Made by a program: the position numbers and the translations under genes. The notes below the pieces were generated by a model. It did no database searches and had not been told where the DNA came from. It saw nothing but the letters and a program-made list of their open reading frames with translations. A DNA stretch of 64,000 nt, taken from Natronolimnobius baerhuensis (GTDB lineage Archaea > Halobacteriota > Halobacteria > Halobacteriales > Natrialbaceae). Shown here piece after piece: positions 1 to 64,000 of the stretch. The stretch lies in NCBI RefSeq assembly GCF_002177135.1, contig NZ_MWPH01000002.1, forward strand, positions 620,001-684,000, in the 5' to 3' direction. Within the stretch, counting starts at the first letter, position 1. Each line of letters opens with the position of its first letter.

Positions 1-672
1 GTGACGACACCCTTTACCGCAGAGGGCGAGGTCCGACGAACCAACGCCGAGGCAGGACTCGAGCGCCTGCGTGACGTGTCTGACACCGTCATCGTTGTTC
101 CGAACGACCGACTGCTCGATTCGGTCGGCAAACTCCCCGTCCGGCAGGCGTTCAAGGTGAGCGACGAAGTGCTGATGCGCTCGGTCAAGGGCATTACAGA
201 ACTCATCACGAAACCCGGCCTCGTCAATCTGGACTTTGCCGACGTTCGGACCGTCATGGAACGTGGCGGCGTCGCGATGATCGGTCTCGGCGAATCGGAC
301 TCGGAGGCGAAAGCCGAAGATTCCGTCAAGACTGCGCTTCGCTCCCCACTGCTCGATGTCGACATCTCCGGAGCGAGTTCTGCACTGGTCAACGTCACCG
401 GTGGCAACGACATGGCCATCGAGGAAGCCGAAGGCGTCGTCGAAGAGATCTACGACCGGATCGACCCCGACGCACGCATCATCTGGGGGACCTCAATCGA
501 CGAATCGCTCGAGGGCAGCATGCGCACGATGATCGTCGTCACGGGCGTCGAATCGCCACAGATCTACGGCCGACCGGACGGCGATTCCGTCCAGCCCAAG
601 ATGGGTGGCCAGGGACAGGCTCAAGGGCAGGAACAGCCACAGGGCGACGACGATATCGACTTCGTCGACTGA
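1..672 (+). CDS. ftsZ2: FtsZ2 cell-division GTPase, C-terminal part (5' end outside window)
   Basis: The frame is open from base 1, so the GTP-binding half lies upstream. The 223 visible residues hold the end of the GTPase domain and the FtsZ C-terminal domain: a helix region with [18 protein letters not shown], the segment [20 protein letters not shown], and an alternating strand/helix domain ending near ESPQIYGR. A Gln/Gly-rich linker follows, then an acidic tail ending DDDIDFVD that would be the conserved peptide contacted by membrane anchors such as SepF. Haloarchaea carry FtsZ1 and FtsZ2; the [17 protein letters not shown] segment is the FtsZ2 form as I remember it. It polymerises into the mid-cell division ring. 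The next gene is convergent, so no operon partner is visible downstream. Confidence 0.9.
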
Positions 673-858
673 TCGACACGCGACGCACGCGTCGGTTGCG
701 GCCGCGGCTCATCTCTCTTTTCGACTCTCCGCTCCGTTCGTCAATCGAGTGCTGACTACTCAAGCCTGAAAACCCGTCCGTAAATCGGTCGTCGGGAGTG
801 AACAACCTGTGGCGCTGATCCCACGCGCCACTGCGGGACACAGGGACAGCAGTCCGTC

Positions 859-1197
859 TCAGTCGTCTGCCGTCGCCGACGCGTCGCCGTCAGTCTCGAG
901 GGCCGCGTCGCTCTCGATGCTCGGCGGATACTTTCCGCGCTCGAGTTTCAGATCCGACTGCGGGCGCGCCATACAGGTCAGCGCGTAGTTCTCGGCTTCC
1001 TCGTCGGTGAACCCGCGAGCGGCAGGCTGGGTCACCTCACCCTCGAGAATTTCGGCGGAACAGGCTAGACACATGCCAACCCGACAGGAGTACTCCTGGG
1101 CGATTCCCTCCTCGAGACACCGGCTGAGAATCGTCTCGGTATCCGAACAGGTAATCGTCTCGTCCGTCCCGACGAACTCGATAGTGTACTCAGTCAT
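859..1197 (-). CDS. plant-type [2Fe-2S] ferredoxin
   Basis: This 112-residue protein has the plant-type cluster ligands Cys38, Cys43, Cys46 (C-x4-C-x2-C inside SCRVGMCLACSAE) and Cys75 (LTCMA). The beta-grasp N-terminus starts MTEYTIEFVG. It lacks the long acidic N-terminal insertion of the main haloarchaeal ferredoxin and instead has an acidic tail, so it is a small auxiliary electron carrier. The start ATG at 1197 is preceded on its strand by a TTTTAG element about 25 bases away, fitting a leaderless transcript. It is divergent from a geranylgeranyl-reductase-family gene whose relatives take electrons from ferredoxin, so it may be that enzyme's donor (inference). Confidence 0.9.
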   Translation of the reverse strand: MTEYTIEFVGTDETITCSDTETILSRCLEEGIAQEYSCRVGMCLACSAEILEGEVTQPAARGFTDEEAENYALTCMARPQSDLKLERGKYPPSIESDAALETDGDASATADD

Positions 1198-1346
1198 ACC
1201 GTCCGCTACGAACGACCCGACTAAAACTCTTTATTCCGGACGTGTCCATTACTCGAGGACGTCCGGTGTGTCCGACGCTATTCGGTCCATCGCGATGGCG
1301 CACCGACCATAAAACGTTTTCATACCGCAGTGTCCACACTACTGGT
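1198..1346. promoter_or_regulatory. divergent promoter region, ferredoxin and geranylgeranyl reductase
   Basis: A 149-base gap separates two divergent start codons. TATA-like sequence lies on the minus strand around 1219-1226 (TTTTAG, about 25 bases from the ferredoxin ATG). An AT-rich stretch around 1308-1324 (ATAAAACGTTTTCATA) lies about 25-35 bases before the reductase ATG at 1347. Both spacings fit leaderless archaeal promoters. No ribosome binding site is seen before either gene. Confidence 0.45.
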
Positions 1347-2759
1347 ATGAGTACCCAGGAGCAGTCGGGGGCCACGGCGGCAGCCGACACCCACTCGCCA
1401 GACGTCGTCGTCGTCGGTGCCGGGACCGCAGGCTGTTACGCCGCCGCGACCATCGCACGCGCGGACTACGAGGTCGTTATCCTCGAGCGCAAATCCGAGG
1501 ACGAGGCGGGCCACATCGCCTGCGGTGACGCCTTGAAGGGCGCGTCGGCGTTCCCCGAGGCGATTCCCCGCGAGCAGATCGAACCTGCGTTCACCAACAC
1601 CGGCGTCGACCACGGCCGGTTCGAAATTCCACAGGAAGACACCGTCCTCGAGATTCCGGTGCCAGGCGAGTTGGCAGTCATCGACCGCTGGGACTACGGC
1701 AAGCGGATCATCGAAGGCGCACAGGACGCGGGCGCGGAGATCCACTACGATACCGTCGTTCAGGACGTCACGCAAGCCGACGACGAGAAGGGGACCGTCA
1801 CGGGTGTCGAGGCAACCAATAAGGGCGAGCGCCAGACCTACGAGGCCGAGGTTGTCATCGACGCCGCTGGGTCGCTTTCCGTCCTCCAGGACAAGGTCGA
1901 CTTCTCGAACTCGACGTTCGATACGAACGTCGACTACTCGCACTTCTGTTCGGCCTACCGCGAGATCGTCACCGTCGAGGAACCCGTGCCGTGGGACGAC
2001 GCCCTCGTCTTCAAGCCCACCGAGCGCGCGGCGGGCTACCTCTGGTACTTCCCGCGCACCGACACCGAGATCAACGCCGGACTCGGCTTCCAGATGACCG
2101 AGGAACCCATGCAACTCGTCGACGACCTCAAACGCGACCTCGAGGCCCGACCGGAGTTCCAGAACGCCGAGGTCGACGACAAACTCGGTGCTGCACTCCC
2201 CACCCGGCGGCCCTACGACTCTGCAGTTCACCCGGGCTACGTCGCAATCGGCGACGCAGCAGGTCACGTCAACCCAACCACGGGCGGCGGCATCGCCGGC
2301 GCGGCCTACGCCGGCAAGTACGCCGCCGAAGCCATCGTCGACGGTATCGAAGACGGCGATCTGAGCGAGAAGGCCCTCTGGGAGTACAACGAGCATGTGA
2401 TGGACCACTTCGGCGCGCGATACGCCGCACTGGACGTCTACAACATCCTCTCGACGGCCGTCGACGTCGACGACCTGATGGGACTGCTCGCCGTCATGCC
2501 CGGGGAAAAGCTCGCTGAAGCCCTCTACTCCGGGAGTACGAGTATCGGCCCAAAACTCGCCCTCGAGAGTCTCTACAAGAGCTATGGCCACTGGGGAACC
2601 ATTCTCAATCTCTATAAGACCAAACGCCGCGCTGACGACCTGCTCGAGCTGTACGAAGCCTACCCCAATCATCCGGCCGCGCTCGAGCACTGGCAAGCGC
2701 GCCGCGACGAGTTGATGGACGCCGTCTATGAGACGACGGGCGCTGAGCCGAAGTACTAA
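1347..2759 (+). CDS. geranylgeranyl reductase family flavoprotein
   Basis: This 470-residue FAD-dependent reductase is of the geranylgeranyl / digeranylgeranylglycerophospholipid reductase family, which saturates the isoprenoid chains of archaeal membrane lipids or quinones. An N-terminal Rossmann motif (VVVGAGTAGCYAA) binds the FAD ADP moiety. The second FAD motif is YVAIGDAAGHVNPTTGGGI, and the family-typical substrate-entry region with ACGDALKG is present. The open frame extends upstream, but the ATG at 1347 directly precedes the conserved N-terminus and has an AT-rich promoter at the right distance. Its lipid or quinone substrate cannot be told from sequence, because haloarchaea carry several paralogues. 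The divergent ferredoxin is a plausible electron donor. Confidence 0.88.
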   Translation: MSTQEQSGATAAADTHSPDVVVVGAGTAGCYAAATIARADYEVVILERKSEDEAGHIACGDALKGASAFPEAIPREQIEPAFTNTGVDHGRFEIPQEDTVLEIPVPGELAVIDRWDYGKRIIEGAQDAGAEIHYDTVVQDVTQADDEKGTVTGVEATNKGERQTYEAEVVIDAAGSLSVLQDKVDFSNSTFDTNVDYSHFCSAYREIVTVEEPVPWDDALVFKPTERAAGYLWYFPRTDTEINAGLGFQMTEEPMQLVDDLKRDLEARPEFQNAEVDDKLGAALPTRRPYDSAVHPGYVAIGDAAGHVNPTTGGGIAGAAYAGKYAAEAIVDGIEDGDLSEKALWEYNEHVMDHFGARYAALDVYNILSTAVDVDDLMGLLAVMPGEKLAEALYSGSTSIGPKLALESLYKSYGHWGTILNLYKTKRRADDLLELYEAYPNHPAALEHWQARRDELMDAVYETTGAEPKY

Positions 2760-3009
2760 GGAACGAACTTTTTCTCTGTGTGCGGTCGCAAGCGACCGCA
2801 CTCGGAAAAACTTCGATGAAAAGCACTCCTCCCTCCATTCCGAGCGCGTCGCGCTCTCCACATCGGTCGTCGGCCCGCTCGCTCCCGTCGGTCGCTCGCG
2901 GTCGGTAACTGGGTTATCACCTGCCCTTCCCCGAGTCACGGACTTCTCACGCTGTTCGAAGCCCGCTCCCGGCCACCGCGCTTTGCAAACCGATGAACTC
3001 ACACTCGAG
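2760..3009. other. non-coding stretch with short hairpins
   Basis: No gene is seen here. The stretch has a perfect 9-bp stem with a 2-base loop (2781-2789 with 2792-2800) just after the reductase stop and a T-run. A second perfect 7-bp stem with a 1-base loop lies at 2842-2856. It then runs into the decayed protease fragment. The first hairpin could act as a terminator or RNA-stability element (inference). Codon-like periodicity is poor in all frames. Confidence 0.5.
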
Positions 3010-3150
3010 CGCGCAGGCATTCGATTCGGGTTTCCATTGAGGAATGGCCCCAAGCATCGTGGGCGCGATGAACCAGTGTTCCTCCCACAGTGGCAACACG
3101 ACGGAAAACGCCATTGTCGACTGATTGGTACGCAAATCGCTCGAGGGGAC
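3010..3150 (-). pseudogene. decayed C-terminal fragment of an HtpX-like protease
   Basis: Read on the minus strand, this stretch gives RTNQSTMAFSVVLPLWEEHW and further matches. The intact HtpX-like protease 1 kb away (4128-5411) has RTNRSTAVFSIVPPPWEEHR near its C-terminus. Over 77 aligned bases (3071-3147 against 4234-4310) I count 64 identities, and all 13 differences are transitions. No N-terminal part, catalytic motif or start is present, so this is a relic of a partial duplication rather than a gene. It lies on the far side of the DUF4397 lipoprotein gene from its parent. Confidence 0.85.
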
Positions 3151-3260
3151 AACTCATCACAGAGCGTGAAACAGTCATAGTATGGTGACTCTCAGCAGCT
3201 CGTGATAGCCTACGCTGTTAGGGATGTGTGCCATCTTTGCACACGACAAGCAGGCTAGTA

Positions 3261-4088
3261 ATGGTTCCAAAACAGACCAGGCGTGGTGCGCTATCGATTG
3301 TGGGTGCAACGGGTGTAACACTGGTTGCGGGCTGTCTCGGCGGTGCCGACGACGAGGAGACTGCTGGAAACGGGAACGGGGATGACGCGGACGACCACAC
3401 TGACGATACTGCAGATGAGTCCGACGACCACGACGAGATGGACGAAACCGGTGCCGTCCGAGTCGCCCATCTCTCACCAGACGCGCCGAACGTCGACGTC
3501 TGGGTTGACGGCGAACCCGCCCTCGAGGACGTGCCCTACCGAGCAGTGAGTGAGTACCTCGAGCTACCGGTTGGCACAGCAGAAGTGATGATTACCGCCG
3601 CAGGCGATCCGGACACCGTCGTCTTTGACGACGAACTCGAGGTTGGCGACGGCGATTACACGGTCGCGGCACTCGGCGAACTCGCCGAGGAGAACGAGCC
3701 CTTCGCGCCGGCTGTCCTCGAGGATGACCTGAGCGATCCTGGAGACCAAGCACGCATTCGTGCCGTGCACGCCGCACCCGACGCGCCGGCCGTCGACATT
3801 ACGGCCGCAGACGGCGAGGTTGTCCTCTTTGACGACGTCGCCTTCGGCGAGGCCGGTGCGGCCTACGTCGACCCCGGCGATTACACCCTCGAGATCCGAC
3901 CGGCAACCGAAGACAACGACGGCGATGTCGTCGCAACATTCGATGTCGCTCCCGAAGCGGGTAACGTCTACTCCGCGTTCGCCGTTGGCTACCTCGAGCC
4001 TGAGGCCGCCCCGGCCGACGAACCGTTCGATCTCGAGGTCGTACTCGACGCTGCATCGGAGATGGACGACGAATCGAACGACTACTGA
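3261..4088 (+). CDS. DUF4397-type Tat lipoprotein
   Basis: This is a 275-residue predicted cell-surface lipoprotein. The N-terminus has a twin arginine (Arg7-Arg8), a hydrophobic segment and the lipobox VAGC with Cys25, then an Asp/Glu-rich spacer. The mature part holds two related halves, each with the DUF4397 signature (VRVAHLSPDAPNVDVWVDG and IRAVHAAPDAPAVDI), separated at about residue 160. DUF4397 domains are extracytoplasmic beta-rich modules of unknown function. ATG 3261 is preferred over upstream in-frame starts because it places the Tat motif at the N-terminus. The gene is single, converging on the downstream protease. Confidence 0.85.
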   Translation: MVPKQTRRGALSIVGATGVTLVAGCLGGADDEETAGNGNGDDADDHTDDTADESDDHDEMDETGAVRVAHLSPDAPNVDVWVDGEPALEDVPYRAVSEYLELPVGTAEVMITAAGDPDTVVFDDELEVGDGDYTVAALGELAEENEPFAPAVLEDDLSDPGDQARIRAVHAAPDAPAVDITAADGEVVLFDDVAFGEAGAAYVDPGDYTLEIRPATEDNDGDVVATFDVAPEAGNVYSAFAVGYLEPEAAPADEPFDLEVVLDAASEMDDESNDY

Positions 4089-4127
4089 CGCCGTTCGATT
4101 TTCGGTTTTTGCTGGTGCTCGAGACTC

Positions 4128-5411
4128 CTACCTGGCATCAGCGGCTGCCTTTCGAAGCCGCTCGATCCGTTTTTCGGTTGCCGGATGCGTCCCGAGCAGC
4201 GTCCGTGCGATGAACCGCCGCGTGCGGTCGAAAAACCGGTGTTCCTCCCACGGCGGCGGCACGATGGAAAACACTGCCGTCGACCGATTGGTACGCAGAT
4301 CGCTCGAGGGCCGGCGGGTGAGTCCCTGATCCAGCGTCTCGAGGGCGCTTGCGAGAGCGGCCGGATCGCCGGTGAGTGCAACCGCGCCACGGTCGGCAAC
4401 GTACTCGCGGTATCTGGTGACGAGAATCACCGACGCTCGCGTGAGGCCAATGACCGGGAGTGCAGCGAGCAGCACCATTGGATGTACCTGGAATGGGGAC
4501 GCCGAGTCGTCGTGTGGATCAGCGAGAGCATTGTCAAGCAGCGTATCGAACTTTGCGTTCGGCAGTGCCAGCGCGGTCAGAATCGCCGCATCGCGGTTGA
4601 CGACGTGAGCGAGTTCGTGCGCGAGGACCGCCTCAAGTTCCTGCGTCGAGAGCCTGTCACAGAGTCCGACTGAGACGATGATCGTGGACGTGGTCGGTCG
4701 AAATCCAGCCGTCGCCGCGAACGGCCGGCGCTCGCGGCCGAGTCGAACGGTCGGTGCTGGCACGCCTGCCTGGGCTGCGAGGCGGTCGACACGCGCCTGT
4801 AGCTCCACGAGGCTGCTGGTTGCCGTCTCAGCAAGTACCTCATCGGCGTCGCCGTCAGTCTCGATGACGTCGATATCTTCTGCGAGTTGTTCTTCGACGG
4901 TTCCTCCGCTGCCGAGTTCATCGGCAATCGTCCGGCCGGTGTAGTAGGTTGCACCGATGACGCCACAGAGCAGACCGACTGCGAGGACGGCCTCGAGTCG
5001 CGAAATCAGCGGGGTGGATTCGACGATCACGAATCCGATACTCCAGGCGATGAGTGCACCGAGCATGGGCGCGAGCGAGCGCAACACGAGAGCCTCCTTG
5101 GGATTGGAGAATTCGCGGGCGAACTGCTCGAGTCCCTGCAACCACTTGTTCGAAATCCGACCGACGATAAGCGGTGCGGGTATTAGTCGTCGATAGATGC
5201 CCGCGATAGCCAGCCAGAAGCCGATGAACAGTAGCAACACGGCGACCGCGGGTGCGGCCAGTACGAGCATGAACATCGACATCACCGCTATCGCCGCGAT
5301 TTCGATGACGAACAACAGCACGAACCCGATGACGGCGATTACGCCGGCGACCGCCATTCGAGTCCAGAGTCCCACTCGTTCTCGGAACGTCTGCAGTAAT
5401 TCAGTCCCCAT
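4128..5411 (-). CDS. HtpX-like M48 family membrane metalloprotease
   Basis: This 427-residue integral-membrane zinc protease carries the catalytic motif HELAH at residues 265-269 (AVLAHELAHVVNRDA) and a downstream zinc-binding glutamate in a YREYVADRGAVALTG segment. Two hydrophobic hairpins lie near residues 18-75 and 112-160, and a further hydrophobic pair follows the catalytic motif. Members of the family degrade misfolded membrane proteins. The acidic segment around 175-195 is a haloarchaeal feature. A decayed copy of its C-terminal 50 or so residues lies at 3010-3150. A second M48 protease of different architecture is at 14643-15836. Confidence 0.88.
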   Translation of the reverse strand: MGTELLQTFRERVGLWTRMAVAGVIAVIGFVLLFVIEIAAIAVMSMFMLVLAAPAVAVLLLFIGFWLAIAGIYRRLIPAPLIVGRISNKWLQGLEQFAREFSNPKEALVLRSLAPMLGALIAWSIGFVIVESTPLISRLEAVLAVGLLCGVIGATYYTGRTIADELGSGGTVEEQLAEDIDVIETDGDADEVLAETATSSLVELQARVDRLAAQAGVPAPTVRLGRERRPFAATAGFRPTTSTIIVSVGLCDRLSTQELEAVLAHELAHVVNRDAAILTALALPNAKFDTLLDNALADPHDDSASPFQVHPMVLLAALPVIGLTRASVILVTRYREYVADRGAVALTGDPAALASALETLDQGLTRRPSSDLRTNRSTAVFSIVPPPWEEHRFFDRTRRFIARTLLGTHPATEKRIERLRKAAADAR

Positions 5412-5522
5412 CGCCTCTCACGCGGAGTGCACCCTCGAGTTGTTTCGACGTACACAGATTCGATAGAAAAACGTTCGGTTGTCTCGGCAGTGCGTTCGAT
5501 ACGCAGACTCGAGTCGTGCTGA

Positions 5523-6806
5523 TTAGGACTGCGTGCGAGCGATCCGTTCGATTGCGCCCGCGAGCACGTCGATGCCGTGACCGATACTGGCCTCGTCCAC
5601 GTCGAACGTCGCGGTGTGATGCCCGCCGGGGTGATCAGTCCCGATTCCGACATAACACGCGTTTCCGCCGTTGTCCTGAACCGCCTGCATGAGGAAGGTT
5701 GCGTCCTCGCTCCCGCCGAGGTCGTCGCGCTCGAGGACGTTCTCCACACCTGAGACGTCACCCACCACGTCGGCGACGAGGTCGACGAGTGCCTGATCGC
5801 TGGTCGCACTCGGTGCTTCCGCCCCGGTTTCGATCTCGACCTCGCAGTCGTACATCGTGGCGGCTGCCTCGAGGACGCGCTCGCACTCCTCGCTCATGTA
5901 CTCCATGAGTTCGGTCGTCTCGCCGCGAACCTCGCCGACGACGCGGGCCGACTCGGGGATCACGTTCGACGCGCTGCCGCCCTCGACGCGGCCCGCATTG
6001 ACACGGGTCTTCCCGTCGTTGTGCCGCGGGATCGCGTAGAGATTCTGGACGGCCGCTGCCATCGCCTGCACGGCGTTGCGGCCCTGCTCTGGGTGGCCGC
6101 CCGCGTGGGCCGACTCGCCCGTGAACTCGGCCTCGAGGTGACGAACCGCGAGGAAGCCGTCGATTCCGGCGACGATTTCGCCGGTCGGATGATCGAGCCC
6201 GATGTGCATCGCGAGCAGGGAGTCGACGTCCTCGATGTGCTCGCTTTCGGCCATCGATTTCGCGCCGCCGATGACCTCCTCGGCGGGCTGGAAGAAGACC
6301 TTGAGCGTCCCCGAAAACTCGTCGCTCTCGGCGATGCGCTCGAGAACTCCAACACCGATTGTCGCGTGGGCGTCGTGGCCGCAGGCGTGCATTGCGCCCT
6401 CGTGTTCCGAGCGGAAGCCCGCCGCGGCAGGGGCGTGGTTTGGGTCATCGGACTCCTCTCGCGGGAGGCCGTCGATGTCGACGCGCAGGCCGACGGTTGG
6501 CCCCTCGCCGCGCTCTATGACGGCGACTGCGCCGGTATAGCCACCCTCGAGCGCCTCGAGGACGCTCTCATCGACACCAGTACCACGCGCTCGTTCGTAG
6601 GCATGGGTCAGTTCGGCATCACTCGGGACGGCCATGCGCTGGTCGGTCGCGAGGGCGTCAGGGCCAACGTAGAGTTCGGTGAGGTCGTCACCGAGTCGCG
6701 ACTCGAGTTCGGAGACGATGCGTGCGGTCGTGTAGAATTCTCGCCAGGCGGGTTCCGGGCGTGTGTGTAAGTCTCGGCGCAGGGAGACGAGGTCGTCCGC
6801 GGTCAT
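5523..6806 (-). CDS. M20 family amidohydrolase (AbgB/hippurate-hydrolase type)
   Basis: This 427-residue protein is a member of the M20D metal-dependent amidohydrolases that cleave N-acyl amino acids or p-aminobenzoyl-glutamate-type amides. Metal-site motifs are VDIDGLPR, HACGHDAHATIGVG, FQPAEE (catalytic/metal Glu) and the C-terminal HHTATFDVDE. A lid-domain histidine lies in SAHAGGHPEQG. The frame is open another 114 bases upstream, but ATG 6806 (MTADDLVSLRRDLH) sits exactly at the family's conserved beginning and avoids overlap with the neighbouring gene. The physiological substrate is not apparent; co-orientation with the S10-like gene 67 bases upstream probably has no functional meaning. 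Confidence 0.87.
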   Translation of the reverse strand: MTADDLVSLRRDLHTRPEPAWREFYTTARIVSELESRLGDDLTELYVGPDALATDQRMAVPSDAELTHAYERARGTGVDESVLEALEGGYTGAVAVIERGEGPTVGLRVDIDGLPREESDDPNHAPAAAGFRSEHEGAMHACGHDAHATIGVGVLERIAESDEFSGTLKVFFQPAEEVIGGAKSMAESEHIEDVDSLLAMHIGLDHPTGEIVAGIDGFLAVRHLEAEFTGESAHAGGHPEQGRNAVQAMAAAVQNLYAIPRHNDGKTRVNAGRVEGGSASNVIPESARVVGEVRGETTELMEYMSEECERVLEAAATMYDCEVEIETGAEAPSATSDQALVDLVADVVGDVSGVENVLERDDLGGSEDATFLMQAVQDNGGNACYVGIGTDHPGGHHTATFDVDEASIGHGIDVLAGAIERIARTQS

Positions 6807-6873
6807 ATCGAGGGGTTGGCTGGCCGCGCGAAAAGCAGTACCGGTGTCGGCAGAGTGAGAGTAAACTTCGTTC

Positions 6874-7209
6874 TCAGTTGGTTCGACCCGTTCCGCGGCG
6901 TTGCTCGACTTCGACTTCAACGTGAATCGAGTCGGGGAACTCCCGTTCGGTGAGGTTTCGCGCGATGCCGTCGTGACCGTGAATCTCGAGTTCGCGGGTG
7001 AAGACGGTGTAGGTCCACGAGGAAAACTGGCGTTCGTCGTCGGCGTGGAGCCGTTGATGCTGTGGCACGGAGAACTTTTCTGGAGGATGAGAGTGGGGAC
7101 CTTTCAGCGCTGCGCCCTTGCGCTCGGCGGTTGTTTTGATGTCGTCGACGGTCCCATCGAGCGCGTCTCGATCTCCGCTCTGGAGTGTAAGACGGGTAAC
7201 GAAGGTCAT
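6874..7209 (-). CDS. uS10-like ribosomal-fold protein (paralogue of S10)
   Basis: This 111-residue protein has the S10 fold pattern: a beta strand MTFVTRLTLQSGD, a helix with DIKTTAERKGAALKGPHSHP, a long loop with EKFSVPQHQRL, and a C-terminal strand SIHVEVEVEQ. The true haloarchaeal S10 is encoded next to EF-1A and begins MQQARVRL, so this is a divergent paralogue of the uS10/mL48 superfamily rather than the core ribosomal protein. Function is unknown. It could be an alternative ribosomal subunit or, like NusE, a partner in transcription elongation. It ends in a basic tail QRRGTGRTN. Confidence 0.75.
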   Translation of the reverse strand: MTFVTRLTLQSGDRDALDGTVDDIKTTAERKGAALKGPHSHPPEKFSVPQHQRLHADDERQFSSWTYTVFTRELEIHGHDGIARNLTEREFPDSIHVEVEVEQRRGTGRTN

Positions 7210-7380
7210 TGAGTTAGCACATCGTCAACGGCGGGGGCGTAAAAGCCTGCTGAGATTCACCCGTGAAGTGTGGACAGATTTCCGACACACTGGCGTGTTC
7301 GTGTAACTCATCACACCAAACAGTGTCCGTAGGACGAACAGTCCGATATTCTCTTAACGTCGCATCTATTAGTTCGGGTA

Positions 7381-7815
7381 ATGGCAGTCGAAGCTACGAG
7401 CGCAGGCGCAATCCTCTTCCGCGATACGCGGGGCCGGCGCGAGTATCTTCTACTCAAGAGCCGCCCGGGCGACTGGGAGTTTCCGAAGGGCGGTGTCGAA
7501 GGAGATGAAGAGCTACAACAGACGGCGATCCGCGAAATAAAGGAAGAGGCAGGTATCGAAGAGTTCCGACTACTCGATGGCTTTCGAGAAGACTACGACT
7601 ACGTCTTTGAGGCGAACGGCAAAACGATCCACAAGACCGTTCATCTCTTTATCGCAAAGTCATTCGAAGCGAGCGCCGAACTTTCGAACGAACATCGCGA
7701 CCTCCAGTGGCGCGACTACGAACAGGCCGTAAACACCGTCACGCAGGACGGTCCTCGCGAAATCTTAGAGCAAGCACACTCGTTCCTCGACGACTGGGAC
7801 GAAGACGAGGAGTAG
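7381..7815 (+). CDS. NUDIX hydrolase, bis(5'-nucleosyl)-tetraphosphatase type
   Basis: This 144-residue NUDIX protein carries the full box G-x5-E-x7-REUxEExGU (GGVEGDEELQQTAIREIKEE, then AGI). The surrounding PGDWEFPKG and KTIHKTVHLFIA segments are typical of asymmetric diadenosine tetraphosphate hydrolases, which turn Ap4A into ATP and AMP. ATG 7381 is preceded by a TCTTAAC element about 30 bases upstream, so the transcript is probably leaderless. No partner gene is tightly linked; the next gene starts 63 bases on. Confidence 0.88.
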   Translation: MAVEATSAGAILFRDTRGRREYLLLKSRPGDWEFPKGGVEGDEELQQTAIREIKEEAGIEEFRLLDGFREDYDYVFEANGKTIHKTVHLFIAKSFEASAELSNEHRDLQWRDYEQAVNTVTQDGPREILEQAHSFLDDWDEDEE

Positions 7816-7878
7816 GCAGTCGACTCGAGCACTGCCACGAGCATTATGTGACCCGCTTGCGAGGGGTCAGCTACAGCA

Positions 7879-8646
7879 ATGCAATCGGCCACTGCCGTCC
7901 TCTCGTATCCCACTCGAGGCCCCGGTCTCGAGCGCATGCTCATCGGCAGCCTGCTCGTTCTCGGCTCCGTCTTCGTCATCCCCGCGCTCGTGCTCGCGGG
8001 CTACTGCATTCGCATCCTTGAGTCGACGCTCGCCGGACACGACGAGCCGCCGGCGCTCGAGGGACGCGACTGGAGCGAGTGGCGAACGCTTTCGCGAACC
8101 GGACTCGAGGCTACTGCGGTCGCGGCCACGTATCTGTTCGTCCCGCTCGCGGTCGGCGCTGGGGTCGCACTGGGGGCCACAGCCGCCGGTTACTACGGCC
8201 TTCTTGTCCTCGCGCCACTGGTCGGCGGCCACGAAACGCTGATCTGGGGACTCAGCCTGCTGGCCGCTCTGTTCGCCGCACTCCTCGCGCTCGCACTCAT
8301 CGGTTCGATTCTCGCGATCTACTACGTGCTGCCAGCAGCACTCGCGGTCTACGCTCACACCGGAACGGTCCGCACCGCGTTCGACCGCTCGGCGCTCTGG
8401 CCCATCGTCTCGAGTCTCGAGTATGCCGTTGGAATGGGTATCCTGCAGCTCATACCAATAGCCATCCCCATCGCCGTACTTGGCTGTCTGCTCTCTGTGG
8501 TCGGCATTGTGGCACTTCCAGCGATTCCGTTTTACGCAGCGCTGGTCGCCAGTCGCGTCCTTGGCGCTGCCGTCAGCGCGAGAGACACGGACGCCGCCTC
8601 GAGTAGGGCCGCATATACGCAGTCTGCTGCACACGTGGCCGAGTAA
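7879..8646 (+). CDS. DUF4013 membrane protein
   Basis: This 255-residue protein has about five to six hydrophobic segments (near residues 20-45, 80-100, 105-120, 130-160 and 180-235) and the layout of the DUF4013 family common in haloarchaea and methanogens: an N-terminal amphipathic stretch, a first helix beginning MLIGSLLVLGSVFVIPALVL, and the LESTLAGHDEPP loop. It has no known enzymatic motif and its function is unknown. Ala and Leu dominate the helices, and charged residues cluster in the RDWSEWRTL loop. Confidence 0.75.
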   Translation: MQSATAVLSYPTRGPGLERMLIGSLLVLGSVFVIPALVLAGYCIRILESTLAGHDEPPALEGRDWSEWRTLSRTGLEATAVAATYLFVPLAVGAGVALGATAAGYYGLLVLAPLVGGHETLIWGLSLLAALFAALLALALIGSILAIYYVLPAALAVYAHTGTVRTAFDRSALWPIVSSLEYAVGMGILQLIPIAIPIAVLGCLLSVVGIVALPAIPFYAALVASRVLGAAVSARDTDAASSRAAYTQSAAHVAE

Positions 8647-8729
8647 CGTCGCTTCCGGCACCAGAAATCACGGATACCATCCGCACAACCGAGTAGCCTT
8701 TCGTCTCCCGGTTCCAAGGACGGCAAAAC

Positions 8730-9809
8730 GTGGTCCCAGACACCGTCGACGCCGACTCCGAGTTCGCCTTCGAACTGCGAACCTGCCGGTGGGCCGAACG
8801 CGAGTGGCCCCCGGACGGCGACAGCGACGCCGACACCACCCACATCGTCGCCCGCCAACTCGGGACCAAACGCCGCCGCTGGGACACCATCGTCCTCGAG
8901 TGCGACCCCGGCGCCCTCGCCCAACGCGCGAATTTCGGGCCGAAGCGCCTCGAGAGCGACCACTTGCACATCGTCCGGAACGCGCCCGCCGAGTGGACGT
9001 ACTACCGCGACGCGCTGCCCCATCCCGGCTACCCGTGGCGCTACGTCCGCGAAGCAATCCACGAGGCCGACGACCGCGGGATTCTTGAGGCCCGAAAGCA
9101 GGGCAATCGCATCGAAATCCGGCGCAAGTGGCCCTACCCCGACTGGTGCGAGCGCATTGTCGCCATCGAGAACAAACCCGATCTGGATGCAAGCGCTGCC
9201 CGCGCGCTTGGCTCACAACTCGAGTACGACGTGGCGGTGGCGCTGGCCGACGAGGTCTGGGTCGCCACCCGGCAAACCGGCGAACGCGTCGAACCCGTCT
9301 TGCTCGAGGACCTGCCCGTCGAAGCAGGCGTGCTGGCGCTCGATCCGGACACGCTCGAGGCAGACGTGGGCTGGTACCCCCGCAGCCTTGCCGCCGACGA
9401 GTCGGGGACGCGCATCCTCGAGCGGCCGGACGATGGCACTCGCGGGAGTTCGGCGGCGCGTTTCGAGTACGTCGATCCCCAACAAAAGGCCGACAAACGG
9501 CTCGCAATCGCCGAACGCGCCTACGAGCGCGGCTGGCGCTCGTTCGTCGACACGATGCGCCCCGACTGTCGCTATTTCGAACTGCAAGCCGCCGAGGGTG
9601 CACAGTTGCTCCCTCGCTGTGGAGCCACAGGCGACTGCCAGACCGCTGCGCAGTGTTCTGGCTCCTGTCCAGACTTTCAGCCGGAACCGCCCATCTGGCG
9701 GACCAAGGGGTGGCCACTCGAGGGTGGTCCCGGAAAACGACTCAAAGCCTTGCTCGCCGACCGGCGCAGGCGGCAACGGCCGAGGACTGACACCGGCGCG
9801 GGGCAGTGA
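8730..9809 (+). CDS. DUF5787 protein with nuclease-like and cysteine-cluster motifs
   Basis: This 359-residue cytosolic protein starts with GTG. I recognise it as the haloarchaeal DUF5787 family, which has no assigned function. Visible features suggest a PD-(D/E)XK nuclease core: Asp138, then IVAIENKP with Glu147-x-Lys149, then SQLEYD with Gln163 and Tyr166, followed by ADEVWVAT. In RecB/Cas4-type nucleases an ExK strand is followed by a Q-x-x-Y helix in just this order. Four cysteines near the C-terminus (Cys297, 303, 309, 313; C-x5-C-x5-C-x3-C) plus Cys19 or Cys280 could hold a metal or Fe-S cluster, as in Cas4/AddB. The nuclease reading is inference from motifs. The C-terminal 20 residues are unusually basic for this proteome. 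Confidence 0.7.
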   Translation: MVPDTVDADSEFAFELRTCRWAEREWPPDGDSDADTTHIVARQLGTKRRRWDTIVLECDPGALAQRANFGPKRLESDHLHIVRNAPAEWTYYRDALPHPGYPWRYVREAIHEADDRGILEARKQGNRIEIRRKWPYPDWCERIVAIENKPDLDASAARALGSQLEYDVAVALADEVWVATRQTGERVEPVLLEDLPVEAGVLALDPDTLEADVGWYPRSLAADESGTRILERPDDGTRGSSAARFEYVDPQQKADKRLAIAERAYERGWRSFVDTMRPDCRYFELQAAEGAQLLPRCGATGDCQTAAQCSGSCPDFQPEPPIWRTKGWPLEGGPGKRLKALLADRRRRQRPRTDTGAGQ

Positions 9810-9842
9810 CTGCCTCGAGTCACACCACGCCTCGAGCAGCCA

Positions 9843-10253
9843 CTACTGCACCGGTCGGAACCCGACAATCCGTTTGCCGGACGTTTCGGACGTTGTCACG
9901 GCGATTTCGACAGCCAATCCGGGTTCGACCGTCTCCGGGTCGACCTCGACCACCTGGCCCGTCAGCCGAACCGGCCCGAAGTCCGCGATGGCGGTTGCAT
10001 ACGGCGCGTCGGCTTCGAACGACGGCGTCGCGACGTGTGTCACCGTCACGGTCTCGACCTCGCCCGTTTCGGGCAGCGGTTCCTCGGTGAGATCTGTCGA
10101 GCCACACTCGGGACAGACCCGCCGCGGGGGCAGCGAGTGGTGGCCCGCCTCGCAGACGAGAGAGTACGCTTCGTTTGCTCGTGCTGCATCGAGCCAGTCG
10201 TCGAAGCCGGCGTCTCGAGTGCGCTCGCCGTCGGATTCGGTGTTCTCGCTCAT
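9843..10253 (-). CDS. DUF35 OB-fold / zinc-ribbon acyl-CoA-associated protein
   Basis: This 136-residue partner protein of thiolases has an N-terminal rubredoxin-like zinc ribbon (Cys at about 34, then CPECGS) followed by an OB-fold (residues about 60-136; ETVTVTHVATPSF, then a strand ending IVGFRPVQ). In archaea DUF35 proteins form channelling complexes with thiolase-superfamily enzymes by binding the CoA moiety. The thiolase gene lies immediately upstream on the same strand. The two would overlap by ATGA if it were not for two extra copies of a 59-bp repeat between them. The start ATG 10253 has a perfect archaeal ribosome binding site, GGAGGTG, five bases upstream. Confidence 0.85.
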   Translation of the reverse strand: MSENTESDGERTRDAGFDDWLDAARANEAYSLVCEAGHHSLPPRRVCPECGSTDLTEEPLPETGEVETVTVTHVATPSFEADAPYATAIADFGPVRLTGQVVEVDPETVEPGLAVEIAVTTSETSGKRIVGFRPVQ

Positions 10254-10312
10254 GCAACCACCTCCAGAGCAAAGCGCTGGCGTCGTTGCACTCGCTCACA
10301 GTGTTCGCTCAT
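10250..10312 (-). CDS. mini-cistron, repeat copy 1 (20 residues)
   Basis: On the minus strand ATG 10312 reads MSEHCERVQRRQRFALEVVA and stops at TGA 10250-10252, overlapping the DUF35 start as ATGA. A ribosome binding site GGAGGTG precedes the start at the same five-base spacing as the DUF35 gene. It is an exact product of the 59-bp tandem duplication. Its last residues copy the thiolase C-terminus (LEVVA) and its first copy the DUF35 N-terminus (MSE). A peptide function is not implied; it may simply keep translation coupled across the inserted repeats. Confidence 0.5.
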   Translation of the reverse strand: MSEHCERVQRRQRFALEVVA

Positions 10313-10386
10313 GCAACCACCTCCAGAGCAAAGCGCTGGCGTCGTTGCACTCGCTCACAGTGTTCGCTCATGCAACCACCTCCAGA
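10251..10386. repeat. tandem 59-bp direct repeat (two full copies plus 18 bp)
   Basis: Copies start at 10251, 10310 and 10369, each with CATGCAACCACCTCCAGA. The first two full units are identical and the third is cut after 18 bases, where it becomes the thiolase 3' end. The period of 59 bp is not a multiple of three, yet it equals a 63-base cistron minus a 4-base ATGA overlap. Identity of the copies indicates recent duplication or active homogenisation. Confidence 0.95.
10309..10371 (-). CDS. mini-cistron, repeat copy 2 (20 residues)
   Basis: This is identical in sequence to the copy at 10250-10312. It starts at ATG 10371, which overlaps the thiolase stop (10368-10370) as ATGA, and ends overlapping the next copy's start. 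Thiolase, mini-cistron 2, mini-cistron 1 and DUF35 therefore form an unbroken chain of ATGA overlaps. Confidence 0.5.
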   Translation of the reverse strand: MSEHCERVQRRQRFALEVVA

Positions 10387-11534
10387 ACGTGGACCACTGC
10401 ACTCGCGACCGTCCCGCCCGCGTTGTGCGCGACGCCGGTCGTTGCTCCCTCGACGTACTCGCTGTTTGGATGGTCACCCGCGAGCAGCGTCGCCACCTCG
10501 GCGACCTGCGAAACACCAGTTGCGCCGACTGGGTGGCCCTTGGCTTTCAACCCGCCCGAGAGGTTGATCGGCGTATCGCCGTCGGGCGTCGTGCGTCCGT
10601 CTCGAGCAGCCGAAATGCCCTCGCCGACCTGCTCGAGGTCGAGCGCCTCGAGGGCGAGCACTTCGGCGATGGTGAAACAGTCGTGAACCTCCGCGAGGTC
10701 GACGTCCTCTGGGCCGATTTCGGCGTCGGCGTAGGCCTGTTCGCCCGCCTCGCGTGCGGCGGGCGAGCGCGCGAGGTACTCGCGGTCGTGGAGCGCCATC
10801 CGATCCCCGCCCTGACCGGTGCCGGTGATCGCCACGGGTGCATCGAGGTCGTGTTCGTCGGCATACGCCTCGCTCACGAGGACAACCGCGGCCGCGCCAT
10901 CGGAGAGCGGACAGGAGTCGTACAACCCGAGCGGACTCGAGACCGTGGGTGCCTCGAGCACGTCCTCGACGGAGAGGGCACGCTGGTACTGCGCTTTCTC
11001 GTTGGTGAGTGCGTTCTCGTGGTTCTTTGCGGCGATGTGTGCGAGGTCTTCGCGGTCGCCGCCGTAGGTCTCAAAGTAGGCGGTAGCCATCAGCGCGTAC
11101 GCACCGGGGAAGGTCATCCCGGCCCGCACTTCCCAGAGGTCGTCCGCCGCGATTGCGAGCGCCTCGGTCGCGCCCGCGGTGCCGAGGTTGGTCATCCGCT
11201 CTGCGCCGCCGACGAGCACCACGTCACACTCGCCGTTTCGCAGTCGGATCACGGCGTCGCGAAGCGCCATCCCGCTCGAGGCGCAGGCGGCCTCGTACCG
11301 AGTCGCGGGTGCGGTGACGCCGGCGGCTTCGGCCATCAACGGGCCTTGATGGCCCTGATGCTCGGACAGTTCGCCCATGAAGTTGCCGTAGAGGACGGCG
11401 TCAACATCGTCGCGAGGAACGTCGCTGTCTGCCAGCGCGGTGGCACTTGCCTCAGCAAACAGGTCCCGACTCGTCCGTTCGGGGTACTCGCCGAACGACG
11501 TGAGCCCGGTTCCGGCAACGCGTACGCTACTCAT
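10368..11534 (-). CDS. thiolase family protein (acetyl-CoA acetyltransferase type)
   Basis: This 388-residue thiolase-fold enzyme has the acylated cysteine in the motif EAACASSGMA, and active-site segments EVHDCFT and GHPVGATG near the C-terminus, so all key residues are present. It is of the SCP2-thiolase-like branch that in archaea works with a DUF35 protein. Possible roles are acetoacetyl-CoA formation for mevalonate or fatty-acyl and PHA metabolism. The start is taken at ATG 11534 (MSSVRVAGTGLTSFGEY) rather than two codons upstream. It is first in a two-gene unit with the DUF35 gene, with tiny repeated cistrons between them. Confidence 0.88.
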   Translation of the reverse strand: MSSVRVAGTGLTSFGEYPERTSRDLFAEASATALADSDVPRDDVDAVLYGNFMGELSEHQGHQGPLMAEAAGVTAPATRYEAACASSGMALRDAVIRLRNGECDVVLVGGAERMTNLGTAGATEALAIAADDLWEVRAGMTFPGAYALMATAYFETYGGDREDLAHIAAKNHENALTNEKAQYQRALSVEDVLEAPTVSSPLGLYDSCPLSDGAAAVVLVSEAYADEHDLDAPVAITGTGQGGDRMALHDREYLARSPAAREAGEQAYADAEIGPEDVDLAEVHDCFTIAEVLALEALDLEQVGEGISAARDGRTTPDGDTPINLSGGLKAKGHPVGATGVSQVAEVATLLAGDHPNSEYVEGATTGVAHNAGGTVASAVVHVLEVVA

Positions 11535-11704
11535 ACACACACCTAGCTCGTCGACAGGCTAAAGTTCGGTGGTTGGTATCACGGGACGATCCTGACGTCA
11601 CCCCACACATCTGGACAGCACAATACCCGTTTTACAAACATAATTGGGACAGCACTGGCTTCCTGTTCCCGGCCATTTATACGTCCGCTTTCGAACATTT
11701 GCTT

Positions 11705-12778
11705 ATGGACAGTGTTCCGTTCGATTTCGATGTTCTTACCGAGCTGACCGAGACGAGTGGCGTTCCGGGCTACGAAGACCGCATCCGCGCCCGCGTTATC
11801 GACCGCCTCGAGGGCAGCGTCGACCGCGTGCGGACCGACGCGATGGGCAACGTTGTCGGCACGCTCGAGGGGGCGGACGACTCGGACTACTCGGTGGCCG
11901 TCGCGGCGCACATGGACGAAATCGGTTTCATGGTTCGACACGTCCGCGGGGAGGAAGACGGCCCTGGCTTCCTCGAACTCGACGCGCTCGGCGGCTGGGA
12001 CGCACGGGTGCTCAAAGCCCAGCGAGTGACGATTCACACCACGGAGGGCGATCTGCCGGGCGTCATCGGCTCGCCGCCGCCCCACACGCTCGATGAAGAC
12101 GAGCGGAGCAAGACACCCGAGGTCGAGGACGCGTTCGTCGACCCCGGCCTCCCCTACGACGTCCTCGAGGAGCGCGTCTCGCCGGGTGACCTCGTCACGA
12201 TGGAACAGACGACCGAACTGATGGGCGAGACGGTCACCGGGAAGGCACTCGACGACCGGGTCTGTCTGTTCGCCATGCTCGAGGCGGCGGAGCGACTCGA
12301 AGAGCCCGATGTCACCGTCCATTTCTGTGCGACGGTCCAGGAGGAAGTCGGCCTGCGCGGCGCACAGGCGCTGGGCGTCGATGTCGATCCCGATCTCGCA
12401 ATCGCACTGGACGTGACCGTCGCCAACGACGTGCCCGGATTCAAAGCCGGCGAGCACGTCACCGATCTGGGCGAGGGAACCGCCATCAAACTCAAAGATT
12501 CGAGCGTCATCACGAGTCCGAAGGTCCACCGCCGACTGAAATCGGTCGCCGAGGACGAGGAAATCGACTACCAACTCGAGATTCTTCCGGCTGGCGGCAC
12601 CGACACGGCCGGCTTCCAGAACGTCGCGGGTGCGAAACCGGTCGGCGCGATCTCGATTCCGACGCGGTATCTCCACACCGTCACGGAGACGGCCCACGTC
12701 GACGACGTCGCGGCGACGATTGATCTGCTCGAGGCGTTCCTCGAGAGCGAAGACGGCGAGCACGATTACACGCTCTAA
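11705..12778 (+). CDS. M42 family aminopeptidase (TET-like)
   Basis: This 357-residue dinuclear metallo-aminopeptidase is of the M42 (tetrahedral aminopeptidase/glutamyl aminopeptidase) family. Metal and catalytic motifs in order are VAAHMDEIGFMVR (His and Asp), KALDDRVC (bridging Asp), TVQEEVGLRGAQ (catalytic Glu pair), LDVTVANDVPG (Asp) and RYLHTVTETAHVDD (His). Such enzymes form dodecameric shells that trim oligopeptides released by the proteasome. The frame is open 132 bases upstream, but ATG 11705 starts the conserved part. It is monocistronic. Confidence 0.88.
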   Translation: MDSVPFDFDVLTELTETSGVPGYEDRIRARVIDRLEGSVDRVRTDAMGNVVGTLEGADDSDYSVAVAAHMDEIGFMVRHVRGEEDGPGFLELDALGGWDARVLKAQRVTIHTTEGDLPGVIGSPPPHTLDEDERSKTPEVEDAFVDPGLPYDVLEERVSPGDLVTMEQTTELMGETVTGKALDDRVCLFAMLEAAERLEEPDVTVHFCATVQEEVGLRGAQALGVDVDPDLAIALDVTVANDVPGFKAGEHVTDLGEGTAIKLKDSSVITSPKVHRRLKSVAEDEEIDYQLEILPAGGTDTAGFQNVAGAKPVGAISIPTRYLHTVTETAHVDDVAATIDLLEAFLESEDGEHDYTL

Positions 12779-12832
12779 AAATTCGGGCGAACACATCACT
12801 GGTTTTAACAGAACAGCCGCGAACAATGGGCT

Positions 12833-14035
12833 ATGAATCGACGCCGACTCCTGCTCGGCAGCAGTGCCCTCCTCGCACTCGCCGGCTGTGTCGACACCCT
12901 CGAGACGCATTCGACCGGAACGTCGCCGGAATCTGACGATAGCGCGACGAACGACACCGAAGACGAGAACGAAACGGCGGCCGACGCCGACGACGCGACG
13001 GACGATGACGAGCCTGCAAGCGACGACGAACACGAAGTCCCCCTCGAAGCGCGCGAAACTGGTGAGACGGTACTCGAGGCGAGCCTCACCGGCGACACTG
13101 AAACCGCACTCGAGTACCTTCCCACAGCCTATTTCGACGCGGTGGACGACGCAGAGTGGCGGAAGATGGTTGAGCAATCGACCCCACCCGAGGCAGTTCA
13201 CTCGATAACGTTCGAGAGCGCAACGCCCGACGACGAGTTCGTCGCAGACCTCGAAGCCGACGACGAGTTCGATGGCACGGCGACGGCAGCGTACGTCCTC
13301 GAGTACGAGGCCGACGTCGAGGTCGACGGGGAACGAATCGACCGCCCGGCGAGGGCGAACGTCCTCGAGATCAACGGCGAGTGGTACGGCTGGCCCCGAC
13401 AGTTTAGTACGCAGCGGCCGACCCCGCAGGCTGGGATTAGTATCGACCAACCCGACGACACGACGGCGACGTTAACGCTCACCTCGAAGCCGAACGACGT
13501 TATCGTCGGCGTTCGCGGCGGCGACATCGACGAGCCAGCAGAGTACCAGTTCGATGCCGTCGGCGACTCCCTCACACTCGAGGCGAGCGAGGTCGGCAGC
13601 GGCCAGTTTTCCGTGGTTGCTCGCTACGCGGACGACGAGGACCACGCGGCGGTCATCACCACGGTCACGCTGACCGATCCCGCAGCGTGGGCGGACGTGA
13701 CCGAAATCACGCTCGAGGCACAGACCGCCGGCTGGGTTGGTGTCGAACCGGCTCACATCGAGGGCGTTGAAAATCCCGAACTGGTCCTCGAAGCAGGTCG
13801 AGAGTATACGATTGCACGTGAGGACGGCGACGGTCTTGTTCACGATTTGCGGTTGTGGGACGAAAATGACGAACTCGTCGACGACTACGCGACCGAACTG
13901 ACCGAGGAGACCGATGTTCGACAGGAGTTGTCCGTAACCGCGACCGAGGAACTGGCGGCGTACGTCTGTGCACCACACGAGATGACGATGCGCGGTGAGA
14001 TCGACGTTGTCGACGAGTTCGATTTCGACGACTGA
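12833..14035 (+). CDS. lipoprotein with C-terminal cupredoxin domain
   Basis: This is a 400-residue surface protein. The Tat-like leader has Arg3-Arg4-Arg5 and the lipobox LAGC (Cys19), then an Asp/Glu/Thr-rich linker to about residue 65. A middle domain (about 70-185) contains ETALEYLPTAYFDAVDDAEW and looks like an extracytoplasmic adaptor. The C-terminal about 100 residues form a cupredoxin-like domain with type-1 copper ligand candidates His337, Cys379, His382 and Met384 or Met386 (YVCAPHEMTMRGEI), resembling halocyanins. It is probably a membrane-tethered copper electron carrier or copper binder; its redox partner is unknown. The combination of the middle domain with a halocyanin-like tail is unusual. 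Confidence 0.75.
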   Translation: MNRRRLLLGSSALLALAGCVDTLETHSTGTSPESDDSATNDTEDENETAADADDATDDDEPASDDEHEVPLEARETGETVLEASLTGDTETALEYLPTAYFDAVDDAEWRKMVEQSTPPEAVHSITFESATPDDEFVADLEADDEFDGTATAAYVLEYEADVEVDGERIDRPARANVLEINGEWYGWPRQFSTQRPTPQAGISIDQPDDTTATLTLTSKPNDVIVGVRGGDIDEPAEYQFDAVGDSLTLEASEVGSGQFSVVARYADDEDHAAVITTVTLTDPAAWADVTEITLEAQTAGWVGVEPAHIEGVENPELVLEAGREYTIAREDGDGLVHDLRLWDENDELVDDYATELTEETDVRQELSVTATEELAAYVCAPHEMTMRGEIDVVDEFDFDD

Positions 14036-14051
14036 GCCTCGCAGGACACGT

Positions 14052-14579
14052 TTAGGGCATCTCGTGAATCGTCAACTCGACATCGCGTGGCGTGGTTCGA
14101 TCCTCGATATCCGTCACGAGTCGCTGGACGACGGTTTCGGCTTCACTCAGGAGTCGCGGCTGGACTTTTGTGACCACCCAGTCTAGCGAGACGAACCGGG
14201 GAAGTGAAATCGCATTTTTGTCCGCCGAGTAGGGATCGTACACCGCATCGAAGTAGATGCGACTCGCCGTTTCGGCCTCCGGCGGTGCCGCGTCGGGTTC
14301 GGGTTCGACCCGCCACTCCCCGCGAGCGTCGATATCGTTCGTGAGCTGCCACTCGAGCGACTGAGGCGCGTCGATATTTGTCACTCTCGAACGAGCCGTA
14401 TAGGTGAGTTTCCACCAGGCCAGATGGAGGTCGTAGATGGAATCGACGCCGCCGTCGCCGTGAACGCTGACTGATTTCAGGTGATCCGTGTAGCGCGGAT
14501 AGTCGGTAAACGACTGCACGTACGGAAAGACCTCCTCGGGGGGACGATACGCGACAGTACTGAGGAGAATTCTGTCCAC
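14052..14579 (-). CDS. SRPBCC family protein (START/polyketide-cyclase fold)
   Basis: This 175-residue single-domain SRPBCC protein starts with GTG. It has the typical N-terminal strand and helix (ILLSTVAYRPPEEVFPYVQS, then DYPRYTDHLKSVSVHG) and a long C-terminal helix (LLSEAETVVQRLVTDIED). Members bind hydrophobic ligands such as quinones or lipids in a cavity; the closest named group is the ubiquinone-binding COQ10-like set. It is upstream on the same strand as nothing tightly linked and lies 63 bases before the M48 protease gene end. Confidence 0.78.
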   Translation of the reverse strand: MDRILLSTVAYRPPEEVFPYVQSFTDYPRYTDHLKSVSVHGDGGVDSIYDLHLAWWKLTYTARSRVTNIDAPQSLEWQLTNDIDARGEWRVEPEPDAAPPEAETASRIYFDAVYDPYSADKNAISLPRFVSLDWVVTKVQPRLLSEAETVVQRLVTDIEDRTTPRDVELTIHEMP

Positions 14580-14642
14580 AGGCTGTGTATGAGTGAACCG
14601 AAAGTAAGGATTGCTATCGGGTCCAGTCGCTGCGAGTCGGTT

Positions 14643-15836
14643 TCACCCGCCGGTTGCTGACCCGGAATCGGCCTCGAGATCGTCCGCACTCCGCTGGACG
14701 GCTTCGACTCGAGCCGCAATCGGCGGGTGATGCGTCGCCAGACTGTAGAGCAATCCGGCCTCGCGCGTGCTGTCGTTCGCCGTCGCGAGCACCTTGAGTG
14801 CGTTGGCGGTGGCGTCGGGACCGGCGTGCCGAGCCGCGTAGGCGTCCGCACGATACTCCTGCCAGTAGGCGAGTCCACCCAGCAGGAACACGTGGTAGAC
14901 GATGTAGCCGGCCATCACTGGCACGAAGAAGCCGGCGAAACCGAACTGTGCCTCGAGTGCGGTGATCCCGAGCGGTTCGGCGGCGACGACTGCGGCGACG
15001 ATCACGCCGACGGTGAGGAGACCGCGCTGCCAGAGGTGACGGCCGGCGACGTGGCCGAACTCGTGGGCCAGAATCGCCCGCAGTTCGTCGTCGGAACACT
15101 CCTCGAGCAGGTAGTCCGTGAGGAAGACGTAACGCAGCCCCGGCACCGTTCCGGCGACCATCGCGTTTGCCGTCTTGGTTGATTCGCCCTCGAGCAGGTA
15201 CAAGCCGCGTGGCTCGTACCCAAGGTCACCACAGAGGCGCTCGATTCGGTCTCGGCGGGCACCCTCGAGTGGGACGCGGTCCTGAAAGAGCACGATCAGA
15301 TACGGTGTCAGGCCGAAGACGGCGAAGATAACGAGGCAGACGCCCCCGATGAGGACGGGGAGCGACGAGCCGACGACCGAGGTAATCGCGAGGATGCCGC
15401 CGACTGCGAGCCCAATTACGACAGCCGTCATCGCGATGCCAGCAACTGTATTTCTGACAACCCGGAACGGAGACGCGGACGTGTCTCGCAGCGACCGCGT
15501 TGTCGGATACAGTCCGAGGACGACCCCAATAATCGGGAGCGTTGCCATCGCGAAGATGACGGCCACGGAGAGCACACTATCCGCGCCGGGAAGCGTCGAA
15601 ATGCCAGGTGCAATCGACTCGAGTCCAGCGGTTATCCGCTCGATGAGTCCGAACTGAAACACGGCGAGAATAGAGAGGATCGGCAACGAGAAACTGGTCA
15701 CCTGCTGGAGTCGCTCGAGGCGGTGGAGACGGTCCGGAACTGACTCGTTCGCGCGGGCGACGCGCGTGGCGTACAGTCGAACCGCGAGAAAGGGGACCAG
15801 TCCGAACAGGAGGACAGCGCCAGCGAGTATGTACAT
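14643..15836 (-). CDS. M48 family membrane metalloprotease (Ste24/HtpX-like)
   Basis: This 397-residue integral membrane zinc protease has HEFGH at residues 258-262 (AILAHEFGHVAGRH) and the downstream metal ligand in YWQEYRADAYAARHAG. Four to five hydrophobic segments precede the catalytic domain (about 1-20, 50-65, 85-110, 130-150 and 158-185) and two follow it, more than in the HtpX-like protease at 4128-5411, so the two are not recent paralogues. Expected role: membrane protein quality control or processing. ATG 15836 puts the first hydrophobic helix at the very N-terminus. Confidence 0.87.
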   Translation of the reverse strand: MYILAGAVLLFGLVPFLAVRLYATRVARANESVPDRLHRLERLQQVTSFSLPILSILAVFQFGLIERITAGLESIAPGISTLPGADSVLSVAVIFAMATLPIIGVVLGLYPTTRSLRDTSASPFRVVRNTVAGIAMTAVVIGLAVGGILAITSVVGSSLPVLIGGVCLVIFAVFGLTPYLIVLFQDRVPLEGARRDRIERLCGDLGYEPRGLYLLEGESTKTANAMVAGTVPGLRYVFLTDYLLEECSDDELRAILAHEFGHVAGRHLWQRGLLTVGVIVAAVVAAEPLGITALEAQFGFAGFFVPVMAGYIVYHVFLLGGLAYWQEYRADAYAARHAGPDATANALKVLATANDSTREAGLLYSLATHHPPIAARVEAVQRSADDLEADSGSATGG

Positions 15837-15995
15837 TACTACCCTGTGCGAGGAACTGGTCTAAAAAGGTGTTGTTGAGTTAAGGTTTTAGAACGGGGTC
15901 GTGGCAGGTGAGTCGCTCCGAAGCGAGAACTCACCGACATCTCGAGGCGCTTCCAAGTGCGAACCTTCTATAGCCACTATCGGCAACGTGAGGAC

Positions 15996-16736
15996 ATGCG
16001 AGACGTGTGTATCGTTGGCGGGGGCGTCTCCGGCCTCGCCGCGTCGATCTTTACCGCCCGTGCGGGGCTGGACACCCTCGTCATCGACGGAGGAGAGTCC
16101 ATCCTCGCCCGAAATGCCAGCCTCGAGAACTACCCCGGCTTTCCCGACGGCGTCGACGCCCGCCGGTATTTGCACCTGGTCCGCGAACAGGCCCGAAACG
16201 CGGGTGCCACGTTCGAACTTGGGCGGGTGACGCGTGCCGAACCCGTCGACGAGACGGATCTCGAGGATGGGTTCGTCCTCGAAACAGACGGCGGCGAACC
16301 GCTCGAGGCGCGACGGGTCATCGCAGCGTCGTGGTCTGACAGTGAGTACCTCGTGCCCCTCGACGTCGGTCGACTCAAGCGCGGCAGCAAGCACTTTGTC
16401 GACGTCGACCAGGGCGGTCGCACGGCCGTCGACGGCGTCTACGCCGCGGGCCGCCTTGCCAAGGAACCGCATCAGGCAATCGTCGCCGCCGGCCACGGGT
16501 CGAAAGTCGGCCTCGCGGTCGTCCACGATTCGGACGCCAACTTCTATCACGACTGGGTCGCTCCTGAGGGCTACTTTACGGACCGCAACCGTGAGGTTCC
16601 GCCGGGTTGTAAAGAGATCGACGACAAAGAGCGACGGGCAAGAGACGAACAGGCCCGAAAAACGATGCTCGAGGCGTTCGCGGAGCCGTTTGACGACCGA
16701 CCGACGATGCACCCGAGCGTCACGGACGACACGTGA
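15996..16736 (+). CDS. thioredoxin-reductase-like FAD protein without redox cysteines
   Basis: This 246-residue pyridine-nucleotide-disulfide-oxidoreductase-like protein has the N-terminal FAD motif CIVGGGVSGLAASIF and the C-terminal FAD motif GVYAAGRLAKEPHQAIVAAGHG. The fold order resembles thioredoxin reductase, but the protein is about 60-70 residues shorter, the CxxC active site is missing, and the NADPH subdomain is much reduced. It therefore cannot reduce thioredoxin in the usual way. The tail after residue 180 is charged and includes the family-foreign stretch DFYHDWVAPEGYF-like segment near residue 185. ATG 15996 begins the flavin motif. Confidence 0.75.
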   Translation: MRDVCIVGGGVSGLAASIFTARAGLDTLVIDGGESILARNASLENYPGFPDGVDARRYLHLVREQARNAGATFELGRVTRAEPVDETDLEDGFVLETDGGEPLEARRVIAASWSDSEYLVPLDVGRLKRGSKHFVDVDQGGRTAVDGVYAAGRLAKEPHQAIVAAGHGSKVGLAVVHDSDANFYHDWVAPEGYFTDRNREVPPGCKEIDDKERRARDEQARKTMLEAFAEPFDDRPTMHPSVTDDT

Positions 16737-16788
16737 GGCTCCCGGCCGACGTTAACCTTCAAGCCATCGTAGTGGTAACATCCACCGA

Positions 16789-17955
16789 ATGCTCGAGGGA
16801 GTCACCGTCGCACTCGGGGTCACGGGATCGATTGCGGCCGTAAAGACAGTTGAATTGGCTCACGAATTGCGACGCCAGGGAGCCGAGGTCCGCGCCGTAA
16901 TGACAGGGAGTGCACAGGGCATCATCCACCCCTGGGCGCTCGAGTTCGCGACGGACAACGACGTCGTCACGGAGATTACGGGCCGCGTCGAACACGTCGA
17001 CCTCTGTGGGTACGACGGCTGGGCAGACGTCTTTCTTGTCGCACCCGCAACGGCGAATACGGTCGGCAAGATCGCGGGTGCCGTCGACGACACGCCGGTC
17101 ACCACCTGTGCAACGACAGCCCTCGGCGCGGAGACGCCCGTCGTGATCGCGCCTGCAATGCACGAGCCGATGTACGACCATCCCGGCGTGATAGAAGCAC
17201 TCGACACCGTCGAGGAATGGGGCGTTTCCTTCGTCGATCCGCGACTCGAGGAGGGAAAAGCCAAGATCGCGAGCGAGGAGGCAATCGTCTGTGACGTTGC
17301 CCGCGCTGCGGGCGACCAGCCACTCGCAGGGGAGCATATCGTCGTTACGGCGGGGGCGACCAGCGAGTCAATCGATCCCGTGCGCGTCTTGACGAACCGC
17401 TCGTCGGGAACCATGGGCCGTGCCGTCGCGAAAGCCTGCTACGTTCGCGGCGCAGACGTCACGCTCGTCCAACACGGCGCGGACGTCCCCTATGCCGACG
17501 TCCGACAGGTCGAACACGCAGCCGAGATGCTCGAGGCAACCCAGGACGCTTGCCAGCACGCAGACACACTGGTTTCAGCCGCGGCTATCGGCGACTACAC
17601 TGTCGAGCCAAGCGACGAGAAGATCCGTTCGGGCCAGGACCTCACACTCGAGCTCGAGCCAGCACCGAAACTGATCGATGAGGTTCGGGAGGCACGCCCG
17701 GAGTTACCGATTGTCGGCTTCAAAGCGGAGACCTCAGGCGACGACGGGGCCATGATCGAGCAAGCACGACAGACACTCGAGCGGGCGGACCTCGCGTTCG
17801 TCGTCGCCAACGATGCGAGCGTGATGGGCGAGACGGATACGCGGGCGTTGTTGGTCCATGCCTCGAACGCCGCCGAGTACGAGGGATCGAAAGCCGGCCT
17901 CGGCGCAGAGATTGCATCCTCGATTGCGGTTGTTCTGGGCGATCACGGCGAGTAA
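16789..17955 (+). CDS. coaBC: CoaBC: phosphopantothenoylcysteine decarboxylase / phosphopantothenate-cysteine ligase
   Basis: This 388-residue bifunctional coenzyme A biosynthesis enzyme has an N-terminal flavoprotein decarboxylase domain (about 1-175) starting ALGVTGSIAAVKTVELAHEL. It contains the conserved APATANTVGKIA and the clamp motif PAMHEPMY, in which His stands where bacterial enzymes usually have Asn. The C-terminal ligase domain (about 185-385) carries VVTAGATSESIDPVRVLTNR and SAAAIGDY. It converts 4'-phosphopantothenate plus Cys to 4'-phosphopantetheine. The gene stands alone, with the downstream gene preceded by its own promoter. Confidence 0.93.
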   Translation: MLEGVTVALGVTGSIAAVKTVELAHELRRQGAEVRAVMTGSAQGIIHPWALEFATDNDVVTEITGRVEHVDLCGYDGWADVFLVAPATANTVGKIAGAVDDTPVTTCATTALGAETPVVIAPAMHEPMYDHPGVIEALDTVEEWGVSFVDPRLEEGKAKIASEEAIVCDVARAAGDQPLAGEHIVVTAGATSESIDPVRVLTNRSSGTMGRAVAKACYVRGADVTLVQHGADVPYADVRQVEHAAEMLEATQDACQHADTLVSAAAIGDYTVEPSDEKIRSGQDLTLELEPAPKLIDEVREARPELPIVGFKAETSGDDGAMIEQARQTLERADLAFVVANDASVMGETDTRALLVHASNAAEYEGSKAGLGAEIASSIAVVLGDHGE

Positions 17956-17979
17956 GCGGTGTTGTTTCGAGCGGTCATG

Positions 17980-18073
17980 AGAATTATAAAGGTGGGGTCC
18001 CTCCCACGAAATAACCGTATCACTGCGGGGGCATGGGGACCAAAACGCAGTGAGGCGAGCAAGGTGAGTTTCG
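17980..18073 (+). promoter_or_regulatory. TATA box and structured 5' leader of the HTH-membrane protein gene
   Basis: A TATA-like AATTATAAA lies at 17982-17990. If transcription starts about 25 bases on, the message has a leader of roughly 60 bases, which is unusual where most genes look leaderless. In or beside it are a stem GTGGG/CCCAC (17992-17996 with 18003-18007) and a stem ACTGCG/CGCAGT (18022-18027 with 18046-18051). A GGTGAG element at 18063-18068 is a plausible ribosome binding site for the GTG start at 18074. Confidence 0.45.
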
Positions 18074-18772
18074 GTGGTCCAGACACAACGACACGACACC
18101 GCAGCTGGGGACGGACCCAACGCTGCTGCCGAGGACGATGGGACGAGCGCCTCGAGTACAGGGTCCGACGCCAGTACCGAACCGGACGAACAGTCCTCGA
18201 GCGCCAGTGACGAGCCAGCCCTGCCAACCCTTTCGAAGGGTGAAATCTTCGAGGTGCTTCGAAACCAGCGACGGCGATACGTCTTGCACTTTCTCAAACA
18301 GGACGGCCGGCCCGTCGAACTCGGTGATCTCGCCCAACAGATCGCCGCCTGGGAGTACGAGACGACACTCGAGGGCGTTACACCTGCCCAGCGAAAGCGC
18401 GTCTATACGACGCTCCAGCAGACGCACCTGCCGAAGATGGACGAAGCGGGCATTCTCGTGTTCGACTCCGATCAGGGCGTCATTGAGGCAACGGATCGAA
18501 CGGGAGATATCAGTATCTACCTCGAGATCGTCCCCGGCCACGAGTTCGCCTGGCGTGAACTGTATCTCTCGCTTGGAGCCATTAGCTGTGCGCTGGTGGC
18601 TGCGCTGTGGCTCGAGATCTATCCGCTGACGCTGCTGTCGAATCTGGCGTGGGCAGGGCTCATCGCAGTCACGGTGACGGTGACGGCAGCGATCCACGGC
18701 TACTACGAGCAGAACATGCGTCTGGGCACGGGCGAGCAGCCCCCAGAGTTGAGTTATCGCGCTGAGGAGTGA
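18074..18772 (+). CDS. DUF7344-type HTH protein with two C-terminal membrane helices
   Basis: This 232-residue protein has a disordered acidic N-terminus (about 1-50) followed by a winged-helix-like domain (about 55-155). That domain contains KGEIFEVLRNQRRRYVLHFL and the conserved VELGDLAQQIAAWEY / RKRVYTTLQQTHLPKMDEAG signature found in many haloarchaeal regulators (DUF7344). Two hydrophobic helices near residues 172-210 then lie before a short tail. The layout suggests a membrane-tethered DNA-binding or signalling protein. An in-frame stop at 18065-18067 rules out any earlier start, so GTG 18074 with its upstream GGTGAG is the start. Confidence 0.75.
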   Translation: MVQTQRHDTAAGDGPNAAAEDDGTSASSTGSDASTEPDEQSSSASDEPALPTLSKGEIFEVLRNQRRRYVLHFLKQDGRPVELGDLAQQIAAWEYETTLEGVTPAQRKRVYTTLQQTHLPKMDEAGILVFDSDQGVIEATDRTGDISIYLEIVPGHEFAWRELYLSLGAISCALVAALWLEIYPLTLLSNLAWAGLIAVTVTVTAAIHGYYEQNMRLGTGEQPPELSYRAEE

Positions 18773-18862
18773 CGGCTGGCACCCGAAACTTGCTGTCTGC
18801 CAACGACCAACTGGGCTCGCTCGTATCGTCAACTTTTACTCCGCTACCAACACACCCACGAC

Positions 18863-19432
18863 ATGGATCAACTCAAGCGGTCGCTTCTCGAGGCCCCGAT
18901 CATCGAGAAAGACGGCTATCACTACTTCGTCCACCCGATCAGTGACGGCGTTCCAAAACTCGATCCAACGCTCCTTCGCGAGATCGTCATCCGAATCATC
19001 CGCAAGGCACAACTCGAGGAAGTCGACCGGATCGTCACCCCCGCGGCGATGGGCATCCATATCTCGACGGCCGTCTCGCTGATGACGGACATCCCGCTGA
19101 CCGTGATCCGCAAGCGCCAGTACGGCCTCGACGACGAGGTTGCCATCTCCCAGAAAACAGGCTACTCGGAGAACGAGATGTACATCAACGACGTGCGCGA
19201 GGGCGAGCGCGTGCTCGTGCTCGACGACGTGCTCTCGACCGGTGGCACGCTCGCATCCGTGCTCGAGGCGCTCGACAATATCGGTGCTGAAGTGATCGAT
19301 ACGGTCGCGGTCATCAAGAAAGTCGGCGGCGAGAACAAAGTCGACGACGCAGGCTACAACGTCAAGACGCTGATCAACGTCGACGTGATTGACGGCGAAG
19401 TTGTGATTATCGACGAAGACGGCGACGACTGA
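18863..19432 (+). CDS. hpt: hypoxanthine/guanine or adenine phosphoribosyltransferase (HGPRTase-like)
   Basis: This 189-residue purine salvage enzyme has the PRPP-binding loop [13 protein letters not shown] (about residues 115-127) and the N-terminal [24 protein letters not shown]-type start of the archaeal HGPRTase-like family. It transfers phosphoribose from PRPP to a purine base. Archaeal members are annotated as hypoxanthine/guanine enzymes, but some haloarchaeal ones act on adenine, so base specificity is uncertain. It is monocistronic and followed by a long AT-rich gap. Confidence 0.88.
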
Positions 19433-19909
19433 GCGGAGACTACGATTTTTCAATCAGCAGACGTGTCCAGAGACACCTAACGGAAGGTCGTCGTGTGTAG
19501 CGTACTCTTGGAGGAGTCACTACGCCGTCTCAATCGTGGTTTCTTGGCCACTCCATCGCGACGGTCTACTATCATTCGTGATTGTACGTATTATCTACTG
19601 ATTAGTGCGGATTATTTCGGGCCGGAGCAGTTCGCGCGCGAGAGTCGTTCTGTCGTTGACAACGCGTGTTCAGAAAGTCAATTGGTACCAAAACGCATGA
19701 TAGTACGGTGATCGGGGTCGAATCAAGTGGTTCAGTTTGTGGCCGCTATATCGCTATATTTCGCTGATAAACATTCCACTATGGAATTATTTCTCCAATA
19801 AAAATACTAGTTTAAAAGTCATTGTTCAACAGAGACATGCACTATTGAACACATATATTCACGTCCTCTGTCGACAGGTTTATATTGTGTGTTTTGGTAA
19901 GCCATTTCT
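19433..19909. promoter_or_regulatory. AT-rich intergenic region with promoter and palindromes of the ABC operon
   Basis: This 477-base gap is much richer in A/T than its surroundings and holds no convincing gene. Near the operon start are a TTTATATT TATA element at 19879-19886, 24-31 bases before the ATG (leaderless arrangement), a perfect 10-bp palindrome CTGTCGACAG at 19868-19877 exactly where the BRE should be, and an inverted repeat TGTTCAA/TTGAACA at 19823-19829 and 19845-19851. The palindromes are operator candidates for a regulator not encoded nearby. Confidence 0.5.
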
Positions 19910-21751
19910 ATGCCCGACAGTTCGGAACGGCAACGCGGAAATCATTCACGACGAACGATGCTCGCTCTTCTGGGGGGAAGTGCAACCGTAGGACTGGCTG
20001 GTTGTTCTGCCCTCCTTGGCGATGATGATGACGGGAACGGGAATGGAAACGGGAACGGCAGCGATGACGACACCAACTACGAGGTCAGTGACCACGCGAA
20101 CAAAGCACAGGCCGCGTGGGAACGCGTTGTCGATCACCCTGCACCCGAAGACGAAGACACACGAAACGAGGCCTACCTCGAGATCGAGGAAGCCGTTCGT
20201 GACGACATGGTCTTGCTCCCGCTGTATCACAGCAAGGGAGAGCGCTTCTGGTACGATTACGTCGACATTCCAGAAGTTGGTGCCCTCGGTATTCACCACC
20301 AGCAGTTCACCGACGTTGAAGTTGATGGCGACGACGAACTGAACCTGCTGAACAGTACGTTCGACGAGCTTGACCCGATCATGTCGACGGACACCGCATC
20401 GGGGATCGTCATTAATCAGGTGTACGAGACGCTGACGCACTACCCGAACGGCGTCGCCGAAGTCGAGAACAAACTCATCGAGGAGTTCGAAGTCTCCGAC
20501 GACGACCTGACGTGGACGTTTACGCTCAAAGAGGGCGTCGAGTTCCACGGCGGCGAAGAGCTGACCGCAGACGACGTTCGCTACTCGTTCCGTCGACTGG
20601 CCGAGTCGGAGTACAGTGAACGGTCGAACTTCATCCTCGGCACCGCCTCTGGGATCGGCGTCGAATACGACGAGACCGACGACGGCGACGTCGAGCCTGA
20701 CTCAATCGCCGTCGAAGTCGTTGACGACTACACCGTTGAAATAACCATCCAAGAACCACAGCCAGCACTCCTCGACATTCTTACCTACGATGGATTCTCC
20801 ATCGTTCCGGAAGGAATCGTTGGTGATATCGACGGCTACGACGGCGAGGTCGATCACAGCGAGTTCCAGACCGAGATGGCCAACGGGACTGGTCCATTCG
20901 AGTACGACGACTTTAGCATCGGTGAGGAGATGCGCATCGTCCGTAATGACAACTACCACGACGGCGAACCCACCATCGAGTCCGTCCACTGGGAGATCAA
21001 CGAGGACCCCGAATCGCGCTTTACCTACGCGATGGAGCAAAACGCGGACGTCTTCGACATCCCAACCTCGCAGTACGACCCAAGCTTAATCGACGCCGAA
21101 GAACGCGACGACGGCAGCGAAATCGGTACCTACGGTCCGTTCGAAAACGACGAGGAAACCAACTACCTCGCTGTCCCCGAACTGGGCACGTTCTACTTCG
21201 CGTTCAACGTCTCGAACGTCCCTCGTCCGGCCCGACAGGCCATCGCCTACGTCGTCGACCACGAGGAACTCATCGAGGACGTCCTCGAGGAACGTGGCTT
21301 CGAAGCGTTCGGTTTCACCCCGCCAGCAATCTGGCCAACGGGTGAAGACGGCTACAACCAGTGGGTCGACGAGTGGCCATACAGCCCCAACGAGACCGAC
21401 ATCGAGGGCGCAGCGGAGGTTCTCGAGGAGGCCGGCATCACCGAGGACGACCCAATCGAGATCGAGGCTGCAACCTACGAAACCGCACCCGAGTACGCCG
21501 AGATGGCCGAACTCATCCGCCAGAAACTCGGCGATCTGCCAATCTCGGTGACGAACAACTCCACGCAGTTCTCGACGCTGCAAGACCGTGGTGAAGACGG
21601 CGACCTCGAGATGTACTCGCTTGGCTGGGTCTGGAGTTGGGAGGACGTTTCGTACGGTCACTTCAGTTTCGAGCCGGAAAACACCGATACGTCCCGGATG
21701 CCCGGCGATGCAACCGGCTACTACCTCGACTGGCAAGTGAATCTCGACTAA
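19910..21751 (+). CDS. peptide/nickel-type ABC substrate-binding lipoprotein, apparently circularly permuted
   Basis: This 613-residue extracytoplasmic binding protein (SBP_bac_5 family) belongs to the five-gene importer. The leader has Arg14-Arg15 and lipobox LAGC (Cys32), then a Gly-Asn linker. The segment order is odd. Right after the linker comes a block (about residues 60-140: HANKAQAAWERVV, RNEAYLEIEEA, LPLYHSKGERFWYDYVDIPE) that in ordinary relatives forms the extreme C-terminus. Next comes the normal N-terminal part (NLLNSTFDELDPIMSTDTAS, TWTFTLKEGVEFHGGEELTA). The protein ends abruptly after GWVWSWEDVSY and YYLDWQVNLD, just where that C-terminal block would normally follow. This is the pattern of a circular permutation. 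The ligand is probably a peptide or related oligomer, unproven. Confidence 0.85.
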   Translation: MPDSSERQRGNHSRRTMLALLGGSATVGLAGCSALLGDDDDGNGNGNGNGSDDDTNYEVSDHANKAQAAWERVVDHPAPEDEDTRNEAYLEIEEAVRDDMVLLPLYHSKGERFWYDYVDIPEVGALGIHHQQFTDVEVDGDDELNLLNSTFDELDPIMSTDTASGIVINQVYETLTHYPNGVAEVENKLIEEFEVSDDDLTWTFTLKEGVEFHGGEELTADDVRYSFRRLAESEYSERSNFILGTASGIGVEYDETDDGDVEPDSIAVEVVDDYTVEITIQEPQPALLDILTYDGFSIVPEGIVGDIDGYDGEVDHSEFQTEMANGTGPFEYDDFSIGEEMRIVRNDNYHDGEPTIESVHWEINEDPESRFTYAMEQNADVFDIPTSQYDPSLIDAEERDDGSEIGTYGPFENDEETNYLAVPELGTFYFAFNVSNVPRPARQAIAYVVDHEELIEDVLEERGFEAFGFTPPAIWPTGEDGYNQWVDEWPYSPNETDIEGAAEVLEEAGITEDDPIEIEAATYETAPEYAEMAELIRQKLGDLPISVTNNSTQFSTLQDRGEDGDLEMYSLGWVWSWEDVSYGHFSFEPENTDTSRMPGDATGYYLDWQVNLD

Positions 21752-21910
21752 CAGACACGCAACCGACTGAATCGTCACTCGTTCGTCGGGGCGCTTGTCT
21801 CCGGCAGGCGTTTCGAAACGAAATATTTAGACGCGACCAGAAAAACTAACATATTAGTTACGTATGCAACATCGTCTCCAGAACGTGTGCAGAATTGTAC
21901 GTGATATTCC
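21752..21910. promoter_or_regulatory. AT-rich gap between binding-protein and permease genes
   Basis: This 159-base gap includes a perfect 12-bp palindrome CGTTTCGAAACG at 21809-21820 directly followed by AAATATTTA at 21821-21829, then ACTAACATATTAGT. The palindrome next to a TATA-like box copies the arrangement upstream of the binding-protein gene. It could be an internal promoter or a processing/attenuation site that keeps the binding protein in excess over the membrane subunits (inference). Confidence 0.35.
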
Positions 21911-22981
21911 ATGAGTAGATGGAGATACTTCTTTAAACGTCTCCTCCTCTCGATTCCGGTGCTGTTTCTCGTCCTTACCTTTATGTTCGTGCTGTTGCGG
22001 ATGGGACCGGTCAATCCCGTTGCGGCCAGACTTGGCCCAGAAGCGACCGGTGCTGAAGCAGAACGAATGCGTGAGCGGCTTGGACTGAACGATCCGCTCT
22101 GGGAACAGTACCTGGATTTTGTAACGAACTTCTTGACATTCGATCTGGGCCAGTCCTGGGTCGTCTACGGAGATTGGGAAGTTACCTCGATTGTCATGAC
22201 TGCCGGGCCGCCAACGCTCTGGCTCGGCTTCTGGGCAATCCTCCTCCCACTCTTTATTGGGATCCCGCTCGGCTTCTACGCCGGACTCCGTCCCAACAGC
22301 TGGGGCGACTACACAGCCTCCGTCAGTGGTATCCTCTGGCAGGCAATGCCGAACTTCTGGCTCTGTATCCTCCTGCTCGCCCTCTTGCGACAGACCCAGG
22401 GCGGCGGCTGGCTCGGATTCGACTGGTACACCTTCGGTCCAGAGATCCGCAGTATCACAGGAACGCCGGATCTGGCGTTCTTCTCGGTGAGTTGGATCGA
22501 CGCCTTCGGTGCCGTCTCGGTTCCACTTCTCACTGGGATTGACTGGGGTGCGCTTGCAGTCGATATCAAGCTCATCCTGCCGCCGGCAATCGTTCTCGGT
22601 TCGGCGTCGATGGCCGCAGAGTTACGTATCGGCCGCACCGCAATCCTCGAGACGATCAACTCGAACTACGTTGAAACGGCTCGAGCGAAAGGCCTCAAAG
22701 AACGCGCAATCGTCTGGAAGCACGTCTTCCGGAACGCGTTGATCCCGCTGGTGCCGGTCATCACCAACGAAGCGTTCTTGCTGATCGGTGGCTCCGTGAT
22801 TGTCGAGTCGATCTTCAACATCAACGGACTCGGCCGGATCTTCTTCCTGGCCATCACGCAGGGTGACCTGCCGCTTGCAGGCGCACTCCTGTTTATCTTC
22901 ACACTGATCATCATCTTCCTGAACATCCTTCAGGACTTCCTCTACACGATCATCGATCCACGAGTGGGGTACGAACGATGA
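21911..22981 (+). CDS. ABC transporter permease, DppB/OppB type
   Basis: This 356-residue inner-membrane permease of the peptide/nickel importer class has a first helix near residues 9-30 (RLLLSIPVLFLVLTFMFVLL), the N-terminal domain with MRERLGLNDPLWEQYLDFV, and five more helices. The conserved EAA loop that docks onto the ATPases is in NYVETARAKGLKERAIVWKH (about residue 256). An extra periplasmic segment near 165-195 carries the haloarchaeal acidic bias. The gene ends in an ATGA overlap with the second permease, showing translational coupling. Confidence 0.9.
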   Translation: MSRWRYFFKRLLLSIPVLFLVLTFMFVLLRMGPVNPVAARLGPEATGAEAERMRERLGLNDPLWEQYLDFVTNFLTFDLGQSWVVYGDWEVTSIVMTAGPPTLWLGFWAILLPLFIGIPLGFYAGLRPNSWGDYTASVSGILWQAMPNFWLCILLLALLRQTQGGGWLGFDWYTFGPEIRSITGTPDLAFFSVSWIDAFGAVSVPLLTGIDWGALAVDIKLILPPAIVLGSASMAAELRIGRTAILETINSNYVETARAKGLKERAIVWKHVFRNALIPLVPVITNEAFLLIGGSVIVESIFNINGLGRIFFLAITQGDLPLAGALLFIFTLIIIFLNILQDFLYTIIDPRVGYER

Positions 22982-24723
22982 GTACGAACACCTCCGACGA
23001 GACGGCCGAATCGGTACCCGACGAGACACTGCTTCGCGAGCGCGTCCGAGCCAACCCCCAGCCTGCACTTCGCTGGGCTGGCGTTCTCGCTGTCTTACTC
23101 TTGCTCGAGCTTGGACGAATCGCGGGCTGGTTGACCACGGTGGGAACCGCACTCGAGTTCGTCTTCGACGCGGTTGCAACGCTGCCGGCGTGGATCGGCG
23201 GTAACGTCGGCGATGCGACGATCTCACTCGTCGGCTATCTCGTCAGTGACGCACTGACGCTCGTATTGCTGTTTGGCGTTTCCATCGTCGTGTTGAAACT
23301 GCTTCCGTGGTCGGCCGTCGACCGACTGACTGGCCGGATGAGTCGCGAGACCGCAGTGCAGGTCGAACGCGTCGCACTGACGCTCGTTCTTGCGGCTGTC
23401 GCGGCCGTACTGGCGTTCACGCCAGCAGGCGGTCTCGTCCGGACTGCCGTCGTTGCACCCGTTGATCTGGTCTCGACGCTCCCGTCGCTGACCAGCGATC
23501 AACTCGTTTCGAACGAAGGCCATCGGACGCCTGACGGTGGCTGGGAAGGAACGTTCCTTGGTCTCTCACCGGCCGTTGCGTGGGGGATTCGAATGCTCCT
23601 CGTCTACGGCTACGCGCTCGTGATGATCGCGTGGCTCTGGCGTGGCTACAACGTCTTCCGTGAGCACTACCGCCAGGCCGATTGGACGCCGCGCGACGAT
23701 ACGTTCCGCCGACTCCGCACTCACTACTGGGGGCTGTTCGGGCTGATCGTCGTCATCCTGTTCATCGTGACGGCGATGTGGGCACCCGCAGTGAGTCCTA
23801 CCACCGCCGAACAGGACATCTACTCGCCGTACTCCTACGAGATAGAGTACCTCGACGACGAGGGCGAGATCAGTACGATCACCCACGGCAGCGCGAATCT
23901 CGACAGTCAGTCCGACGGCCAGAACACGATTGGGCCGCTGAGTTACGACAACTATGACCGCTGGGCACCGCTTGGGACAACGGCGAGCGGGCAAGACTTA
24001 CTGACGCACATTGCCTATGGCGCGCAAACGTCGCTCGTCATCGGCCTGCTCGCAATCGGCCTCGGCGGTGCCGTCGCTGTAATCATGTCGCTGCTGACTG
24101 CCTACTACAAGGGCGCTGTCGACGTCGTGACGGTGATCGCCAGCGATACGATCATCTCGATTCCGGCGTTCTTGCTCGTGATGATGCTCTCCGTGATCTT
24201 CGATCAGGGTGATCACATGCTCGCGGAGCCACTCAACGGTGGCGTGCTTCTCGGTCTCATCTTCGCGTTCGTCTACTGGCCAGGGATGTGGCGCTCGATC
24301 CGTGGTCCATCCCTCCAGGTCGCCGAAGAGGAGTGGGTCGACGCCGCAAAGAGCTACGGGCAAACACCGGTGAACACGATGCGAAAACACATGGCCCCCT
24401 ACATCGCGGGCTATCTGATGATCTACGGCTCCCTGCTGCTCGGTGGCATCATCATCTTCACCGCCGCACTCTCGTTCCTCGGTCTCGGGATCAACGCACC
24501 GACGCCCGAGTGGGGCCGACTGATCAGTGACGGCGAACCGTACGTCTCGACTGCCTCGTGGCACGTCGCGACCATCCCCGGGCTGATGATCGTCCTCGTC
24601 GTCACGGCGTTTAACGCACTCGGCGATGGCCTCCGCGACGCCATCGACCCCGAGGCCGACACCGGCGACGAGGGAAGTGCCGCCGACGACACCGGTGCCG
24701 CAGCAGCCGGAGGTGGTGGATAA
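22978..24723 (+). CDS. ABC transporter permease, DppC/OppC type, with extended N-terminus
   Basis: This 581-residue second permease is nearly twice the usual 290-300 residues. The C-terminal about 300 residues are the normal DppC domain: WAPLGTTASGQDLLTHIAYG, five helices, and the EAA loop EEEWVDAAKSYGQTPVNTMRKH. The N-terminal about 280 residues add four or five hydrophobic helices and two loops (near 40-60, 82-108, 130-155 and 195-222, and the canonical first helix near 255-275). The extra helices have no recognised function. It overlaps DppB by ATGA and ends in TAATG with the ATPase gene. Confidence 0.88.
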   Translation: MSTNTSDETAESVPDETLLRERVRANPQPALRWAGVLAVLLLLELGRIAGWLTTVGTALEFVFDAVATLPAWIGGNVGDATISLVGYLVSDALTLVLLFGVSIVVLKLLPWSAVDRLTGRMSRETAVQVERVALTLVLAAVAAVLAFTPAGGLVRTAVVAPVDLVSTLPSLTSDQLVSNEGHRTPDGGWEGTFLGLSPAVAWGIRMLLVYGYALVMIAWLWRGYNVFREHYRQADWTPRDDTFRRLRTHYWGLFGLIVVILFIVTAMWAPAVSPTTAEQDIYSPYSYEIEYLDDEGEISTITHGSANLDSQSDGQNTIGPLSYDNYDRWAPLGTTASGQDLLTHIAYGAQTSLVIGLLAIGLGGAVAVIMSLLTAYYKGAVDVVTVIASDTIISIPAFLLVMMLSVIFDQGDHMLAEPLNGGVLLGLIFAFVYWPGMWRSIRGPSLQVAEEEWVDAAKSYGQTPVNTMRKHMAPYIAGYLMIYGSLLLGGIIIFTAALSFLGLGINAPTPEWGRLISDGEPYVSTASWHVATIPGLMIVLVVTAFNALGDGLRDAIDPEADTGDEGSAADDTGAAAAGGGG

Positions 24724-26096
24724 TGTCTATGGAATCTCAAATCGAGAACACAACCAGCGATACACAGCCGATCCTCGAGGTACAGAACCTCCAGACAGCC
24801 TTCTTTACGGACAAGGAGACGATTCGCGCCGTCGACGGCGTCTCCTTCGACATCGAACCCGGCGAAACGGTCGGCATCGTCGGCGAGAGTGGCTCCGGAA
24901 AGAGTGTGACCGCCCGCTCGATTATGGGACTCGTCGACTCCCCCGGCCGCATCCTCGAGGGCAGTAGCGCCCGATTCACCCACCTCGAGACGGTCCAAGA
25001 GTACGCCTCCTCGTTCCCCGGGAAAACGGTCGATCTCAACCGACTCGAAGAGGAGTACGATCCGTCCGCGTTCAACCAGCCCGGCGTCTCCGTGACGCCA
25101 GGCGATCTCGGCTACGAACGAGCAGCCGACGTCCCGCTTGCGGACGTGGTTGCCGCTGGATACGGGTCCGAACTCGGTCTCGATGTCAGCGACGACGACT
25201 GTGTCTTCGTGACGGGTGGCGATCCCGGCTCGCCGGAGTCGATTACAGACGGCTTCGTCGAACTCTCGCGACTCAGTGGCGAGCCACAGCGACAGATGCG
25301 TGGCGGCCGAATCGCGATGGTCTTTCAGGATCCGCTGACGAGTCTGAACCCCGTCTATACGGTCGGGAATCAGATCAAAGAAGCGCTGCGACTCCATCAG
25401 GGACTGCGCGGCGAGGAAGCGACTCGAGAGGCAGCCCAGTTGCTCGAGGATGTTGGGATTCCGGATGCGCGGCGACGGGTCAACGAGTATCCCCACCAGT
25501 TCTCCGGTGGGATGCGCCAGCGAGCGGTAATTGCAATGGCGCTTGCGTGTGAGCCGGAGCTGTTGATCTGTGACGAGCCGACGACGGCACTCGACGTGAC
25601 GATTCAGGCCCAGATTCTCGACTTGCTCGCCGAACTGCAAGAGGAACGCGACCTCGCGATGATGTTCATCACCCACGACATGGGCGTCATTGCCGAAATC
25701 AGCCATCGCGTGAACGTGATGTACGCGGGCGAAGTGATCGAATCGGCCAACGTCGAGACGCTGTTCGCCGAGCCAAAACACCCCTACACGCGCGGGCTGC
25801 TCCAATCAATTCCGGGACGACAGGAGGGCGACCGACTGCAGACAATCGAAGGGAACGTGCCAACGCCGAACGAGCCGGCAACGTACTGTCGGTTCGCGCC
25901 GCGCTGTCCGAAAGCCTTCAACGAGTGTACCGCGATGCATCCCGAATCAGTGCCCGTCACTGAGGGCGAAGACGACCACACTGCAGCCTGTCTGCTCTAC
26001 CCCGAAGACCGCTCGAGCGACGAGGCGCTTGCGATCCATCAACAACGAACGGCAGCACAAGCTACTGAAACTGATCCAACAGGTGAGAGCGAATGA
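24723..26096 (+). CDS. ABC transporter ATP-binding protein, DppD/OppD type, with insertion
   Basis: This 457-residue ATPase has Walker [10 protein letters not shown] near residue 57, Q-loop [12 protein letters not shown], signature [16 protein letters not shown], Walker [15 protein letters not shown] and a switch His in FITHDM. The C-terminal oligopeptide-type domain has cysteines in [16 protein letters not shown] and AACLL. Between Walker A and the Q-loop lie about 110 extra residues (roughly 75-190) absent from bacterial DppD, giving a length about 120 above normal. The domain is otherwise intact. It overlaps the upstream permease by one base and the next ATPase gene by ATGA. Confidence 0.9.
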
Positions 26097-27439
26097 GCCA
26101 GGAAACGATTGAGTCAGCAGCCGAATCATCGATGGGCGCACACGACGAGGCGATGGTCAAAGTCCGCGACCTGAAAACCTACTACGACAACAGCGGCCTG
26201 TTCAACTCGACGCCAGTCAAAGCCGTCGACGGCGTCTCCTTCGACATCCGCCCCGGCGAAACGCTCGGGCTCGTCGGCGAATCCGGCTGCGGGAAGACGA
26301 CGCTCGGACGAACACTGCTCCAACTCGAGGAAGCCACGGACGGCGACATTCGCTTCGACGGCACCGACATCACGACACTCGGTAGCGACGAACTCCAGAC
26401 GTGGCGACGAAACGCCCAGATGGTGTTTCAGGACCCGCAGTCGAGTCTCAACGACCGGATGACGATTGGCGAAATCATCCGCGAACCGCTCGATGTCCAC
26501 GACTGGAAGACTCCACGCGAGCGAAACCAGCGCGTTAAAGAACTCCTCTCGACGGTTGGTCTCCAGCGCGAACACTACTACCGATACCCTCACCAGTTCT
26601 CCGGCGGCCAGCGCCAGCGCATCAGCATCGCCCGGACGCTCGCACTCGAGCCTGACTTCGTCGTCCTCGACGAGCCAGTCTCCGCACTCGACGTCTCCGT
26701 CCAGGCCGAGATCATCAACCTGCTCGAGGACCTTCAGGAGGAGTTCGGACTCACGTACCTGTTTATCGCACACGACCTCTCGGTCGTCAGGCACATCTGT
26801 GATCGGGTTGCCGTGATGTACCTCGGAAACATCATGGAGATCGGACCCACCGAGGAACTGTTCTCGAACCCGTCGAATCCGTACACACACTCGCTGCTGT
26901 CGGCGATTCCCGAACCGGATCCGACAGTTGATCGAGATCGGATCACACTTCAGGGCACACCGCCGAATCCGCGGTATCCTCCGGCTGGCTGTCCGTTCAG
27001 CACGCGCTGTCCGGCCCGTATTCGGCCGCCGAACCATCAGGACCTCGACGACGAACTCTGGATGCGTCTCAACGCACTCAAGAGCACGCTCGCCGAGCGC
27101 AAGCGTGCCGAGCGCTCGATTCGTGAGCGCGTGCGTGCCGCAGTTGGGAAAGACACCCGCTTTGGCACAATCGACGAAACCTACGACGAACTGTTCAGCG
27201 ACGTCAAGGTTCCCTCGAGCATCGAATCCGTCCTGGACCGGATTGCGACACATGCCGAAAACCACGAGGAAAGCGAGGCAATCGACCTGTTCCACGAGGA
27301 GTTCGGCAGCGTCTGTGAGCGCGAGGAGCCGTCGTACTACACCGTCGGCGATGACGCAGACGAGCACCGCAGCTACTGTCATCGACACGACGATGACTAC
27401 CGCGAGCCGGGGCCGGTCCTCGACGACCGACACCGCTAA
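26093..27439 (+). CDS. ABC transporter ATP-binding protein, DppF/OppF type, with split cysteine domain
   Basis: This 448-residue second ATPase has Walker [11 protein letters not shown]-loop [12 protein letters not shown], signature [16 protein letters not shown], Walker [15 protein letters not shown] and switch His FIAHDL. The C-terminal oligopeptide/dipeptide domain starts normally (GCPFSTRCP) but is interrupted by about 100 mostly helical, charged residues before the last two cysteines (VCERE and YCHRH). In bacterial homologues all four cysteines lie within about 35 residues and can bind an Fe-S cluster. It is the last gene of the operon. Confidence 0.9.
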
Positions 27440-27469
27440 CGACTCCGCTCATATTCGATTCAGTTTCCA

Positions 27470-27895
27470 ATGTCTGACTCCCGCCTGTGGATTCGACGCC
27501 GCGTCCGCATCTGGGCTGACGCCCTGACGTACGCGTGTACCCTGACCATCCTTGCGGGAGTCGCAAGCGGCGTGCTCGCAATTGCGACCGGTGGCGGGAG
27601 CGTCCGCGCGAAGGAATTACTCTTTGTCACCGGCTGGATACTCCTCGCGTACGCAACGATCAAACTCTGGCCAACCTCGCCGGAGGACCTCGAGGAAGAC
27701 CGAACCGGTGACTCGCTTGCAGACTCCCAGCCGACGACCCGATTTCAGCGACTCGTGCGCGCACTGCCACCCAACCGTTGGGTTCGACTCCCCCGACCCG
27801 AGCGACGCATGACGACGGCTGGGAAGGTGCTCCTCGCGAGCGTCCTCATCCTGCTGGTCTCGTTTCTCCTCGAGACCGTCTTCGGCGTCACCTGA
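27470..27895 (+). CDS. small membrane protein of unknown function
   Basis: This 141-residue protein has three hydrophobic segments near residues 16-38, 48-64 and 117-138, and a positively charged cytosolic loop (RALPPNRWVRLPRPERR). It is haloarchaeal in composition, and I recognise no domain. It lies 30 bases after the ABC operon on the same strand and could be co-transcribed, but nothing in it suggests a transport role. Confidence 0.7.
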   Translation: MSDSRLWIRRRVRIWADALTYACTLTILAGVASGVLAIATGGGSVRAKELLFVTGWILLAYATIKLWPTSPEDLEEDRTGDSLADSQPTTRFQRLVRALPPNRWVRLPRPERRMTTAGKVLLASVLILLVSFLLETVFGVT

Positions 27896-28029
27896 ATCGG
27901 TCAGACTCCGGGCGGCAAACGGCCGACTCCGAACCCGCCCACCGCCGACTCGGCCACCGCTAACCCACATCGCTGCTCGAGCGGTCAAAAAAGGGTTATC
28001 CCTCTCCACTTCGTTCCTCCATCTATCCT

Positions 28030-28536
28030 ATGACCGACGAGACCGATACGTCTGCAGACGCCCAGCGTCGCGGCCCCAACGTCGCATCGAACGCCTGGAA
28101 ACGAACGCTCGAGGACCTCGAGACGATTGCCGAGGAACGGCGCGATGACGGTTGGGACGTACTCACGGTCAAAGCTGCCCAGACGGACACGCTGGGACGT
28201 GACACCGGCTCGACCGACTCGTTTGGCCTGTTCCACGTCCTTCCGAACAACCACGCCGAGCCGTTCTCCGAGACCTACGACAGCGATGCGTACACCGAGT
28301 ATCTGGCATACGGATCGATCATCGGCGGCCACAAGTACCTCATCACCGAACTCATCGACCCCGACAACGAGCGCTCGATTCTCATCGCTGGGCGATATAC
28401 CCTCGCTCGAGCCCAAGGCATGATTACAGCCGCGCGTGACGAAGACGTCCTCTATACCCACGTCAAAACAATCGACGGCACGATCCTCGGCACGTTCGAA
28501 CACGAGGAATACGACCCGCTGCTTCCTGACTCCTGA
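28030..28536 (+). CDS. conserved haloarchaeal protein of unknown function
   Basis: This 168-residue soluble acidic protein has no membrane segment or signal. Order-rich parts are WKRTLEDLETIAEERRDDGWD (helix) and a mixed alpha/beta part with GLFHVLPNNHAEPF, YTEYLAYGSIIGGHKYLITELID and ILIAGRYTLARAQGMI. I recognise it only as a type of protein found across haloarchaea. ATG 28030 follows an AT-rich promoter-like stretch (GGGTTATCC near 27990), and no partner is linked. Confidence 0.7.
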   Translation: MTDETDTSADAQRRGPNVASNAWKRTLEDLETIAEERRDDGWDVLTVKAAQTDTLGRDTGSTDSFGLFHVLPNNHAEPFSETYDSDAYTEYLAYGSIIGGHKYLITELIDPDNERSILIAGRYTLARAQGMITAARDEDVLYTHVKTIDGTILGTFEHEEYDPLLPDS

Positions 28537-28637
28537 TCGGCTCGCTCGAGTGTGGCTTTTCGCAGTGATGTATTAGGTACTGTCTCGAGTGACGGCCGTA
28601 TTATCGCTGTTGCTCGAGGAGTTGGGTGTCACAAGGT

Positions 28638-28703
28638 GGGAGGTAGATTTGAACCACGCCAGCACTCTCGCTTTGCTCGAGCGCTGTCTGGTTCAAACTA
28701 CCA
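28638..28703. repeat. partial copies of the tRNA-Met 3' arm, direct and inverted
   Basis: The 17-mer GGGAGGTAGATTTGAAC at 28638-28654 exactly repeats 28750-28766, the T-arm/acceptor end of the neighbouring initiator tRNA. About 35 bases later GGTTCAAACTACC (around 28690-28702) is a near-complement, so the two can form an imperfect long hairpin. Such fragments next to tRNA 3' ends are typical leftovers of integration of a mobile element at the tRNA gene. No integrase remains in the window. Confidence 0.7.
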
Positions 28704-28745
28704 CATGCTATGGATGGCGCTCACGAATTTGTTCGCGCCAAAACA

Positions 28746-28820
28746 TAGCGGGAGGTAGATTTGAACTACCGATCTGCGGGTTATGAGCCCGCCGGAATCT
28801 CCTGGCTATCCCATCCCGCT
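28746..28820 (-). tRNA. initiator tRNA-Met (anticodon CAU)
   Basis: A full cloverleaf can be drawn: acceptor AGCGGGA with TCCCGCT (7 pairs), anticodon arm GCGGG-CTCATAA-CCCGC, and T arm GGTAG-TTCAAAT-CTACC, plus a discriminator A. Three consecutive G:C pairs at the base of the anticodon loop and the A1:U72 first pair are hallmarks of archaeal initiator tRNA, so it is tRNAi rather than the elongator. CCA is not encoded. No intron is present. Confidence 0.93.
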
Positions 28821-28886
28821 ATCACATCATACCCGAGTGAACTAATTAAGGGTTGTGATTCGGACGCCGTGTGCGGGTTTCTACCG

Positions 28887-29321
28887 CTACCCCTGGTGGA
28901 CCTTCCACGTGTAGAGGGACTCACAGGTGTAGTTGACAAAAAAGCCAACGCCAATCCCGATGACGTTTGCCGCCATGTACCAGACGCCGAACTGGTGATA
29001 GAGGACCGCCAGCACGGAGAGCGTGACAAGAAAGCCAGCGAATCGAACTGCATTTGAGCGCAGGAATCGCCGTCCGAGCGGGCGAACACCCATCTCGCCG
29101 TAACTCGAGAACGTCCAGCGCTCGTTGATGGCAAAAATAACGATGATCGACAGTTCCCACGAGATCATTTTCGCGACCACTGGCCCAAGCACTGTGAGTT
29201 CGACCAGTGCGAACAACACGACGATATCAACGGTTGCGCCAGCGAACCCAACGCCTGCAAACTGGGTGAAACGACTCCGCGAACGCAGTGCCCGAAGGCG
29301 CATCTGTAAGGCCTCGATCAT
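28887..29321 (-). CDS. GtrA family membrane protein
   Basis: This 144-residue protein has four transmembrane helices (about 18-40, 48-66, 88-106 and 112-134) and GtrA-like signatures: RFTQFAGVGFAGATVDIVVL at the first helix, FAINERWTFSSYGE in the loop, and FFVNYTCESLYTWK at the end. GtrA proteins are thought to flip or help flip polyprenyl-phosphate-linked sugars for cell-surface polysaccharides. ATG 29321 is chosen because the frame upstream shows no conserved residues. The gene lies downstream of the tRNA on the same strand. Confidence 0.85.
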   Translation of the reverse strand: MIEALQMRLRALRSRSRFTQFAGVGFAGATVDIVVLFALVELTVLGPVVAKMISWELSIIVIFAINERWTFSSYGEMGVRPLGRRFLRSNAVRFAGFLVTLSVLAVLYHQFGVWYMAANVIGIGVGFFVNYTCESLYTWKVHQG

Positions 29322-29436
29322 TCCTGCATCACCGCTGTCAGCAGTGGAGTCGTGTGTGCTGACCTCAAGGTAGTATCTAACACGTGAGAGAACACACGAA
29401 AAGCGTACTGGAAGCGGAAACGAGAGTGTGAGATGA

Positions 29437-29703
29437 TTACAGCGCGAGTTCGCCGCGTGGCTCGATAACGGTGACATCCTCGGCGTCGGCGCGGTCGACA
29501 TCGAGGAAGTGCGGAATGAAGTTTCGCTTCGCGAAGTCTTCGTATTCGGCGTCTGTGCCGACGGTACACCACAACTGGACCGTTTCGGGGCCGTGCCACT
29601 CACCGTTGCGATTGATCCCGAAGCAGACCAGTTCGTCCCCGTCGTGTTCGATAATGGCTCCCTTTCGGATGCCGGGGTCGCCGTGGATGATGAGCCGCTT
29701 CAT
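29437..29703 (-). CDS. HAH_0734 family small protein
   Basis: This 88-residue protein starts at ATG 29703 (MKRLIIHGDPGIRKGAIIEH) and is recognised as the HAH_0734 family, a small haloarchaeal family usually found divergent from the L44e ribosomal gene as here. It is a compact alpha/beta protein rich in strands (DELVCFGINRNGEWHGP) with a single Cys in LWCTVGTD. Function is unknown. Conserved neighbourhood with translation genes hints at a ribosome-related role (inference). Confidence 0.8.
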   Translation of the reverse strand: MKRLIIHGDPGIRKGAIIEHDGDELVCFGINRNGEWHGPETVQLWCTVGTDAEYEDFAKRNFIPHFLDVDRADAEDVTVIEPRGELAL

Positions 29704-29819
29704 ACCTCGCAGTTCACAGGAGAGACGATTAAACGCTTCGAACACGGCCACGGTCGATTCCGCCCGATTGCGTCCAGATAGTGGGGCTTCCTCCCACACA
29801 CTCGAGGACGAACCAAACG

Positions 29820-29863
29820 GGTTTTAAACTGGCCTACCATAGGCCACAGCAAGTGAGATAACC
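29820..29863 (+). promoter_or_regulatory. promoter of the L44e operon with inverted repeat
   Basis: A TTTTAAA element at 29822-29828 is followed by a perfect 7-bp inverted repeat TGGCCTA-CCA-TAGGCCA (29830-29846) and then the ATG at 29864. The repeat lies between the TATA box and the expected transcription start, where a bound repressor would block initiation. GTGAGATAACC before the ATG resembles a weak ribosome binding site. Confidence 0.4.
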
Positions 29864-30145
29864 ATGCAGATGCCACGCCGATTCAATACGTACTGCCCGC
29901 ATTGTAACGAACACCACGAACACGAAGTCGAGAAAACTCGAAACGGCCGTTCCAGCGGCATGAAATGGGACGCGCGCCGAACCAAGCGCAACTCCTCGAG
30001 CATTGGTAACTCCGGGCGCTTCTCGAAAGTGCCAGCCGGCGAGAAGCCAACCAAGAAAACCGACCTTACGTACCGCTGTGGCGAGTGTGGCAAAGCCCAC
30101 CTCCGCCAAGGATGGCGTGCCGGCCGACTTGAGTTCCAGGAGTGA
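29864..30145 (+). CDS. rpl44e: 50S ribosomal protein L44e
   Basis: This 93-residue basic ribosomal protein has zinc-ribbon cysteines CPHC (near residues 11-14) and CGEC (near 72-75), matching archaeal/eukaryotic L44e (L36a/L42). It contacts the tRNA E-site of the large subunit. It is the first gene of the conserved archaeal cluster rpl44e-rps27e-aIF2a-nop10, with only six bases to the next gene. Confidence 0.96.
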
Positions 30146-30150
30146 TTACA

Positions 30151-30324
30151 ATGGCAGGAAATTTCTATTCAGTCCGCTGTGGCGATTGTGAGAACGAACA
30201 GACCGTCTTCGGCAAAGCCTCCACGGAGGTCGCCTGTGCCGTCTGTGGCACCACGCTTGCGCGACCAACCGGCGGCAAAGCCGAGATCGAACACGAGATC
30301 ATCGAAACTGTCGAGTCACGATGA
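30151..30324 (+). CDS. rps27e: 30S ribosomal protein S27e
   Basis: This 57-residue zinc-ribbon ribosomal protein starts at ATG 30151 ([20 protein letters not shown]), nine bases inside a slightly longer open frame. CGDC and CAVC supply the four zinc ligands. It overlaps the start of aIF2-alpha by ATGA. Confidence 0.95.
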
Positions 30325-31121
30325 AATATAGCGGCTGGCCCGACACCGGCGAACTCGTCGTCGGCAAGATCGACGAAATCGAGGACTTCGGTGTCTTCGT
30401 CGATCTCGAGGAGTACAAGGACAAACGCGGACTCATCCACATCTCGGAAGTCGCCAGCGGCTGGATCAAAAACGTCCGCGATCACGTCCGCGAGGGCCAG
30501 ATCGTCGTCTGCAAGGTCTTGGACGTCGACGAGGGGCACGAGCAGATCGACCTCTCGCTCAAAGACGTCAACGACCACCAGCGCTCGGAGAAGATCCAGC
30601 AGTGGAAAAACGAGCAAAAAGCAGACAACTGGATGGACCTCGCCCTCGAGGAGGACATCGACGACGAGGACTACACGGCAATCGCGAACGAACTGATCAA
30701 CGCACAGGGCAGTCTCTACGACGGCTTCAAGCAAGCTGCAATTCACGGCCACGAAGCCCTCGAGAGCACGAACCTCACCGATGAGGAGATCGATTCGCTC
30801 GTCGATACCGCTCGCGAGAACGTTTCGGTGCCGTACGTCAACGTCACCGGCTACGTCGACCTCGAGAATCCATCACCAAGTGGCGTCGACGGCATCCGCG
30901 AGGCACTCGAGGCTGCCGAAGGCAACGGAGAGGTGCCCGACGAGGTCGACCTCGAAGTGAGCTACGTCGGTGCACCCGAGTACCGCATCACGGTGCAGGC
31001 ACCGAACTACAAGACGGCCGAATCCCAACTCGAGGAAAGTGCTCAGCGCGCAGTTACCGCTATCGAAGGACACGATGGCGACGGTGAGTATCACCGCGAG
31101 CGCCGCACTGACGACGAGTAA
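30321..31121 (+). CDS. translation initiation factor aIF2, alpha subunit
   Basis: This 266-residue subunit belongs to the heterotrimeric factor that brings initiator tRNA to the ribosome. The N-terminal S1 OB-fold (about 1-85) includes [21 protein letters not shown] and [21 protein letters not shown]; a helical middle domain (about 90-175) and a C-terminal alpha/beta domain binding the gamma subunit (about 180-266) follow. The length is normal. It is translationally coupled to rps27e. It is notable that the initiator tRNA gene is only 1.5 kb away. Confidence 0.95.
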
Positions 31122-31129
31122 TCCAACCG

Positions 31130-31309
31130 ATGAAATCCGACATTCGGGTGTGTTCGGCGTGGCGCGAGACCCACGACAGCCCGGTGTATACCCTTTCTGA
31201 CTCCTGTCCGGACTGCGGTGCAGTGGCCGAAAACACTGCCCCTGCGCCGTTTAATCCATCCGACCCACACGGCGAGTACCGACGGTCTCTTAAGCGTCGC
31301 AATCGCTGA
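31130..31309 (+). CDS. nop10: Nop10, H/ACA RNP protein
   Basis: This 59-residue protein begins at ATG 31130 (MKSDIRVCSAWRETHDSPVY) and ends before the PAC2-family gene. The pattern of an N-terminal zinc-ribbon-like half (Cys8, then CPDCG), the PVYTLSD strand, and the PFNPSDPHGEYRR linker into a basic helix is that of archaeal Nop10. Nop10 forms the catalytic core of box H/ACA pseudouridylation complexes with Cbf5. Its position straight after aIF2-alpha is the classic archaeal arrangement. Confidence 0.93.
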   Translation: MKSDIRVCSAWRETHDSPVYTLSDSCPDCGAVAENTAPAPFNPSDPHGEYRRSLKRRNR

Positions 31310-31316
31310 TACGGGT

Positions 31317-32261
31317 ATGGACGAACTCGAGATCGAGGCGGTCGCCGAGGTTGAACTGGACGACCCCGTTCTCGTCGAGGGGTTGCCGGGTGTTGGCCAC
31401 GTTGGCAAACTCGCCGTTGATCACCTACTCGAGGAACTGAACGCTGACGATGAGGCAGACGCTGAGGCTGCGGAGACGTCGGACGCCGACTCCGAGGCTG
31501 CGGATGACGGTGAAACCGACGCCGACACCGAGAGTGAGTCGGACGACACTACTGACACAGACACCGACAGTGAGTCCGACAGCGACGAGACAATCACGAG
31601 CAGCCTCGAGGGCGAGGCCACGCTCGTTCGTCGAGTCTACTCACAGGAGTTCCCGCCGCAAGTCAGCGTCGAGGGTGGCGTCGCGGACCTGACCTGCACC
31701 GAAATCTATGCCGTTTCGATCCCCGAGGGTCGGGACCTGCTCTTGTTGACTGGCGATCATCAGGCCCAGACGAACGAGGGCCATTACCTCTTGACCGATG
31801 CCTTCCTCGACATCGCCGAGGAGTTCGGCGCATCGGAGCTGTACGCCCTTGGTGGCGTTCCGACCGGGGAACTCATCGACGAGTACGCCGTTATCGGCGC
31901 GGCCACCCACGAGTCGATGCTCGAGCCACTCGAGGCCGCGGGCGTCGAGTTCCGCGAGGACGAACCGGCCGGCGGCATTGTCGGCGTCTCCGGACTCCTC
32001 CTTGGCCTCGGCAAACGTCGTGGCTTCGAGGCAGCCTGCCTGATGGGCGAGACCAGCGGCTATCTCGTCGATCCAAAAAGTGCTCGCGCGGTGCTCGAGG
32101 TACTCGAGACGGTCCTCGAGATCGAACTGGGTTATGAGCGACTGGACGACCGTGCCGACGAGATGGAAGACGTCATCGGCAAGATCCAGGAGATGGAACA
32201 GCAACAACAGCAACAGCAGATGGACGTGCCGACGGACGACGATCTGCGCTATATCGGCTAA
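31317..32261 (+). CDS. PAC2 family protein (proteasome assembly chaperone-like)
   Basis: This 314-residue protein of the PAC2 (COG2047) family, related to archaeal proteasome assembly chaperones, has core motifs PVLVEGLPGVGHVGKLAVDHL near the start, FPPQVSVEGGVADL, LLLLTGDHQAQTNEGHY, LYALGGVPTGE and CLMGETSGYLVDPKSA. A haloarchaeal insertion of about 55 almost purely Asp/Glu/Ser/Thr residues (about 43-98) interrupts the first beta-alpha unit, and the C-terminus has a run of seven glutamines after MEQ. It is seven bases after nop10, so co-transcription is likely. Confidence 0.88.
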   Translation: MDELEIEAVAEVELDDPVLVEGLPGVGHVGKLAVDHLLEELNADDEADAEAAETSDADSEAADDGETDADTESESDDTTDTDTDSESDSDETITSSLEGEATLVRRVYSQEFPPQVSVEGGVADLTCTEIYAVSIPEGRDLLLLTGDHQAQTNEGHYLLTDAFLDIAEEFGASELYALGGVPTGELIDEYAVIGAATHESMLEPLEAAGVEFREDEPAGGIVGVSGLLLGLGKRRGFEAACLMGETSGYLVDPKSARAVLEVLETVLEIELGYERLDDRADEMEDVIGKIQEMEQQQQQQQMDVPTDDDLRYIG

Positions 32262-32346
32262 CGCGGCCAACTTTTCTTCACTCGTATCGACACCGGCCAC
32301 TGCAGCAATCCAAACGTATTTTTGTCAACTGGTTGTACACCTCAGT

Positions 32347-32892
32347 ATGGCAACAGCACGTGTAATCGATGGCATCGATGGCGTTTGTCACCGGTACGGA
32401 CCCGGTCGACTGCCTCGAGCGGACGATCCAGCAGTTGGTGCGGGCTATGCCGGTGCAACGGCGGCACTGTTCAGCGCAGTCACGTTCGCCGGGTTGATGC
32501 TCCTGATCGATGGGAGGCCGCTCGGTCCGGCGGGTAGTGGTCCGCTTCTGGGTGGTGCGGCACTCGTTTCGCTCCCGCTCGTCGTGCCGACTGCGTTCGT
32601 CGCAACCGCTGTGGCTTGGCGGTTCGTTTCGACAGCAATTCCACAGCCCGGTCTGATTGGTGGTCTCCTTGCCGTCCACCTGACGTATCTTCTTGCCTTC
32701 GCCGGACTGTTCGGGTTCAGCCTCGCCGCGATACTCACAGGCATCGGCTCCGCATACTATGGCCCGGTCCACGAGTCGTTCCGCTTCGCCGGCGGCTTCA
32801 CGTACATCGGGTTTCTCTACACTGCGTGGTTCACGGTCCCTATCGGCTGTCTCGGTGGCTACATCTACGAACACGTCGGCGCACCAGCCTGA
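32347..32892 (+). CDS. four-helix membrane protein of unknown function
   Basis: This 181-residue protein has hydrophobic segments near residues 36-56, 66-92, 99-128 and 147-172, Gly/Ala-rich, with few charges. I recognise no domain; similar membrane proteins are widespread in haloarchaea. ATG 32347 is chosen because the frame upstream overlaps the preceding gene. AT-rich sequence (CGTATTTTTG, about 30 bases upstream) fits a leaderless promoter. Confidence 0.65.
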   Translation: MATARVIDGIDGVCHRYGPGRLPRADDPAVGAGYAGATAALFSAVTFAGLMLLIDGRPLGPAGSGPLLGGAALVSLPLVVPTAFVATAVAWRFVSTAIPQPGLIGGLLAVHLTYLLAFAGLFGFSLAAILTGIGSAYYGPVHESFRFAGGFTYIGFLYTAWFTVPIGCLGGYIYEHVGAPA

Positions 32893-32898
32893 GCGTGA

Positions 32899-33678
32899 TT
32901 AGCCCTCGAGCACTTCGTACGAAACGTCAGCGTCTCGCAGCGCGTCCGTCACACGGCCAACGGCGTCGGTGGTCGCGACGACAGTGATCTCGAGTCCGTG
33001 TTCGGCAGCGTCGGCGGCGACTTCGCCGACGGCGAATGTCACTGCCGGCTCGACGTCGGCGTGCCGGCAGGCGACAATGGCTTCGATGCCTGTCGCGACG
33101 ACGCGGTCGGCAGCGTCACAGGCGTCGGTGACGGTCTCCTCGTCGAGCGCTCGGCTTCCGCCGGTTCGGACGCTCGGAACTTGGACGACAGTCACTGAAC
33201 CGGGCTCGAGTTCCATGACGCCCTCGAAGCTCGTCACGCCGACGTCGGTGCCGGCGGTTGCGTCGGTGGTCGCGATGCCAGTTGCTGGTCCCGCATCGCC
33301 CGGTTCGGCATGGAGCAGGCCATCATCTAAAAAGAGCGAGACGGTATCGCCTTCCGCGATATCGTCAGTCGCGAGTGCAGCGTCCTCGCTCATCGCGCCG
33401 AGAACATCACCCGTGACGTGGTCTGCGAACCGGCGGACGTCGTCGGCGGCCCGAAAGAGCCAGTCGACGCCCTCTCGAGTGACGCGATAGCGCGAGCGCC
33501 CCTCCTTCTCGACGAGGCCGTCGTCGACCAGTTCGCGGATGTATTCGCTGACAGCTTGACTCGTGACGCCGACTTCCTCGGCGATTTCACCCTGGCTGAC
33601 CGCGGGCTGGCGCTCGGCGATCTGGACGAGAATCCGGAATCGCGTCGCGGCCCGCTTGTTATCGAGGACGTCGACCAT
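32899..33678 (-). CDS. winged-helix transcriptional regulator next to thiC
   Basis: This 259-residue protein has an N-terminal winged helix (about 10-70: RFRILVQIAERQPAVSQGEI, TSQAVSEYIRELVDDGLVEK) followed by an acidic C-terminal alpha/beta domain (about 90-259) rich in repeats of Val/Ala strands that could bind a small ligand. It lies 77 bases downstream of thiC on the same strand, so it may be its co-transcribed autoregulator. Archaeal thiamine regulators of the ThiR type have an HTH plus a ThiN-like domain; whether this C-terminal domain is ThiN-related I cannot show. A general MarR-like regulator is the alternative. Confidence 0.72.
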   Translation of the reverse strand: MVDVLDNKRAATRFRILVQIAERQPAVSQGEIAEEVGVTSQAVSEYIRELVDDGLVEKEGRSRYRVTREGVDWLFRAADDVRRFADHVTGDVLGAMSEDAALATDDIAEGDTVSLFLDDGLLHAEPGDAGPATGIATTDATAGTDVGVTSFEGVMELEPGSVTVVQVPSVRTGGSRALDEETVTDACDAADRVVATGIEAIVACRHADVEPAVTFAVGEVAADAAEHGLEITVVATTDAVGRVTDALRDADVSYEVLEG

Positions 33679-33755
33679 ACGTGTCTGTTTCTCGAGTAGG
33701 GCAAAAAAGTGCGTGATCGGTGGCGCTCGAGTGGGTGTCGACGGTGACTGTGCGA

Positions 33756-35195
33756 TCAGTCGTCGCTTGCCGGTTCTGCAGGCGCTTGGTCGTGCTCGCT
33801 TCCCGGAATGTCTGCGCCCTCGTGTGTGCCAACCGGCGGCAGGTTGACTTCGGCAGCCGGCGAGTTCTCGAGGTTGGTTTCCTCAGTGAGGCGTTCCATC
33901 CCGTCACCGTCGCCCTCGCGTGCGTCCTGGTCGATCCGCATCGAGCAGAACTCGACGCCACACATCGAGCAGAAGCGAGCCTCCTTGTAGTTGTCACCGG
34001 GCAAGGTCTGGTCGTGGGAATCGCGGGCGCGGTCGGGGTCAAGCGCGAGGCGGAACTGCTCGCGCCAGTCGAAGGCGTAGCGGGCTTCCGAGAGAGCGTC
34101 GTCCCAGTCACGTGCGCCGGGGCGTTCGGCACCAACGTCGCCGGCGTGGGCAGCGATCCGGTAGGCGGCGAGGCCGTCGCGAACGTCTTCTTCGTCGGGG
34201 AGTCCGAGGTGTTCTTTGGGCGTCACGTAACAGAGCATCGCGGCACCGGCCTGGGCGGCCATCGCCGCGCCGATTGCGCTCGTGATGTGGTCGTAGCCGG
34301 GGGCGATATCGGTCACGAGCGGGCCGAGAACGTAGAAGGGGGCGCCGTCACAGACCTCCTGCTGGCGCTCGACGTTCTCGGCGACTTTGTGCATCGGGAC
34401 GTGGCCCGGCCCTTCGACCATCACCTGCACGTCGTGCTCCCAGGCGCGACGGGTCAACTCTCCCAAAGTGTCGAGTTCGGCGTACTGGGCCTCGTCGCAG
34501 GCGTCGGCCAGACAGCCGGGCCGGAGACTGTCCCCGAGGCTGAACGTCACGTCGTGTTCGGCGAAAATCTCGCAGATCTCGTCGTACACCTGAAAGAGGG
34601 GATTCTGCTCGCCGTTTTCTTCCATCCACGAGGCCATAATTGACCCGCCTCGAGAGACGATGCCCGTCTTGCGGCCATCGGTCAACGGCAGGTGCTCGGC
34701 GAGAATCCCCGCGTGAATCGTCATGTAGTCGACGCCTTGTTCGGCCTGCTTCTCGATGATCTCGAGCAGCAAATCCGTCGTAATCTCTGCGGGACTGTCG
34801 GCCTGCTTGACGGCTTCGTACAGCGGGACCGTCCCAATCGGAACCGGCGAGTGCTCGAGGTGTGTCTCTCGAATCTCGTCTAAATCGCTTCCCGTCCCAA
34901 GGTCCATCACCGTGTCCGCGCCGTAGTGAACCGCGCTGTGGAGTTTCTCGAGTTCGGTCTCGAGGTCGCTCGTCGTCTCGCTGTTGCCGATGTTGGCGTT
35001 GACTTTCGTCGAAAAGTCGCGGCCGATGATCATCGCGTCGAGCGCGTCGTGATTCGTGTTCGCTGGAATGACGGCCTGGCCCTCGGCGACCTGCTCGCGG
35101 ACAAACTCGGGGTCACGGTTCTCGCGTTTGGCGACGCGTTCCATCTCCTCGGTGACCGTTCCCTCGCGGGCGGCAGCAATCTGAGTGTTCGCCAT
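33756..35195 (-). CDS. thiC: phosphomethylpyrimidine synthase ThiC
   Basis: This 479-residue radical-SAM enzyme converts aminoimidazole ribotide to hydroxymethylpyrimidine phosphate for thiamine synthesis. The [4Fe-4S] motif C-x2-C-x4-C is at Cys409, Cys412 and Cys417 ([12 protein letters not shown]), near the C-terminus as in all ThiC. Other conserved parts are [29 protein letters not shown] and [17 protein letters not shown]. The acidic about 50-residue tail is haloarchaeal. It lacks the long N-terminal extension of plant/bacterial ThiC. Promoter and palindrome lie directly upstream. Confidence 0.96.
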
Positions 35196-35240
35196 CGATA
35201 ACTAGATTGTACTATCGAGTTATAAATAGTTATCTGGTTG
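35196..35240 (-). promoter_or_regulatory. thiC promoter with 8-bp inverted repeat
   Basis: Upstream of the thiC ATG (35195, minus strand) lies TTTATA-like sequence at about 35221-35228, 26-33 bases away. A perfect inverted repeat GATAACTA (35197-35204) and TAGTTATC (35227-35234) brackets the promoter, with a 22-base spacer. This is the natural place for a repressor; the winged-helix protein downstream of thiC is a candidate. No TPP-riboswitch core (CTGAGA...) is seen. Confidence 0.5.
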
Positions 35241-35615
35241 GCTCGAGCACCTCGTCGAGAAAACTGTGACCAGTCGACGGGCGGGCCAACGTACGTTGAC
35301 GAGTCTCGAGGCAGTCCCTGTTGGAACGCTCGATACGGAAGCAATCGATTCACACGACACGAGTCGTACTGACTACAGGCGAGACACCCGTTCAACTGGC
35401 GCTGTCTGAATTAGACAGCAACTTGACTTATCAACAAGATACGCGGATCCGCCGCGAAGACGACGGGTCTGAATCCTACGCAGCAATTCCGTGGAGCCAG
35501 TCTACAGAACGTTGACAAACTGAGCTTCGACGGCTCATGAGACAACGGTTCGCACGAACCGTATTCAGCCCACTTATGGGCGTGCCACTCCGCTACTCGA
35601 GTAGGTGGCCATCAG
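35241..35615. other. intergenic stretch without recognisable gene
   Basis: About 375 bases separate the thiC promoter from the phosphoribosyltransferase gene. A 64-codon frame at 35321-35515 (plus) has no recognisable motif and poor haloarchaeal codon pattern. The second half contains short inverted elements (TGTCTGAATTAGACAG at about 35402-35417 is a 6-bp stem). A promoter for the downstream gene probably lies near 35580. Confidence 0.4.
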
Positions 35616-36317
35616 ATGTCCGATCTACCGGAGGACTTCGACTGTACGATCACGAACTGGGACTACATCTACAGCCTGTGCCGGGACGTCAGCGACGACG
35701 TTCGTCGCGACGAGTTCGAGCCGGACGTCATCGTCGCGCTGGCTCGCGGGGGCTGGTTCGCGGGGCGGTGTCTCTGTGATTTCCTCGGACTGGACGACCT
35801 GACGAGCCTAAAGATGGAACACTACGTCGGGACGGCCGAGAAGGCCGACGAACCACAGGTCCGATACCCAATGCCGGAAGGGAGTGTCGAGGGCAAAGAC
35901 GTGCTAATCATCGACGATATCGCAGACACCGGCGGCTCGATCAAGCGCGCCTACGAGTATGTCGACGACCGGGATGCGGGCGAGGTTCGAACCGCCACGC
36001 TCCAACTGCTCCAGACCAGCGAGTTCGAGCCGGACTACGTTGGCGAGCAACTCGAGGAGTGGACCTGGGTCGTCTACCCGTGGAATTTCATCGAGGATAT
36101 GATCGACCTCACCGAGAGCGTCATGGAGCAAGCAGACCAAGAGACGTTCTCGCAGGAAGAGATTCGACACTTCCTCGGAGAGTTCCACAGCATCGAGCGC
36201 ATCGAGATGGAAATCGCCCAGCCGAACCGACTGCCGGAGATTCTCTCGGAGATGGACCGTCGTGACGTCCTCGAGCGCAGCGGTCCCGGCCAGTGGCGAC
36301 TGCCCGACGACAACTGA
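35616..36317 (+). CDS. phosphoribosyltransferase family protein
   Basis: This 233-residue type-I phosphoribosyltransferase has the PRPP motif VLIIDDIADTGGS (about residues 94-106) and an N-terminal part FEPDVIVALARGGWFAGRCL resembling xanthine/hypoxanthine-type (Gpt) enzymes of archaea. It is about 60 residues longer than typical because of a C-terminal helical tail (NFIEDMIDLTESVMEQADQE, then a domain ending QWRLPDDN that reads like a small winged helix). Substrate is unproven; purine salvage is likely. It is the second PRTase of the window after hpt. Confidence 0.85.
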   Translation: MSDLPEDFDCTITNWDYIYSLCRDVSDDVRRDEFEPDVIVALARGGWFAGRCLCDFLGLDDLTSLKMEHYVGTAEKADEPQVRYPMPEGSVEGKDVLIIDDIADTGGSIKRAYEYVDDRDAGEVRTATLQLLQTSEFEPDYVGEQLEEWTWVVYPWNFIEDMIDLTESVMEQADQETFSQEEIRHFLGEFHSIERIEMEIAQPNRLPEILSEMDRRDVLERSGPGQWRLPDDN

Positions 36318-36348
36318 CCCAGCCTCCGTCCCTCAATTACAGCACTAC

Positions 36349-38907
36349 CTAAATGAGCGGCCGCCACGCGTTAGCCACAATTGTTCCCGCACAGATAGCG
36401 ACCGCTGCGGTCGTAATCAGCGGACTCAACAATCCCACAACGGCAATCGGAATGACAATCGCATTATAGACGAGTGCCACTCGCAAATTCTGACGGAGTC
36501 GGCGGCGTGCTGCACCCGCCAATTGGAACGCCCGGGTGACCCCTGCGAGATCATCCTCGAGAATCGCGAGGTCAGCGGCATCAGTTGCCAGTGCAGTCCC
36601 ACTGCCAAGCGACAGTCCCAAATCTGCTTCGGCGAGTGCCGGCGCATCGTTTGTTCCGTCGCCGACCATCGCGACCGTTCCCGTCGCTTTGAGCCGCCGG
36701 ATCGCCGCAGTCTTGCCTCCCGGTGAGATGCCCGCGAAAACGTGCTTAATGTCGGGATGGTCGGCGAAGAACGCAGTTGTGCCGCGTTCGTCTCCAGTCA
36801 GGACCACAATGTCGATATCCTGTGCGGCAAGTCCCTCCACAGTTGTTTTCCAGCCTGCTCTAGGTTCGTCCCCGACGACGATCAGCCCCGCCGCGGCTCC
36901 GTTGCGACCGACGACGACGGGCAGTCGGCCGGCGTCTCGAGCCTGGCGAACGCGCGCCTCGAGGCCGTCCTCGAGCGTCCAATTTCGCTCCCGAAAGAGC
37001 GCGGGATGGCCGACGAGCAGGTGCTCATCGCCAACGACACCGGAGACACCGATTCCGTGACTATCGAACTCCCGAATCGGCTGCTCGAGGCCGCCATCTG
37101 TGCGGGTCGCCGTCTCGGTTGCTGCAGACTCGTCGCCGAATTCGGCCACGATGGCTGCGGCCGCGGGATGGGCTGCTCGCTGCTCGAGAGCGGCAACGGC
37201 GCGAAGCAGGTCGTCGGGGGCATCGGCCTCGAGAACGCTCATCTCGCCGGTCGTGAGCGTGCCGGTTTTATCGAAGACGACGGTGTCGACCGCGCGGAGT
37301 CGTTCGAAGATGGTCTCGTCGAAGACGACAATGCCGTTCGCCATCGCATCCCGAATGGTGGCAGCGACACCGACTGGCGTCGCGAAGCCGAGTGCCCACG
37401 GGCTCGTGACGATGACGGTCAGGAGGGCCGCCATCGCGATGCTCACCGGGGGTGCGCCGAGTGCATACTGCCCGATGGCGACGACGGCGACAGTCGCGAG
37501 GACGAGCGGTGCGAGTCGCCCGGCGAGTGCATCAGCGCGTCGTGTCACCCCGTGATCGGCACTCTGGAGATTCCAGACGTGCTCCGTGAGGTGGTCGATG
37601 TGACTTGCCGTCTCGTCGCCGACCGCAACGACTGCTGCGCCGTCGGTGACGGCCGCTCCACCGACGACCGACTCGCCCGCCGTTTTCGTCACCGGCAGCG
37701 ATTCACCGGTGACAACCGCCTCGTCGACCGTACACGCACACTCGAGGGCGCCATCGACCGGAATACGTTCGCCTGCGCGGACGAGCAGGCGGTCGCCGGC
37801 CTCGAGAGCGGCGATTGGCACGGTTTCTGTCTCTCCGTCGTCAAGCCGCCGCGCCGAATCGACCTGGGAAATCGTGAGGTCTGTGAGGCACTCGAGCGCG
37901 CGGCGTTTGGCAATCGCCTCGGCGAAGAGGGCGGCCATGACGAGTGCAGCGACGATGATCGTCAGATCGTAGTAGATGTCGATCCGGCCCTGGACGAAGG
38001 CAAGCGTGCCGTACGCGTAGGCGCTGACAATCGTCAGTGCGGCGAGAAGCTGTGTGTTCGGTCGGCGAAGCACCAGGCTGATGTACGCCCCTCGCAGGAG
38101 TGGTAGTCCGGTCAGATAGAGGACGATTCCCGTGAGGACGAAGAACATCGGCAGCATGAGGACGCCGTCGAAACTCGCGAACGCGTCGCCGTAGAGCGCC
38201 AGGAGCCACCAGTCCGAGAACGCCGAGAGGTAGACCGGGTACAACACGGCGACGTAGGGAACCAGCAGAAAGGTCCCGAAGACGATGCCGGCGATGTAAC
38301 GCACCTCGAGCATATCGTCACTGCGGCGCTTTCGAATGCCCGATATCTCGCGGTCGCGGCGGGTCCCGCCGGTTGCATCGGCGGGTGTGTGTTGACGGTT
38401 TGTGTCCGTTTCCGTTCCCTCACCGGACGCCCCCTCACGAAGATACGCGGTGTAGCCCACCCCGCTCAGTGCCTCCTCGAGTCCCTGTTTCGACTGGGTA
38501 TCGGGATCGTAGGTGACTTTGACCGTCTCCGTCACGTAACTCGCTTGCGCGTCGACGATACCCGGCCGGTTCGTCGCGACAGTCTCGAGAAACTGCTCAC
38601 ACGTCGCCGAGTGCATGCCATCGATGCGAACGAACGTCTGCTCGAGGTCGTCGTCCGCGTGGGTGTCATGGCTGGTCTGGGTGGACGGATCGGATCGCTC
38701 GCCACGGGGTGTGTGGGGTGTCTCAGACTCCCCGAAGTTTGCAGGCCCCTCGAGTGTCGTTGCGATTTCCTGACAGCCATGCGAACAGTACTGGCGGTCG
38801 GACGCTGCAGCAGCGTCGAACGCACTGCCAGTTCCCCTGGCTTCAGCTCCGTCAGTACATGACTGCCCACAGAGCGAGCACGATGCGTCCCCCGATGGCT
38901 GGTCCAC
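36349..38907 (-). CDS. P1B-type heavy-metal ATPase with cysteine-poor metal motifs
   Basis: This is an 852-residue P-type ATPase. Residues about 8-48 form a cysteine-rich domain (Cys10, Cys13, Cys17, Cys41, Cys45), as in FixI/CcoI-type copper pumps. A heavy-metal-associated domain follows, with GMHSATC at 97-103, where the first metal cysteine is Ser100. After six helices come TGES (actuator), the intramembrane motif SPW at 502-504 instead of CPC, the phosphorylation Asp546 in DKTGT, the HP pair in AAHPAAAAI, and GDGTNDAPAL. All catalytic parts are intact but the transport cysteines are missing. The start is taken at GTG 38907, with a TTATTG box 25-33 bases upstream; a TTG at 38934 is possible. 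Metal specificity is unknown. Confidence 0.85.
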   Translation of the reverse strand: MDQPSGDASCSLCGQSCTDGAEARGTGSAFDAAAASDRQYCSHGCQEIATTLEGPANFGESETPHTPRGERSDPSTQTSHDTHADDDLEQTFVRIDGMHSATCEQFLETVATNRPGIVDAQASYVTETVKVTYDPDTQSKQGLEEALSGVGYTAYLREGASGEGTETDTNRQHTPADATGGTRRDREISGIRKRRSDDMLEVRYIAGIVFGTFLLVPYVAVLYPVYLSAFSDWWLLALYGDAFASFDGVLMLPMFFVLTGIVLYLTGLPLLRGAYISLVLRRPNTQLLAALTIVSAYAYGTLAFVQGRIDIYYDLTIIVAALVMAALFAEAIAKRRALECLTDLTISQVDSARRLDDGETETVPIAALEAGDRLLVRAGERIPVDGALECACTVDEAVVTGESLPVTKTAGESVVGGAAVTDGAAVVAVGDETASHIDHLTEHVWNLQSADHGVTRRADALAGRLAPLVLATVAVVAIGQYALGAPPVSIAMAALLTVIVTSPWALGFATPVGVAATIRDAMANGIVVFDETIFERLRAVDTVVFDKTGTLTTGEMSVLEADAPDDLLRAVAALEQRAAHPAAAAIVAEFGDESAATETATRTDGGLEQPIREFDSHGIGVSGVVGDEHLLVGHPALFRERNWTLEDGLEARVRQARDAGRLPVVVGRNGAAAGLIVVGDEPRAGWKTTVEGLAAQDIDIVVLTGDERGTTAFFADHPDIKHVFAGISPGGKTAAIRRLKATGTVAMVGDGTNDAPALAEADLGLSLGSGTALATDAADLAILEDDLAGVTRAFQLAGAARRRLRQNLRVALVYNAIVIPIAVVGLLSPLITTAAVAICAGTIVANAWRPLI

Positions 38908-38975
38908 ACCGAATGTGTGCGCGCTCGAGTGCAATAACGGTAGACGCCACCCATCAGCGAGCGTGAGCGTGACCC

Positions 38976-40424
38976 CTACTCAGCCATCGGTTCGGTTTCA
39001 GGCGTGCCCTCAAGATCGTCTGGTTCATCGTCATCGTCGACGATAGCGTCCTTCCACGTGCCGCGCGTGAACCACGCGACAGCACCAATTGCGCCGACAA
39101 CGTCGCCGACGACGACAGCCGTCCAGATACCAATCGTGCCCCAGTCGAAGACGAAGATCAAGATGTAAGCGACTGGCAATCGCGCGAGCCAGAGTCCGAG
39201 CACAGCGAAGACGAGTGCAGTCTTCGTGTTCCCGGCACCGCGGAACGCGCCCTGAATCACCTGCATGACGCCCATGAAGACGAACGCAAAGGCGGCGAAC
39301 TGGAGGAACGTCACGCCGTGGGCAATCGCTGCCTCACGCCCAGCCTCTTCCGTGGTGAGAAACACGGCGACGAACGGCTCCGGGAACAAGAACGCAAGAG
39401 TTCCTGCCACGGCCATGAACGCTCCGACGAACGCCGCTCCGAGCCACGTCGCGCGTTCAGCACGCTCAGGTTTGCCAGCGCCGAGGTTCTGCCCGACAAT
39501 CGAATCCATCGCCTGCCCGATACCCATCGCCGGCAAGAACGCAAGCGAGATCAGCCGGTTCCCCAGCCCGTAGGCCGTGACGACTTCCGGCGGGAACGTG
39601 ACGACAATCGCCGTCATCGCAACCAGTGCCATCGCCGTCATCGACTGCTCGAGCGAGGTTGGGATGCCAAGTCGCGTAATCTTCTCGACGAACTCGAGAC
39701 GCGGTTTGAGGTGTTCGGGTCGTATCTCGGGACCGACAGCCGTGTAGTAGAGGAGATAAAAGCCAATCGCCGTCGCGACAGCTCTCGAGAAGACGGTTGC
39801 AATCGCTGCGCCGCTGATGCCAAGTTGTGGAACGGGGCCGACGCCGAAGATGAGGATTGGGTCGAGAACGAGGTTGATGATGACGCTGATGAACATGACG
39901 CGCATCGGCGCGCGGGTGTCGCCGTAGCCGCGCATGAGCGCGACGAAGACGAAAAAGCCGAAGACGAACGGCAATCCGAGGAAGAAAATCCGCAGATAGT
40001 CGGCTGCAAGCGGGATAATCGCCTCTTCGGTCGCTGGATCTGCTGGGAGTACGGCGAGCATCGGATCGGTCATGAAGTAACCAACAATTCCGAGGCCGAC
40101 TGCAACGAGCGAGATAAACGACAGCGTCTGTCCAGCGATGAGGCCACCCTCACCGCTTTCAGCACCAGTATGTTGAGCGATCAAAATCGCACCCGCAGTC
40201 GTGAACCCGCCGCCGAGGGCGATCAGCAAGAACAACAGCGGAAACGCGAGGCTGATCGCTCCCACGGCGTCAGTCGAGAACGCACCGAGCCAGAACGTAT
40301 CTCCAACGTTGTATGCAACCTGTAAGACCTGGATAACGACGAGGGGCCACGCCAACTGAAACATCGGCCGGACGAGCGAGCCCTCTGTGAGATTGCTCTC
40401 GTCCGGTGATGAACCGCCAGACAT
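38976..40424 (-). CDS. MATE family efflux transporter
   Basis: This 482-residue multidrug-and-toxin-extrusion antiporter has twelve hydrophobic segments in two six-helix halves. It shows the usual MATE start LVRPMFQLAWPLVVIQVLQ and AYNVGDTFWLGAF, with the second half beginning GIPTSLEQSMTAMALVAMTA. It exports organic cations or drugs in exchange for Na+ or H+. The cytoplasmic tail is acidic (DDDDEPDDLEG). It is on the same strand as the P-type ATPase, 68 bases upstream of that gene's start. Substrate is unknown. Confidence 0.9.
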   Translation of the reverse strand: MSGGSSPDESNLTEGSLVRPMFQLAWPLVVIQVLQVAYNVGDTFWLGAFSTDAVGAISLAFPLLFLLIALGGGFTTAGAILIAQHTGAESGEGGLIAGQTLSFISLVAVGLGIVGYFMTDPMLAVLPADPATEEAIIPLAADYLRIFFLGLPFVFGFFVFVALMRGYGDTRAPMRVMFISVIINLVLDPILIFGVGPVPQLGISGAAIATVFSRAVATAIGFYLLYYTAVGPEIRPEHLKPRLEFVEKITRLGIPTSLEQSMTAMALVAMTAIVVTFPPEVVTAYGLGNRLISLAFLPAMGIGQAMDSIVGQNLGAGKPERAERATWLGAAFVGAFMAVAGTLAFLFPEPFVAVFLTTEEAGREAAIAHGVTFLQFAAFAFVFMGVMQVIQGAFRGAGNTKTALVFAVLGLWLARLPVAYILIFVFDWGTIGIWTAVVVGDVVGAIGAVAWFTRGTWKDAIVDDDDEPDDLEGTPETEPMAE

Positions 40425-40564
40425 ACCTCTATCCTGAGGCGCGGGGTACTTGACACCTCGTGAGATGTGGTATCGTTACACACCAAAGCCGAGAAACAGC
40501 GCCGTGTTTCGCGGACAGAAATTCCAACAAACGATTGAATACCCTGCCCGCCAAATCGACCTGT

Positions 40565-41605
40565 ATGCCGACAGACGGTTCCCCACACCCGACCGACAGC
40601 GACCGGCCCTCTTTTCACCGACGGCGATTCGTCCACGCTGGCGTCGCGACTGCACTCGTTGGAGTCGCCGGTTGTCTTTCCGACGACAACACCGGCGCCG
40701 ACGACTCGAGCGATGACGGCGATGCTACCGAGAGCGACACCGACCCAGCCGATTCGGCCGACGATACCGACGAGTCGACAGCCGACTCGGCCGACAACGG
40801 TGACGACGAATCCACCGACGACGCGGCCGACGAGCGCGAGGACGAACTCATCGCCGTCATCAACACCTTTCTCGAGGCCGCAGCCGAGGGCGACATGGAC
40901 ACGCTCGACGAAATCAGCCACAGCCTGAACCCGTTCAACCCAGCCGTATGGGTCGAAGCAGGCTGGGAGTTCCAGGGCGGCGACGGCGAGGAGTTCGACG
41001 ACGAACTGTTCGATACGGAGGTCGTCACTGACGACGGCACAATCGAGGACATCCTCGAACTCGAGGGTGCAGAGCTCTGGTTCGCCGAGGTCGATCTCGA
41101 GGACGAAATCGGCGACGAAGAGATCGCATTGGTCCAACTGTCCGTCGACGATCCGACCGAAAACGACTCGATCTGGGCACTCGTCACTGAAGACGACGAG
41201 TGGCGACTCTTCTTCCAGGCCGAAGTCGACGACCCACCCGAAAATCTCGAGGAGGTGTTCGAAGATGAGGTCATCGACGAGGACAACGATGTCGTCGAAA
41301 CAATCGACTGGGACTACGATCAAGACCAGAACGACGACAACGACTTCTTCGACGATGTCGAGTGGGTGCAAGTCGAGTTCACCGACGACCCCGGTATCGA
41401 GGCCGACCGCGTTCGAGTCGAGGCGACGATAGGCGATGGCGAATCAGAAGTGTACGGCGACGACCCCGGCGCATGGTCGAACTCTTGGGTAAACATCTCG
41501 CACCACCCCGAGGGCGATCAGATCGAGGTGTTTGCCATCACCGACGGCGAGGAAACGCTCGTCCATCGAGAACACTATCTTCCGGACGACGACACCGACG
41601 CGTAA
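40565..41605 (+). CDS. Tat-exported lipoprotein of unknown function
   Basis: This 346-residue protein has a leader with Arg19-Arg20-Arg21 and the lipobox VAGC (Cys37), a long Asp/Ser/Thr-rich linker (about 40-90), then an acidic globular part. A region at about 93-200 (AVINTFLEAAAEGDMDTLDE, then ISHSLNPFNP) resembles NTF2/SnoaL-like folds, and a C-terminal beta-rich domain (about 260-346) contains SWVNISHHPEGDQIEVFAIT. No enzyme motif is seen. It is a surface protein typical of haloarchaea. ATG 40565 puts the Tat motif at the correct distance. Confidence 0.78.
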   Translation: MPTDGSPHPTDSDRPSFHRRRFVHAGVATALVGVAGCLSDDNTGADDSSDDGDATESDTDPADSADDTDESTADSADNGDDESTDDAADEREDELIAVINTFLEAAAEGDMDTLDEISHSLNPFNPAVWVEAGWEFQGGDGEEFDDELFDTEVVTDDGTIEDILELEGAELWFAEVDLEDEIGDEEIALVQLSVDDPTENDSIWALVTEDDEWRLFFQAEVDDPPENLEEVFEDEVIDEDNDVVETIDWDYDQDQNDDNDFFDDVEWVQVEFTDDPGIEADRVRVEATIGDGESEVYGDDPGAWSNSWVNISHHPEGDQIEVFAITDGEETLVHREHYLPDDDTDA

Positions 41606-41641
41606 TCACAACACATCACCGCAGACCGGCACACCCCAGCC

Positions 41642-42904
41642 TCAGTCGGCAATCGCTTCGTCCGGCTCCGACTCGAGTGTGACCCGCTGAATCCAGAGGT
41701 CCCCAAATAGTTCGTCCTGCTCGAGTTCGAGTCGGCCGCGATGGGCAAGAAAAAGTAAGCCGAGATACGTCATCACGCGCGTCCCACCAACCTCGTCGAT
41801 TTCGGCGTACAGAACCTCGTCGCGGCCGTTCTCGTAGTGTTCCTCGAGCACCGCGTCGACGTCGTCGATGACGGTCTCGATATCCTCTGAGTGAGTCGTA
41901 TGCGTTACGTCGTCGCTCGTCGGTTCGTCGTCGACGCGGAACTGATCCTCGGCGTGATAGCTCAGTTCCTGCATCCCCCGGTCGTAGCCACTCGGCGAGT
42001 TACTCGTATCGTAACTGCGCGATTCCTTCCACCACGAGCCGCGTTCGGCGCTGCGAAGATCCCGAACCAGTTCATCCAGCGTCTCGGGCTTCCCGCGGGC
42101 CTGCTTGCGCTCGAGGCGACGGTCCATCTCCGCCTCGAGGCTCTCGACGGGGTCGAATCCCGGTGGCCCACCGTCGTCGCCGTCCATCGGCTCGACGGGG
42201 TCGTCCGCGAAGGGGGCTTCCCACGGCGGCAGTTCCTCCTCTTCGGGTTCGTCCGTCGCGAACAGTTCGTCGCTTTTCATCCGCAAGAGGACGCTCGCGT
42301 AAAACAGCGCCCGGCCCGAGGTTCGGAGATCAGCATCGTCTAACGCCTCGAGAAATCGATCCGTCACCTGGACAATGTCGATATCCCAGGGATCAATCTC
42401 GCCCTCTTCGGCGAGTTGCACGAGGAGTTCAACGGGTTCGACTTCGTCGTCATCGTCGTCCGTGTCGGACTCCGACTCTGATTCCGAGAACTCGAGGACG
42501 GTCCCAGTATCCCCGCTGGAGCCAGCCGAACTCGAGTCCGATCCCGGCGGCTCTCGGTCCTCGTGGCCAGCGATATTCAGCGGAATGTCGTCACCGCCGT
42601 CAGTTCGGACAGTGCGATAGAAGTCGGCTCGGTTCTGGGTCTTGCGCGCTCTCGAGTCGTTCCGTCGCGTGTGGTGGTGCGCTTCGCTCGAGCGTTTGGA
42701 GTCGCGTAGCGGCTCCCGTTGCTCACGGGTTACTTCGCTCACGGATCGCTCACGCTCTCCGTTCACATCGCTCCCCGTTCGCGTTTCCGAGGAATCCGTC
42801 GTCGCCTTCGGCTCCTCGGATCCCTCGTTGCTCGCGGCTTCGCCGCTCGCTTTTGTCGAGGAGGCCGCTGTCGTCTTCGACTCCGCGGCCTCCTCGCTAG
42901 TCAT
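41642..42904 (-). CDS. scpA: segregation and condensation protein ScpA
   Basis: This 420-residue kleisin partner of SMC bridges the ATPase heads. The conserved N-terminal kleisin motif is VEPVELLVQLAEEGEIDPWD (starting at about residue 153), followed by DIVQVTDRFLEALDDADLRT and LLRMKSDELF; the C-terminal winged-helix part ends RVTLESEPDEAIAD. The first about 150 residues are low-complexity and are encoded by a run of short palindromes (see findings). ATG 42904 overlaps the smc stop by 8 bases, indicating translational coupling. No ScpB gene is in the window. Confidence 0.9.
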   Translation of the reverse strand: MTSEEAAESKTTAASSTKASGEAASNEGSEEPKATTDSSETRTGSDVNGERERSVSEVTREQREPLRDSKRSSEAHHHTRRNDSRARKTQNRADFYRTVRTDGGDDIPLNIAGHEDREPPGSDSSSAGSSGDTGTVLEFSESESESDTDDDDDEVEPVELLVQLAEEGEIDPWDIDIVQVTDRFLEALDDADLRTSGRALFYASVLLRMKSDELFATDEPEEEELPPWEAPFADDPVEPMDGDDGGPPGFDPVESLEAEMDRRLERKQARGKPETLDELVRDLRSAERGSWWKESRSYDTSNSPSGYDRGMQELSYHAEDQFRVDDEPTSDDVTHTTHSEDIETVIDDVDAVLEEHYENGRDEVLYAEIDEVGGTRVMTYLGLLFLAHRGRLELEQDELFGDLWIQRVTLESEPDEAIAD

Positions 42905-45900
42905 CAGCAGGCACCTCTTCACTACTCAAATCGATCCCGGTGACCGCGCTCACGTTGTCCTGTTGCATCGTGACACCGATAGCGCGCTGGGAGCGATCAA
43001 GCATCGCTGAACGGTGTGACACCACGACGAACTGGGCCTGCCCTGCGAGTTCTTCGACCATCTCACCGATTCGCTCGGCGTTGACCGCATCGAGGAACGC
43101 ATCGACCTCATCCAGTGCGTAAAACGGCGCTGGGTTGTGGCGCTGAATCCCGAAAATGAACGCCAGCGCGGTCAGTGACTTCTCCCCGCCGGACATCGCA
43201 TCGAGGCGCTGAATCGGCTTATCGCCTGGTTGGGCCTTCATCGTCAGCCCGCCGTCAAATGGATCGTCCTCGTTTTCCAAGTGCAACGTCCCGGTCCCCT
43301 CCGACAGCTTCTCGAAGATCTCGGTGAAGTGCGACGAAATCTCCTCGTAGGCGTCCATAAACGTCTGTTTCTTCTGGGTTTCGTACTGTTCGATCCGGTC
43401 GCGGATCCCCTCGGCTTCCTCGACGAGTGTCGCCTTGCCCTCCTCTAACTCCTCGAGATCCTCGCGAACCTCGTCGTACTCATCGATTGCGAGCATGTTG
43501 ACCGGCTCCATCGCCTCCATATCCGCAGTGAGCAGGTCGATCATCTCGAGGACGGTCTCGTGATCCGGGACGTCTTCGGGGTCGTAGTCGCCGACTTCAG
43601 ATTCGAGACCCTCGATCTCCCACTCTAAGTCCTGCGCTCGCTCGCGTTTGGTCTCGAGTTTACTCTCGACGGCGTTGACCCGTTCCTGTTGCTGGTCGCG
43701 TTTCGTCCGTGCGTCCTCGAGTTCCTCACGAAGCTCACTCCGGTCCGCTTTGAGTTCGGTGAGTTCGTCCTCGAGTTCTGCGACGGCTTCGCGTTTGTCC
43801 TCAAGATCGGCTTCTTTGTCCTCGATAGCCGCCTCACATTCCTCGATGCGGTCTTCATGTTCGGCCGTCTTGTTCTGGGCGTCCTCGATATCGTCGTGGA
43901 GGCTGTCGACCGCGTCCTCGGCGTACTCCTTCTCGAGTTCGAGTTCGTTGAGTGTGCCGTCGAGGTCATCGATTTTGTTGTCGCGCTCGTCAATCTCGTG
44001 CTGAAGGTCCTCGATCTGTGCCGTCAATTCCGGAATCTTCGAATCCGCGAGTTCGGACTCAAGGTCGTCGATATCGGCTTCGATCTCCTCGATGACGGCG
44101 GTTTTCTCGTTGATCTCGCTCGAAATCGTGTTCATCCGGTCGTCGACGGATTCGCGGTCGTCCTCTAACTCCTCGAGTTCGTCCTCGAGTGTCTCGATTT
44201 CGTCCTCGATGGAGTCGCGCTTGGTCTCGAGGCTCTCGATCTCGCTTTCGATGGAGCGCACCTCGTCGGCGGCGTCCGTTTTGCGGTCTCGAGCGTCGTC
44301 GAGTCGGCCCTCGACATCGCGCAGGTCATCGCGCAGCGACGCGCGTTCGTCCTGTAACTCGGTGATCTGTTTCGCGACGCGCTCGAGTTGGCCCTCGCCG
44401 CCGCCGGTAAAGGAATAACGCGAGCCGCCACCGGAGCCGCCGGTCATCGCCCCGCTCTTTTCGACGAGGTCGCCATCGAGGGTGACCATCCGGTAGTCGC
44501 CCATGTACGAGCGGGCGGTCTCGATGTCTTCGACGACGAGCGTGTCGCCGAGCACGTACGAGAAGACCTCGTCGTACTGGCTGTCAAAATCGACCAGATT
44601 GTACGCGAAGTCGACGACGCCCGGATCGGTCGGCGCATTCGGGAGCCGACGCTTGTGCATGTCCGTCATCGGCAGGAACGTCGCCCGGCCCGCGTTGCGC
44701 GATTTAAGGTGGTCGATACACTGTTGTCCGATCACGTCGTCGGAGACGACCACGTTCGCGAGCCGGCCACCCGCTGCCGTCTCACAGGCAACGGCGTACT
44801 CGCCCGGAACCGTCCCGAGTTGGGCGACTGCGCCGTGAACGCCGTCGATTCCTGAATTGAGAATCGTCGTCACCGCCCGGCCAAAGGAGGAATCGCCGCT
44901 CTCGCCTGCGTTCGCCTCGAGTTCGGCGTACTCCTGTTGTTTTGCCTGAATTTCGTCATCTAACTCGTCGACATCCGACTGGAGCCGGCGCTTCTCGCTT
45001 TTGAGGTCGTCGACGACATCCGCGATGCTCGCTTGGTTCTTTTGAGCCTTCTCGAGTTCGCGCTCGAGGTCGCTCTTGTGGTTCTCGAGGTCGGGAATCT
45101 CCTCGCGGCGCTGTTCGATGGTCGACTCTTTCTCGCTGATCTCATTTGAACGCCGCCGAGCCTCATCGAGTAGTCGATCCTGCTCGCGCTGGAGGTCGTT
45201 CTTTGCTGTTTTGGCCTCCTCTAAGTCGTCTTTCCGATCCGAAAGGTCCGCTTTGAGTTCATCGAACTCAGTGTCGACGGCGTCGATTTCGGCCTCGAGA
45301 TCCGCTTTTTCGGCCTCGCGTTCTTGAATCTCAGATTTGATTGAGGCCTTCTCGAGTTTGTGCTCGCGCATCTCGTCTGCGAGCTCGTCAATCGTCTCCT
45401 GTTTGCGGTCGATCTGGACGAACGCCTCGCGGCGCTTGGATTCGGCCTCGTCGATTGCGTCCTCGCTGGCTTCGATTTTGTCCTCGAGACGGGAGATATC
45501 GCCTTTGATCTCCTCAATTTCGCTTTTGATGCGTAGCTGTTCGTCCTCGCCTTTGCGCTCGATTTCGGCGTTTAGGTCCTCGAGGTCCTCCTGTAACCGC
45601 ACGAGTGTTCCCTGGCGTTCGTCGAGTTCGCGCTGGAGGTCCTCGAGGTCGGTCTCGAGGTCGGAAACGGCGTCTTCGGCCGCAGCGAGTTCCTCGCGTT
45701 TTTCCTCGAGTTCGCTGGCTTTCTTGTAGCCCTCGTATTCCTCTTTTTCGTCGCGCAGACGGCGATAGCGCAGTGCAGTTTGGCGCTCGTCCTCGAGTTG
45801 ACCGAGTCGGTCGCGTTTCTCCTCAATGCGGAGTGTGGCCTCGTCGATCCGTTCTTCGACGATCTCGAGTTCGCCGAATGCGTCTTCTTTTTTCGCATCG

Positions 45901-46469
45901 AACTCGGCGACGCCTGCGATTTCGTCGATAATTTCACGACGCGCATACGGCGTCATGTTGATGATTTCGGTCACGTCGCCCTGCATGACGACGTTGTAAC
46001 CTTCCGGCGTGACGCCGGCCTGTGCGAGTAAGTCCTGAATATCGGAGAGGTTGACCGAGCGGTCGTTCAGATAGTAGTAGGAGTAGTAGTTGTCTTCAGT
46101 CTGTTTGACGCGACGGCGGATACGAATTTCGTCGACGTCGCCGACGTCCTCGCTACCCGCGGCGTTGATCACCTGAGACCTGTCGAGGGTGCCATCGCTG
46201 TTGTCGAGGATGACCTCGACGATTGCTTCACGTGGACCGCCGGAATCGCTGTCGTCCTCGTGACCCGGGTTGTAGATAAGATCTGTCAGCTTCTCCGCGC
46301 GAATCCCGCGAGTTCGAGCGAGTCCAAGCGCGAAGAGAATCGAATCGATAATGTTGGACTTTCCAGAACCGTTCGGGCCGGTAACGACCGTGAAATCCTC
46401 GTAGAACGGGATCTTTGTCTTCCGACCGAAGCTCTTGAAATTGTCCAGAACGACTGCCTTAATATACAT
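42897..46469 (-). CDS. smc: chromosome segregation ATPase SMC
   Basis: This 1190-residue SMC has an N-terminal ABC half with Walker A GPNGSGKSN (about residues 32-40), a coiled coil to about 500, the hinge domain (about 510-660: SGIDGVHGAVAQLGTVPGEY, ACETAAGGRLANVVVSDDVI) with a Gly-rich patch after it (GGSGGGSRYSF), and a second coiled coil. The C-terminal half has signature MSGGEKSLTALAF and Walker B PAPFYALDEVDAFLD. Length is typical. It loops and compacts DNA together with ScpA, which is encoded immediately downstream. Confidence 0.97.
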   Translation of the reverse strand: MYIKAVVLDNFKSFGRKTKIPFYEDFTVVTGPNGSGKSNIIDSILFALGLARTRGIRAEKLTDLIYNPGHEDDSDSGGPREAIVEVILDNSDGTLDRSQVINAAGSEDVGDVDEIRIRRRVKQTEDNYYSYYYLNDRSVNLSDIQDLLAQAGVTPEGYNVVMQGDVTEIINMTPYARREIIDEIAGVAEFDAKKEDAFGELEIVEERIDEATLRIEEKRDRLGQLEDERQTALRYRRLRDEKEEYEGYKKASELEEKREELAAAEDAVSDLETDLEDLQRELDERQGTLVRLQEDLEDLNAEIERKGEDEQLRIKSEIEEIKGDISRLEDKIEASEDAIDEAESKRREAFVQIDRKQETIDELADEMREHKLEKASIKSEIQEREAEKADLEAEIDAVDTEFDELKADLSDRKDDLEEAKTAKNDLQREQDRLLDEARRRSNEISEKESTIEQRREEIPDLENHKSDLERELEKAQKNQASIADVVDDLKSEKRRLQSDVDELDDEIQAKQQEYAELEANAGESGDSSFGRAVTTILNSGIDGVHGAVAQLGTVPGEYAVACETAAGGRLANVVVSDDVIGQQCIDHLKSRNAGRATFLPMTDMHKRRLPNAPTDPGVVDFAYNLVDFDSQYDEVFSYVLGDTLVVEDIETARSYMGDYRMVTLDGDLVEKSGAMTGGSGGGSRYSFTGGGEGQLERVAKQITELQDERASLRDDLRDVEGRLDDARDRKTDAADEVRSIESEIESLETKRDSIEDEIETLEDELEELEDDRESVDDRMNTISSEINEKTAVIEEIEADIDDLESELADSKIPELTAQIEDLQHEIDERDNKIDDLDGTLNELELEKEYAEDAVDSLHDDIEDAQNKTAEHEDRIEECEAAIEDKEADLEDKREAVAELEDELTELKADRSELREELEDARTKRDQQQERVNAVESKLETKRERAQDLEWEIEGLESEVGDYDPEDVPDHETVLEMIDLLTADMEAMEPVNMLAIDEYDEVREDLEELEEGKATLVEEAEGIRDRIEQYETQKKQTFMDAYEEISSHFTEIFEKLSEGTGTLHLENEDDPFDGGLTMKAQPGDKPIQRLDAMSGGEKSLTALAFIFGIQRHNPAPFYALDEVDAFLDAVNAERIGEMVEELAGQAQFVVVSHRSAMLDRSQRAIGVTMQQDNVSAVTGIDLSSEEVPADD

Positions 46470-46545
46470 TCTCTTCTCGAGACCTCCGTTCTACGGCCGG
46501 GCTGGGGGAGAGAGATCGATACCCCGCAGTGGTCCAGCCGCGCAG

Positions 46546-46872
46546 TTATGCGACAATGATGTCGTCGCTACCTGAGTCTTCCGCTTCGTCACCAGTTGCG
46601 TCCTCCTCAGCGTCGGCGGCTGCTTTGGCTACGTCGTCGGGCGCGGCTTCCGGCGTCTCCGCAGTGGCCTCTTCGTCTGCCTGCTCACCAGCGTCGACCG
46701 TCTCCTCTTGGCGACGGCGCTCGGGCACTCGAGTAGGCGTCTCGGCATCCAGTTCTGCCTCGAGAACGCGGATGCGCTCTTTTGCCTCGATAAGCTCGTC
46801 AGTGAGACCCTCTACCGTCGACTCGAGTTCCGCGACCGTCGATTCGAGCTGCTCGACGCGATTGTTCGACAT
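46546..46872 (-). CDS. small acidic coiled-coil protein
   Basis: This 108-residue protein starts with two heptad runs (MSNNRVEQLESTVAELESTV, then EGLTDELIEAKERIRVLEAE) predicted to form a parallel coiled coil, followed by an acidic disordered tail ending DDIIVA. It lies 76 bases upstream of smc on the same strand, and the same arrangement is found in haloarchaea generally, so it may be an SMC-linked accessory (inference). ATG 46872 is preferred over one nine codons upstream. Confidence 0.72.
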   Translation of the reverse strand: MSNNRVEQLESTVAELESTVEGLTDELIEAKERIRVLEAELDAETPTRVPERRRQEETVDAGEQADEEATAETPEAAPDDVAKAAADAEEDATGDEAEDSGSDDIIVA

Positions 46873-47059
46873 ACACGCTAGCCCAGTATCCGGAACCATA
46901 AACGTACGTCAGACAATGGTATTGTTCCTGTCATTCGGAGAGTGGGTACAGCCGCGAACAATTGGCCGAAGAGACAAGCGAGCGCTGTCGGCCCTGTTCT
47001 CGTCCGCACACAGTCGACCTGTCGTTTGATGGTTGTGGATGAGGAACACACGGAAGACC

Positions 47060-49174
47060 ATGCCAGCCCACAGCGACACCGGCCTCGAGGCTGTCGACGA
47101 GGTCGTCCACGAACCCGACCGCGAGTTCGTCGAGTCGGCGAACGTCGCCGACTTCATGCAAAAATACGACATCGACGACTACGACGAGTTAATCGAGCGA
47201 ACGACGGGCGAGGTGGACGGCCTCGAGGCGTCGGGTGTCGACTGGTTCTGGGACGCCGTCGTCGACTATCTCGAGATTGACTTTTACGAGGCGTACGACG
47301 AGGCCCGGGACGACAGTGACGGCCCGCAGTTTACGGACTGGTATCCCGGCGGCGAACTCAACGTCGCACATAACGTCTGCGACCGCCACGCTGCCCTCGA
47401 GTCGGAACGCCGGAACGCGGTCGCGACCATCTGGGAGGGCGAAGACGGCGACGTTCGAGAGATGACCTATCACGACCTCCACCGGCAGGCGAATCAGGTC
47501 GCGAACGCACTCGAGGAGCGAGGGATCGAGACGGGCGACACCGTTGGCCTCTACATGCCAATGGTGCCGGAAGTCGTCTCGATTCTCTACGGCTGTTTCA
47601 AAGTCGGCGCAATTGCGGTGCCGATCTTCTCAGGGTTTGGCGTCGACGCGGTCGCGACGCGACTTGCAGACGCCGAGTGCTCGGTTCTCTTTACAGGTGA
47701 TGGCTTCTACCGGCGTGGCGATCCCGTCTTTCTCAAGTCGACAGCGGACGAGGCAATCGCGCAGGCAGGGGACGTCGAGCACACGGTTGTCTTCGACCGA
47801 CTTGGTAGCGAGGCACGACGTGCCTCGGATCGCGAACGGGGAGGAACGACCCGTGAGCACAGCGAACACGAAATCCCCTGGAGCGACGGCCGCGACGAGT
47901 GGTGGGCCGACGCCGTCGAAACCGCCGACATCGACTACGAGACGAAATCGCTCCCCTCGAGTCAGGAGTCCATGCTGCTCTATTCGTCGGGCACCACGGG
48001 CAAACCGAAAGGAATCGTCCACACGCACGCTGGCGTGCAGGTCCAGTGTGCGAAGGAGGTCTATTTTGGGATGGATCTCAAACCCGCGGATCGGTTCTTC
48101 TGGCTTTCTGATATCGGCTGGATGATGGGGCCGTGGATGCTGATCGGGACGCACACCGTCGGCGGCACCGTCTTCATGTACGAGGGCGCGCCGGACTACC
48201 CAGAACCGGACCGCCTCTGGGCGATGATCGACCGGCACAAACTCACGCAGTTCGGCATCTCCCCAACCGCGATTCGGGCGCTCAGAAAGCACGGCGAGCG
48301 TCAAACGACGTCTGACGAGCCATCCGGCTCCGACGGAGTCGGAGAAGATCAGTGGCTCGAGGGTCACGACCTCAGCTCACTCCGCATCCTCGGCTCGACC
48401 GGCGAGCCCTGGGACCCCGAATCCTGGTGCTGGTTCTACGAGCACGTCGGCGGCGGCGAGTGCCCGATCATCAACATCTCCGGCGGCACGGAGATCTGTG
48501 GCTGTTTTCTGATGCCGATGCCCATTCAGTCACTGAAACCCTGTACGCTCGGCGGGCCGGGACTCGGCATGGACATCGACATCGTCGACGCCGCGGGGGA
48601 GTCCGTCGAAGACGACCACGAGCGCGGCTTTCTGGTCGCTCGAGATTCCTGCCCCTCGATGACCAAGAGCCTGTGGTCGGGCGACGAGCGCTATCTCGAG
48701 GAGTACTGGTCGACCTGGGACGGGCTGTGGGACCACGGTGACTGGGCGCAGAAAGACGAGGATGGCTTCTGGTTCCTCCACGGCCGCGCCGACGACGCGC
48801 TGAACGTCGCCGGACGCAAAGTCGGCCCCGCAGAGGTCGAAGGGGCACTCATCGACCACGACGCGGTCAATCAGGCCGCTGCCATCGGCGCACCGGACGA
48901 GACGACCGGTACCGCAGTCGTCGCATACGTCATTCTCGAGGACGAGCGCGCGGAATCCGACGACTTGCGAGCCGAATTGCGCGAGCAGGTCGGCGCAGAG
49001 TTAGGCAAGCCGTTCCGCCCACGCGAGATCCTGTTCGTCGATGCGTTCCCGAAAACACAGTCCGGGAAGATAGTCCGTCGCGCACTCGAGGCCACGTACA
49101 CGGGCGAGGCCCTCGGCGATGTGAGCAGTATCGAAAATCCGGACGTGCTCGACAAACTCGAGGACGCGCGATAA
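47060..49174 (+). CDS. acyl-CoA synthetase (acetyl-CoA synthetase-like)
   Basis: This 704-residue AMP-forming enzyme has an N-terminal acetyl-CoA-synthetase-type domain (about 25-110, VDWFWDAVVDYLEIDFYEAY). The AMP-binding P-loop is LLYSSGTTGKPKGIVHTHAG, the adenine motif is SGGTEICGCF, and the C-terminal domain has the catalytic lysine in PKTQSGKIVRR. It activates acetate, propionate or another short acid. A region about 225-300 is less conserved and charged. ATG 47060 follows a longer frame; it starts the conserved part. It is monocistronic. Confidence 0.88.
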   Translation: MPAHSDTGLEAVDEVVHEPDREFVESANVADFMQKYDIDDYDELIERTTGEVDGLEASGVDWFWDAVVDYLEIDFYEAYDEARDDSDGPQFTDWYPGGELNVAHNVCDRHAALESERRNAVATIWEGEDGDVREMTYHDLHRQANQVANALEERGIETGDTVGLYMPMVPEVVSILYGCFKVGAIAVPIFSGFGVDAVATRLADAECSVLFTGDGFYRRGDPVFLKSTADEAIAQAGDVEHTVVFDRLGSEARRASDRERGGTTREHSEHEIPWSDGRDEWWADAVETADIDYETKSLPSSQESMLLYSSGTTGKPKGIVHTHAGVQVQCAKEVYFGMDLKPADRFFWLSDIGWMMGPWMLIGTHTVGGTVFMYEGAPDYPEPDRLWAMIDRHKLTQFGISPTAIRALRKHGERQTTSDEPSGSDGVGEDQWLEGHDLSSLRILGSTGEPWDPESWCWFYEHVGGGECPIINISGGTEICGCFLMPMPIQSLKPCTLGGPGLGMDIDIVDAAGESVEDDHERGFLVARDSCPSMTKSLWSGDERYLEEYWSTWDGLWDHGDWAQKDEDGFWFLHGRADDALNVAGRKVGPAEVEGALIDHDAVNQAAAIGAPDETTGTAVVAYVILEDERAESDDLRAELREQVGAELGKPFRPREILFVDAFPKTQSGKIVRRALEATYTGEALGDVSSIENPDVLDKLEDAR

Positions 49175-49242
49175 GACACTCGTGTCTCTGCTCGAGAGTC
49201 TGGATGCGAGATGACGCCGAACGCAGCGATGGATCGCCGCTC

Positions 49243-50304
49243 TCATGGCGACCAGAGGCCCACCTCGAGATCGAGGAGCGTTACGACGATCACGTGCGGG
49301 AGCGTCAGGACCGCGATGCCGACGAGGTAGATCCCCATCACGTCCGCGAGCGTCGCTGGCGTCGCCGGAATCGAGAATCCGAGCGCGACGAAGACGAGCA
49401 CTGCGCCAGCGGTTAACGGCGCAGCATCCCTCGCGAACCGGCCAAACGCGACCGGCAGATCCCGCCGTGCTACCGCTCCCCGTGCGTGGTCGTCAAGCAG
49501 CATCGCCCGGACCACATGCCTGAGCGAGTGCCACAGCGCGAAGTAGCAACCGATTGCGAGAAGCGGTGGCACGACGGCGAAATACGCGAGCAGGGCGAGC
49601 GTCTCGACCGCGTCGATCACCCACGGGCCGCGGTCGTCTGCGACGAGAAACCCGTTCGCGAGCGTAAAGACAACCAAAGTACCAAATCCGACGGCGACGG
49701 CGAGACGCGTCGTCGTCGCAAAAATCGGGTCCAGTGCCGCCGCGGCTGCGGGATCGAACAAGTCAATCAGCGCGCTGGCAACGAACGCGTACTCCGCGGG
49801 AAACGCGATTAGTGGGACCAACATTGGGAGACCACCCCGGACGAGTGCGGTCAGGATGCGCATGGATCGCGTCTCGAGGTGGGAAGCACTCGCGAGTTCG
49901 ACTAACGTGTAGACATCACCCTGTCCCCAGTGAGCGAGCGTGATACCGATGAAGATCGTGAACGCGACGGCCGGAGCGAGAAACCAAACCGCGGCGTACA
50001 ACGATCCGACGACGAGGTAGAGAACGCCAACGAACGCCAGGTCACCGCGGGTAACCCGCTCGCCCCGGGCGCGGGGGAGGACGAGGTGGTCGACGGCACC
50101 GTGGGGGACTCCGAGAATGAGGATGCTCGCTGCCAGCGGGAGCAACTGGAGTGATCGCGGCAGGGATCCGGTGAGGGCGGTGACAGCTACGCCACCGCCG
50201 ATGGCGAGCGCTCCACCGACAACGGTAATCCTCGCTGCGAGCGCTTGCGAGCCAGTTGGCTCGGTCGGAGTGCCGGATCGAACGCCAGTCGACTCGTCAG
50301 CCAT
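49243..50304 (-). CDS. blh: Brp/Blh family beta-carotene 15,15'-dioxygenase
   Basis: This 353-residue membrane enzyme cleaves beta-carotene into two retinals, the chromophore of microbial rhodopsins. It has about eight hydrophobic helices and the family's histidine motifs ILGVPHGAVDHLVLPRARG, TLAHWGQGDVYTL and ALWHSLRHVVRAM. It is the third gene of the hop-crtY-blh cluster and overlaps the crtY stop by 8 bases, so it is translated together with it. Confidence 0.9.
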   Translation of the reverse strand: MADESTGVRSGTPTEPTGSQALAARITVVGGALAIGGGVAVTALTGSLPRSLQLLPLAASILILGVPHGAVDHLVLPRARGERVTRGDLAFVGVLYLVVGSLYAAVWFLAPAVAFTIFIGITLAHWGQGDVYTLVELASASHLETRSMRILTALVRGGLPMLVPLIAFPAEYAFVASALIDLFDPAAAAALDPIFATTTRLAVAVGFGTLVVFTLANGFLVADDRGPWVIDAVETLALLAYFAVVPPLLAIGCYFALWHSLRHVVRAMLLDDHARGAVARRDLPVAFGRFARDAAPLTAGAVLVFVALGFSIPATPATLADVMGIYLVGIAVLTLPHVIVVTLLDLEVGLWSP

Positions 50305-51088
50305 CAGTTGAGTGAGCGATGAATCGGTTTAGGAGACGACGCACCGTCGGCACTGCAGCGAGTTCGCCACGTCGGTCGAGCACCCAAACATACAGGACGA
50401 GCCCTTGCACGACGAACACGTTCGCCACGAGGAAAAACAGCGCTTCCTCGAGCGGGAGGCCGGCGAGTCCGATCCCGATTGTGTGCGCGTCAGAGATCAT
50501 CCAGATTCCGAGCGAGATGGCGATCCAGTCGGCGACCCACAGGTAGAGAGTCGGGATGCCAACCGCGAGCAGTACCTGCCGGCGCTCCCGGAGGAGATAG
50601 GTGAGACCAAACCCCCACTGAATCGCGAGAATCGGGCCAGCCCAGAAGAGGATTGAGCCGAGGTAGAACGTCGCCGTCGTTCCCAGCAGCACCCACCCGG
50701 CGGCGCAGATCCCTAGCCCGGCCAGCACGCCGGCGATCCGATGGCTCGCGGGAAGCCGAAGTGACATATCGGAGACCTCCAGAAACTGGAACAGCCAGCA
50801 CGCCGTCAGCGTTGTCTGGAGGATGAAAAAGAGGTACTCCTCGAGCGGCGTGTGCCAGATCGTCGCGAGAACGGCCCCCTCGCCGTACCACCAGACGCCT
50901 TCGGGGACCATGGCGTTCGTCCAGGGGGTGGTGTAGGCGACTGCAAGGAAGACGAGAATAACAAGCCCGGAGGCTGCCCCGCGGTCCCACCGCGCCCGGT
51001 TGCGCCGAATTGCTAGCCAGCCGAGGACGAGGATCGGCGGTATGGTGAACACGAGGTGAAACTGCAGGTACGTCAACAGGGGCGTCAT
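50297..51088 (-). CDS. crtY: lycopene cyclase (heterodimeric-type fused, CrtY/CarR-like)
   Basis: This 263-residue membrane protein has seven hydrophobic segments and two related halves, each with the lycopene-cyclase-domain motif: PLEEYLFFILQTTLT (about residue 85) and PLEEALFFLVANVF (about 210). These correspond to the c and d subunits fused, as in Halobacterium CrtY. It converts lycopene to beta-carotene, precursor of retinal. The start ATG 51088 (MTPLLTYLQFHLVFTIPPIL) lies 66 bases after hop. Confidence 0.9.
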   Translation of the reverse strand: MTPLLTYLQFHLVFTIPPILVLGWLAIRRNRARWDRGAASGLVILVFLAVAYTTPWTNAMVPEGVWWYGEGAVLATIWHTPLEEYLFFILQTTLTACWLFQFLEVSDMSLRLPASHRIAGVLAGLGICAAGWVLLGTTATFYLGSILFWAGPILAIQWGFGLTYLLRERRQVLLAVGIPTLYLWVADWIAISLGIWMISDAHTIGIGLAGLPLEEALFFLVANVFVVQGLVLYVWVLDRRGELAAVPTVRRLLNRFIAHSTDG

Positions 51089-51154
51089 CGTCGGAAACTG
51101 ATGGTAGAACTGGTAACAGAACACTCCCACACGAGTACAAGGTCACAGTCCCTA

Positions 51155-52009
51155 TCAGTCATCGGCGGGGACACCAACGCCCCTCAGCGTGGAGCCGTAG
51201 TCGGCGTCGGCGGTGATCGTGTCGGGTTCGTTGACGGCGTACAGCACGATCAGCACGGTGACGATGTACTTCGTGATGATGTCCAACACGCTGTAGCCCC
51301 AGGAGGTCATCCAGACCTCGAGTAGGGCAAAGCCCTCGACGCCGAGCGCCCAGAGGACTGGGTAGCCGAACCAGCCGACGACGGTGAGTATCTTCAGCGT
51401 GTTAAACAGGTCCGCGGTCCCGGTCCGTTCAGATTCGCGGCTCCAGTCAACCATGATGACGTAGACGATCACCAGGAAGAAACTCGTACTGAGCACGAAC
51501 CACCACCAGCGCATGAGGTACGAGGACGTGGTCAGTGCCGCAGCGAGGCCGGTGACACACATCGCGATTGTCATCGCGACCGTCGTCGTGATCTTCGTCA
51601 AATTCGAGCCAGCGATCATTCCGAGGACAATCAGGATGAACGGCGTCGAGAACGCCCAAGTGAGGTACCGACCCCACATCGTGAGTACTTCATCGCCCGC
51701 GAGAGGATGCCCGGTGGGCATCTCGACGAAACTCAACGTCAGCCCCGACATGAGGCCCGTGTAACTCGAGATCGAGACCACCGAGATCAGCATCGTTGCA
51801 ACGATAATCAGTTTCGCGCGTGGGTCAGTAACCCCCCGGGCCATCGCGACAATAAAAAGAATCGTCAGGCCCGCAAGGGCGATATTCGACACAAACGAGA
51901 GCGTGAGTAGCGTATCGTCAAGCACGAACTCGAAGATCTCTCGCTGGGTTTCGGGTGTCTGCATCAAACTGTCCTGTCCGGTCGCTGCCAGTAAACTGAT
52001 CGTATTCAT
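51155..52009 (-). CDS. hop: halorhodopsin (light-driven chloride pump)
   Basis: This 284-residue seven-helix retinal protein carries the halorhodopsin helix C motif RYLTWAFSTPF: Thr and Ser where proton pumps have Asp and Thr, and no Asp at the proton-donor position (Val there). The extracellular loop EMPTGHPLAG and the Schiff-base lysine in SWGYSVLDIITKYI are as in halorhodopsins. It pumps chloride inward under light. ATG 52009 aligns with Natronomonas halorhodopsin; an upstream in-frame ATG (52057) would add 16 residues and has a TGTATTCGC box about 29 bases before it. It leads a cluster with crtY and blh. Confidence 0.93.
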   Translation of the reverse strand: MNTISLLAATGQDSLMQTPETQREIFEFVLDDTLLTLSFVSNIALAGLTILFIVAMARGVTDPRAKLIIVATMLISVVSISSYTGLMSGLTLSFVEMPTGHPLAGDEVLTMWGRYLTWAFSTPFILIVLGMIAGSNLTKITTTVAMTIAMCVTGLAAALTTSSYLMRWWWFVLSTSFFLVIVYVIMVDWSRESERTGTADLFNTLKILTVVGWFGYPVLWALGVEGFALLEVWMTSWGYSVLDIITKYIVTVLIVLYAVNEPDTITADADYGSTLRGVGVPADD

Positions 52010-52292
52010 GAGTTCGTTGTCAGATTGGGGACCCAACCGACCAGAACAACGTTCCATACTGGTAAGGTATCGTCACCAGCGAATACAGGGATCGCGATCA
52101 GATATGTGGACTCGAATGGGGGGAGACAGGGGCATCAGCCGTCCCCGCACCATCGCTTCTTTCACCTGGGAACATGAGGAAAGGGCTGCACAACAGCAGG
52201 CTGAGCGGATGCAGTCATGAGGGCCAAACTGAGTTGCAAGTCTCGCGCTCGTCCCGTTACGTTTTACCCCCACCAGCCCGAATCGTGGTGCA
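52010..52292. promoter_or_regulatory. divergent promoter region of hop and gatB
   Basis: This 283-base gap separates divergent hop and gatB. On the plus strand CGTTTTACC (around 52259-52267) lies about 26-34 bases before the gatB ATG and is a good leaderless promoter. On the minus strand only weak TATA-like sequence is seen before hop; an imperfect GATACC/GGTATC pair is near 52065-52072. I see no gene in it. Confidence 0.4.
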
Positions 52293-53783
52293 ATGACTGC
52301 CCAGACCGTCCAGCAGGGCGACCTCGTGACCGTCATCGGCCTCGAGGTCCACGTCCAACTGGAGACTGACACGAAAATCTTCTGTGGCTGCTCGACTGAC
52401 CAGACCGACGAGCCAAACGAGAACGTCTGTCCGGTCTGTCTCGGATTGCCCGGCGCGTTGCCCGTCCTGAACGAAGGGGCCGTCGAGGCCGCCGTCAAAA
52501 TCGGCAAGGCCATCGACGCCGACATCCCCGAAGAGACCCGCTTCCATCGGAAGAATTACTACTACCCCGACCTGCCCAAGAACTTCCAGATTACCCAATA
52601 CGACGAGCCGATCTGTCAGGAAGGAGAACTCGAGGTCTCGGTCGAGGGCGAGCGCCGAACGATTACCGTCGAGCGCGCCCATCTCGAGGAGGACCCGGGA
52701 AGCCTCCAACACGTCGGCGGCGGAATCGACACTGCCGACTACACCTTGGTCGACTACAACCGCGCGGGGACGCCGCTGATGGAAATCGTCACCGCACCCG
52801 ACTTCCGCAGTCCCGACGAAGTCCGTGCGTTCCTCGACGAACTCGAGGAAGTGCTCGAGTACCTGAGCGTGTTCAACGCCGAGCGCGACGGCAGCCTGCG
52901 GATCGACGCCAACCTCTCGATAATTCCGGAAGACGAAATCGAGAGCAACGACGTCGACGAGATCGGCGCGGACGCGCTCGCGGCCGCCAACCGAACGGAA
53001 GTCAAGAACATCTCGAGTCACAAAGGAGCGGAAAAAGCGCTGGCGTACGAGGAAACCCGCCAGAAAAACGCCATCCAGCGCGGCCGTGCAGTCGAACAGG
53101 AGACCCGCCACTGGGACGAGAGTCGTGGGATCACAGTCTCGATGCGCTCGAAAGAGGAGGAAAAAGACTATCGCTACTTCGAGGAGGCTGATCTCCCGCC
53201 GCTTCGCGTTTCGGGCTGGAAAGACAAGATCGACATTCCGGAACTGCCCTCCGCGCGACGCGAGCGCTTCCAGGACGAGTACGACCTGAGCGAGGAAGCC
53301 GCCTCGAAACTCACCTCGACGAAGCAGGTCGCAGACTTCTACGAGGACATCGCCAGCGAGTTCGACCCCGACCTCGCCGCGACGTGGGTCGCGGACAACC
53401 TGCTCGGGGAACTCAACTACCGCGACATGGAAATTACGGACCTCGAGGGTCGACTCGAGGAGGTTACCCGCCTTGTCGAACTCGTCGCGACGGACGAGAT
53501 TACGGCGAAAAACGCCCGCGAAACGGTGCTTCGCGGGATGCTTGATGACGACGCGGAACCGGACGACATCGTTGAGGCCGAGGATCTGGGCAAGACCGAC
53601 GAAGGCGAGGTCCAGCAGGCCGTTGTCGACGCAATCGACGAGAACCCAGACGCTGTCGACGACTACGAATCCGGCGACGACGGCGCGATCAACTTCCTCG
53701 TCGGCCAGGTCATGCAAAAGACCGGCGGGAGCGCAGATCCCGGTGACGTGAACCAGTTATTGCGCGCCGAACTCGAGGAGTAG
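52293..53783 (+). CDS. gatB: Asp/Glu-tRNA amidotransferase subunit B
   Basis: This 496-residue subunit amidates misacylated Asp-tRNA(Asn) and/or Glu-tRNA(Gln). Signatures are TVIGLEVHVQLETDTKIFCG, a zinc site with CGCS and CPVCLG, EEDPGSLQHVGG, DYNRAGTPLMEIVTAPD and, at the end, the YqeY-like tail domain (GQVMQKTGGSADPGDVNQLL). Length is normal. GatA and GatC are not in the window. Confidence 0.96.
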   Translation: MTAQTVQQGDLVTVIGLEVHVQLETDTKIFCGCSTDQTDEPNENVCPVCLGLPGALPVLNEGAVEAAVKIGKAIDADIPEETRFHRKNYYYPDLPKNFQITQYDEPICQEGELEVSVEGERRTITVERAHLEEDPGSLQHVGGGIDTADYTLVDYNRAGTPLMEIVTAPDFRSPDEVRAFLDELEEVLEYLSVFNAERDGSLRIDANLSIIPEDEIESNDVDEIGADALAAANRTEVKNISSHKGAEKALAYEETRQKNAIQRGRAVEQETRHWDESRGITVSMRSKEEEKDYRYFEEADLPPLRVSGWKDKIDIPELPSARRERFQDEYDLSEEAASKLTSTKQVADFYEDIASEFDPDLAATWVADNLLGELNYRDMEITDLEGRLEEVTRLVELVATDEITAKNARETVLRGMLDDDAEPDDIVEAEDLGKTDEGEVQQAVVDAIDENPDAVDDYESGDDGAINFLVGQVMQKTGGSADPGDVNQLLRAELEE

Positions 53784-53977
53784 AACCAAGCGACGCCGTC
53801 CGAACCAACGAGAGAGGTGGGTTTCGGTTTTCTTCACAGAGACATTCGCAGCGGCACAGGCAGCGTGTTACTTTTAGGGTGTATTCGTGGTAGAATGCGC
53901 GCCGTTCTGGAGGGCCGATGGAGGCAACGCGGGTGAGTCCGAGTCGGCGACCCGAACGGTGACCGATGGTGATCACA

Positions 53978-54427
53978 ATGGCGACAGATAAGATAGCACT
54001 CGTTCGACGAGATCCGGAGGAGGTATGGACGGAGGGCAACCTCGAGACGATAGACGAGATCTTCGCGGCGGATTTCGTCCTGCACGATCCGTCTTCGGCT
54101 GACGACTCGAAGGGGCGAGACGAGTACAGAGCGTACGTCGAAGCCTATCGGGAGGCGTTCCCGGACGTGGAATACGAGGTCGAACACGTACTTGCCGAGG
54201 ACGATACCGTCGCACTGCGATACACCGCACACGGCACTCACGACGGCGAGTTCATGGGCCTGGAACCAACCGGTGACCAGGTCTCCGTTTCGGGCATGGA
54301 AATGTATCGAATCGAAGACGAACAAATCGCCGAAATGTGGACGAGTTACGACGCGCTGGGGCTGTTTCAGGAACTCGGTGTCGTCCCTCCGCTTGAGGAT
54401 CTCGGCGAGAGCGCCGATCCAGCGTAA
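53978..54427 (+). CDS. SnoaL-like / ester cyclase family protein
   Basis: This 149-residue NTF2-fold protein has ETIDEIFAADFVLHDPSSAD, AYREAFPDVEYEVEHVLAED and the motif VALRYTAHGTHDGEFMGLEP, then MYRIEDEQIAEMWTSYDALG. This order is typical of SnoaL/ester-cyclase-like proteins that act on small ring substrates or polyketides. It probably does not make polyketides in this organism; its substrate is unknown. The start at ATG 53978 is fixed by a GGTGAT ribosome binding site four bases upstream. Confidence 0.85.
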   Translation: MATDKIALVRRDPEEVWTEGNLETIDEIFAADFVLHDPSSADDSKGRDEYRAYVEAYREAFPDVEYEVEHVLAEDDTVALRYTAHGTHDGEFMGLEPTGDQVSVSGMEMYRIEDEQIAEMWTSYDALGLFQELGVVPPLEDLGESADPA

Positions 54428-54498
54428 TCTATCCGGTAGCGGAAACTCCGATCGAATGACCCCGCGAATTATGGGCGAGTGACGAGTGGGGGTCCGAT

Positions 54499-55521
54499 AT
54501 GGACCGGATCACGCTGGGTAACGAGGAGTTCGAGGGGAACAACAACACCTACGTCCTCGCCGGCGACAGCGCAGACGGCGATGGCGGTTCGCTCGCGCTC
54601 GTCGACACCGGCATTGCAACGCCAGACTGTCGGGCCGACCTCCGCGAGGGACTGGCCGAACGCGGCTACGAGTTTGCGGATATTGATGCCATCGTGCTCA
54701 CTCACTTTCATCCCGACCACAGCGGACTGGCCGGCGAGATTCAAGCCGAAAGCGATGCGACAGTGTACGTCCACGCGGCCGACGCGCCCCTCGTCGCACA
54801 GGACACAGACGCCACAGCGGCCTTCGACCAGCGCCGCCGCGACGCCCTCGAGCAGTGGGGCCTTCCCGCTGCCCCAAAAGCGGAACTACTCGCCTTTCTC
54901 GAGGCCGCAGATGGAATCCAGGGCGAGCCCGCAGACGTGACGCCGATCGAAGACGGCGACGTGCTCGAGGTCGGCGGGCACCGACTCGAGACGGTGCATG
55001 CGCCGGGTCACGCAGCGGGACTGTGCTGGTTCGAGATTTCGGACGGCGCTGAAAGCGACGCCACCGAGGCGTTCGTCGGCGACACCATCCTGCCGGTCTA
55101 CACGCCGAACGTCGGCGGCGCAGATGTTCGGGTCGAGCGCCCGCTCGAGCAGTATCTCGACACGCTCGAGCGACTCGTCGTACGCGACTACGACCGCGTC
55201 TGGCCCGGCCATCGCGACCCGATCGAGGAGCCGAGCGAGCGCGCGCGAACGATCGCCGCCCACCACCGCGAGCGGACCGAAAACGTCCTCGAGGTGCTCG
55301 CCGATCACGGGCCGGCGGATCCGTGGACGGTCAGCGCCCACCTCTTTGGCGATCTCGAGGGAATCCACATTTTCCACGGACCGGGCGAGGCGTACGCCCA
55401 CCTGGATCATCTCTCTCAGGAAGGAGTTCTCGACCTCGAGGGCGGTGAGTACCGGCTGACGGTCGACCTCGAGCGCGTCGACCTCGATGCGGTGTTGCCG
55501 TCGATCACCGATTCGACGTGA
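54499..55521 (+). CDS. metallo-beta-lactamase fold hydrolase
   Basis: This 340-residue MBL-fold protein has the dinuclear zinc motif LTHFHPDHSG (H-x-H-x-D-H), VHAPGHAAGLCWF, the bridging Asp in VGDTILPVY and the C-terminal GHRDPIEEP. A C-terminal winged-helix-like part (about 260-330) has ENVLEVLADHGPADPWTVSAHLFG, seen in the LACTB2-like/glyoxalase-like branch. It probably hydrolyses a thioester or ester; substrate is unknown. It is converging with another MBL-fold gene, five bases apart, and the two are not closely similar. Confidence 0.85.
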   Translation: MDRITLGNEEFEGNNNTYVLAGDSADGDGGSLALVDTGIATPDCRADLREGLAERGYEFADIDAIVLTHFHPDHSGLAGEIQAESDATVYVHAADAPLVAQDTDATAAFDQRRRDALEQWGLPAAPKAELLAFLEAADGIQGEPADVTPIEDGDVLEVGGHRLETVHAPGHAAGLCWFEISDGAESDATEAFVGDTILPVYTPNVGGADVRVERPLEQYLDTLERLVVRDYDRVWPGHRDPIEEPSERARTIAAHHRERTENVLEVLADHGPADPWTVSAHLFGDLEGIHIFHGPGEAYAHLDHLSQEGVLDLEGGEYRLTVDLERVDLDAVLPSITDST

Positions 55522-55525
55522 GCGC

Positions 55526-56329
55526 CTAAAGCGAGCGTAGGCGCTCGAGGTCGTCCGCGTCGTGTCCGCAGATGACGGTCGCGTCCCGTCGGCGCTCGAG
55601 ATCCTGCACTCGTTGCAGGCTCTCAAACCAGTCGCGCTTGCTCCAGAGCAGGCCACCGCCCATCGGCCGTTCGTCGTCGTAGTTCGCCCGCGTGTAGGCC
55701 TGATCGCCAGCGAGAATCACGGTTCCTGCGCCCGCGTCCTCGAGTTCGAGGACGACGCCGAGCAAGCCGGGTGTGTGCCCGGGGAGACGGACGAACTCGA
55801 GGCCGTCGAACCCGTGTGCGCGCTCGCCGTGGACGATTTCCCACTCGAGATCATGATCGAAGTCCGCAGCGAGGTAGGCGATATCGGCGTCCGCGGCGTC
55901 GGTTTTCGCGCTGTAGTAGGCGTATTTGAGTTCGCGTTCGTGGACGTAAATCGGCGTCTCAGTCCCAGCGAAGGTCTCGAGGCCGCCGGCGTGATCGAGA
56001 TGCAGGTGAGACTGGATGACGTAATCGATCTCAGAGATAGCGTAGCCGGCGTCGGCGAGGTCGTCCTCGAGCGGCCGCAGGCCGGTGTGTTCGAAGGCGT
56101 CGTACAGCGATGCGGGCCAGTGACCGTCGGCCGCGTCGGGATGGGAGCCGGTGTCCCACAGGATCGTTCCGTCGGGGTGGTCGATCACCACGTTGTACAC
56201 CGGCGCGGTCTCTACCTCGGCGTCCGGGTTCGGTTCACTCGCAGTCGCGAGGCTCGCTCCCTCACGGAGGTTGTTCACGTCGGCAGTGATCGTTCCGCGC
56301 TCAATCGGCGTCAGACTCGCATCGACCAT
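55526..56329 (-). CDS. N-acyl homoserine lactonase-like MBL-fold hydrolase
   Basis: This 267-residue metallo-beta-lactamase protein has IQSHLHLDHAGGL (H-x-H-x-D-H), RLPGHTPGLLGV, LAGDQAYTRANYDDERPMGG and a C-terminal HD. The N-terminal part (ETAPVYNVVIDHPDGTILWD) and the LAGDQAYT region resemble AiiA-type quorum-quenching lactonases. AHL signalling is not established in this group, so the real ester may differ. ATG 56329 is preferred over the upstream in-frame start at 56338. Confidence 0.8.
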   Translation of the reverse strand: MVDASLTPIERGTITADVNNLREGASLATASEPNPDAEVETAPVYNVVIDHPDGTILWDTGSHPDAADGHWPASLYDAFEHTGLRPLEDDLADAGYAISEIDYVIQSHLHLDHAGGLETFAGTETPIYVHERELKYAYYSAKTDAADADIAYLAADFDHDLEWEIVHGERAHGFDGLEFVRLPGHTPGLLGVVLELEDAGAGTVILAGDQAYTRANYDDERPMGGGLLWSKRDWFESLQRVQDLERRRDATVICGHDADDLERLRSL

Positions 56330-56441
56330 AGCGAACACTCGACAACGATTGTATAGTCAGTGGCGGTCTCGGCCGGCCTCGCTCTCGAGCAGTTGGCAAT
56401 GCCGGCCATAGCACTATTCCACAGCTCGGTGACGTGTCCGT

Positions 56442-56576
56442 ATGGTCAGACTCTCGAGTGGCGTCATCCTCGTTGGTGTCGTCTTCCTGTTCATTCCGAT
56501 CCCGCCGATTGCAACGATAGCTGGTATCCTCACGATACTCGCTGGAATCGCGCTTCGGTTCCTGTTCGATCTGTAA
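56442..56576 (+). CDS. 44-residue membrane protein
   Basis: This small frame starts MVRLSSGVILVGVVFLFIPI and continues with a Pro-Pro turn and a second hydrophobic helix, ending LRFLFDL. The two-helix hairpin with a central IPIPPI turn is a pattern I associate with a haloarchaeal family of tiny membrane proteins. Position, composition and the stop before the next gene support it. Function unknown. Confidence 0.6.
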   Translation: MVRLSSGVILVGVVFLFIPIPPIATIAGILTILAGIALRFLFDL

Positions 56577-56656
56577 CGATCAGGCAGGGTCGAGTCGGTG
56601 CTTCTCAGACAGCCGTTAGGTTGACGGCTTTTAGGACTGGTCCACGAAGGCCACGT

Positions 56657-57958
56657 ATGGAGTCGACGCCCCAAGTTGTCATCGTTGGTGGAGGACTGGC
56701 CGGACTCGTCACAGCGCGGCATCTCGCTGGCGGCGGCGTTGACGTGACCCTTCTCGAGGCCCGCGAGACGGTTGGCGGCCGCGTTCGGACGACCGAGCGC
56801 GACGGCTATCGCTTCGACCGGGGCTTTCAGGTGCTGTTTACCGCCTACCCAGCAGTCAGGCGAGAACTCGACCTCGAGGCGCTCGACCTCCGACCCTTTT
56901 CTCCGGGGGCAACAATCGCAAAGCCGAACCATCGCTCGACGCTTTCGGATCCGCTGCGTGAGCCACGAACCGCACTCGATACGCTGTTCAACCCAGATAT
57001 TACGCTCGGGGACAAACATCGCGTCCTCTCACTGTGGCGAGACCTCCGCGGGCGCGACCCAGCCGCGGTGTTCGCCGGCGACCGCGACGACGCGGACACC
57101 ACGATTGCACAGTTCCTTCGCGAGCGGGGCTTTTCCGAGCAGTTCCTCGAGAATTTTATTGGCCCGTTCTACGGCGGGATTACCCTCGACCGGACGCTCG
57201 GAACCTCGAGTCGCGTCTTCGAGTACACGTTCGGCGCGCTCGCGTCGGGGTCGATAGCCGTCCCCGCGGCGGGAATGGAAGCGATTCCAACCCAACTCGC
57301 CGACCACGCGCGGACGGAGGGCGCAACGCTCGAGACCGGCCTCGAGGTCGAATCGGTCGAGAGCGAGGATGGCGGGGCTGTCGTAACGGGCGTAACTGAC
57401 GGCGACGCAACCGAGTACGAGGCCGACGCGGTCGTCGTCGCGACCGATCCGCCGACGGCAGCAGCACTCACAGATGTGACGGGAATCCCAACCGACAGTC
57501 AGGCTTGCGTGACCCAGTACTACCGCCTGCCCGGGCTGACTGAGTTCGAGAACGACCGTCGCCTCCTGTTGAACGCGACTGCGGAGGGGCCGAACCACGT
57601 CGTTCCACACAGCGCCGTTGCCCCCGAGTACGCGCCCGACGACGAGACGCTGCTCAGTGCGACCTACCTCGGCGAACGTGAGGAAAGCGACGAAGAACTC
57701 GAGGATCTCACTCGCGAGACGCTCGCCTCGTGGTACCCTGAGCGTGTGTTCGATGGCCTCGAGCGCCTGCATACCGACCGGATCGACTTCGCACAGTTTT
57801 CTCAGCCGCCGGGGATCTACGAGCAGTTGCCCGACGTGCGTGACCCCGACGGGCCGGTGTATCTGGCTGGCGACTACACCCGCTGGTCGTCGATCCAGGG
57901 CGCGATGGAAAGCGGCCGGCAGGCGGCGCAGGCAGTGCTCGAGGATCTGTCCGGATAG
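56657..57958 (+). CDS. FAD-dependent amine-oxidase/phytoene-desaturase-like oxidoreductase
   Basis: This 433-residue flavoprotein has the N-terminal FAD motif VVIVGGGLAGLVTARHLAG and GGRVRTTERDGYRFDRG, and a C-terminal FAD motif VYLAGDYTRWSSIQGAMESG. The order matches amine oxidase/carotenoid-desaturase-like proteins. Substrate is unproven: carotenoid modification is one option. There is no carotenoid gene beside it; the retinal cluster is 5 kb upstream. Confidence 0.85.
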   Translation: MESTPQVVIVGGGLAGLVTARHLAGGGVDVTLLEARETVGGRVRTTERDGYRFDRGFQVLFTAYPAVRRELDLEALDLRPFSPGATIAKPNHRSTLSDPLREPRTALDTLFNPDITLGDKHRVLSLWRDLRGRDPAAVFAGDRDDADTTIAQFLRERGFSEQFLENFIGPFYGGITLDRTLGTSSRVFEYTFGALASGSIAVPAAGMEAIPTQLADHARTEGATLETGLEVESVESEDGGAVVTGVTDGDATEYEADAVVVATDPPTAAALTDVTGIPTDSQACVTQYYRLPGLTEFENDRRLLLNATAEGPNHVVPHSAVAPEYAPDDETLLSATYLGEREESDEELEDLTRETLASWYPERVFDGLERLHTDRIDFAQFSQPPGIYEQLPDVRDPDGPVYLAGDYTRWSSIQGAMESGRQAAQAVLEDLSG

Positions 57959-57971
57959 CGAGGACGGGTGG

Positions 57972-58379
57972 TCAGTGCCTGTCAGCTACGGTGCCTGTCG
58001 ACAGCGAGGGGACAACGAAGACGCCCATCCCAAAGAGGAGGTAGCTCGCGGGGTCGGGCTCTGGGACTGGCTCGAGCGCCGCGGTCACGATGAGAGCGAG
58101 CGCGATGAGGACGAACGCGCGGTAGCCGGCCCGGTAGTGACGGTGACGGCGCTGCTCGTCGAATCGAAGCTGTCCGCGGCGGGCGGCGACGACCTGCCAC
58201 GCGCCGGCAGTAGCCATGAGTCCTGCAACGAGGAAGACGGGGAGTAGCCGCGTCCACGCGTGCCCGTCAGTGATGTTGAGGGCCGTGAACCCGACCGCGA
58301 GGACAACACCGGTTGCGACCAGCACCCAGCCGGTTCGATGCTGCTGGGAGAGCGTCGAGGGTGGGGTCAACAGACGCAT
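57972..58379 (-). CDS. four-helix membrane protein of unknown function
   Basis: This 135-residue protein has hydrophobic segments near residues 16-36, 44-66, 86-104 and 112-130. A basic loop (RRGQLRFDEQRRHRHYRAGY) lies between helices two and three. No domain is recognised. It is monocistronic and converges on the flavoprotein gene with a 13-base gap. Confidence 0.7.
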   Translation of the reverse strand: MRLLTPPSTLSQQHRTGWVLVATGVVLAVGFTALNITDGHAWTRLLPVFLVAGLMATAGAWQVVAARRGQLRFDEQRRHRHYRAGYRAFVLIALALIVTAALEPVPEPDPASYLLFGMGVFVVPSLSTGTVADRH

Positions 58380-58413
58380 ACGTGGAATTTTCTTCTGTTA
58401 ACACTAATACAGT

Positions 58414-59286
58414 TTATGATTGGCTGATACGCTGACAAATATCGACTGCCCCACTCTCCTCGAGATCGACGACAAGCGTCGTCTCCTTAAGCGAGATGGT
58501 GACCCTAGCTTTGCCATCCTCGAGAAGTTCGACATCGCTCAGTTGGACTAGCGACAGCGAGCCGAGCTGGGTCGCCGGCGGCTCGAGGTCGTGGGCGGCG
58601 TACAGGTGGCGGACAGCGGGATGGGAGACGAGTAAGTCGGGAATCGGAATCGGGTACGACATCCAGCAGGCCTCGCAGGCGGCTCTCGCGTAGACGGTGT
58701 CGTACTGGAGCGTGAATTCGGGGACCGACTCGTGTGGAAAGGAGAACGTGGCTGGTCCCCAACAATAGGGACAGACGCCGCGACGAAGTGAGTCGACGTG
58801 AGCCGCATGTCGTCGAAGCACGAGGTCGACAAGCGTCTCGAGGGACTGGTGAGATGCAGCGATTGGCGGGACGGGATACCCCATCGAGACGCCGTGGTCG
58901 GGACAGGACAGCGTCAGCAGGTGTTCGTGATGGCGAGCGAGGAGCGACGCTTCGCAGTGGGGACAAGACGCGTCGATAGTCGTCTCGCGAGTCGTCGCAT
59001 CGGCGTAGATCCCGGATCGGATCGCAGTGACGACCTCGAGCGCGGCGATGGTCGGGCGGTACTGTTCGCGTTCCTTGACGACGAACTCCTCCTGAAGCTT
59101 TCCGAGGTGGTAGCTGAACCGGCTCGTATCATCGATGTCGACCAGGTCGTAGAGGGCGGAAAACGAAAGCCAACCGGTCGCCCACGCCTCGTCGTAATGG
59201 TCGGCCAGTTCGAACAGGATCTCGAGTCGCGTTTCGTCACCCAGGGCCGCGTAGGCGTCGTCGGGGACGGAATATTCCGAAGTCAC
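58414..59286 (-). CDS. ArsR-like winged-helix regulator with zinc-ribbon-like repeats
   Basis: This 290-residue regulator has an N-terminal winged helix (AALGDETRLEILFELADHYD, FSALYDLVDIDDTSRFSYHL) of the haloarchaeal ArsR type, followed by a domain with three CxxC-like pairs (CPHC, CPYC, CEAC) alternating with strands. A cysteine pair-rich ligand or metal-binding module is likely. GTG 59286 is chosen because the TTTAAGTT box at 59342-59349 is too close to the alternative TTG at 59334. The regulated genes are unknown; the divergent CPBP protease is a candidate. Confidence 0.75.
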   Translation of the reverse strand: MTSEYSVPDDAYAALGDETRLEILFELADHYDEAWATGWLSFSALYDLVDIDDTSRFSYHLGKLQEEFVVKEREQYRPTIAALEVVTAIRSGIYADATTRETTIDASCPHCEASLLARHHEHLLTLSCPDHGVSMGYPVPPIAASHQSLETLVDLVLRRHAAHVDSLRRGVCPYCWGPATFSFPHESVPEFTLQYDTVYARAACEACWMSYPIPIPDLLVSHPAVRHLYAAHDLEPPATQLGSLSLVQLSDVELLEDGKARVTISLKETTLVVDLEESGAVDICQRISQS

Positions 59287-59394
59287 GTCTTGTCGTCTCG
59301 CACCCGGTCCGAATAATCGTTGGGAACCTGTCAAACACCCAACTTAAATGTCATACAGGTAACAGTTATTGAGTCGGCTCCCAACGGCTCGACC

Positions 59395-60150
59395 ATGGGT
59401 GAAACGACCCAACAGCGTGGAGGTATCGACGCTCAAACTGACCGATCCGGGCGCACTCGAGCGCTGGCTATCGTCGCGGGGCTCAGTGTCGCAGCAGTGG
59501 GTGCGAACACCGCTGCCAGTTTCCTTGCGGTGCAGTTGCAGTTCATTGGCGGTGATGGACTGACGTTCGCACTCAATCTGCTCGCGGTGCAGTTGTCATT
59601 TCTCGTCGTTGGCGTCGGCTACCTATGGTTCCGGCCGGCGATTACCGTGTCAGTTCGGTGGCCAACTCGAGACGAACTGGCCGTTGCCTTTGCCGGGCTC
59701 GTAGCCGGACTTGTCGCCGTGTCACTCTCGTTTGTTAGCAGCGACGTAGTGGTTCCCTCCCTCGAGTTGTGGCCCCATTTCTCGGCATATTCGGGATACA
59801 ACGCCTCATCAGTGACCATGGTGCTCGTCGGAGCAGTGTTGTCGCTGCTAGTCATCGGCCCCGTCGAAGAGTTTCTCTTTCGCGGTGTAATCCAGGGTCG
59901 ACTACGCGCGGTGTTCGGGCCGGTCGCGGCCATTGGCCTCGCGAGTTTCGTCTTTGCATTCTTTCACTTCTATCTGATCCTCCTGCTTGAGGTCCCCGCC
60001 GCGGTCATCGCCCACATGCTCGTCTACTACACAGTAATGGGCGCGATTTTCGGCGTGACCTACGAACGAACGGGGACACTCGTCGTTCCAGCGCTGGTCC
60101 ACGGCGCGTTCAACGCTGTCCTCTTTCTCAGCGCAGTTCCATTCGCCTAG
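59395..60150 (+). CDS. CPBP family intramembrane metalloprotease
   Basis: This 251-residue membrane protein has eight hydrophobic segments. The CAAX-protease/bacteriocin-processing (CPBP, Abi) motifs are GPVEEFLFRGVIQGR (EExxxR), FAFFHFYL (His) and HGAFNAVLF (HxxxN). Members remove membrane peptides or act in self-immunity to bacteriocins; in haloarchaea the substrate is unknown. ATG 59395 is preferred over an upstream start. It shares a CTAG sequence with the convergent gene so that both stop codons overlap. Confidence 0.85.
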   Translation: MGETTQQRGGIDAQTDRSGRTRALAIVAGLSVAAVGANTAASFLAVQLQFIGGDGLTFALNLLAVQLSFLVVGVGYLWFRPAITVSVRWPTRDELAVAFAGLVAGLVAVSLSFVSSDVVVPSLELWPHFSAYSGYNASSVTMVLVGAVLSLLVIGPVEEFLFRGVIQGRLRAVFGPVAAIGLASFVFAFFHFYLILLLEVPAAVIAHMLVYYTVMGAIFGVTYERTGTLVVPALVHGAFNAVLFLSAVPFA

Positions 60151-60869
60151 AGAAAGCGACGGCACTCACCCAGCGGCGGAAACCACAGCGGCGCTTCCTG
60201 CCCGTCATCCCAGACCGCCGGGTAGAACGCGTCCGCGTCGGTCACCAGCGGCGACTGGAAGTCTCGAGCGCGCATCCGGTTGACCGTCGCGCCGCCGGCG
60301 AGTCGCGTGAACGCGGGGAGTACGAGCACGTCCGCGCCGTCGTAGACGCCGGGACCGTAGAGAACGCAGGGTCGCTTTCGGCCGTCGATTGCGAGTGCGG
60401 GATGGTCGTGGCCGATGACGTAACGCTCGACGTCATCGTAAATTGTGGGTTCTTCGTGGCCGTGACAGACGACCGTCTCGCCGTCTGGGAGTCGGTATTC
60501 AGGACTCGTTTCGCCGTCGAACACTGACTCGAGCATCGTATCGTGATTACCTGGCGTGACGACCAGCGACGCGCCGGCCTCAGCAATGGTCGACTCGAGG
60601 GCCTCGAGATCCCGGGCGACCCTGAGCGGGACGCGGTCGAACGCGTGCAACAGGTCGCCGGCGACGACGACCGTGTCCGGTTCGGTCTGTGCGAGCAGCG
60701 AGGCGAGACGGTTCTGTGCGTCGCTACCGTCGTCGATAGGTGCCTCGACGCGCGAGGTCTCGGCGCGGCCGAGGTGCAGGTCGGCGAGAAGCAGGGTGTC
60801 GGCGGCCGGGACGTATGCAGCGCGCTCGAGCGGGGAAAACGGTACCTCGACATCGACGGCGGGAGTCAC
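60147..60869 (-). CDS. metallophosphoesterase (ICC-like phosphohydrolase)
   Basis: This 240-residue calcineurin-like phosphoesterase has DLHLGRAE, GDLLHAFDR, VTPGNHDTM and GHDHPALAIDGR, giving the complete metal ligands. It belongs to the COG1407-like group found near DNA-processing genes but also elsewhere. Start is GTG 60869, which overlaps the archaeosortase stop (GTGA), so its translation is coupled to artA. Its substrate is unknown. Confidence 0.85.
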   Translation of the reverse strand: MTPAVDVEVPFSPLERAAYVPAADTLLLADLHLGRAETSRVEAPIDDGSDAQNRLASLLAQTEPDTVVVAGDLLHAFDRVPLRVARDLEALESTIAEAGASLVVTPGNHDTMLESVFDGETSPEYRLPDGETVVCHGHEEPTIYDDVERYVIGHDHPALAIDGRKRPCVLYGPGVYDGADVLVLPAFTRLAGGATVNRMRARDFQSPLVTDADAFYPAVWDDGQEAPLWFPPLGECRRFL

Positions 60870-61939
60870 TGTTTCGGCGGGTCGGCGGGGTCCTCAGAGC
60901 TGGCGTCCGCATCGGCGGCCGTCTCTGCGCCGGCGGCTCCCGTTCCGTAGCCGTCGGGACGGAACTCGGACTTATCGAGTGCGTCAAAGAGGTCGTACTC
61001 GGTCCCGGTCAGGACGTAGAGCACTTCCTCGAGCGGGGCGAGCACCTCGGGAACGATTTTGACGACGAGGTAGGTGATGCCGACGAGGGCGACGACGGAG
61101 AGTGACTGGGCGATGTAGTTGTGGGCGACCAGATAGGAGACGCGGTTGGGATCTGCGCCCATGTAGGTCGTCATCAGGGAGACAAGCCAGTCCTGCTGGA
61201 ACCAGCCCCAGGGAGAGGCAAGGCCGATGAAGACGTTCCGGACGAGGTTGAGGAACCAGATGACGCCGATTGCGAGCGCAAACGCGGTCAGTTTACGCTT
61301 CAGCGGTGCCGAGACGGAGGCGACGAGTCCGCCGAAAATTGCCATGCTGCCGATGCCAGTACAGGCAAGGATAATGTAGGTCGTGCGACCGGTGACCGTC
61401 TCGTCGGGATCGAAGTCAAAGCGGCTCTGATAGCCGTTTGCGCCCTCGTTGATGCCGGGGCTGTGGCCGAACAGTTCCATGCCGTAATGGGTCTGGACGG
61501 CCGTCGTCTCGATCAGCCACGTTCGGACCATCGGAATCGTCTCGACGGGGAGGTAGATCACACCCATGAGCGCAACGGCTTTCGTCAGCACGAACAGCGA
61601 GGCCCGACCCTGAAAGAGCAGATAGCCGACGTAGGCACACAGCGGCAGCGCAACCGTCGCCAGAATCGTCTGCAAGGGACTCTGTATCTCACCGTAGTAG
61701 TACGGCACCATCGTCAGCCAAAACACGCCGAACAGAACCCATGCCAATGCGCCGGTCCCGCGGGCCAGATCGCGTTCGTCTCGCCACTGCAACACGAGCG
61801 CGAGCAGGAACGACCCAATCGCAAGCCACGCAAGCGCGTCCGTGAATCCAATACCGAGATCCGACACGAACGCCACCTGCCCGGCATGCTCGAGGCCGAT
61901 GCCCGGGCGGCTCCCGGCCATCGAAAGTGGAGACGGCAT
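60866..61939 (-). CDS. artA: archaeosortase A
   Basis: This 357-residue membrane protein has about eight helices. The exosortase/archaeosortase catalytic Cys is Cys193 in IILACTGIGSMAIFGG, and the essential Arg is Arg234 in NLVRNVFIGLA, 41 residues on as in Haloferax ArtA; His273 in VAHNYIAQSLS is a further candidate. It cleaves PGF-CTERM proteins such as the S-layer glycoprotein and attaches a lipid. The acidic C-terminal tail is non-essential looking. ATG 61939 starts the aligned part. The phosphoesterase gene follows with a 4-base overlap. Confidence 0.92.
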   Translation of the reverse strand: MPSPLSMAGSRPGIGLEHAGQVAFVSDLGIGFTDALAWLAIGSFLLALVLQWRDERDLARGTGALAWVLFGVFWLTMVPYYYGEIQSPLQTILATVALPLCAYVGYLLFQGRASLFVLTKAVALMGVIYLPVETIPMVRTWLIETTAVQTHYGMELFGHSPGINEGANGYQSRFDFDPDETVTGRTTYIILACTGIGSMAIFGGLVASVSAPLKRKLTAFALAIGVIWFLNLVRNVFIGLASPWGWFQQDWLVSLMTTYMGADPNRVSYLVAHNYIAQSLSVVALVGITYLVVKIVPEVLAPLEEVLYVLTGTEYDLFDALDKSEFRPDGYGTGAAGAETAADADASSEDPADPPKQ

Positions 61940-62060
61940 ACTCAAGCAAAACCCATGAACGCGTCGGCTATCAACTTGACGCCTTGGCGACGACAGACCG
62001 ACGATGTGGGGGACCGCTGCGAAACAGTTAAGTTGATTGTGGGCTATGATAACAATGAAC

Positions 62061-62297
62061 ATGGCTTCCAGTGAACTGTCCGCCGGTACACCGCTAGGTC
62101 GCTCGCTGACCGTCGAGCGCGTCGATACAGCACCGACAGCGGCCCCAATCCGTCACGTCGACGAGCTCAACCCCGAGACGTTCGAAGCGTTCTATGAGTT
62201 GGTCACAGCGGACGTGCCACTACAAGCGGGTGAGAGTGGCCTCGAGCCAGGCGAAATCATAGTCTTCACCGACTACTTCCGGGTCGAAGCACGCTGA
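62061..62297 (+). CDS. small haloarchaeal protein of unknown function
   Basis: This 78-residue soluble protein contains LTVERVDTAPTAAPIRHVDE and NPETFEAFYELVTADVPLQA. No domain is recognised. Three in-frame ATGs exist (62046, 62055, 62061); the last is chosen because the first two add residues with no pattern. It is upstream of another small haloarchaeal gene, 71 bases apart. Confidence 0.55.
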   Translation: MASSELSAGTPLGRSLTVERVDTAPTAAPIRHVDELNPETFEAFYELVTADVPLQAGESGLEPGEIIVFTDYFRVEAR

Positions 62298-62368
62298 GGC
62301 GGCGCTGACAGTTCCAGCCAACCGGCAGTATCGAAGCCGTTTTCCCCAGTGCGTTCGTTCCTACGGAC

Positions 62369-62779
62369 ATGAACGGCGGTAGTGACATGACCCTCGCGTT
62401 CGAACTCGAGGCACTGAAAGAGGTTGCCTCGCCCGAGAACGTCTTCGAAGACGCCAGAGGCTGGACCGAATACATCGGTGTCGTCTCAGAGAAACCGACC
62501 TACGTCGTAACGAATTTCACGCGGAAAAACCGCATCCGACAGGATTTCTTCTCCGGCCCGCGGGGCAAAGCAGAGAGTCTCGAGGGTGTCAAAGACCAGT
62601 TCCAGACCGACCGCTACGTCTACGTCGGTGTCACCGACGAGGACGAACAGTTAGCCGAACAGGTCGACTGGGAGTATCTGGACGTCGAAGACGCAGCGGA
62701 GGCAGCAGACTGGATTCTGGCTGCAAGTGTTGATGACGGTGAAGACGACGCCGAACCGGTTCGTGACGACTGGCCCTGA
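62369..62779 (+). CDS. haloarchaeal protein, DUF7124-like
   Basis: This 136-residue acidic protein has MTLAFELEALKEVASPENVF (with an earlier ATG used), WTEYIGVVSEKPTYVVTNFT, NRIRQDFFSGPRGKAESLEG and EQVDWEYLDVEDAAEAADW. I associate this with the haloarchaeal DUF7124 family, function unknown. It is soluble, with no membrane segment. The acidic tail is variable. Confidence 0.65.
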   Translation: MNGGSDMTLAFELEALKEVASPENVFEDARGWTEYIGVVSEKPTYVVTNFTRKNRIRQDFFSGPRGKAESLEGVKDQFQTDRYVYVGVTDEDEQLAEQVDWEYLDVEDAAEAADWILAASVDDGEDDAEPVRDDWP

Positions 62780-62892
62780 AGACGGATCGTTGTATTGTTT
62801 TGCGGCTTGAGACACAACGATAGCAGTCTCAACCTCGTCAGCTGACACGACTCGAGACTGGAATTTATGTGGCTACTCACCAAGTGACAGGT

Positions 62893-63789
62893 ATGGAAAC
62901 ACGTGACCTGGGGCAGACTGGCCACGAGAGTACCGTCGCAACCTTTGGCGCGATTGCTCTCAACTGGCTCGAGCAGGAAGGCGCGGATCAACTCGTCGAA
63001 CTCGCCCTCGAGCGCGGCGTCAACCACTTCGACGTGGCCCCGACCTACGGCGACGCCGAACTCAAACTCGGCCCGAAGCTCCGCCAGCACCGCGAGGAGA
63101 TCTATCTCGGCTGCAAGACCCAAGAACGCGACTACGAGGGCGCGCGCGACAAACTCGAGCGCTCGCTGGATCGCCTCGGCGTCGACCACATCGATCTCTA
63201 CCAGATCCACGGCCTCGAGTATGAGTCCGAACTCGAGGAGATCACGGGCGACGACGGCGCGCTGGCGGCGATTCGGGACGCCCAGGATGAGGGACTGATC
63301 GGCGACATTGGCCTGACGAGCCATGGTGATCCGGGACTGATTCTGGATGCTATCGAGCAAATCGATGATCTGGCGACAGTGATGTTTCCGCTGAATCCCG
63401 TCGTGATGGCGAAAAGCGATGGCGACGGCGACAGCGAATACGACTACGAGGCCGTCCTCGAGCGAGCAAACGAGGAGGGAATCGGCACGCTCGGGATCAA
63501 AGCCTTCGCGAAGGGGTCCTGGCCCTCGACCGACGAACTGCCGGAAGCCGACCGACCATACTGCAACTGGTATCAGCCTGTTGATCGGCCCGACGAGATC
63601 CGCGAGCGCTTCGACTTTGCCGCCTCGCAGGGGCTGACAAGTGTCGTCTCGCCAGGCGACCCGAAACTCGTCGCGATGGTCCTCGATGCCGCCAGTCGAT
63701 ACGACGGTATGGCCGAGGAGACACAGCGGTCGCTGCTCGAGGCGGCGCGCCACGACGAGAGTCCGGTGCCGGAGCAGTTACATCACTAA
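62893..63789 (+). CDS. aldo/keto reductase
   Basis: This 298-residue protein has the AKR barrel pattern: METRDLGQTGHESTVATFG, then HFDVAPTYGDAELKLG (catalytic Asp and Tyr), IYLGCKTQERD (Lys), LDRLGVDHIDLYQIHG (His), and the C-terminal cofactor segment TSVVSPGDPKLV. It reduces aldehydes or ketones with NAD(P)H. ATG 62893 begins the conserved part. Substrate is unknown. Confidence 0.88.
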   Translation: METRDLGQTGHESTVATFGAIALNWLEQEGADQLVELALERGVNHFDVAPTYGDAELKLGPKLRQHREEIYLGCKTQERDYEGARDKLERSLDRLGVDHIDLYQIHGLEYESELEEITGDDGALAAIRDAQDEGLIGDIGLTSHGDPGLILDAIEQIDDLATVMFPLNPVVMAKSDGDGDSEYDYEAVLERANEEGIGTLGIKAFAKGSWPSTDELPEADRPYCNWYQPVDRPDEIRERFDFAASQGLTSVVSPGDPKLVAMVLDAASRYDGMAEETQRSLLEAARHDESPVPEQLHH

Positions 63790-63805
63790 CGAACTCGCGG
63801 TTTCG

Positions 63806-64000
63806 ATGGCAATTCCACGAACCGTCACGACCGCACTCGCGGATCGCCCAGTTGCGGGTGCCGTCTGTCTCGAGGCCGGTGCGGGCGTCGGCAACACAAC
63901 CGCCGGACTGCTCGCAGGCGGTGCGAGTCGCGTCTATGCCGTCACCAACGAGCGAAAGCACGCGAAATCCACTCTCGAGCGCGTGCGGGCGAACGCCGAC
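63806..64000 (+). CDS. class I SAM-dependent methyltransferase, N-terminal part (3' end outside window)
   Basis: The 65 visible residues include VCLEAGAGVGNTTAGLLAGG, a glycine-rich SAM-binding motif I, and VYAVTNERKHA with an acidic/neutral residue at the end of strand 2, then a helix. The gene is cut by the window edge, so the substrate cannot be judged. It follows the aldo/keto reductase on the same strand by 16 bases. Confidence 0.75.
   Translation, partial: MAIPRTVTTALADRPVAGAVCLEAGAGVGNTTAGLLAGGASRVYAVTNERKHAKSTLERVRANAD

Follow-up and report, generated by a model that had tools for sequence, protein, structure and literature searches.

How can two adjacent genes be pushed apart by a tandem repeat and still stay joined, stop to start, along their whole length? 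The question is raised by a thiolase/DUF35 gene pair on the minus strand of a 64-kb stretch of the Natronolimnobius baerhuensis genome (64,000 nucleotides of contig NZ_MWPH01000002.1, positions 620,001 to 684,000; hereafter the window). At the junction of the two genes lies a perfect 59-bp tandem repeat at 10246-10386 (2.4 copies, 100% match, score 282 in TRF), which is by far the strongest tandem repeat in the window. This agrees with a first-pass annotation, made by a model from the sequence, which had reported a tandem 59-bp duplication at this place. In the order of translation, the features of the chain are:

10368..11540, minus strand: thiolase-domain protein, 390 aa, first gene of the chain (ORF list, Pfam/NCBIfam)
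10377..10383, minus strand: GGAGGTG Shine-Dalgarno (SD) for mini-cistron 1, within the thiolase end (sequence)
10309..10371, minus strand: mini-cistron 1, ATG...TGA, 20 codons, MSEHCERVQRRQRFALEVVA; its start and the thiolase stop share ATGA (ORF reading, covariance model hit)
10311..10350, minus strand: hairpin in mini-cistron 1, with the SD and start codon of mini-cistron 2 in its 3' arm (fold, family covariation)
10318..10324, minus strand: GGAGGTG SD for mini-cistron 2 (sequence)
10250..10312, minus strand: mini-cistron 2, MSEHCERVQRRQRFALEVVA, the same as mini-cistron 1; overlaps the stop of mini-cistron 1 and the start of DUF35 (ORF reading, covariance model hit)
10252..10291, minus strand: hairpin in mini-cistron 2, masking the SD and start codon of DUF35 (fold, family covariation)
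10259..10265, minus strand: GGAGGTG SD for the DUF35 gene (sequence)
9843..10253, minus strand: DUF35 / ChsH2-type zinc-ribbon OB-fold protein, 136 aa, final gene of the chain (ORF list, Pfam)

The thiolase frame ends in ...CTGGAGGTGGTTGCATGA, and Pfam assigns the flanking proteins to Thiolase_N plus Thiolase_C_1 and to the ChsH2-type zinc ribbon plus OB-fold (DUF35). All three steps of the chain are 4-nt ATGA stop/start overlaps, and GGAGGTG precedes each of the three overlapped starts, which is the nearby SD that termination-reinitiation (TeRe) calls for. Our minus-strand reading is thus the one first proposed, namely a thiolase, two identical 20-codon frames and DUF35, chained by ATGA and each with its own GGAGGTG. 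The first-pass annotation had also pointed out that a 59-bp period is exactly what keeps the coupling, being 63 minus 4. The arithmetic is correct, but its evidential weight is slight, since a third of all lengths would do, and the interior, when shuffled at a fitting length, stays open with a mean probability of 0.63. The window alone therefore proves little, and whether the array is more than chance has to be judged by comparison with other genomes. Within the host genome, a genome-wide search gave no second locus for the 59-bp unit, and a search for the pattern GGAGGTG-ATGA-GGAGGTG gave no occurrence besides the array. The window also holds further short, imperfect tandem repeats with periods of 12-36 (31458-31525, 40768-40846, 44158-44209 and 46809-46857), all probably within coding sequence.

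Thiolase/DUF35 junctions were gathered from named genomes and from 125 genomes of the same family, and removal of identical junctions left 153 distinct ones. The two genes are in direct contact in 118 of these haloarchaeal junctions, nearly always through ATGA or TAATG, while 35 carry mini-cistron inserts, as one unit (29 junctions), two (5) or five (1). The full chain of stop/start overlaps is present in 35/35 insert-bearing junctions (ATGA or GTGA, with TGATG once, at the final overlap), a count that does not equal 35 independent trials, as the genomes are related. The mini-ORFs at these junctions are 17, 18, 20, 21, 22, 37, 40 or 51 codons long, and in four cases adjacent units have merged into a single frame of 37-51 codons with the overlap at the end retained. 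The comparison of copy number among relatives, which had been suggested as a check, showed that it differs, with 0, 1, 2, 3 or 5 units. At this junction the sister species in the genus of N. baerhuensis (G001) lacks an insert, and 22 switches between presence and absence are needed on the thiolase tree, 17 or more of them forced by supported branches, which points to frequent gain and loss. At another thiolase/DUF35 junction (L177, in G009) the DUF35 N-terminus reads MSERSNGNGNGNESEN..., which resembles the element's left end joined in frame to the gene, the hairpin having been lost.

The two-unit copy number in the N. baerhuensis genome rests on one assembly, and its units are 100% identical, as would be expected if the array were a local tandem-duplication accident or an assembly artefact of one genome. 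We find this explanation scarcely credible, because homologous units and arrays recur across many assemblies, complete and RefSeq finished records among them. At the orthologous junction (L015), the complete chromosome of Natribaculum breve carries an array of 2 x 59 bp, and one unit is found both on pHTUR01 of Haloterrigena turkmenica DSM 5511, at HTUR_RS18645/HTUR_RS18640, and in N. luteum. An artefact, which the first-pass annotation had named as the outcome that might overturn its reading, fails as a general explanation in the face of the N. breve array and the H. turkmenica unit. N. breve and N. longum are equal at 3128/3149 positions, and the same substitution is present in both array units, a concerted change suggestive of gene conversion.

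An alignment of 38 units gave the consensus ATGAGCGAnCnnAGnGAGCGAATGCGAnTACGCCAGAGCnnnGCTCTGGAGGTGGTCGCATGA. The SD is nearly invariant across the family, and insert lengths are mostly 50, 53 or 59 bp. One core DNA is read in two ways, as ...RMRVRQS..ALEVVA in some units and as ...ANAMTPA..ALEVVA in others. Modulo three, the distances that separate the core from the start and from the stop take just two pairs of values, (2,1) for 17 units and (0,0) for 16, each pair summing to zero; a left-hand shift by one base is therefore offset in every case within the hairpin loop or stem, and the core-to-stop distance compensates in 33/33 units counted. Such a pattern would be expected from selection on an unbroken frame, and it suggests that the frame is kept rather than the peptide. 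The two frame classes could also be two founder lineages, in which case the compensating indels might be few events. The frame is always open and relatives have homologous peptides (MSDHWKRTRVHRSAALGVVA, MSERSERMRVRQSFALEVTER), both in keeping with mini-cistrons that encode a functional micropeptide, but the two-frame reading of one DNA yields unrelated peptides, and the common LEVVA/PEVVA end is dictated by the SD. A conserved microprotein gene was rejected on the ground that one DNA consensus is read in two frames, and we regard a micropeptide function as very improbable.

A feature that the first-pass annotation missed is a conserved hairpin that covers the SD and the next start codon. In the family, ATGCGANTAC-G-CCAGAGC pairs with GCTCTGG-AG-GTGGTCGCAT, and the 3' arm takes in the SD and start codon of the following cistron. 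The hairpin of mini-cistron 1 reads GTGCAAC.GA.CCAG.GC-TTT-GC.CTGG..GT.GTTGCAT, and the window copies are imperfect, with one C-T mismatch in the inner stem. The fold of the two-unit stretch of the window has z = -3.45, and for a single window unit the gain over shuffles is modest (z -1.09). In the family alignment the pairing holds in 86.1% of cells, with both-side changes at 9 pairs. Double-change cells number 40, compared with 12.0 +/- 2.6 in shuffles (0/500 as high), and covariation is 0.228 as against 0.109 in shuffles (0/500), while a control with the partner slid by 1-3 columns gave at most 9 double-change cells. Versions of the inner stem include CCAGAGC/GCTCTGG, CCGGACC/GGTCCGG, CCGGAAC/GTTCCGG, CCCGAAC/GTTCGGG and CCAGCGC/GCGCTGG. 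The ratio of G-U to A-C is 9:2 in the inner stem, an asymmetry suggestive of pairing at the RNA rather than the DNA level, and 18:17 overall, where G-U is not clearly above A-C, so that RNA rather than DNA pairing is likely, though not proven. Rfam 15 holds no family matching the element at E<=1.

A covariance model built solely from thiolase/DUF35 units (R1) has matches in 48/125 family genomes at E<=0.01, a few of them unrelated palindromes, and in 94/392 Halobacteriales genomes, about a quarter, at E<=1e-4. The top covariance model match of the host genome is mini-cistron 2 (E 5e-15). Trained only on thiolase junctions, R1 places the element at about 17 other gene pairs. By Pfam, these junctions include leuC/leuD, etfB/etfA, ribosomal L18e/L13 and V-type ATPase C/F; an ABC ATPase with an ABC-2 permease, CbiQ with an ABC ATPase, and PTS EIIA/HPr; the glycine cleavage P-protein with a class-V aminotransferase-like partner, a Gfo/Idh pair and a TrkA_C pair; HAD hydrolase/class II aldolase, hexapeptide transferase/DegT aminotransferase and CofD/CitG; and junctions of DUF58 with a downstream membrane protein, of a MacB-like permease and of a COX1 protein. 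Two further pairs are read, by their sequence only, as PhnL/PhnM-like and RPA-like. Many of the pairs encode subunits of one complex, and this is equally so for overlapping pairs in general. Where checked, the element ORFs are missing from RefSeq-derived annotation. Inspection of 78 R1 hits showed a complete overlap chain in 67 (counting L235 and L301 by inspection, where a length limit or contig end had clipped the downstream gene, and L324 via TGATG) and an in-frame fusion to the downstream gene in 2 (L291, L296), the remainder being low-scoring or without a clear reading. Nearly all inserts seen are relay-competent, and the legible exceptions are in-frame fusions. Since the interior is common to elements at unrelated genes, a local tandem duplication of the thiolase end was rejected. 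The initial picture of the unit as a local duplication thus gives way to a unit belonging to a Halobacteriales-wide family at many gene pairs.

Start and stop codons would otherwise be built into the search, so a second model (R2) was limited to the 34-nt core, without either. In Natrialbaceae, 64/64 of its hits at E<=1e-4 lie at overlap junctions on the sense strand, and the core is therefore not strewn through intergenic DNA like an ordinary repeat; two marginal hits (E about 2.5e-4) fall within long genes. A generic dispersed repeat was rejected, the unit being single-locus in the host genome and the core copies junction-locked. Also set aside were weaker, multi-copy hits in G003, G004 and G005, three genomes of a single genus, which belong to another palindrome. 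This different dispersed palindrome, GTGAGCGAGCCTGCGAGCGAACGGGGGCTCGTCGGAGCTTGCTCCGACGGTGGGACTGAAAG, is represented by L262-L265 (G003, G005) and by further hits in G004, with up to about 8 hits per genome, and none of the four copies read is at a stop/start overlap of the junction-insert kind.

Empty and filled sites can be compared within one genus: G031 has the insert at both leuC/leuD and etfB/etfA, G030 at neither, G034 at leuC/leuD only and G033 at etfB/etfA only. From G033 (empty) to G031 (filled), the leuCD site changes from CTTCCGGAGGTG|ACGGTATGA to CTTCCGGAGGTG|GTCGCATGAACG...GCTCTGGAGGTG|ACGGTATGA, with GGAGGTG as the SD to the left of the insert. The insert sits between the native SD and the native start, carries its own ATGA and SD, and swaps the final codons of the upstream gene for Val-Ala-stop. 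Insertion at etfB/A is likewise between native SD and start, and the filled site has a GGGGGTG SD at its left and GGAGGTG at its right, a difference indicating that the second SD belongs to the insert. The insertion point shows GGTG homology, and as the SD copies need not match the target there is no true target duplication. In a further genome (L334, G032), etfB/etfA holds an unrelated-looking 21-codon mini-ORF, MTTVAHSVRDDVTVLTGGESR, also with ATGA overlaps, which is perhaps a decayed or independent relay cistron.

We consider it likely that the array in the window consists of two units of a haloarchaeal junction-insert family that act as relay cistrons for termination-reinitiation. Each unit would supply the stop of the upstream gene together with an overlapping start (ATGA or GTGA), then a short open frame that crosses the hairpin, and finally an SD for the following start codon, with which the unit's own stop overlaps. 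In the hairpin, the interior of the mini-cistron would be paired with the following cistron's SD and start. A ribosome ending the thiolase would re-initiate on mini-cistron 1, melt the hairpin, terminate, and pass by way of mini-cistron 2 to DUF35. Units would enter junctions via recombination at the SD/start sequence and, after entry, multiply or shrink through tandem duplication and gene conversion. We infer the translation of the mini-cistrons, the hopping of the ribosome between them and the route of spread from sequence comparison.

Such a relay is in line with work on Haloferax volcanii (Huber et al. 2019, PMC6728339; 2023, PMC10666635): expression of the downstream gene of an overlapping pair depends strictly on translation of the upstream one, SD motifs fail to draw in ribosomes de novo, and re-initiation is lost once stop and start are 22 nt apart. 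With coupling already lost at that distance, a DUF35 gene displaced by 59-118 bp should fall silent if the inserted DNA is not a coupled cistron in its own right. In haloarchaea, where a gap of some 20 nt is enough to stop re-initiation and SD motifs offer no de novo recruitment, only self-coupling inserts would survive. In E. coli, the final 15 nt of the upstream gene are enough for re-initiation, and a cistron of 17-20 codons is thus long enough in principle. The idea put forward in the first-pass annotation, that the insertion was tolerated because re-initiation is preserved, fits all observations as well as the Haloferax work (PMC6728339, PMC10666635). A point against the relay reading is the masking hairpin, for which there is no obvious need if haloarchaea lack de novo initiation.

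It is quite possible, if short of probable, that the units are neutral passengers, namely short mobile or recombining palindromic DNA that is tolerated at SD/start overlaps via the coupled frame it recreates, brings the host no benefit, and has a hairpin that would reflect its mode of movement. Their patchy presence with 22 changes on the tree, the recent empty/filled pairs and the drift in copy number all speak for this, and the pairing would serve as DNA too, given that G-U is not clearly above A-C. A mobile palindrome would, however, be expected also in ordinary intergenic DNA and in both orientations, whereas the core hits are at sense-strand overlap junctions in 64/64 cases, and many of the pairs hit encode one complex (leuCD, etfBA, V-ATPase, ribosomal proteins), as do overlapping pairs generally; complex subunits account for 45.2% of overlapping and 5.6% of spaced pairs in Haloferax (PMC10666635). 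More tentatively, the units may form an adaptive tuner or switch, in which unit number and hairpin strength set the ratio of downstream to upstream protein output, with salt, temperature or ribosome supply as possible cues. Copy numbers from 0 to 5, maintenance by covariation of a hairpin that masks SD and start, and recurrence at complexes where the ratio matters would all suit a tuner, but most orthologues are without an insert and do well. That self-contained coupling cassettes of 50-60 bp have spread into SD/start overlaps, with tandem, hairpin-gated starts resetting the stoichiometry of neighbouring subunits, seems to us rather unlikely, and we are similarly doubtful that such cassettes would make up a previously undescribed class of natural, copy-number-variable translational couplers.

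Returning to the proposed relay cistrons, the finding is real and broader than originally described, the array being one case of a recurrent haloarchaeal junction element that would extend known translational coupling and not be a new principle. REP/REPIN and MITE/PATE sequences are likewise short, palindromic, dispersed, number-variable and unannotated. They are mainly intergenic and lie in either orientation, unlike the junction element, which is in sense orientation at start/stop overlaps. The Haloferax volcanii TeRe system has the same 4-nt overlaps, intragenic SD, clade and complex-subunit bias, but the available portions of those studies cover direct gene-gene overlaps and describe no inserted relay cistrons, arrays or hairpin family (PMC6728339, PMC10666635). 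Bicistronic-design leaders also consist of a short cistron containing the SD of the next gene, and the ribosome melts the structure over that SD, as it would the covarying masking hairpin of the junction inserts, but they are engineered and stand at the transcript 5' end, whereas the junction inserts are natural, intra-operon, repeated and number-variable (PMC10367133, PMC6302717). The axe-txe minigene is similarly a tiny ORF that alters expression of the next gene; such minigene and leader-ORF cases are single-locus, in contrast to a dispersed family locked to overlaps (PMC8708949). We found no earlier description of the junction inserts in the open-licence literature searched, a scope that leaves out most subscription journals.

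A four-base-overlap operon could, on the relay reading, accept foreign DNA provided that the insert is itself a relay cistron. The inserts would then be evolutionary, reporter-independent evidence that haloarchaeal termination-reinitiation reaches downstream genes and that loss of the chain is costly. With 0-5 units and pairs of the same gene with and without them, they offer a natural experiment for the tuning of subunit ratios, and archaeal engineering may find in them a ready set of couplers. A variant whose arms end in TTCGA/TCGAA recurs in several genomes at one other gene pair (L302, L318, L320, L324, L377, L379 and L380), in which the upstream ORF ends in ...YRLEVFD, the downstream ORF reads ...ARPANEIPV, and the overlaps are ATGA, TGATG or 8-nt.
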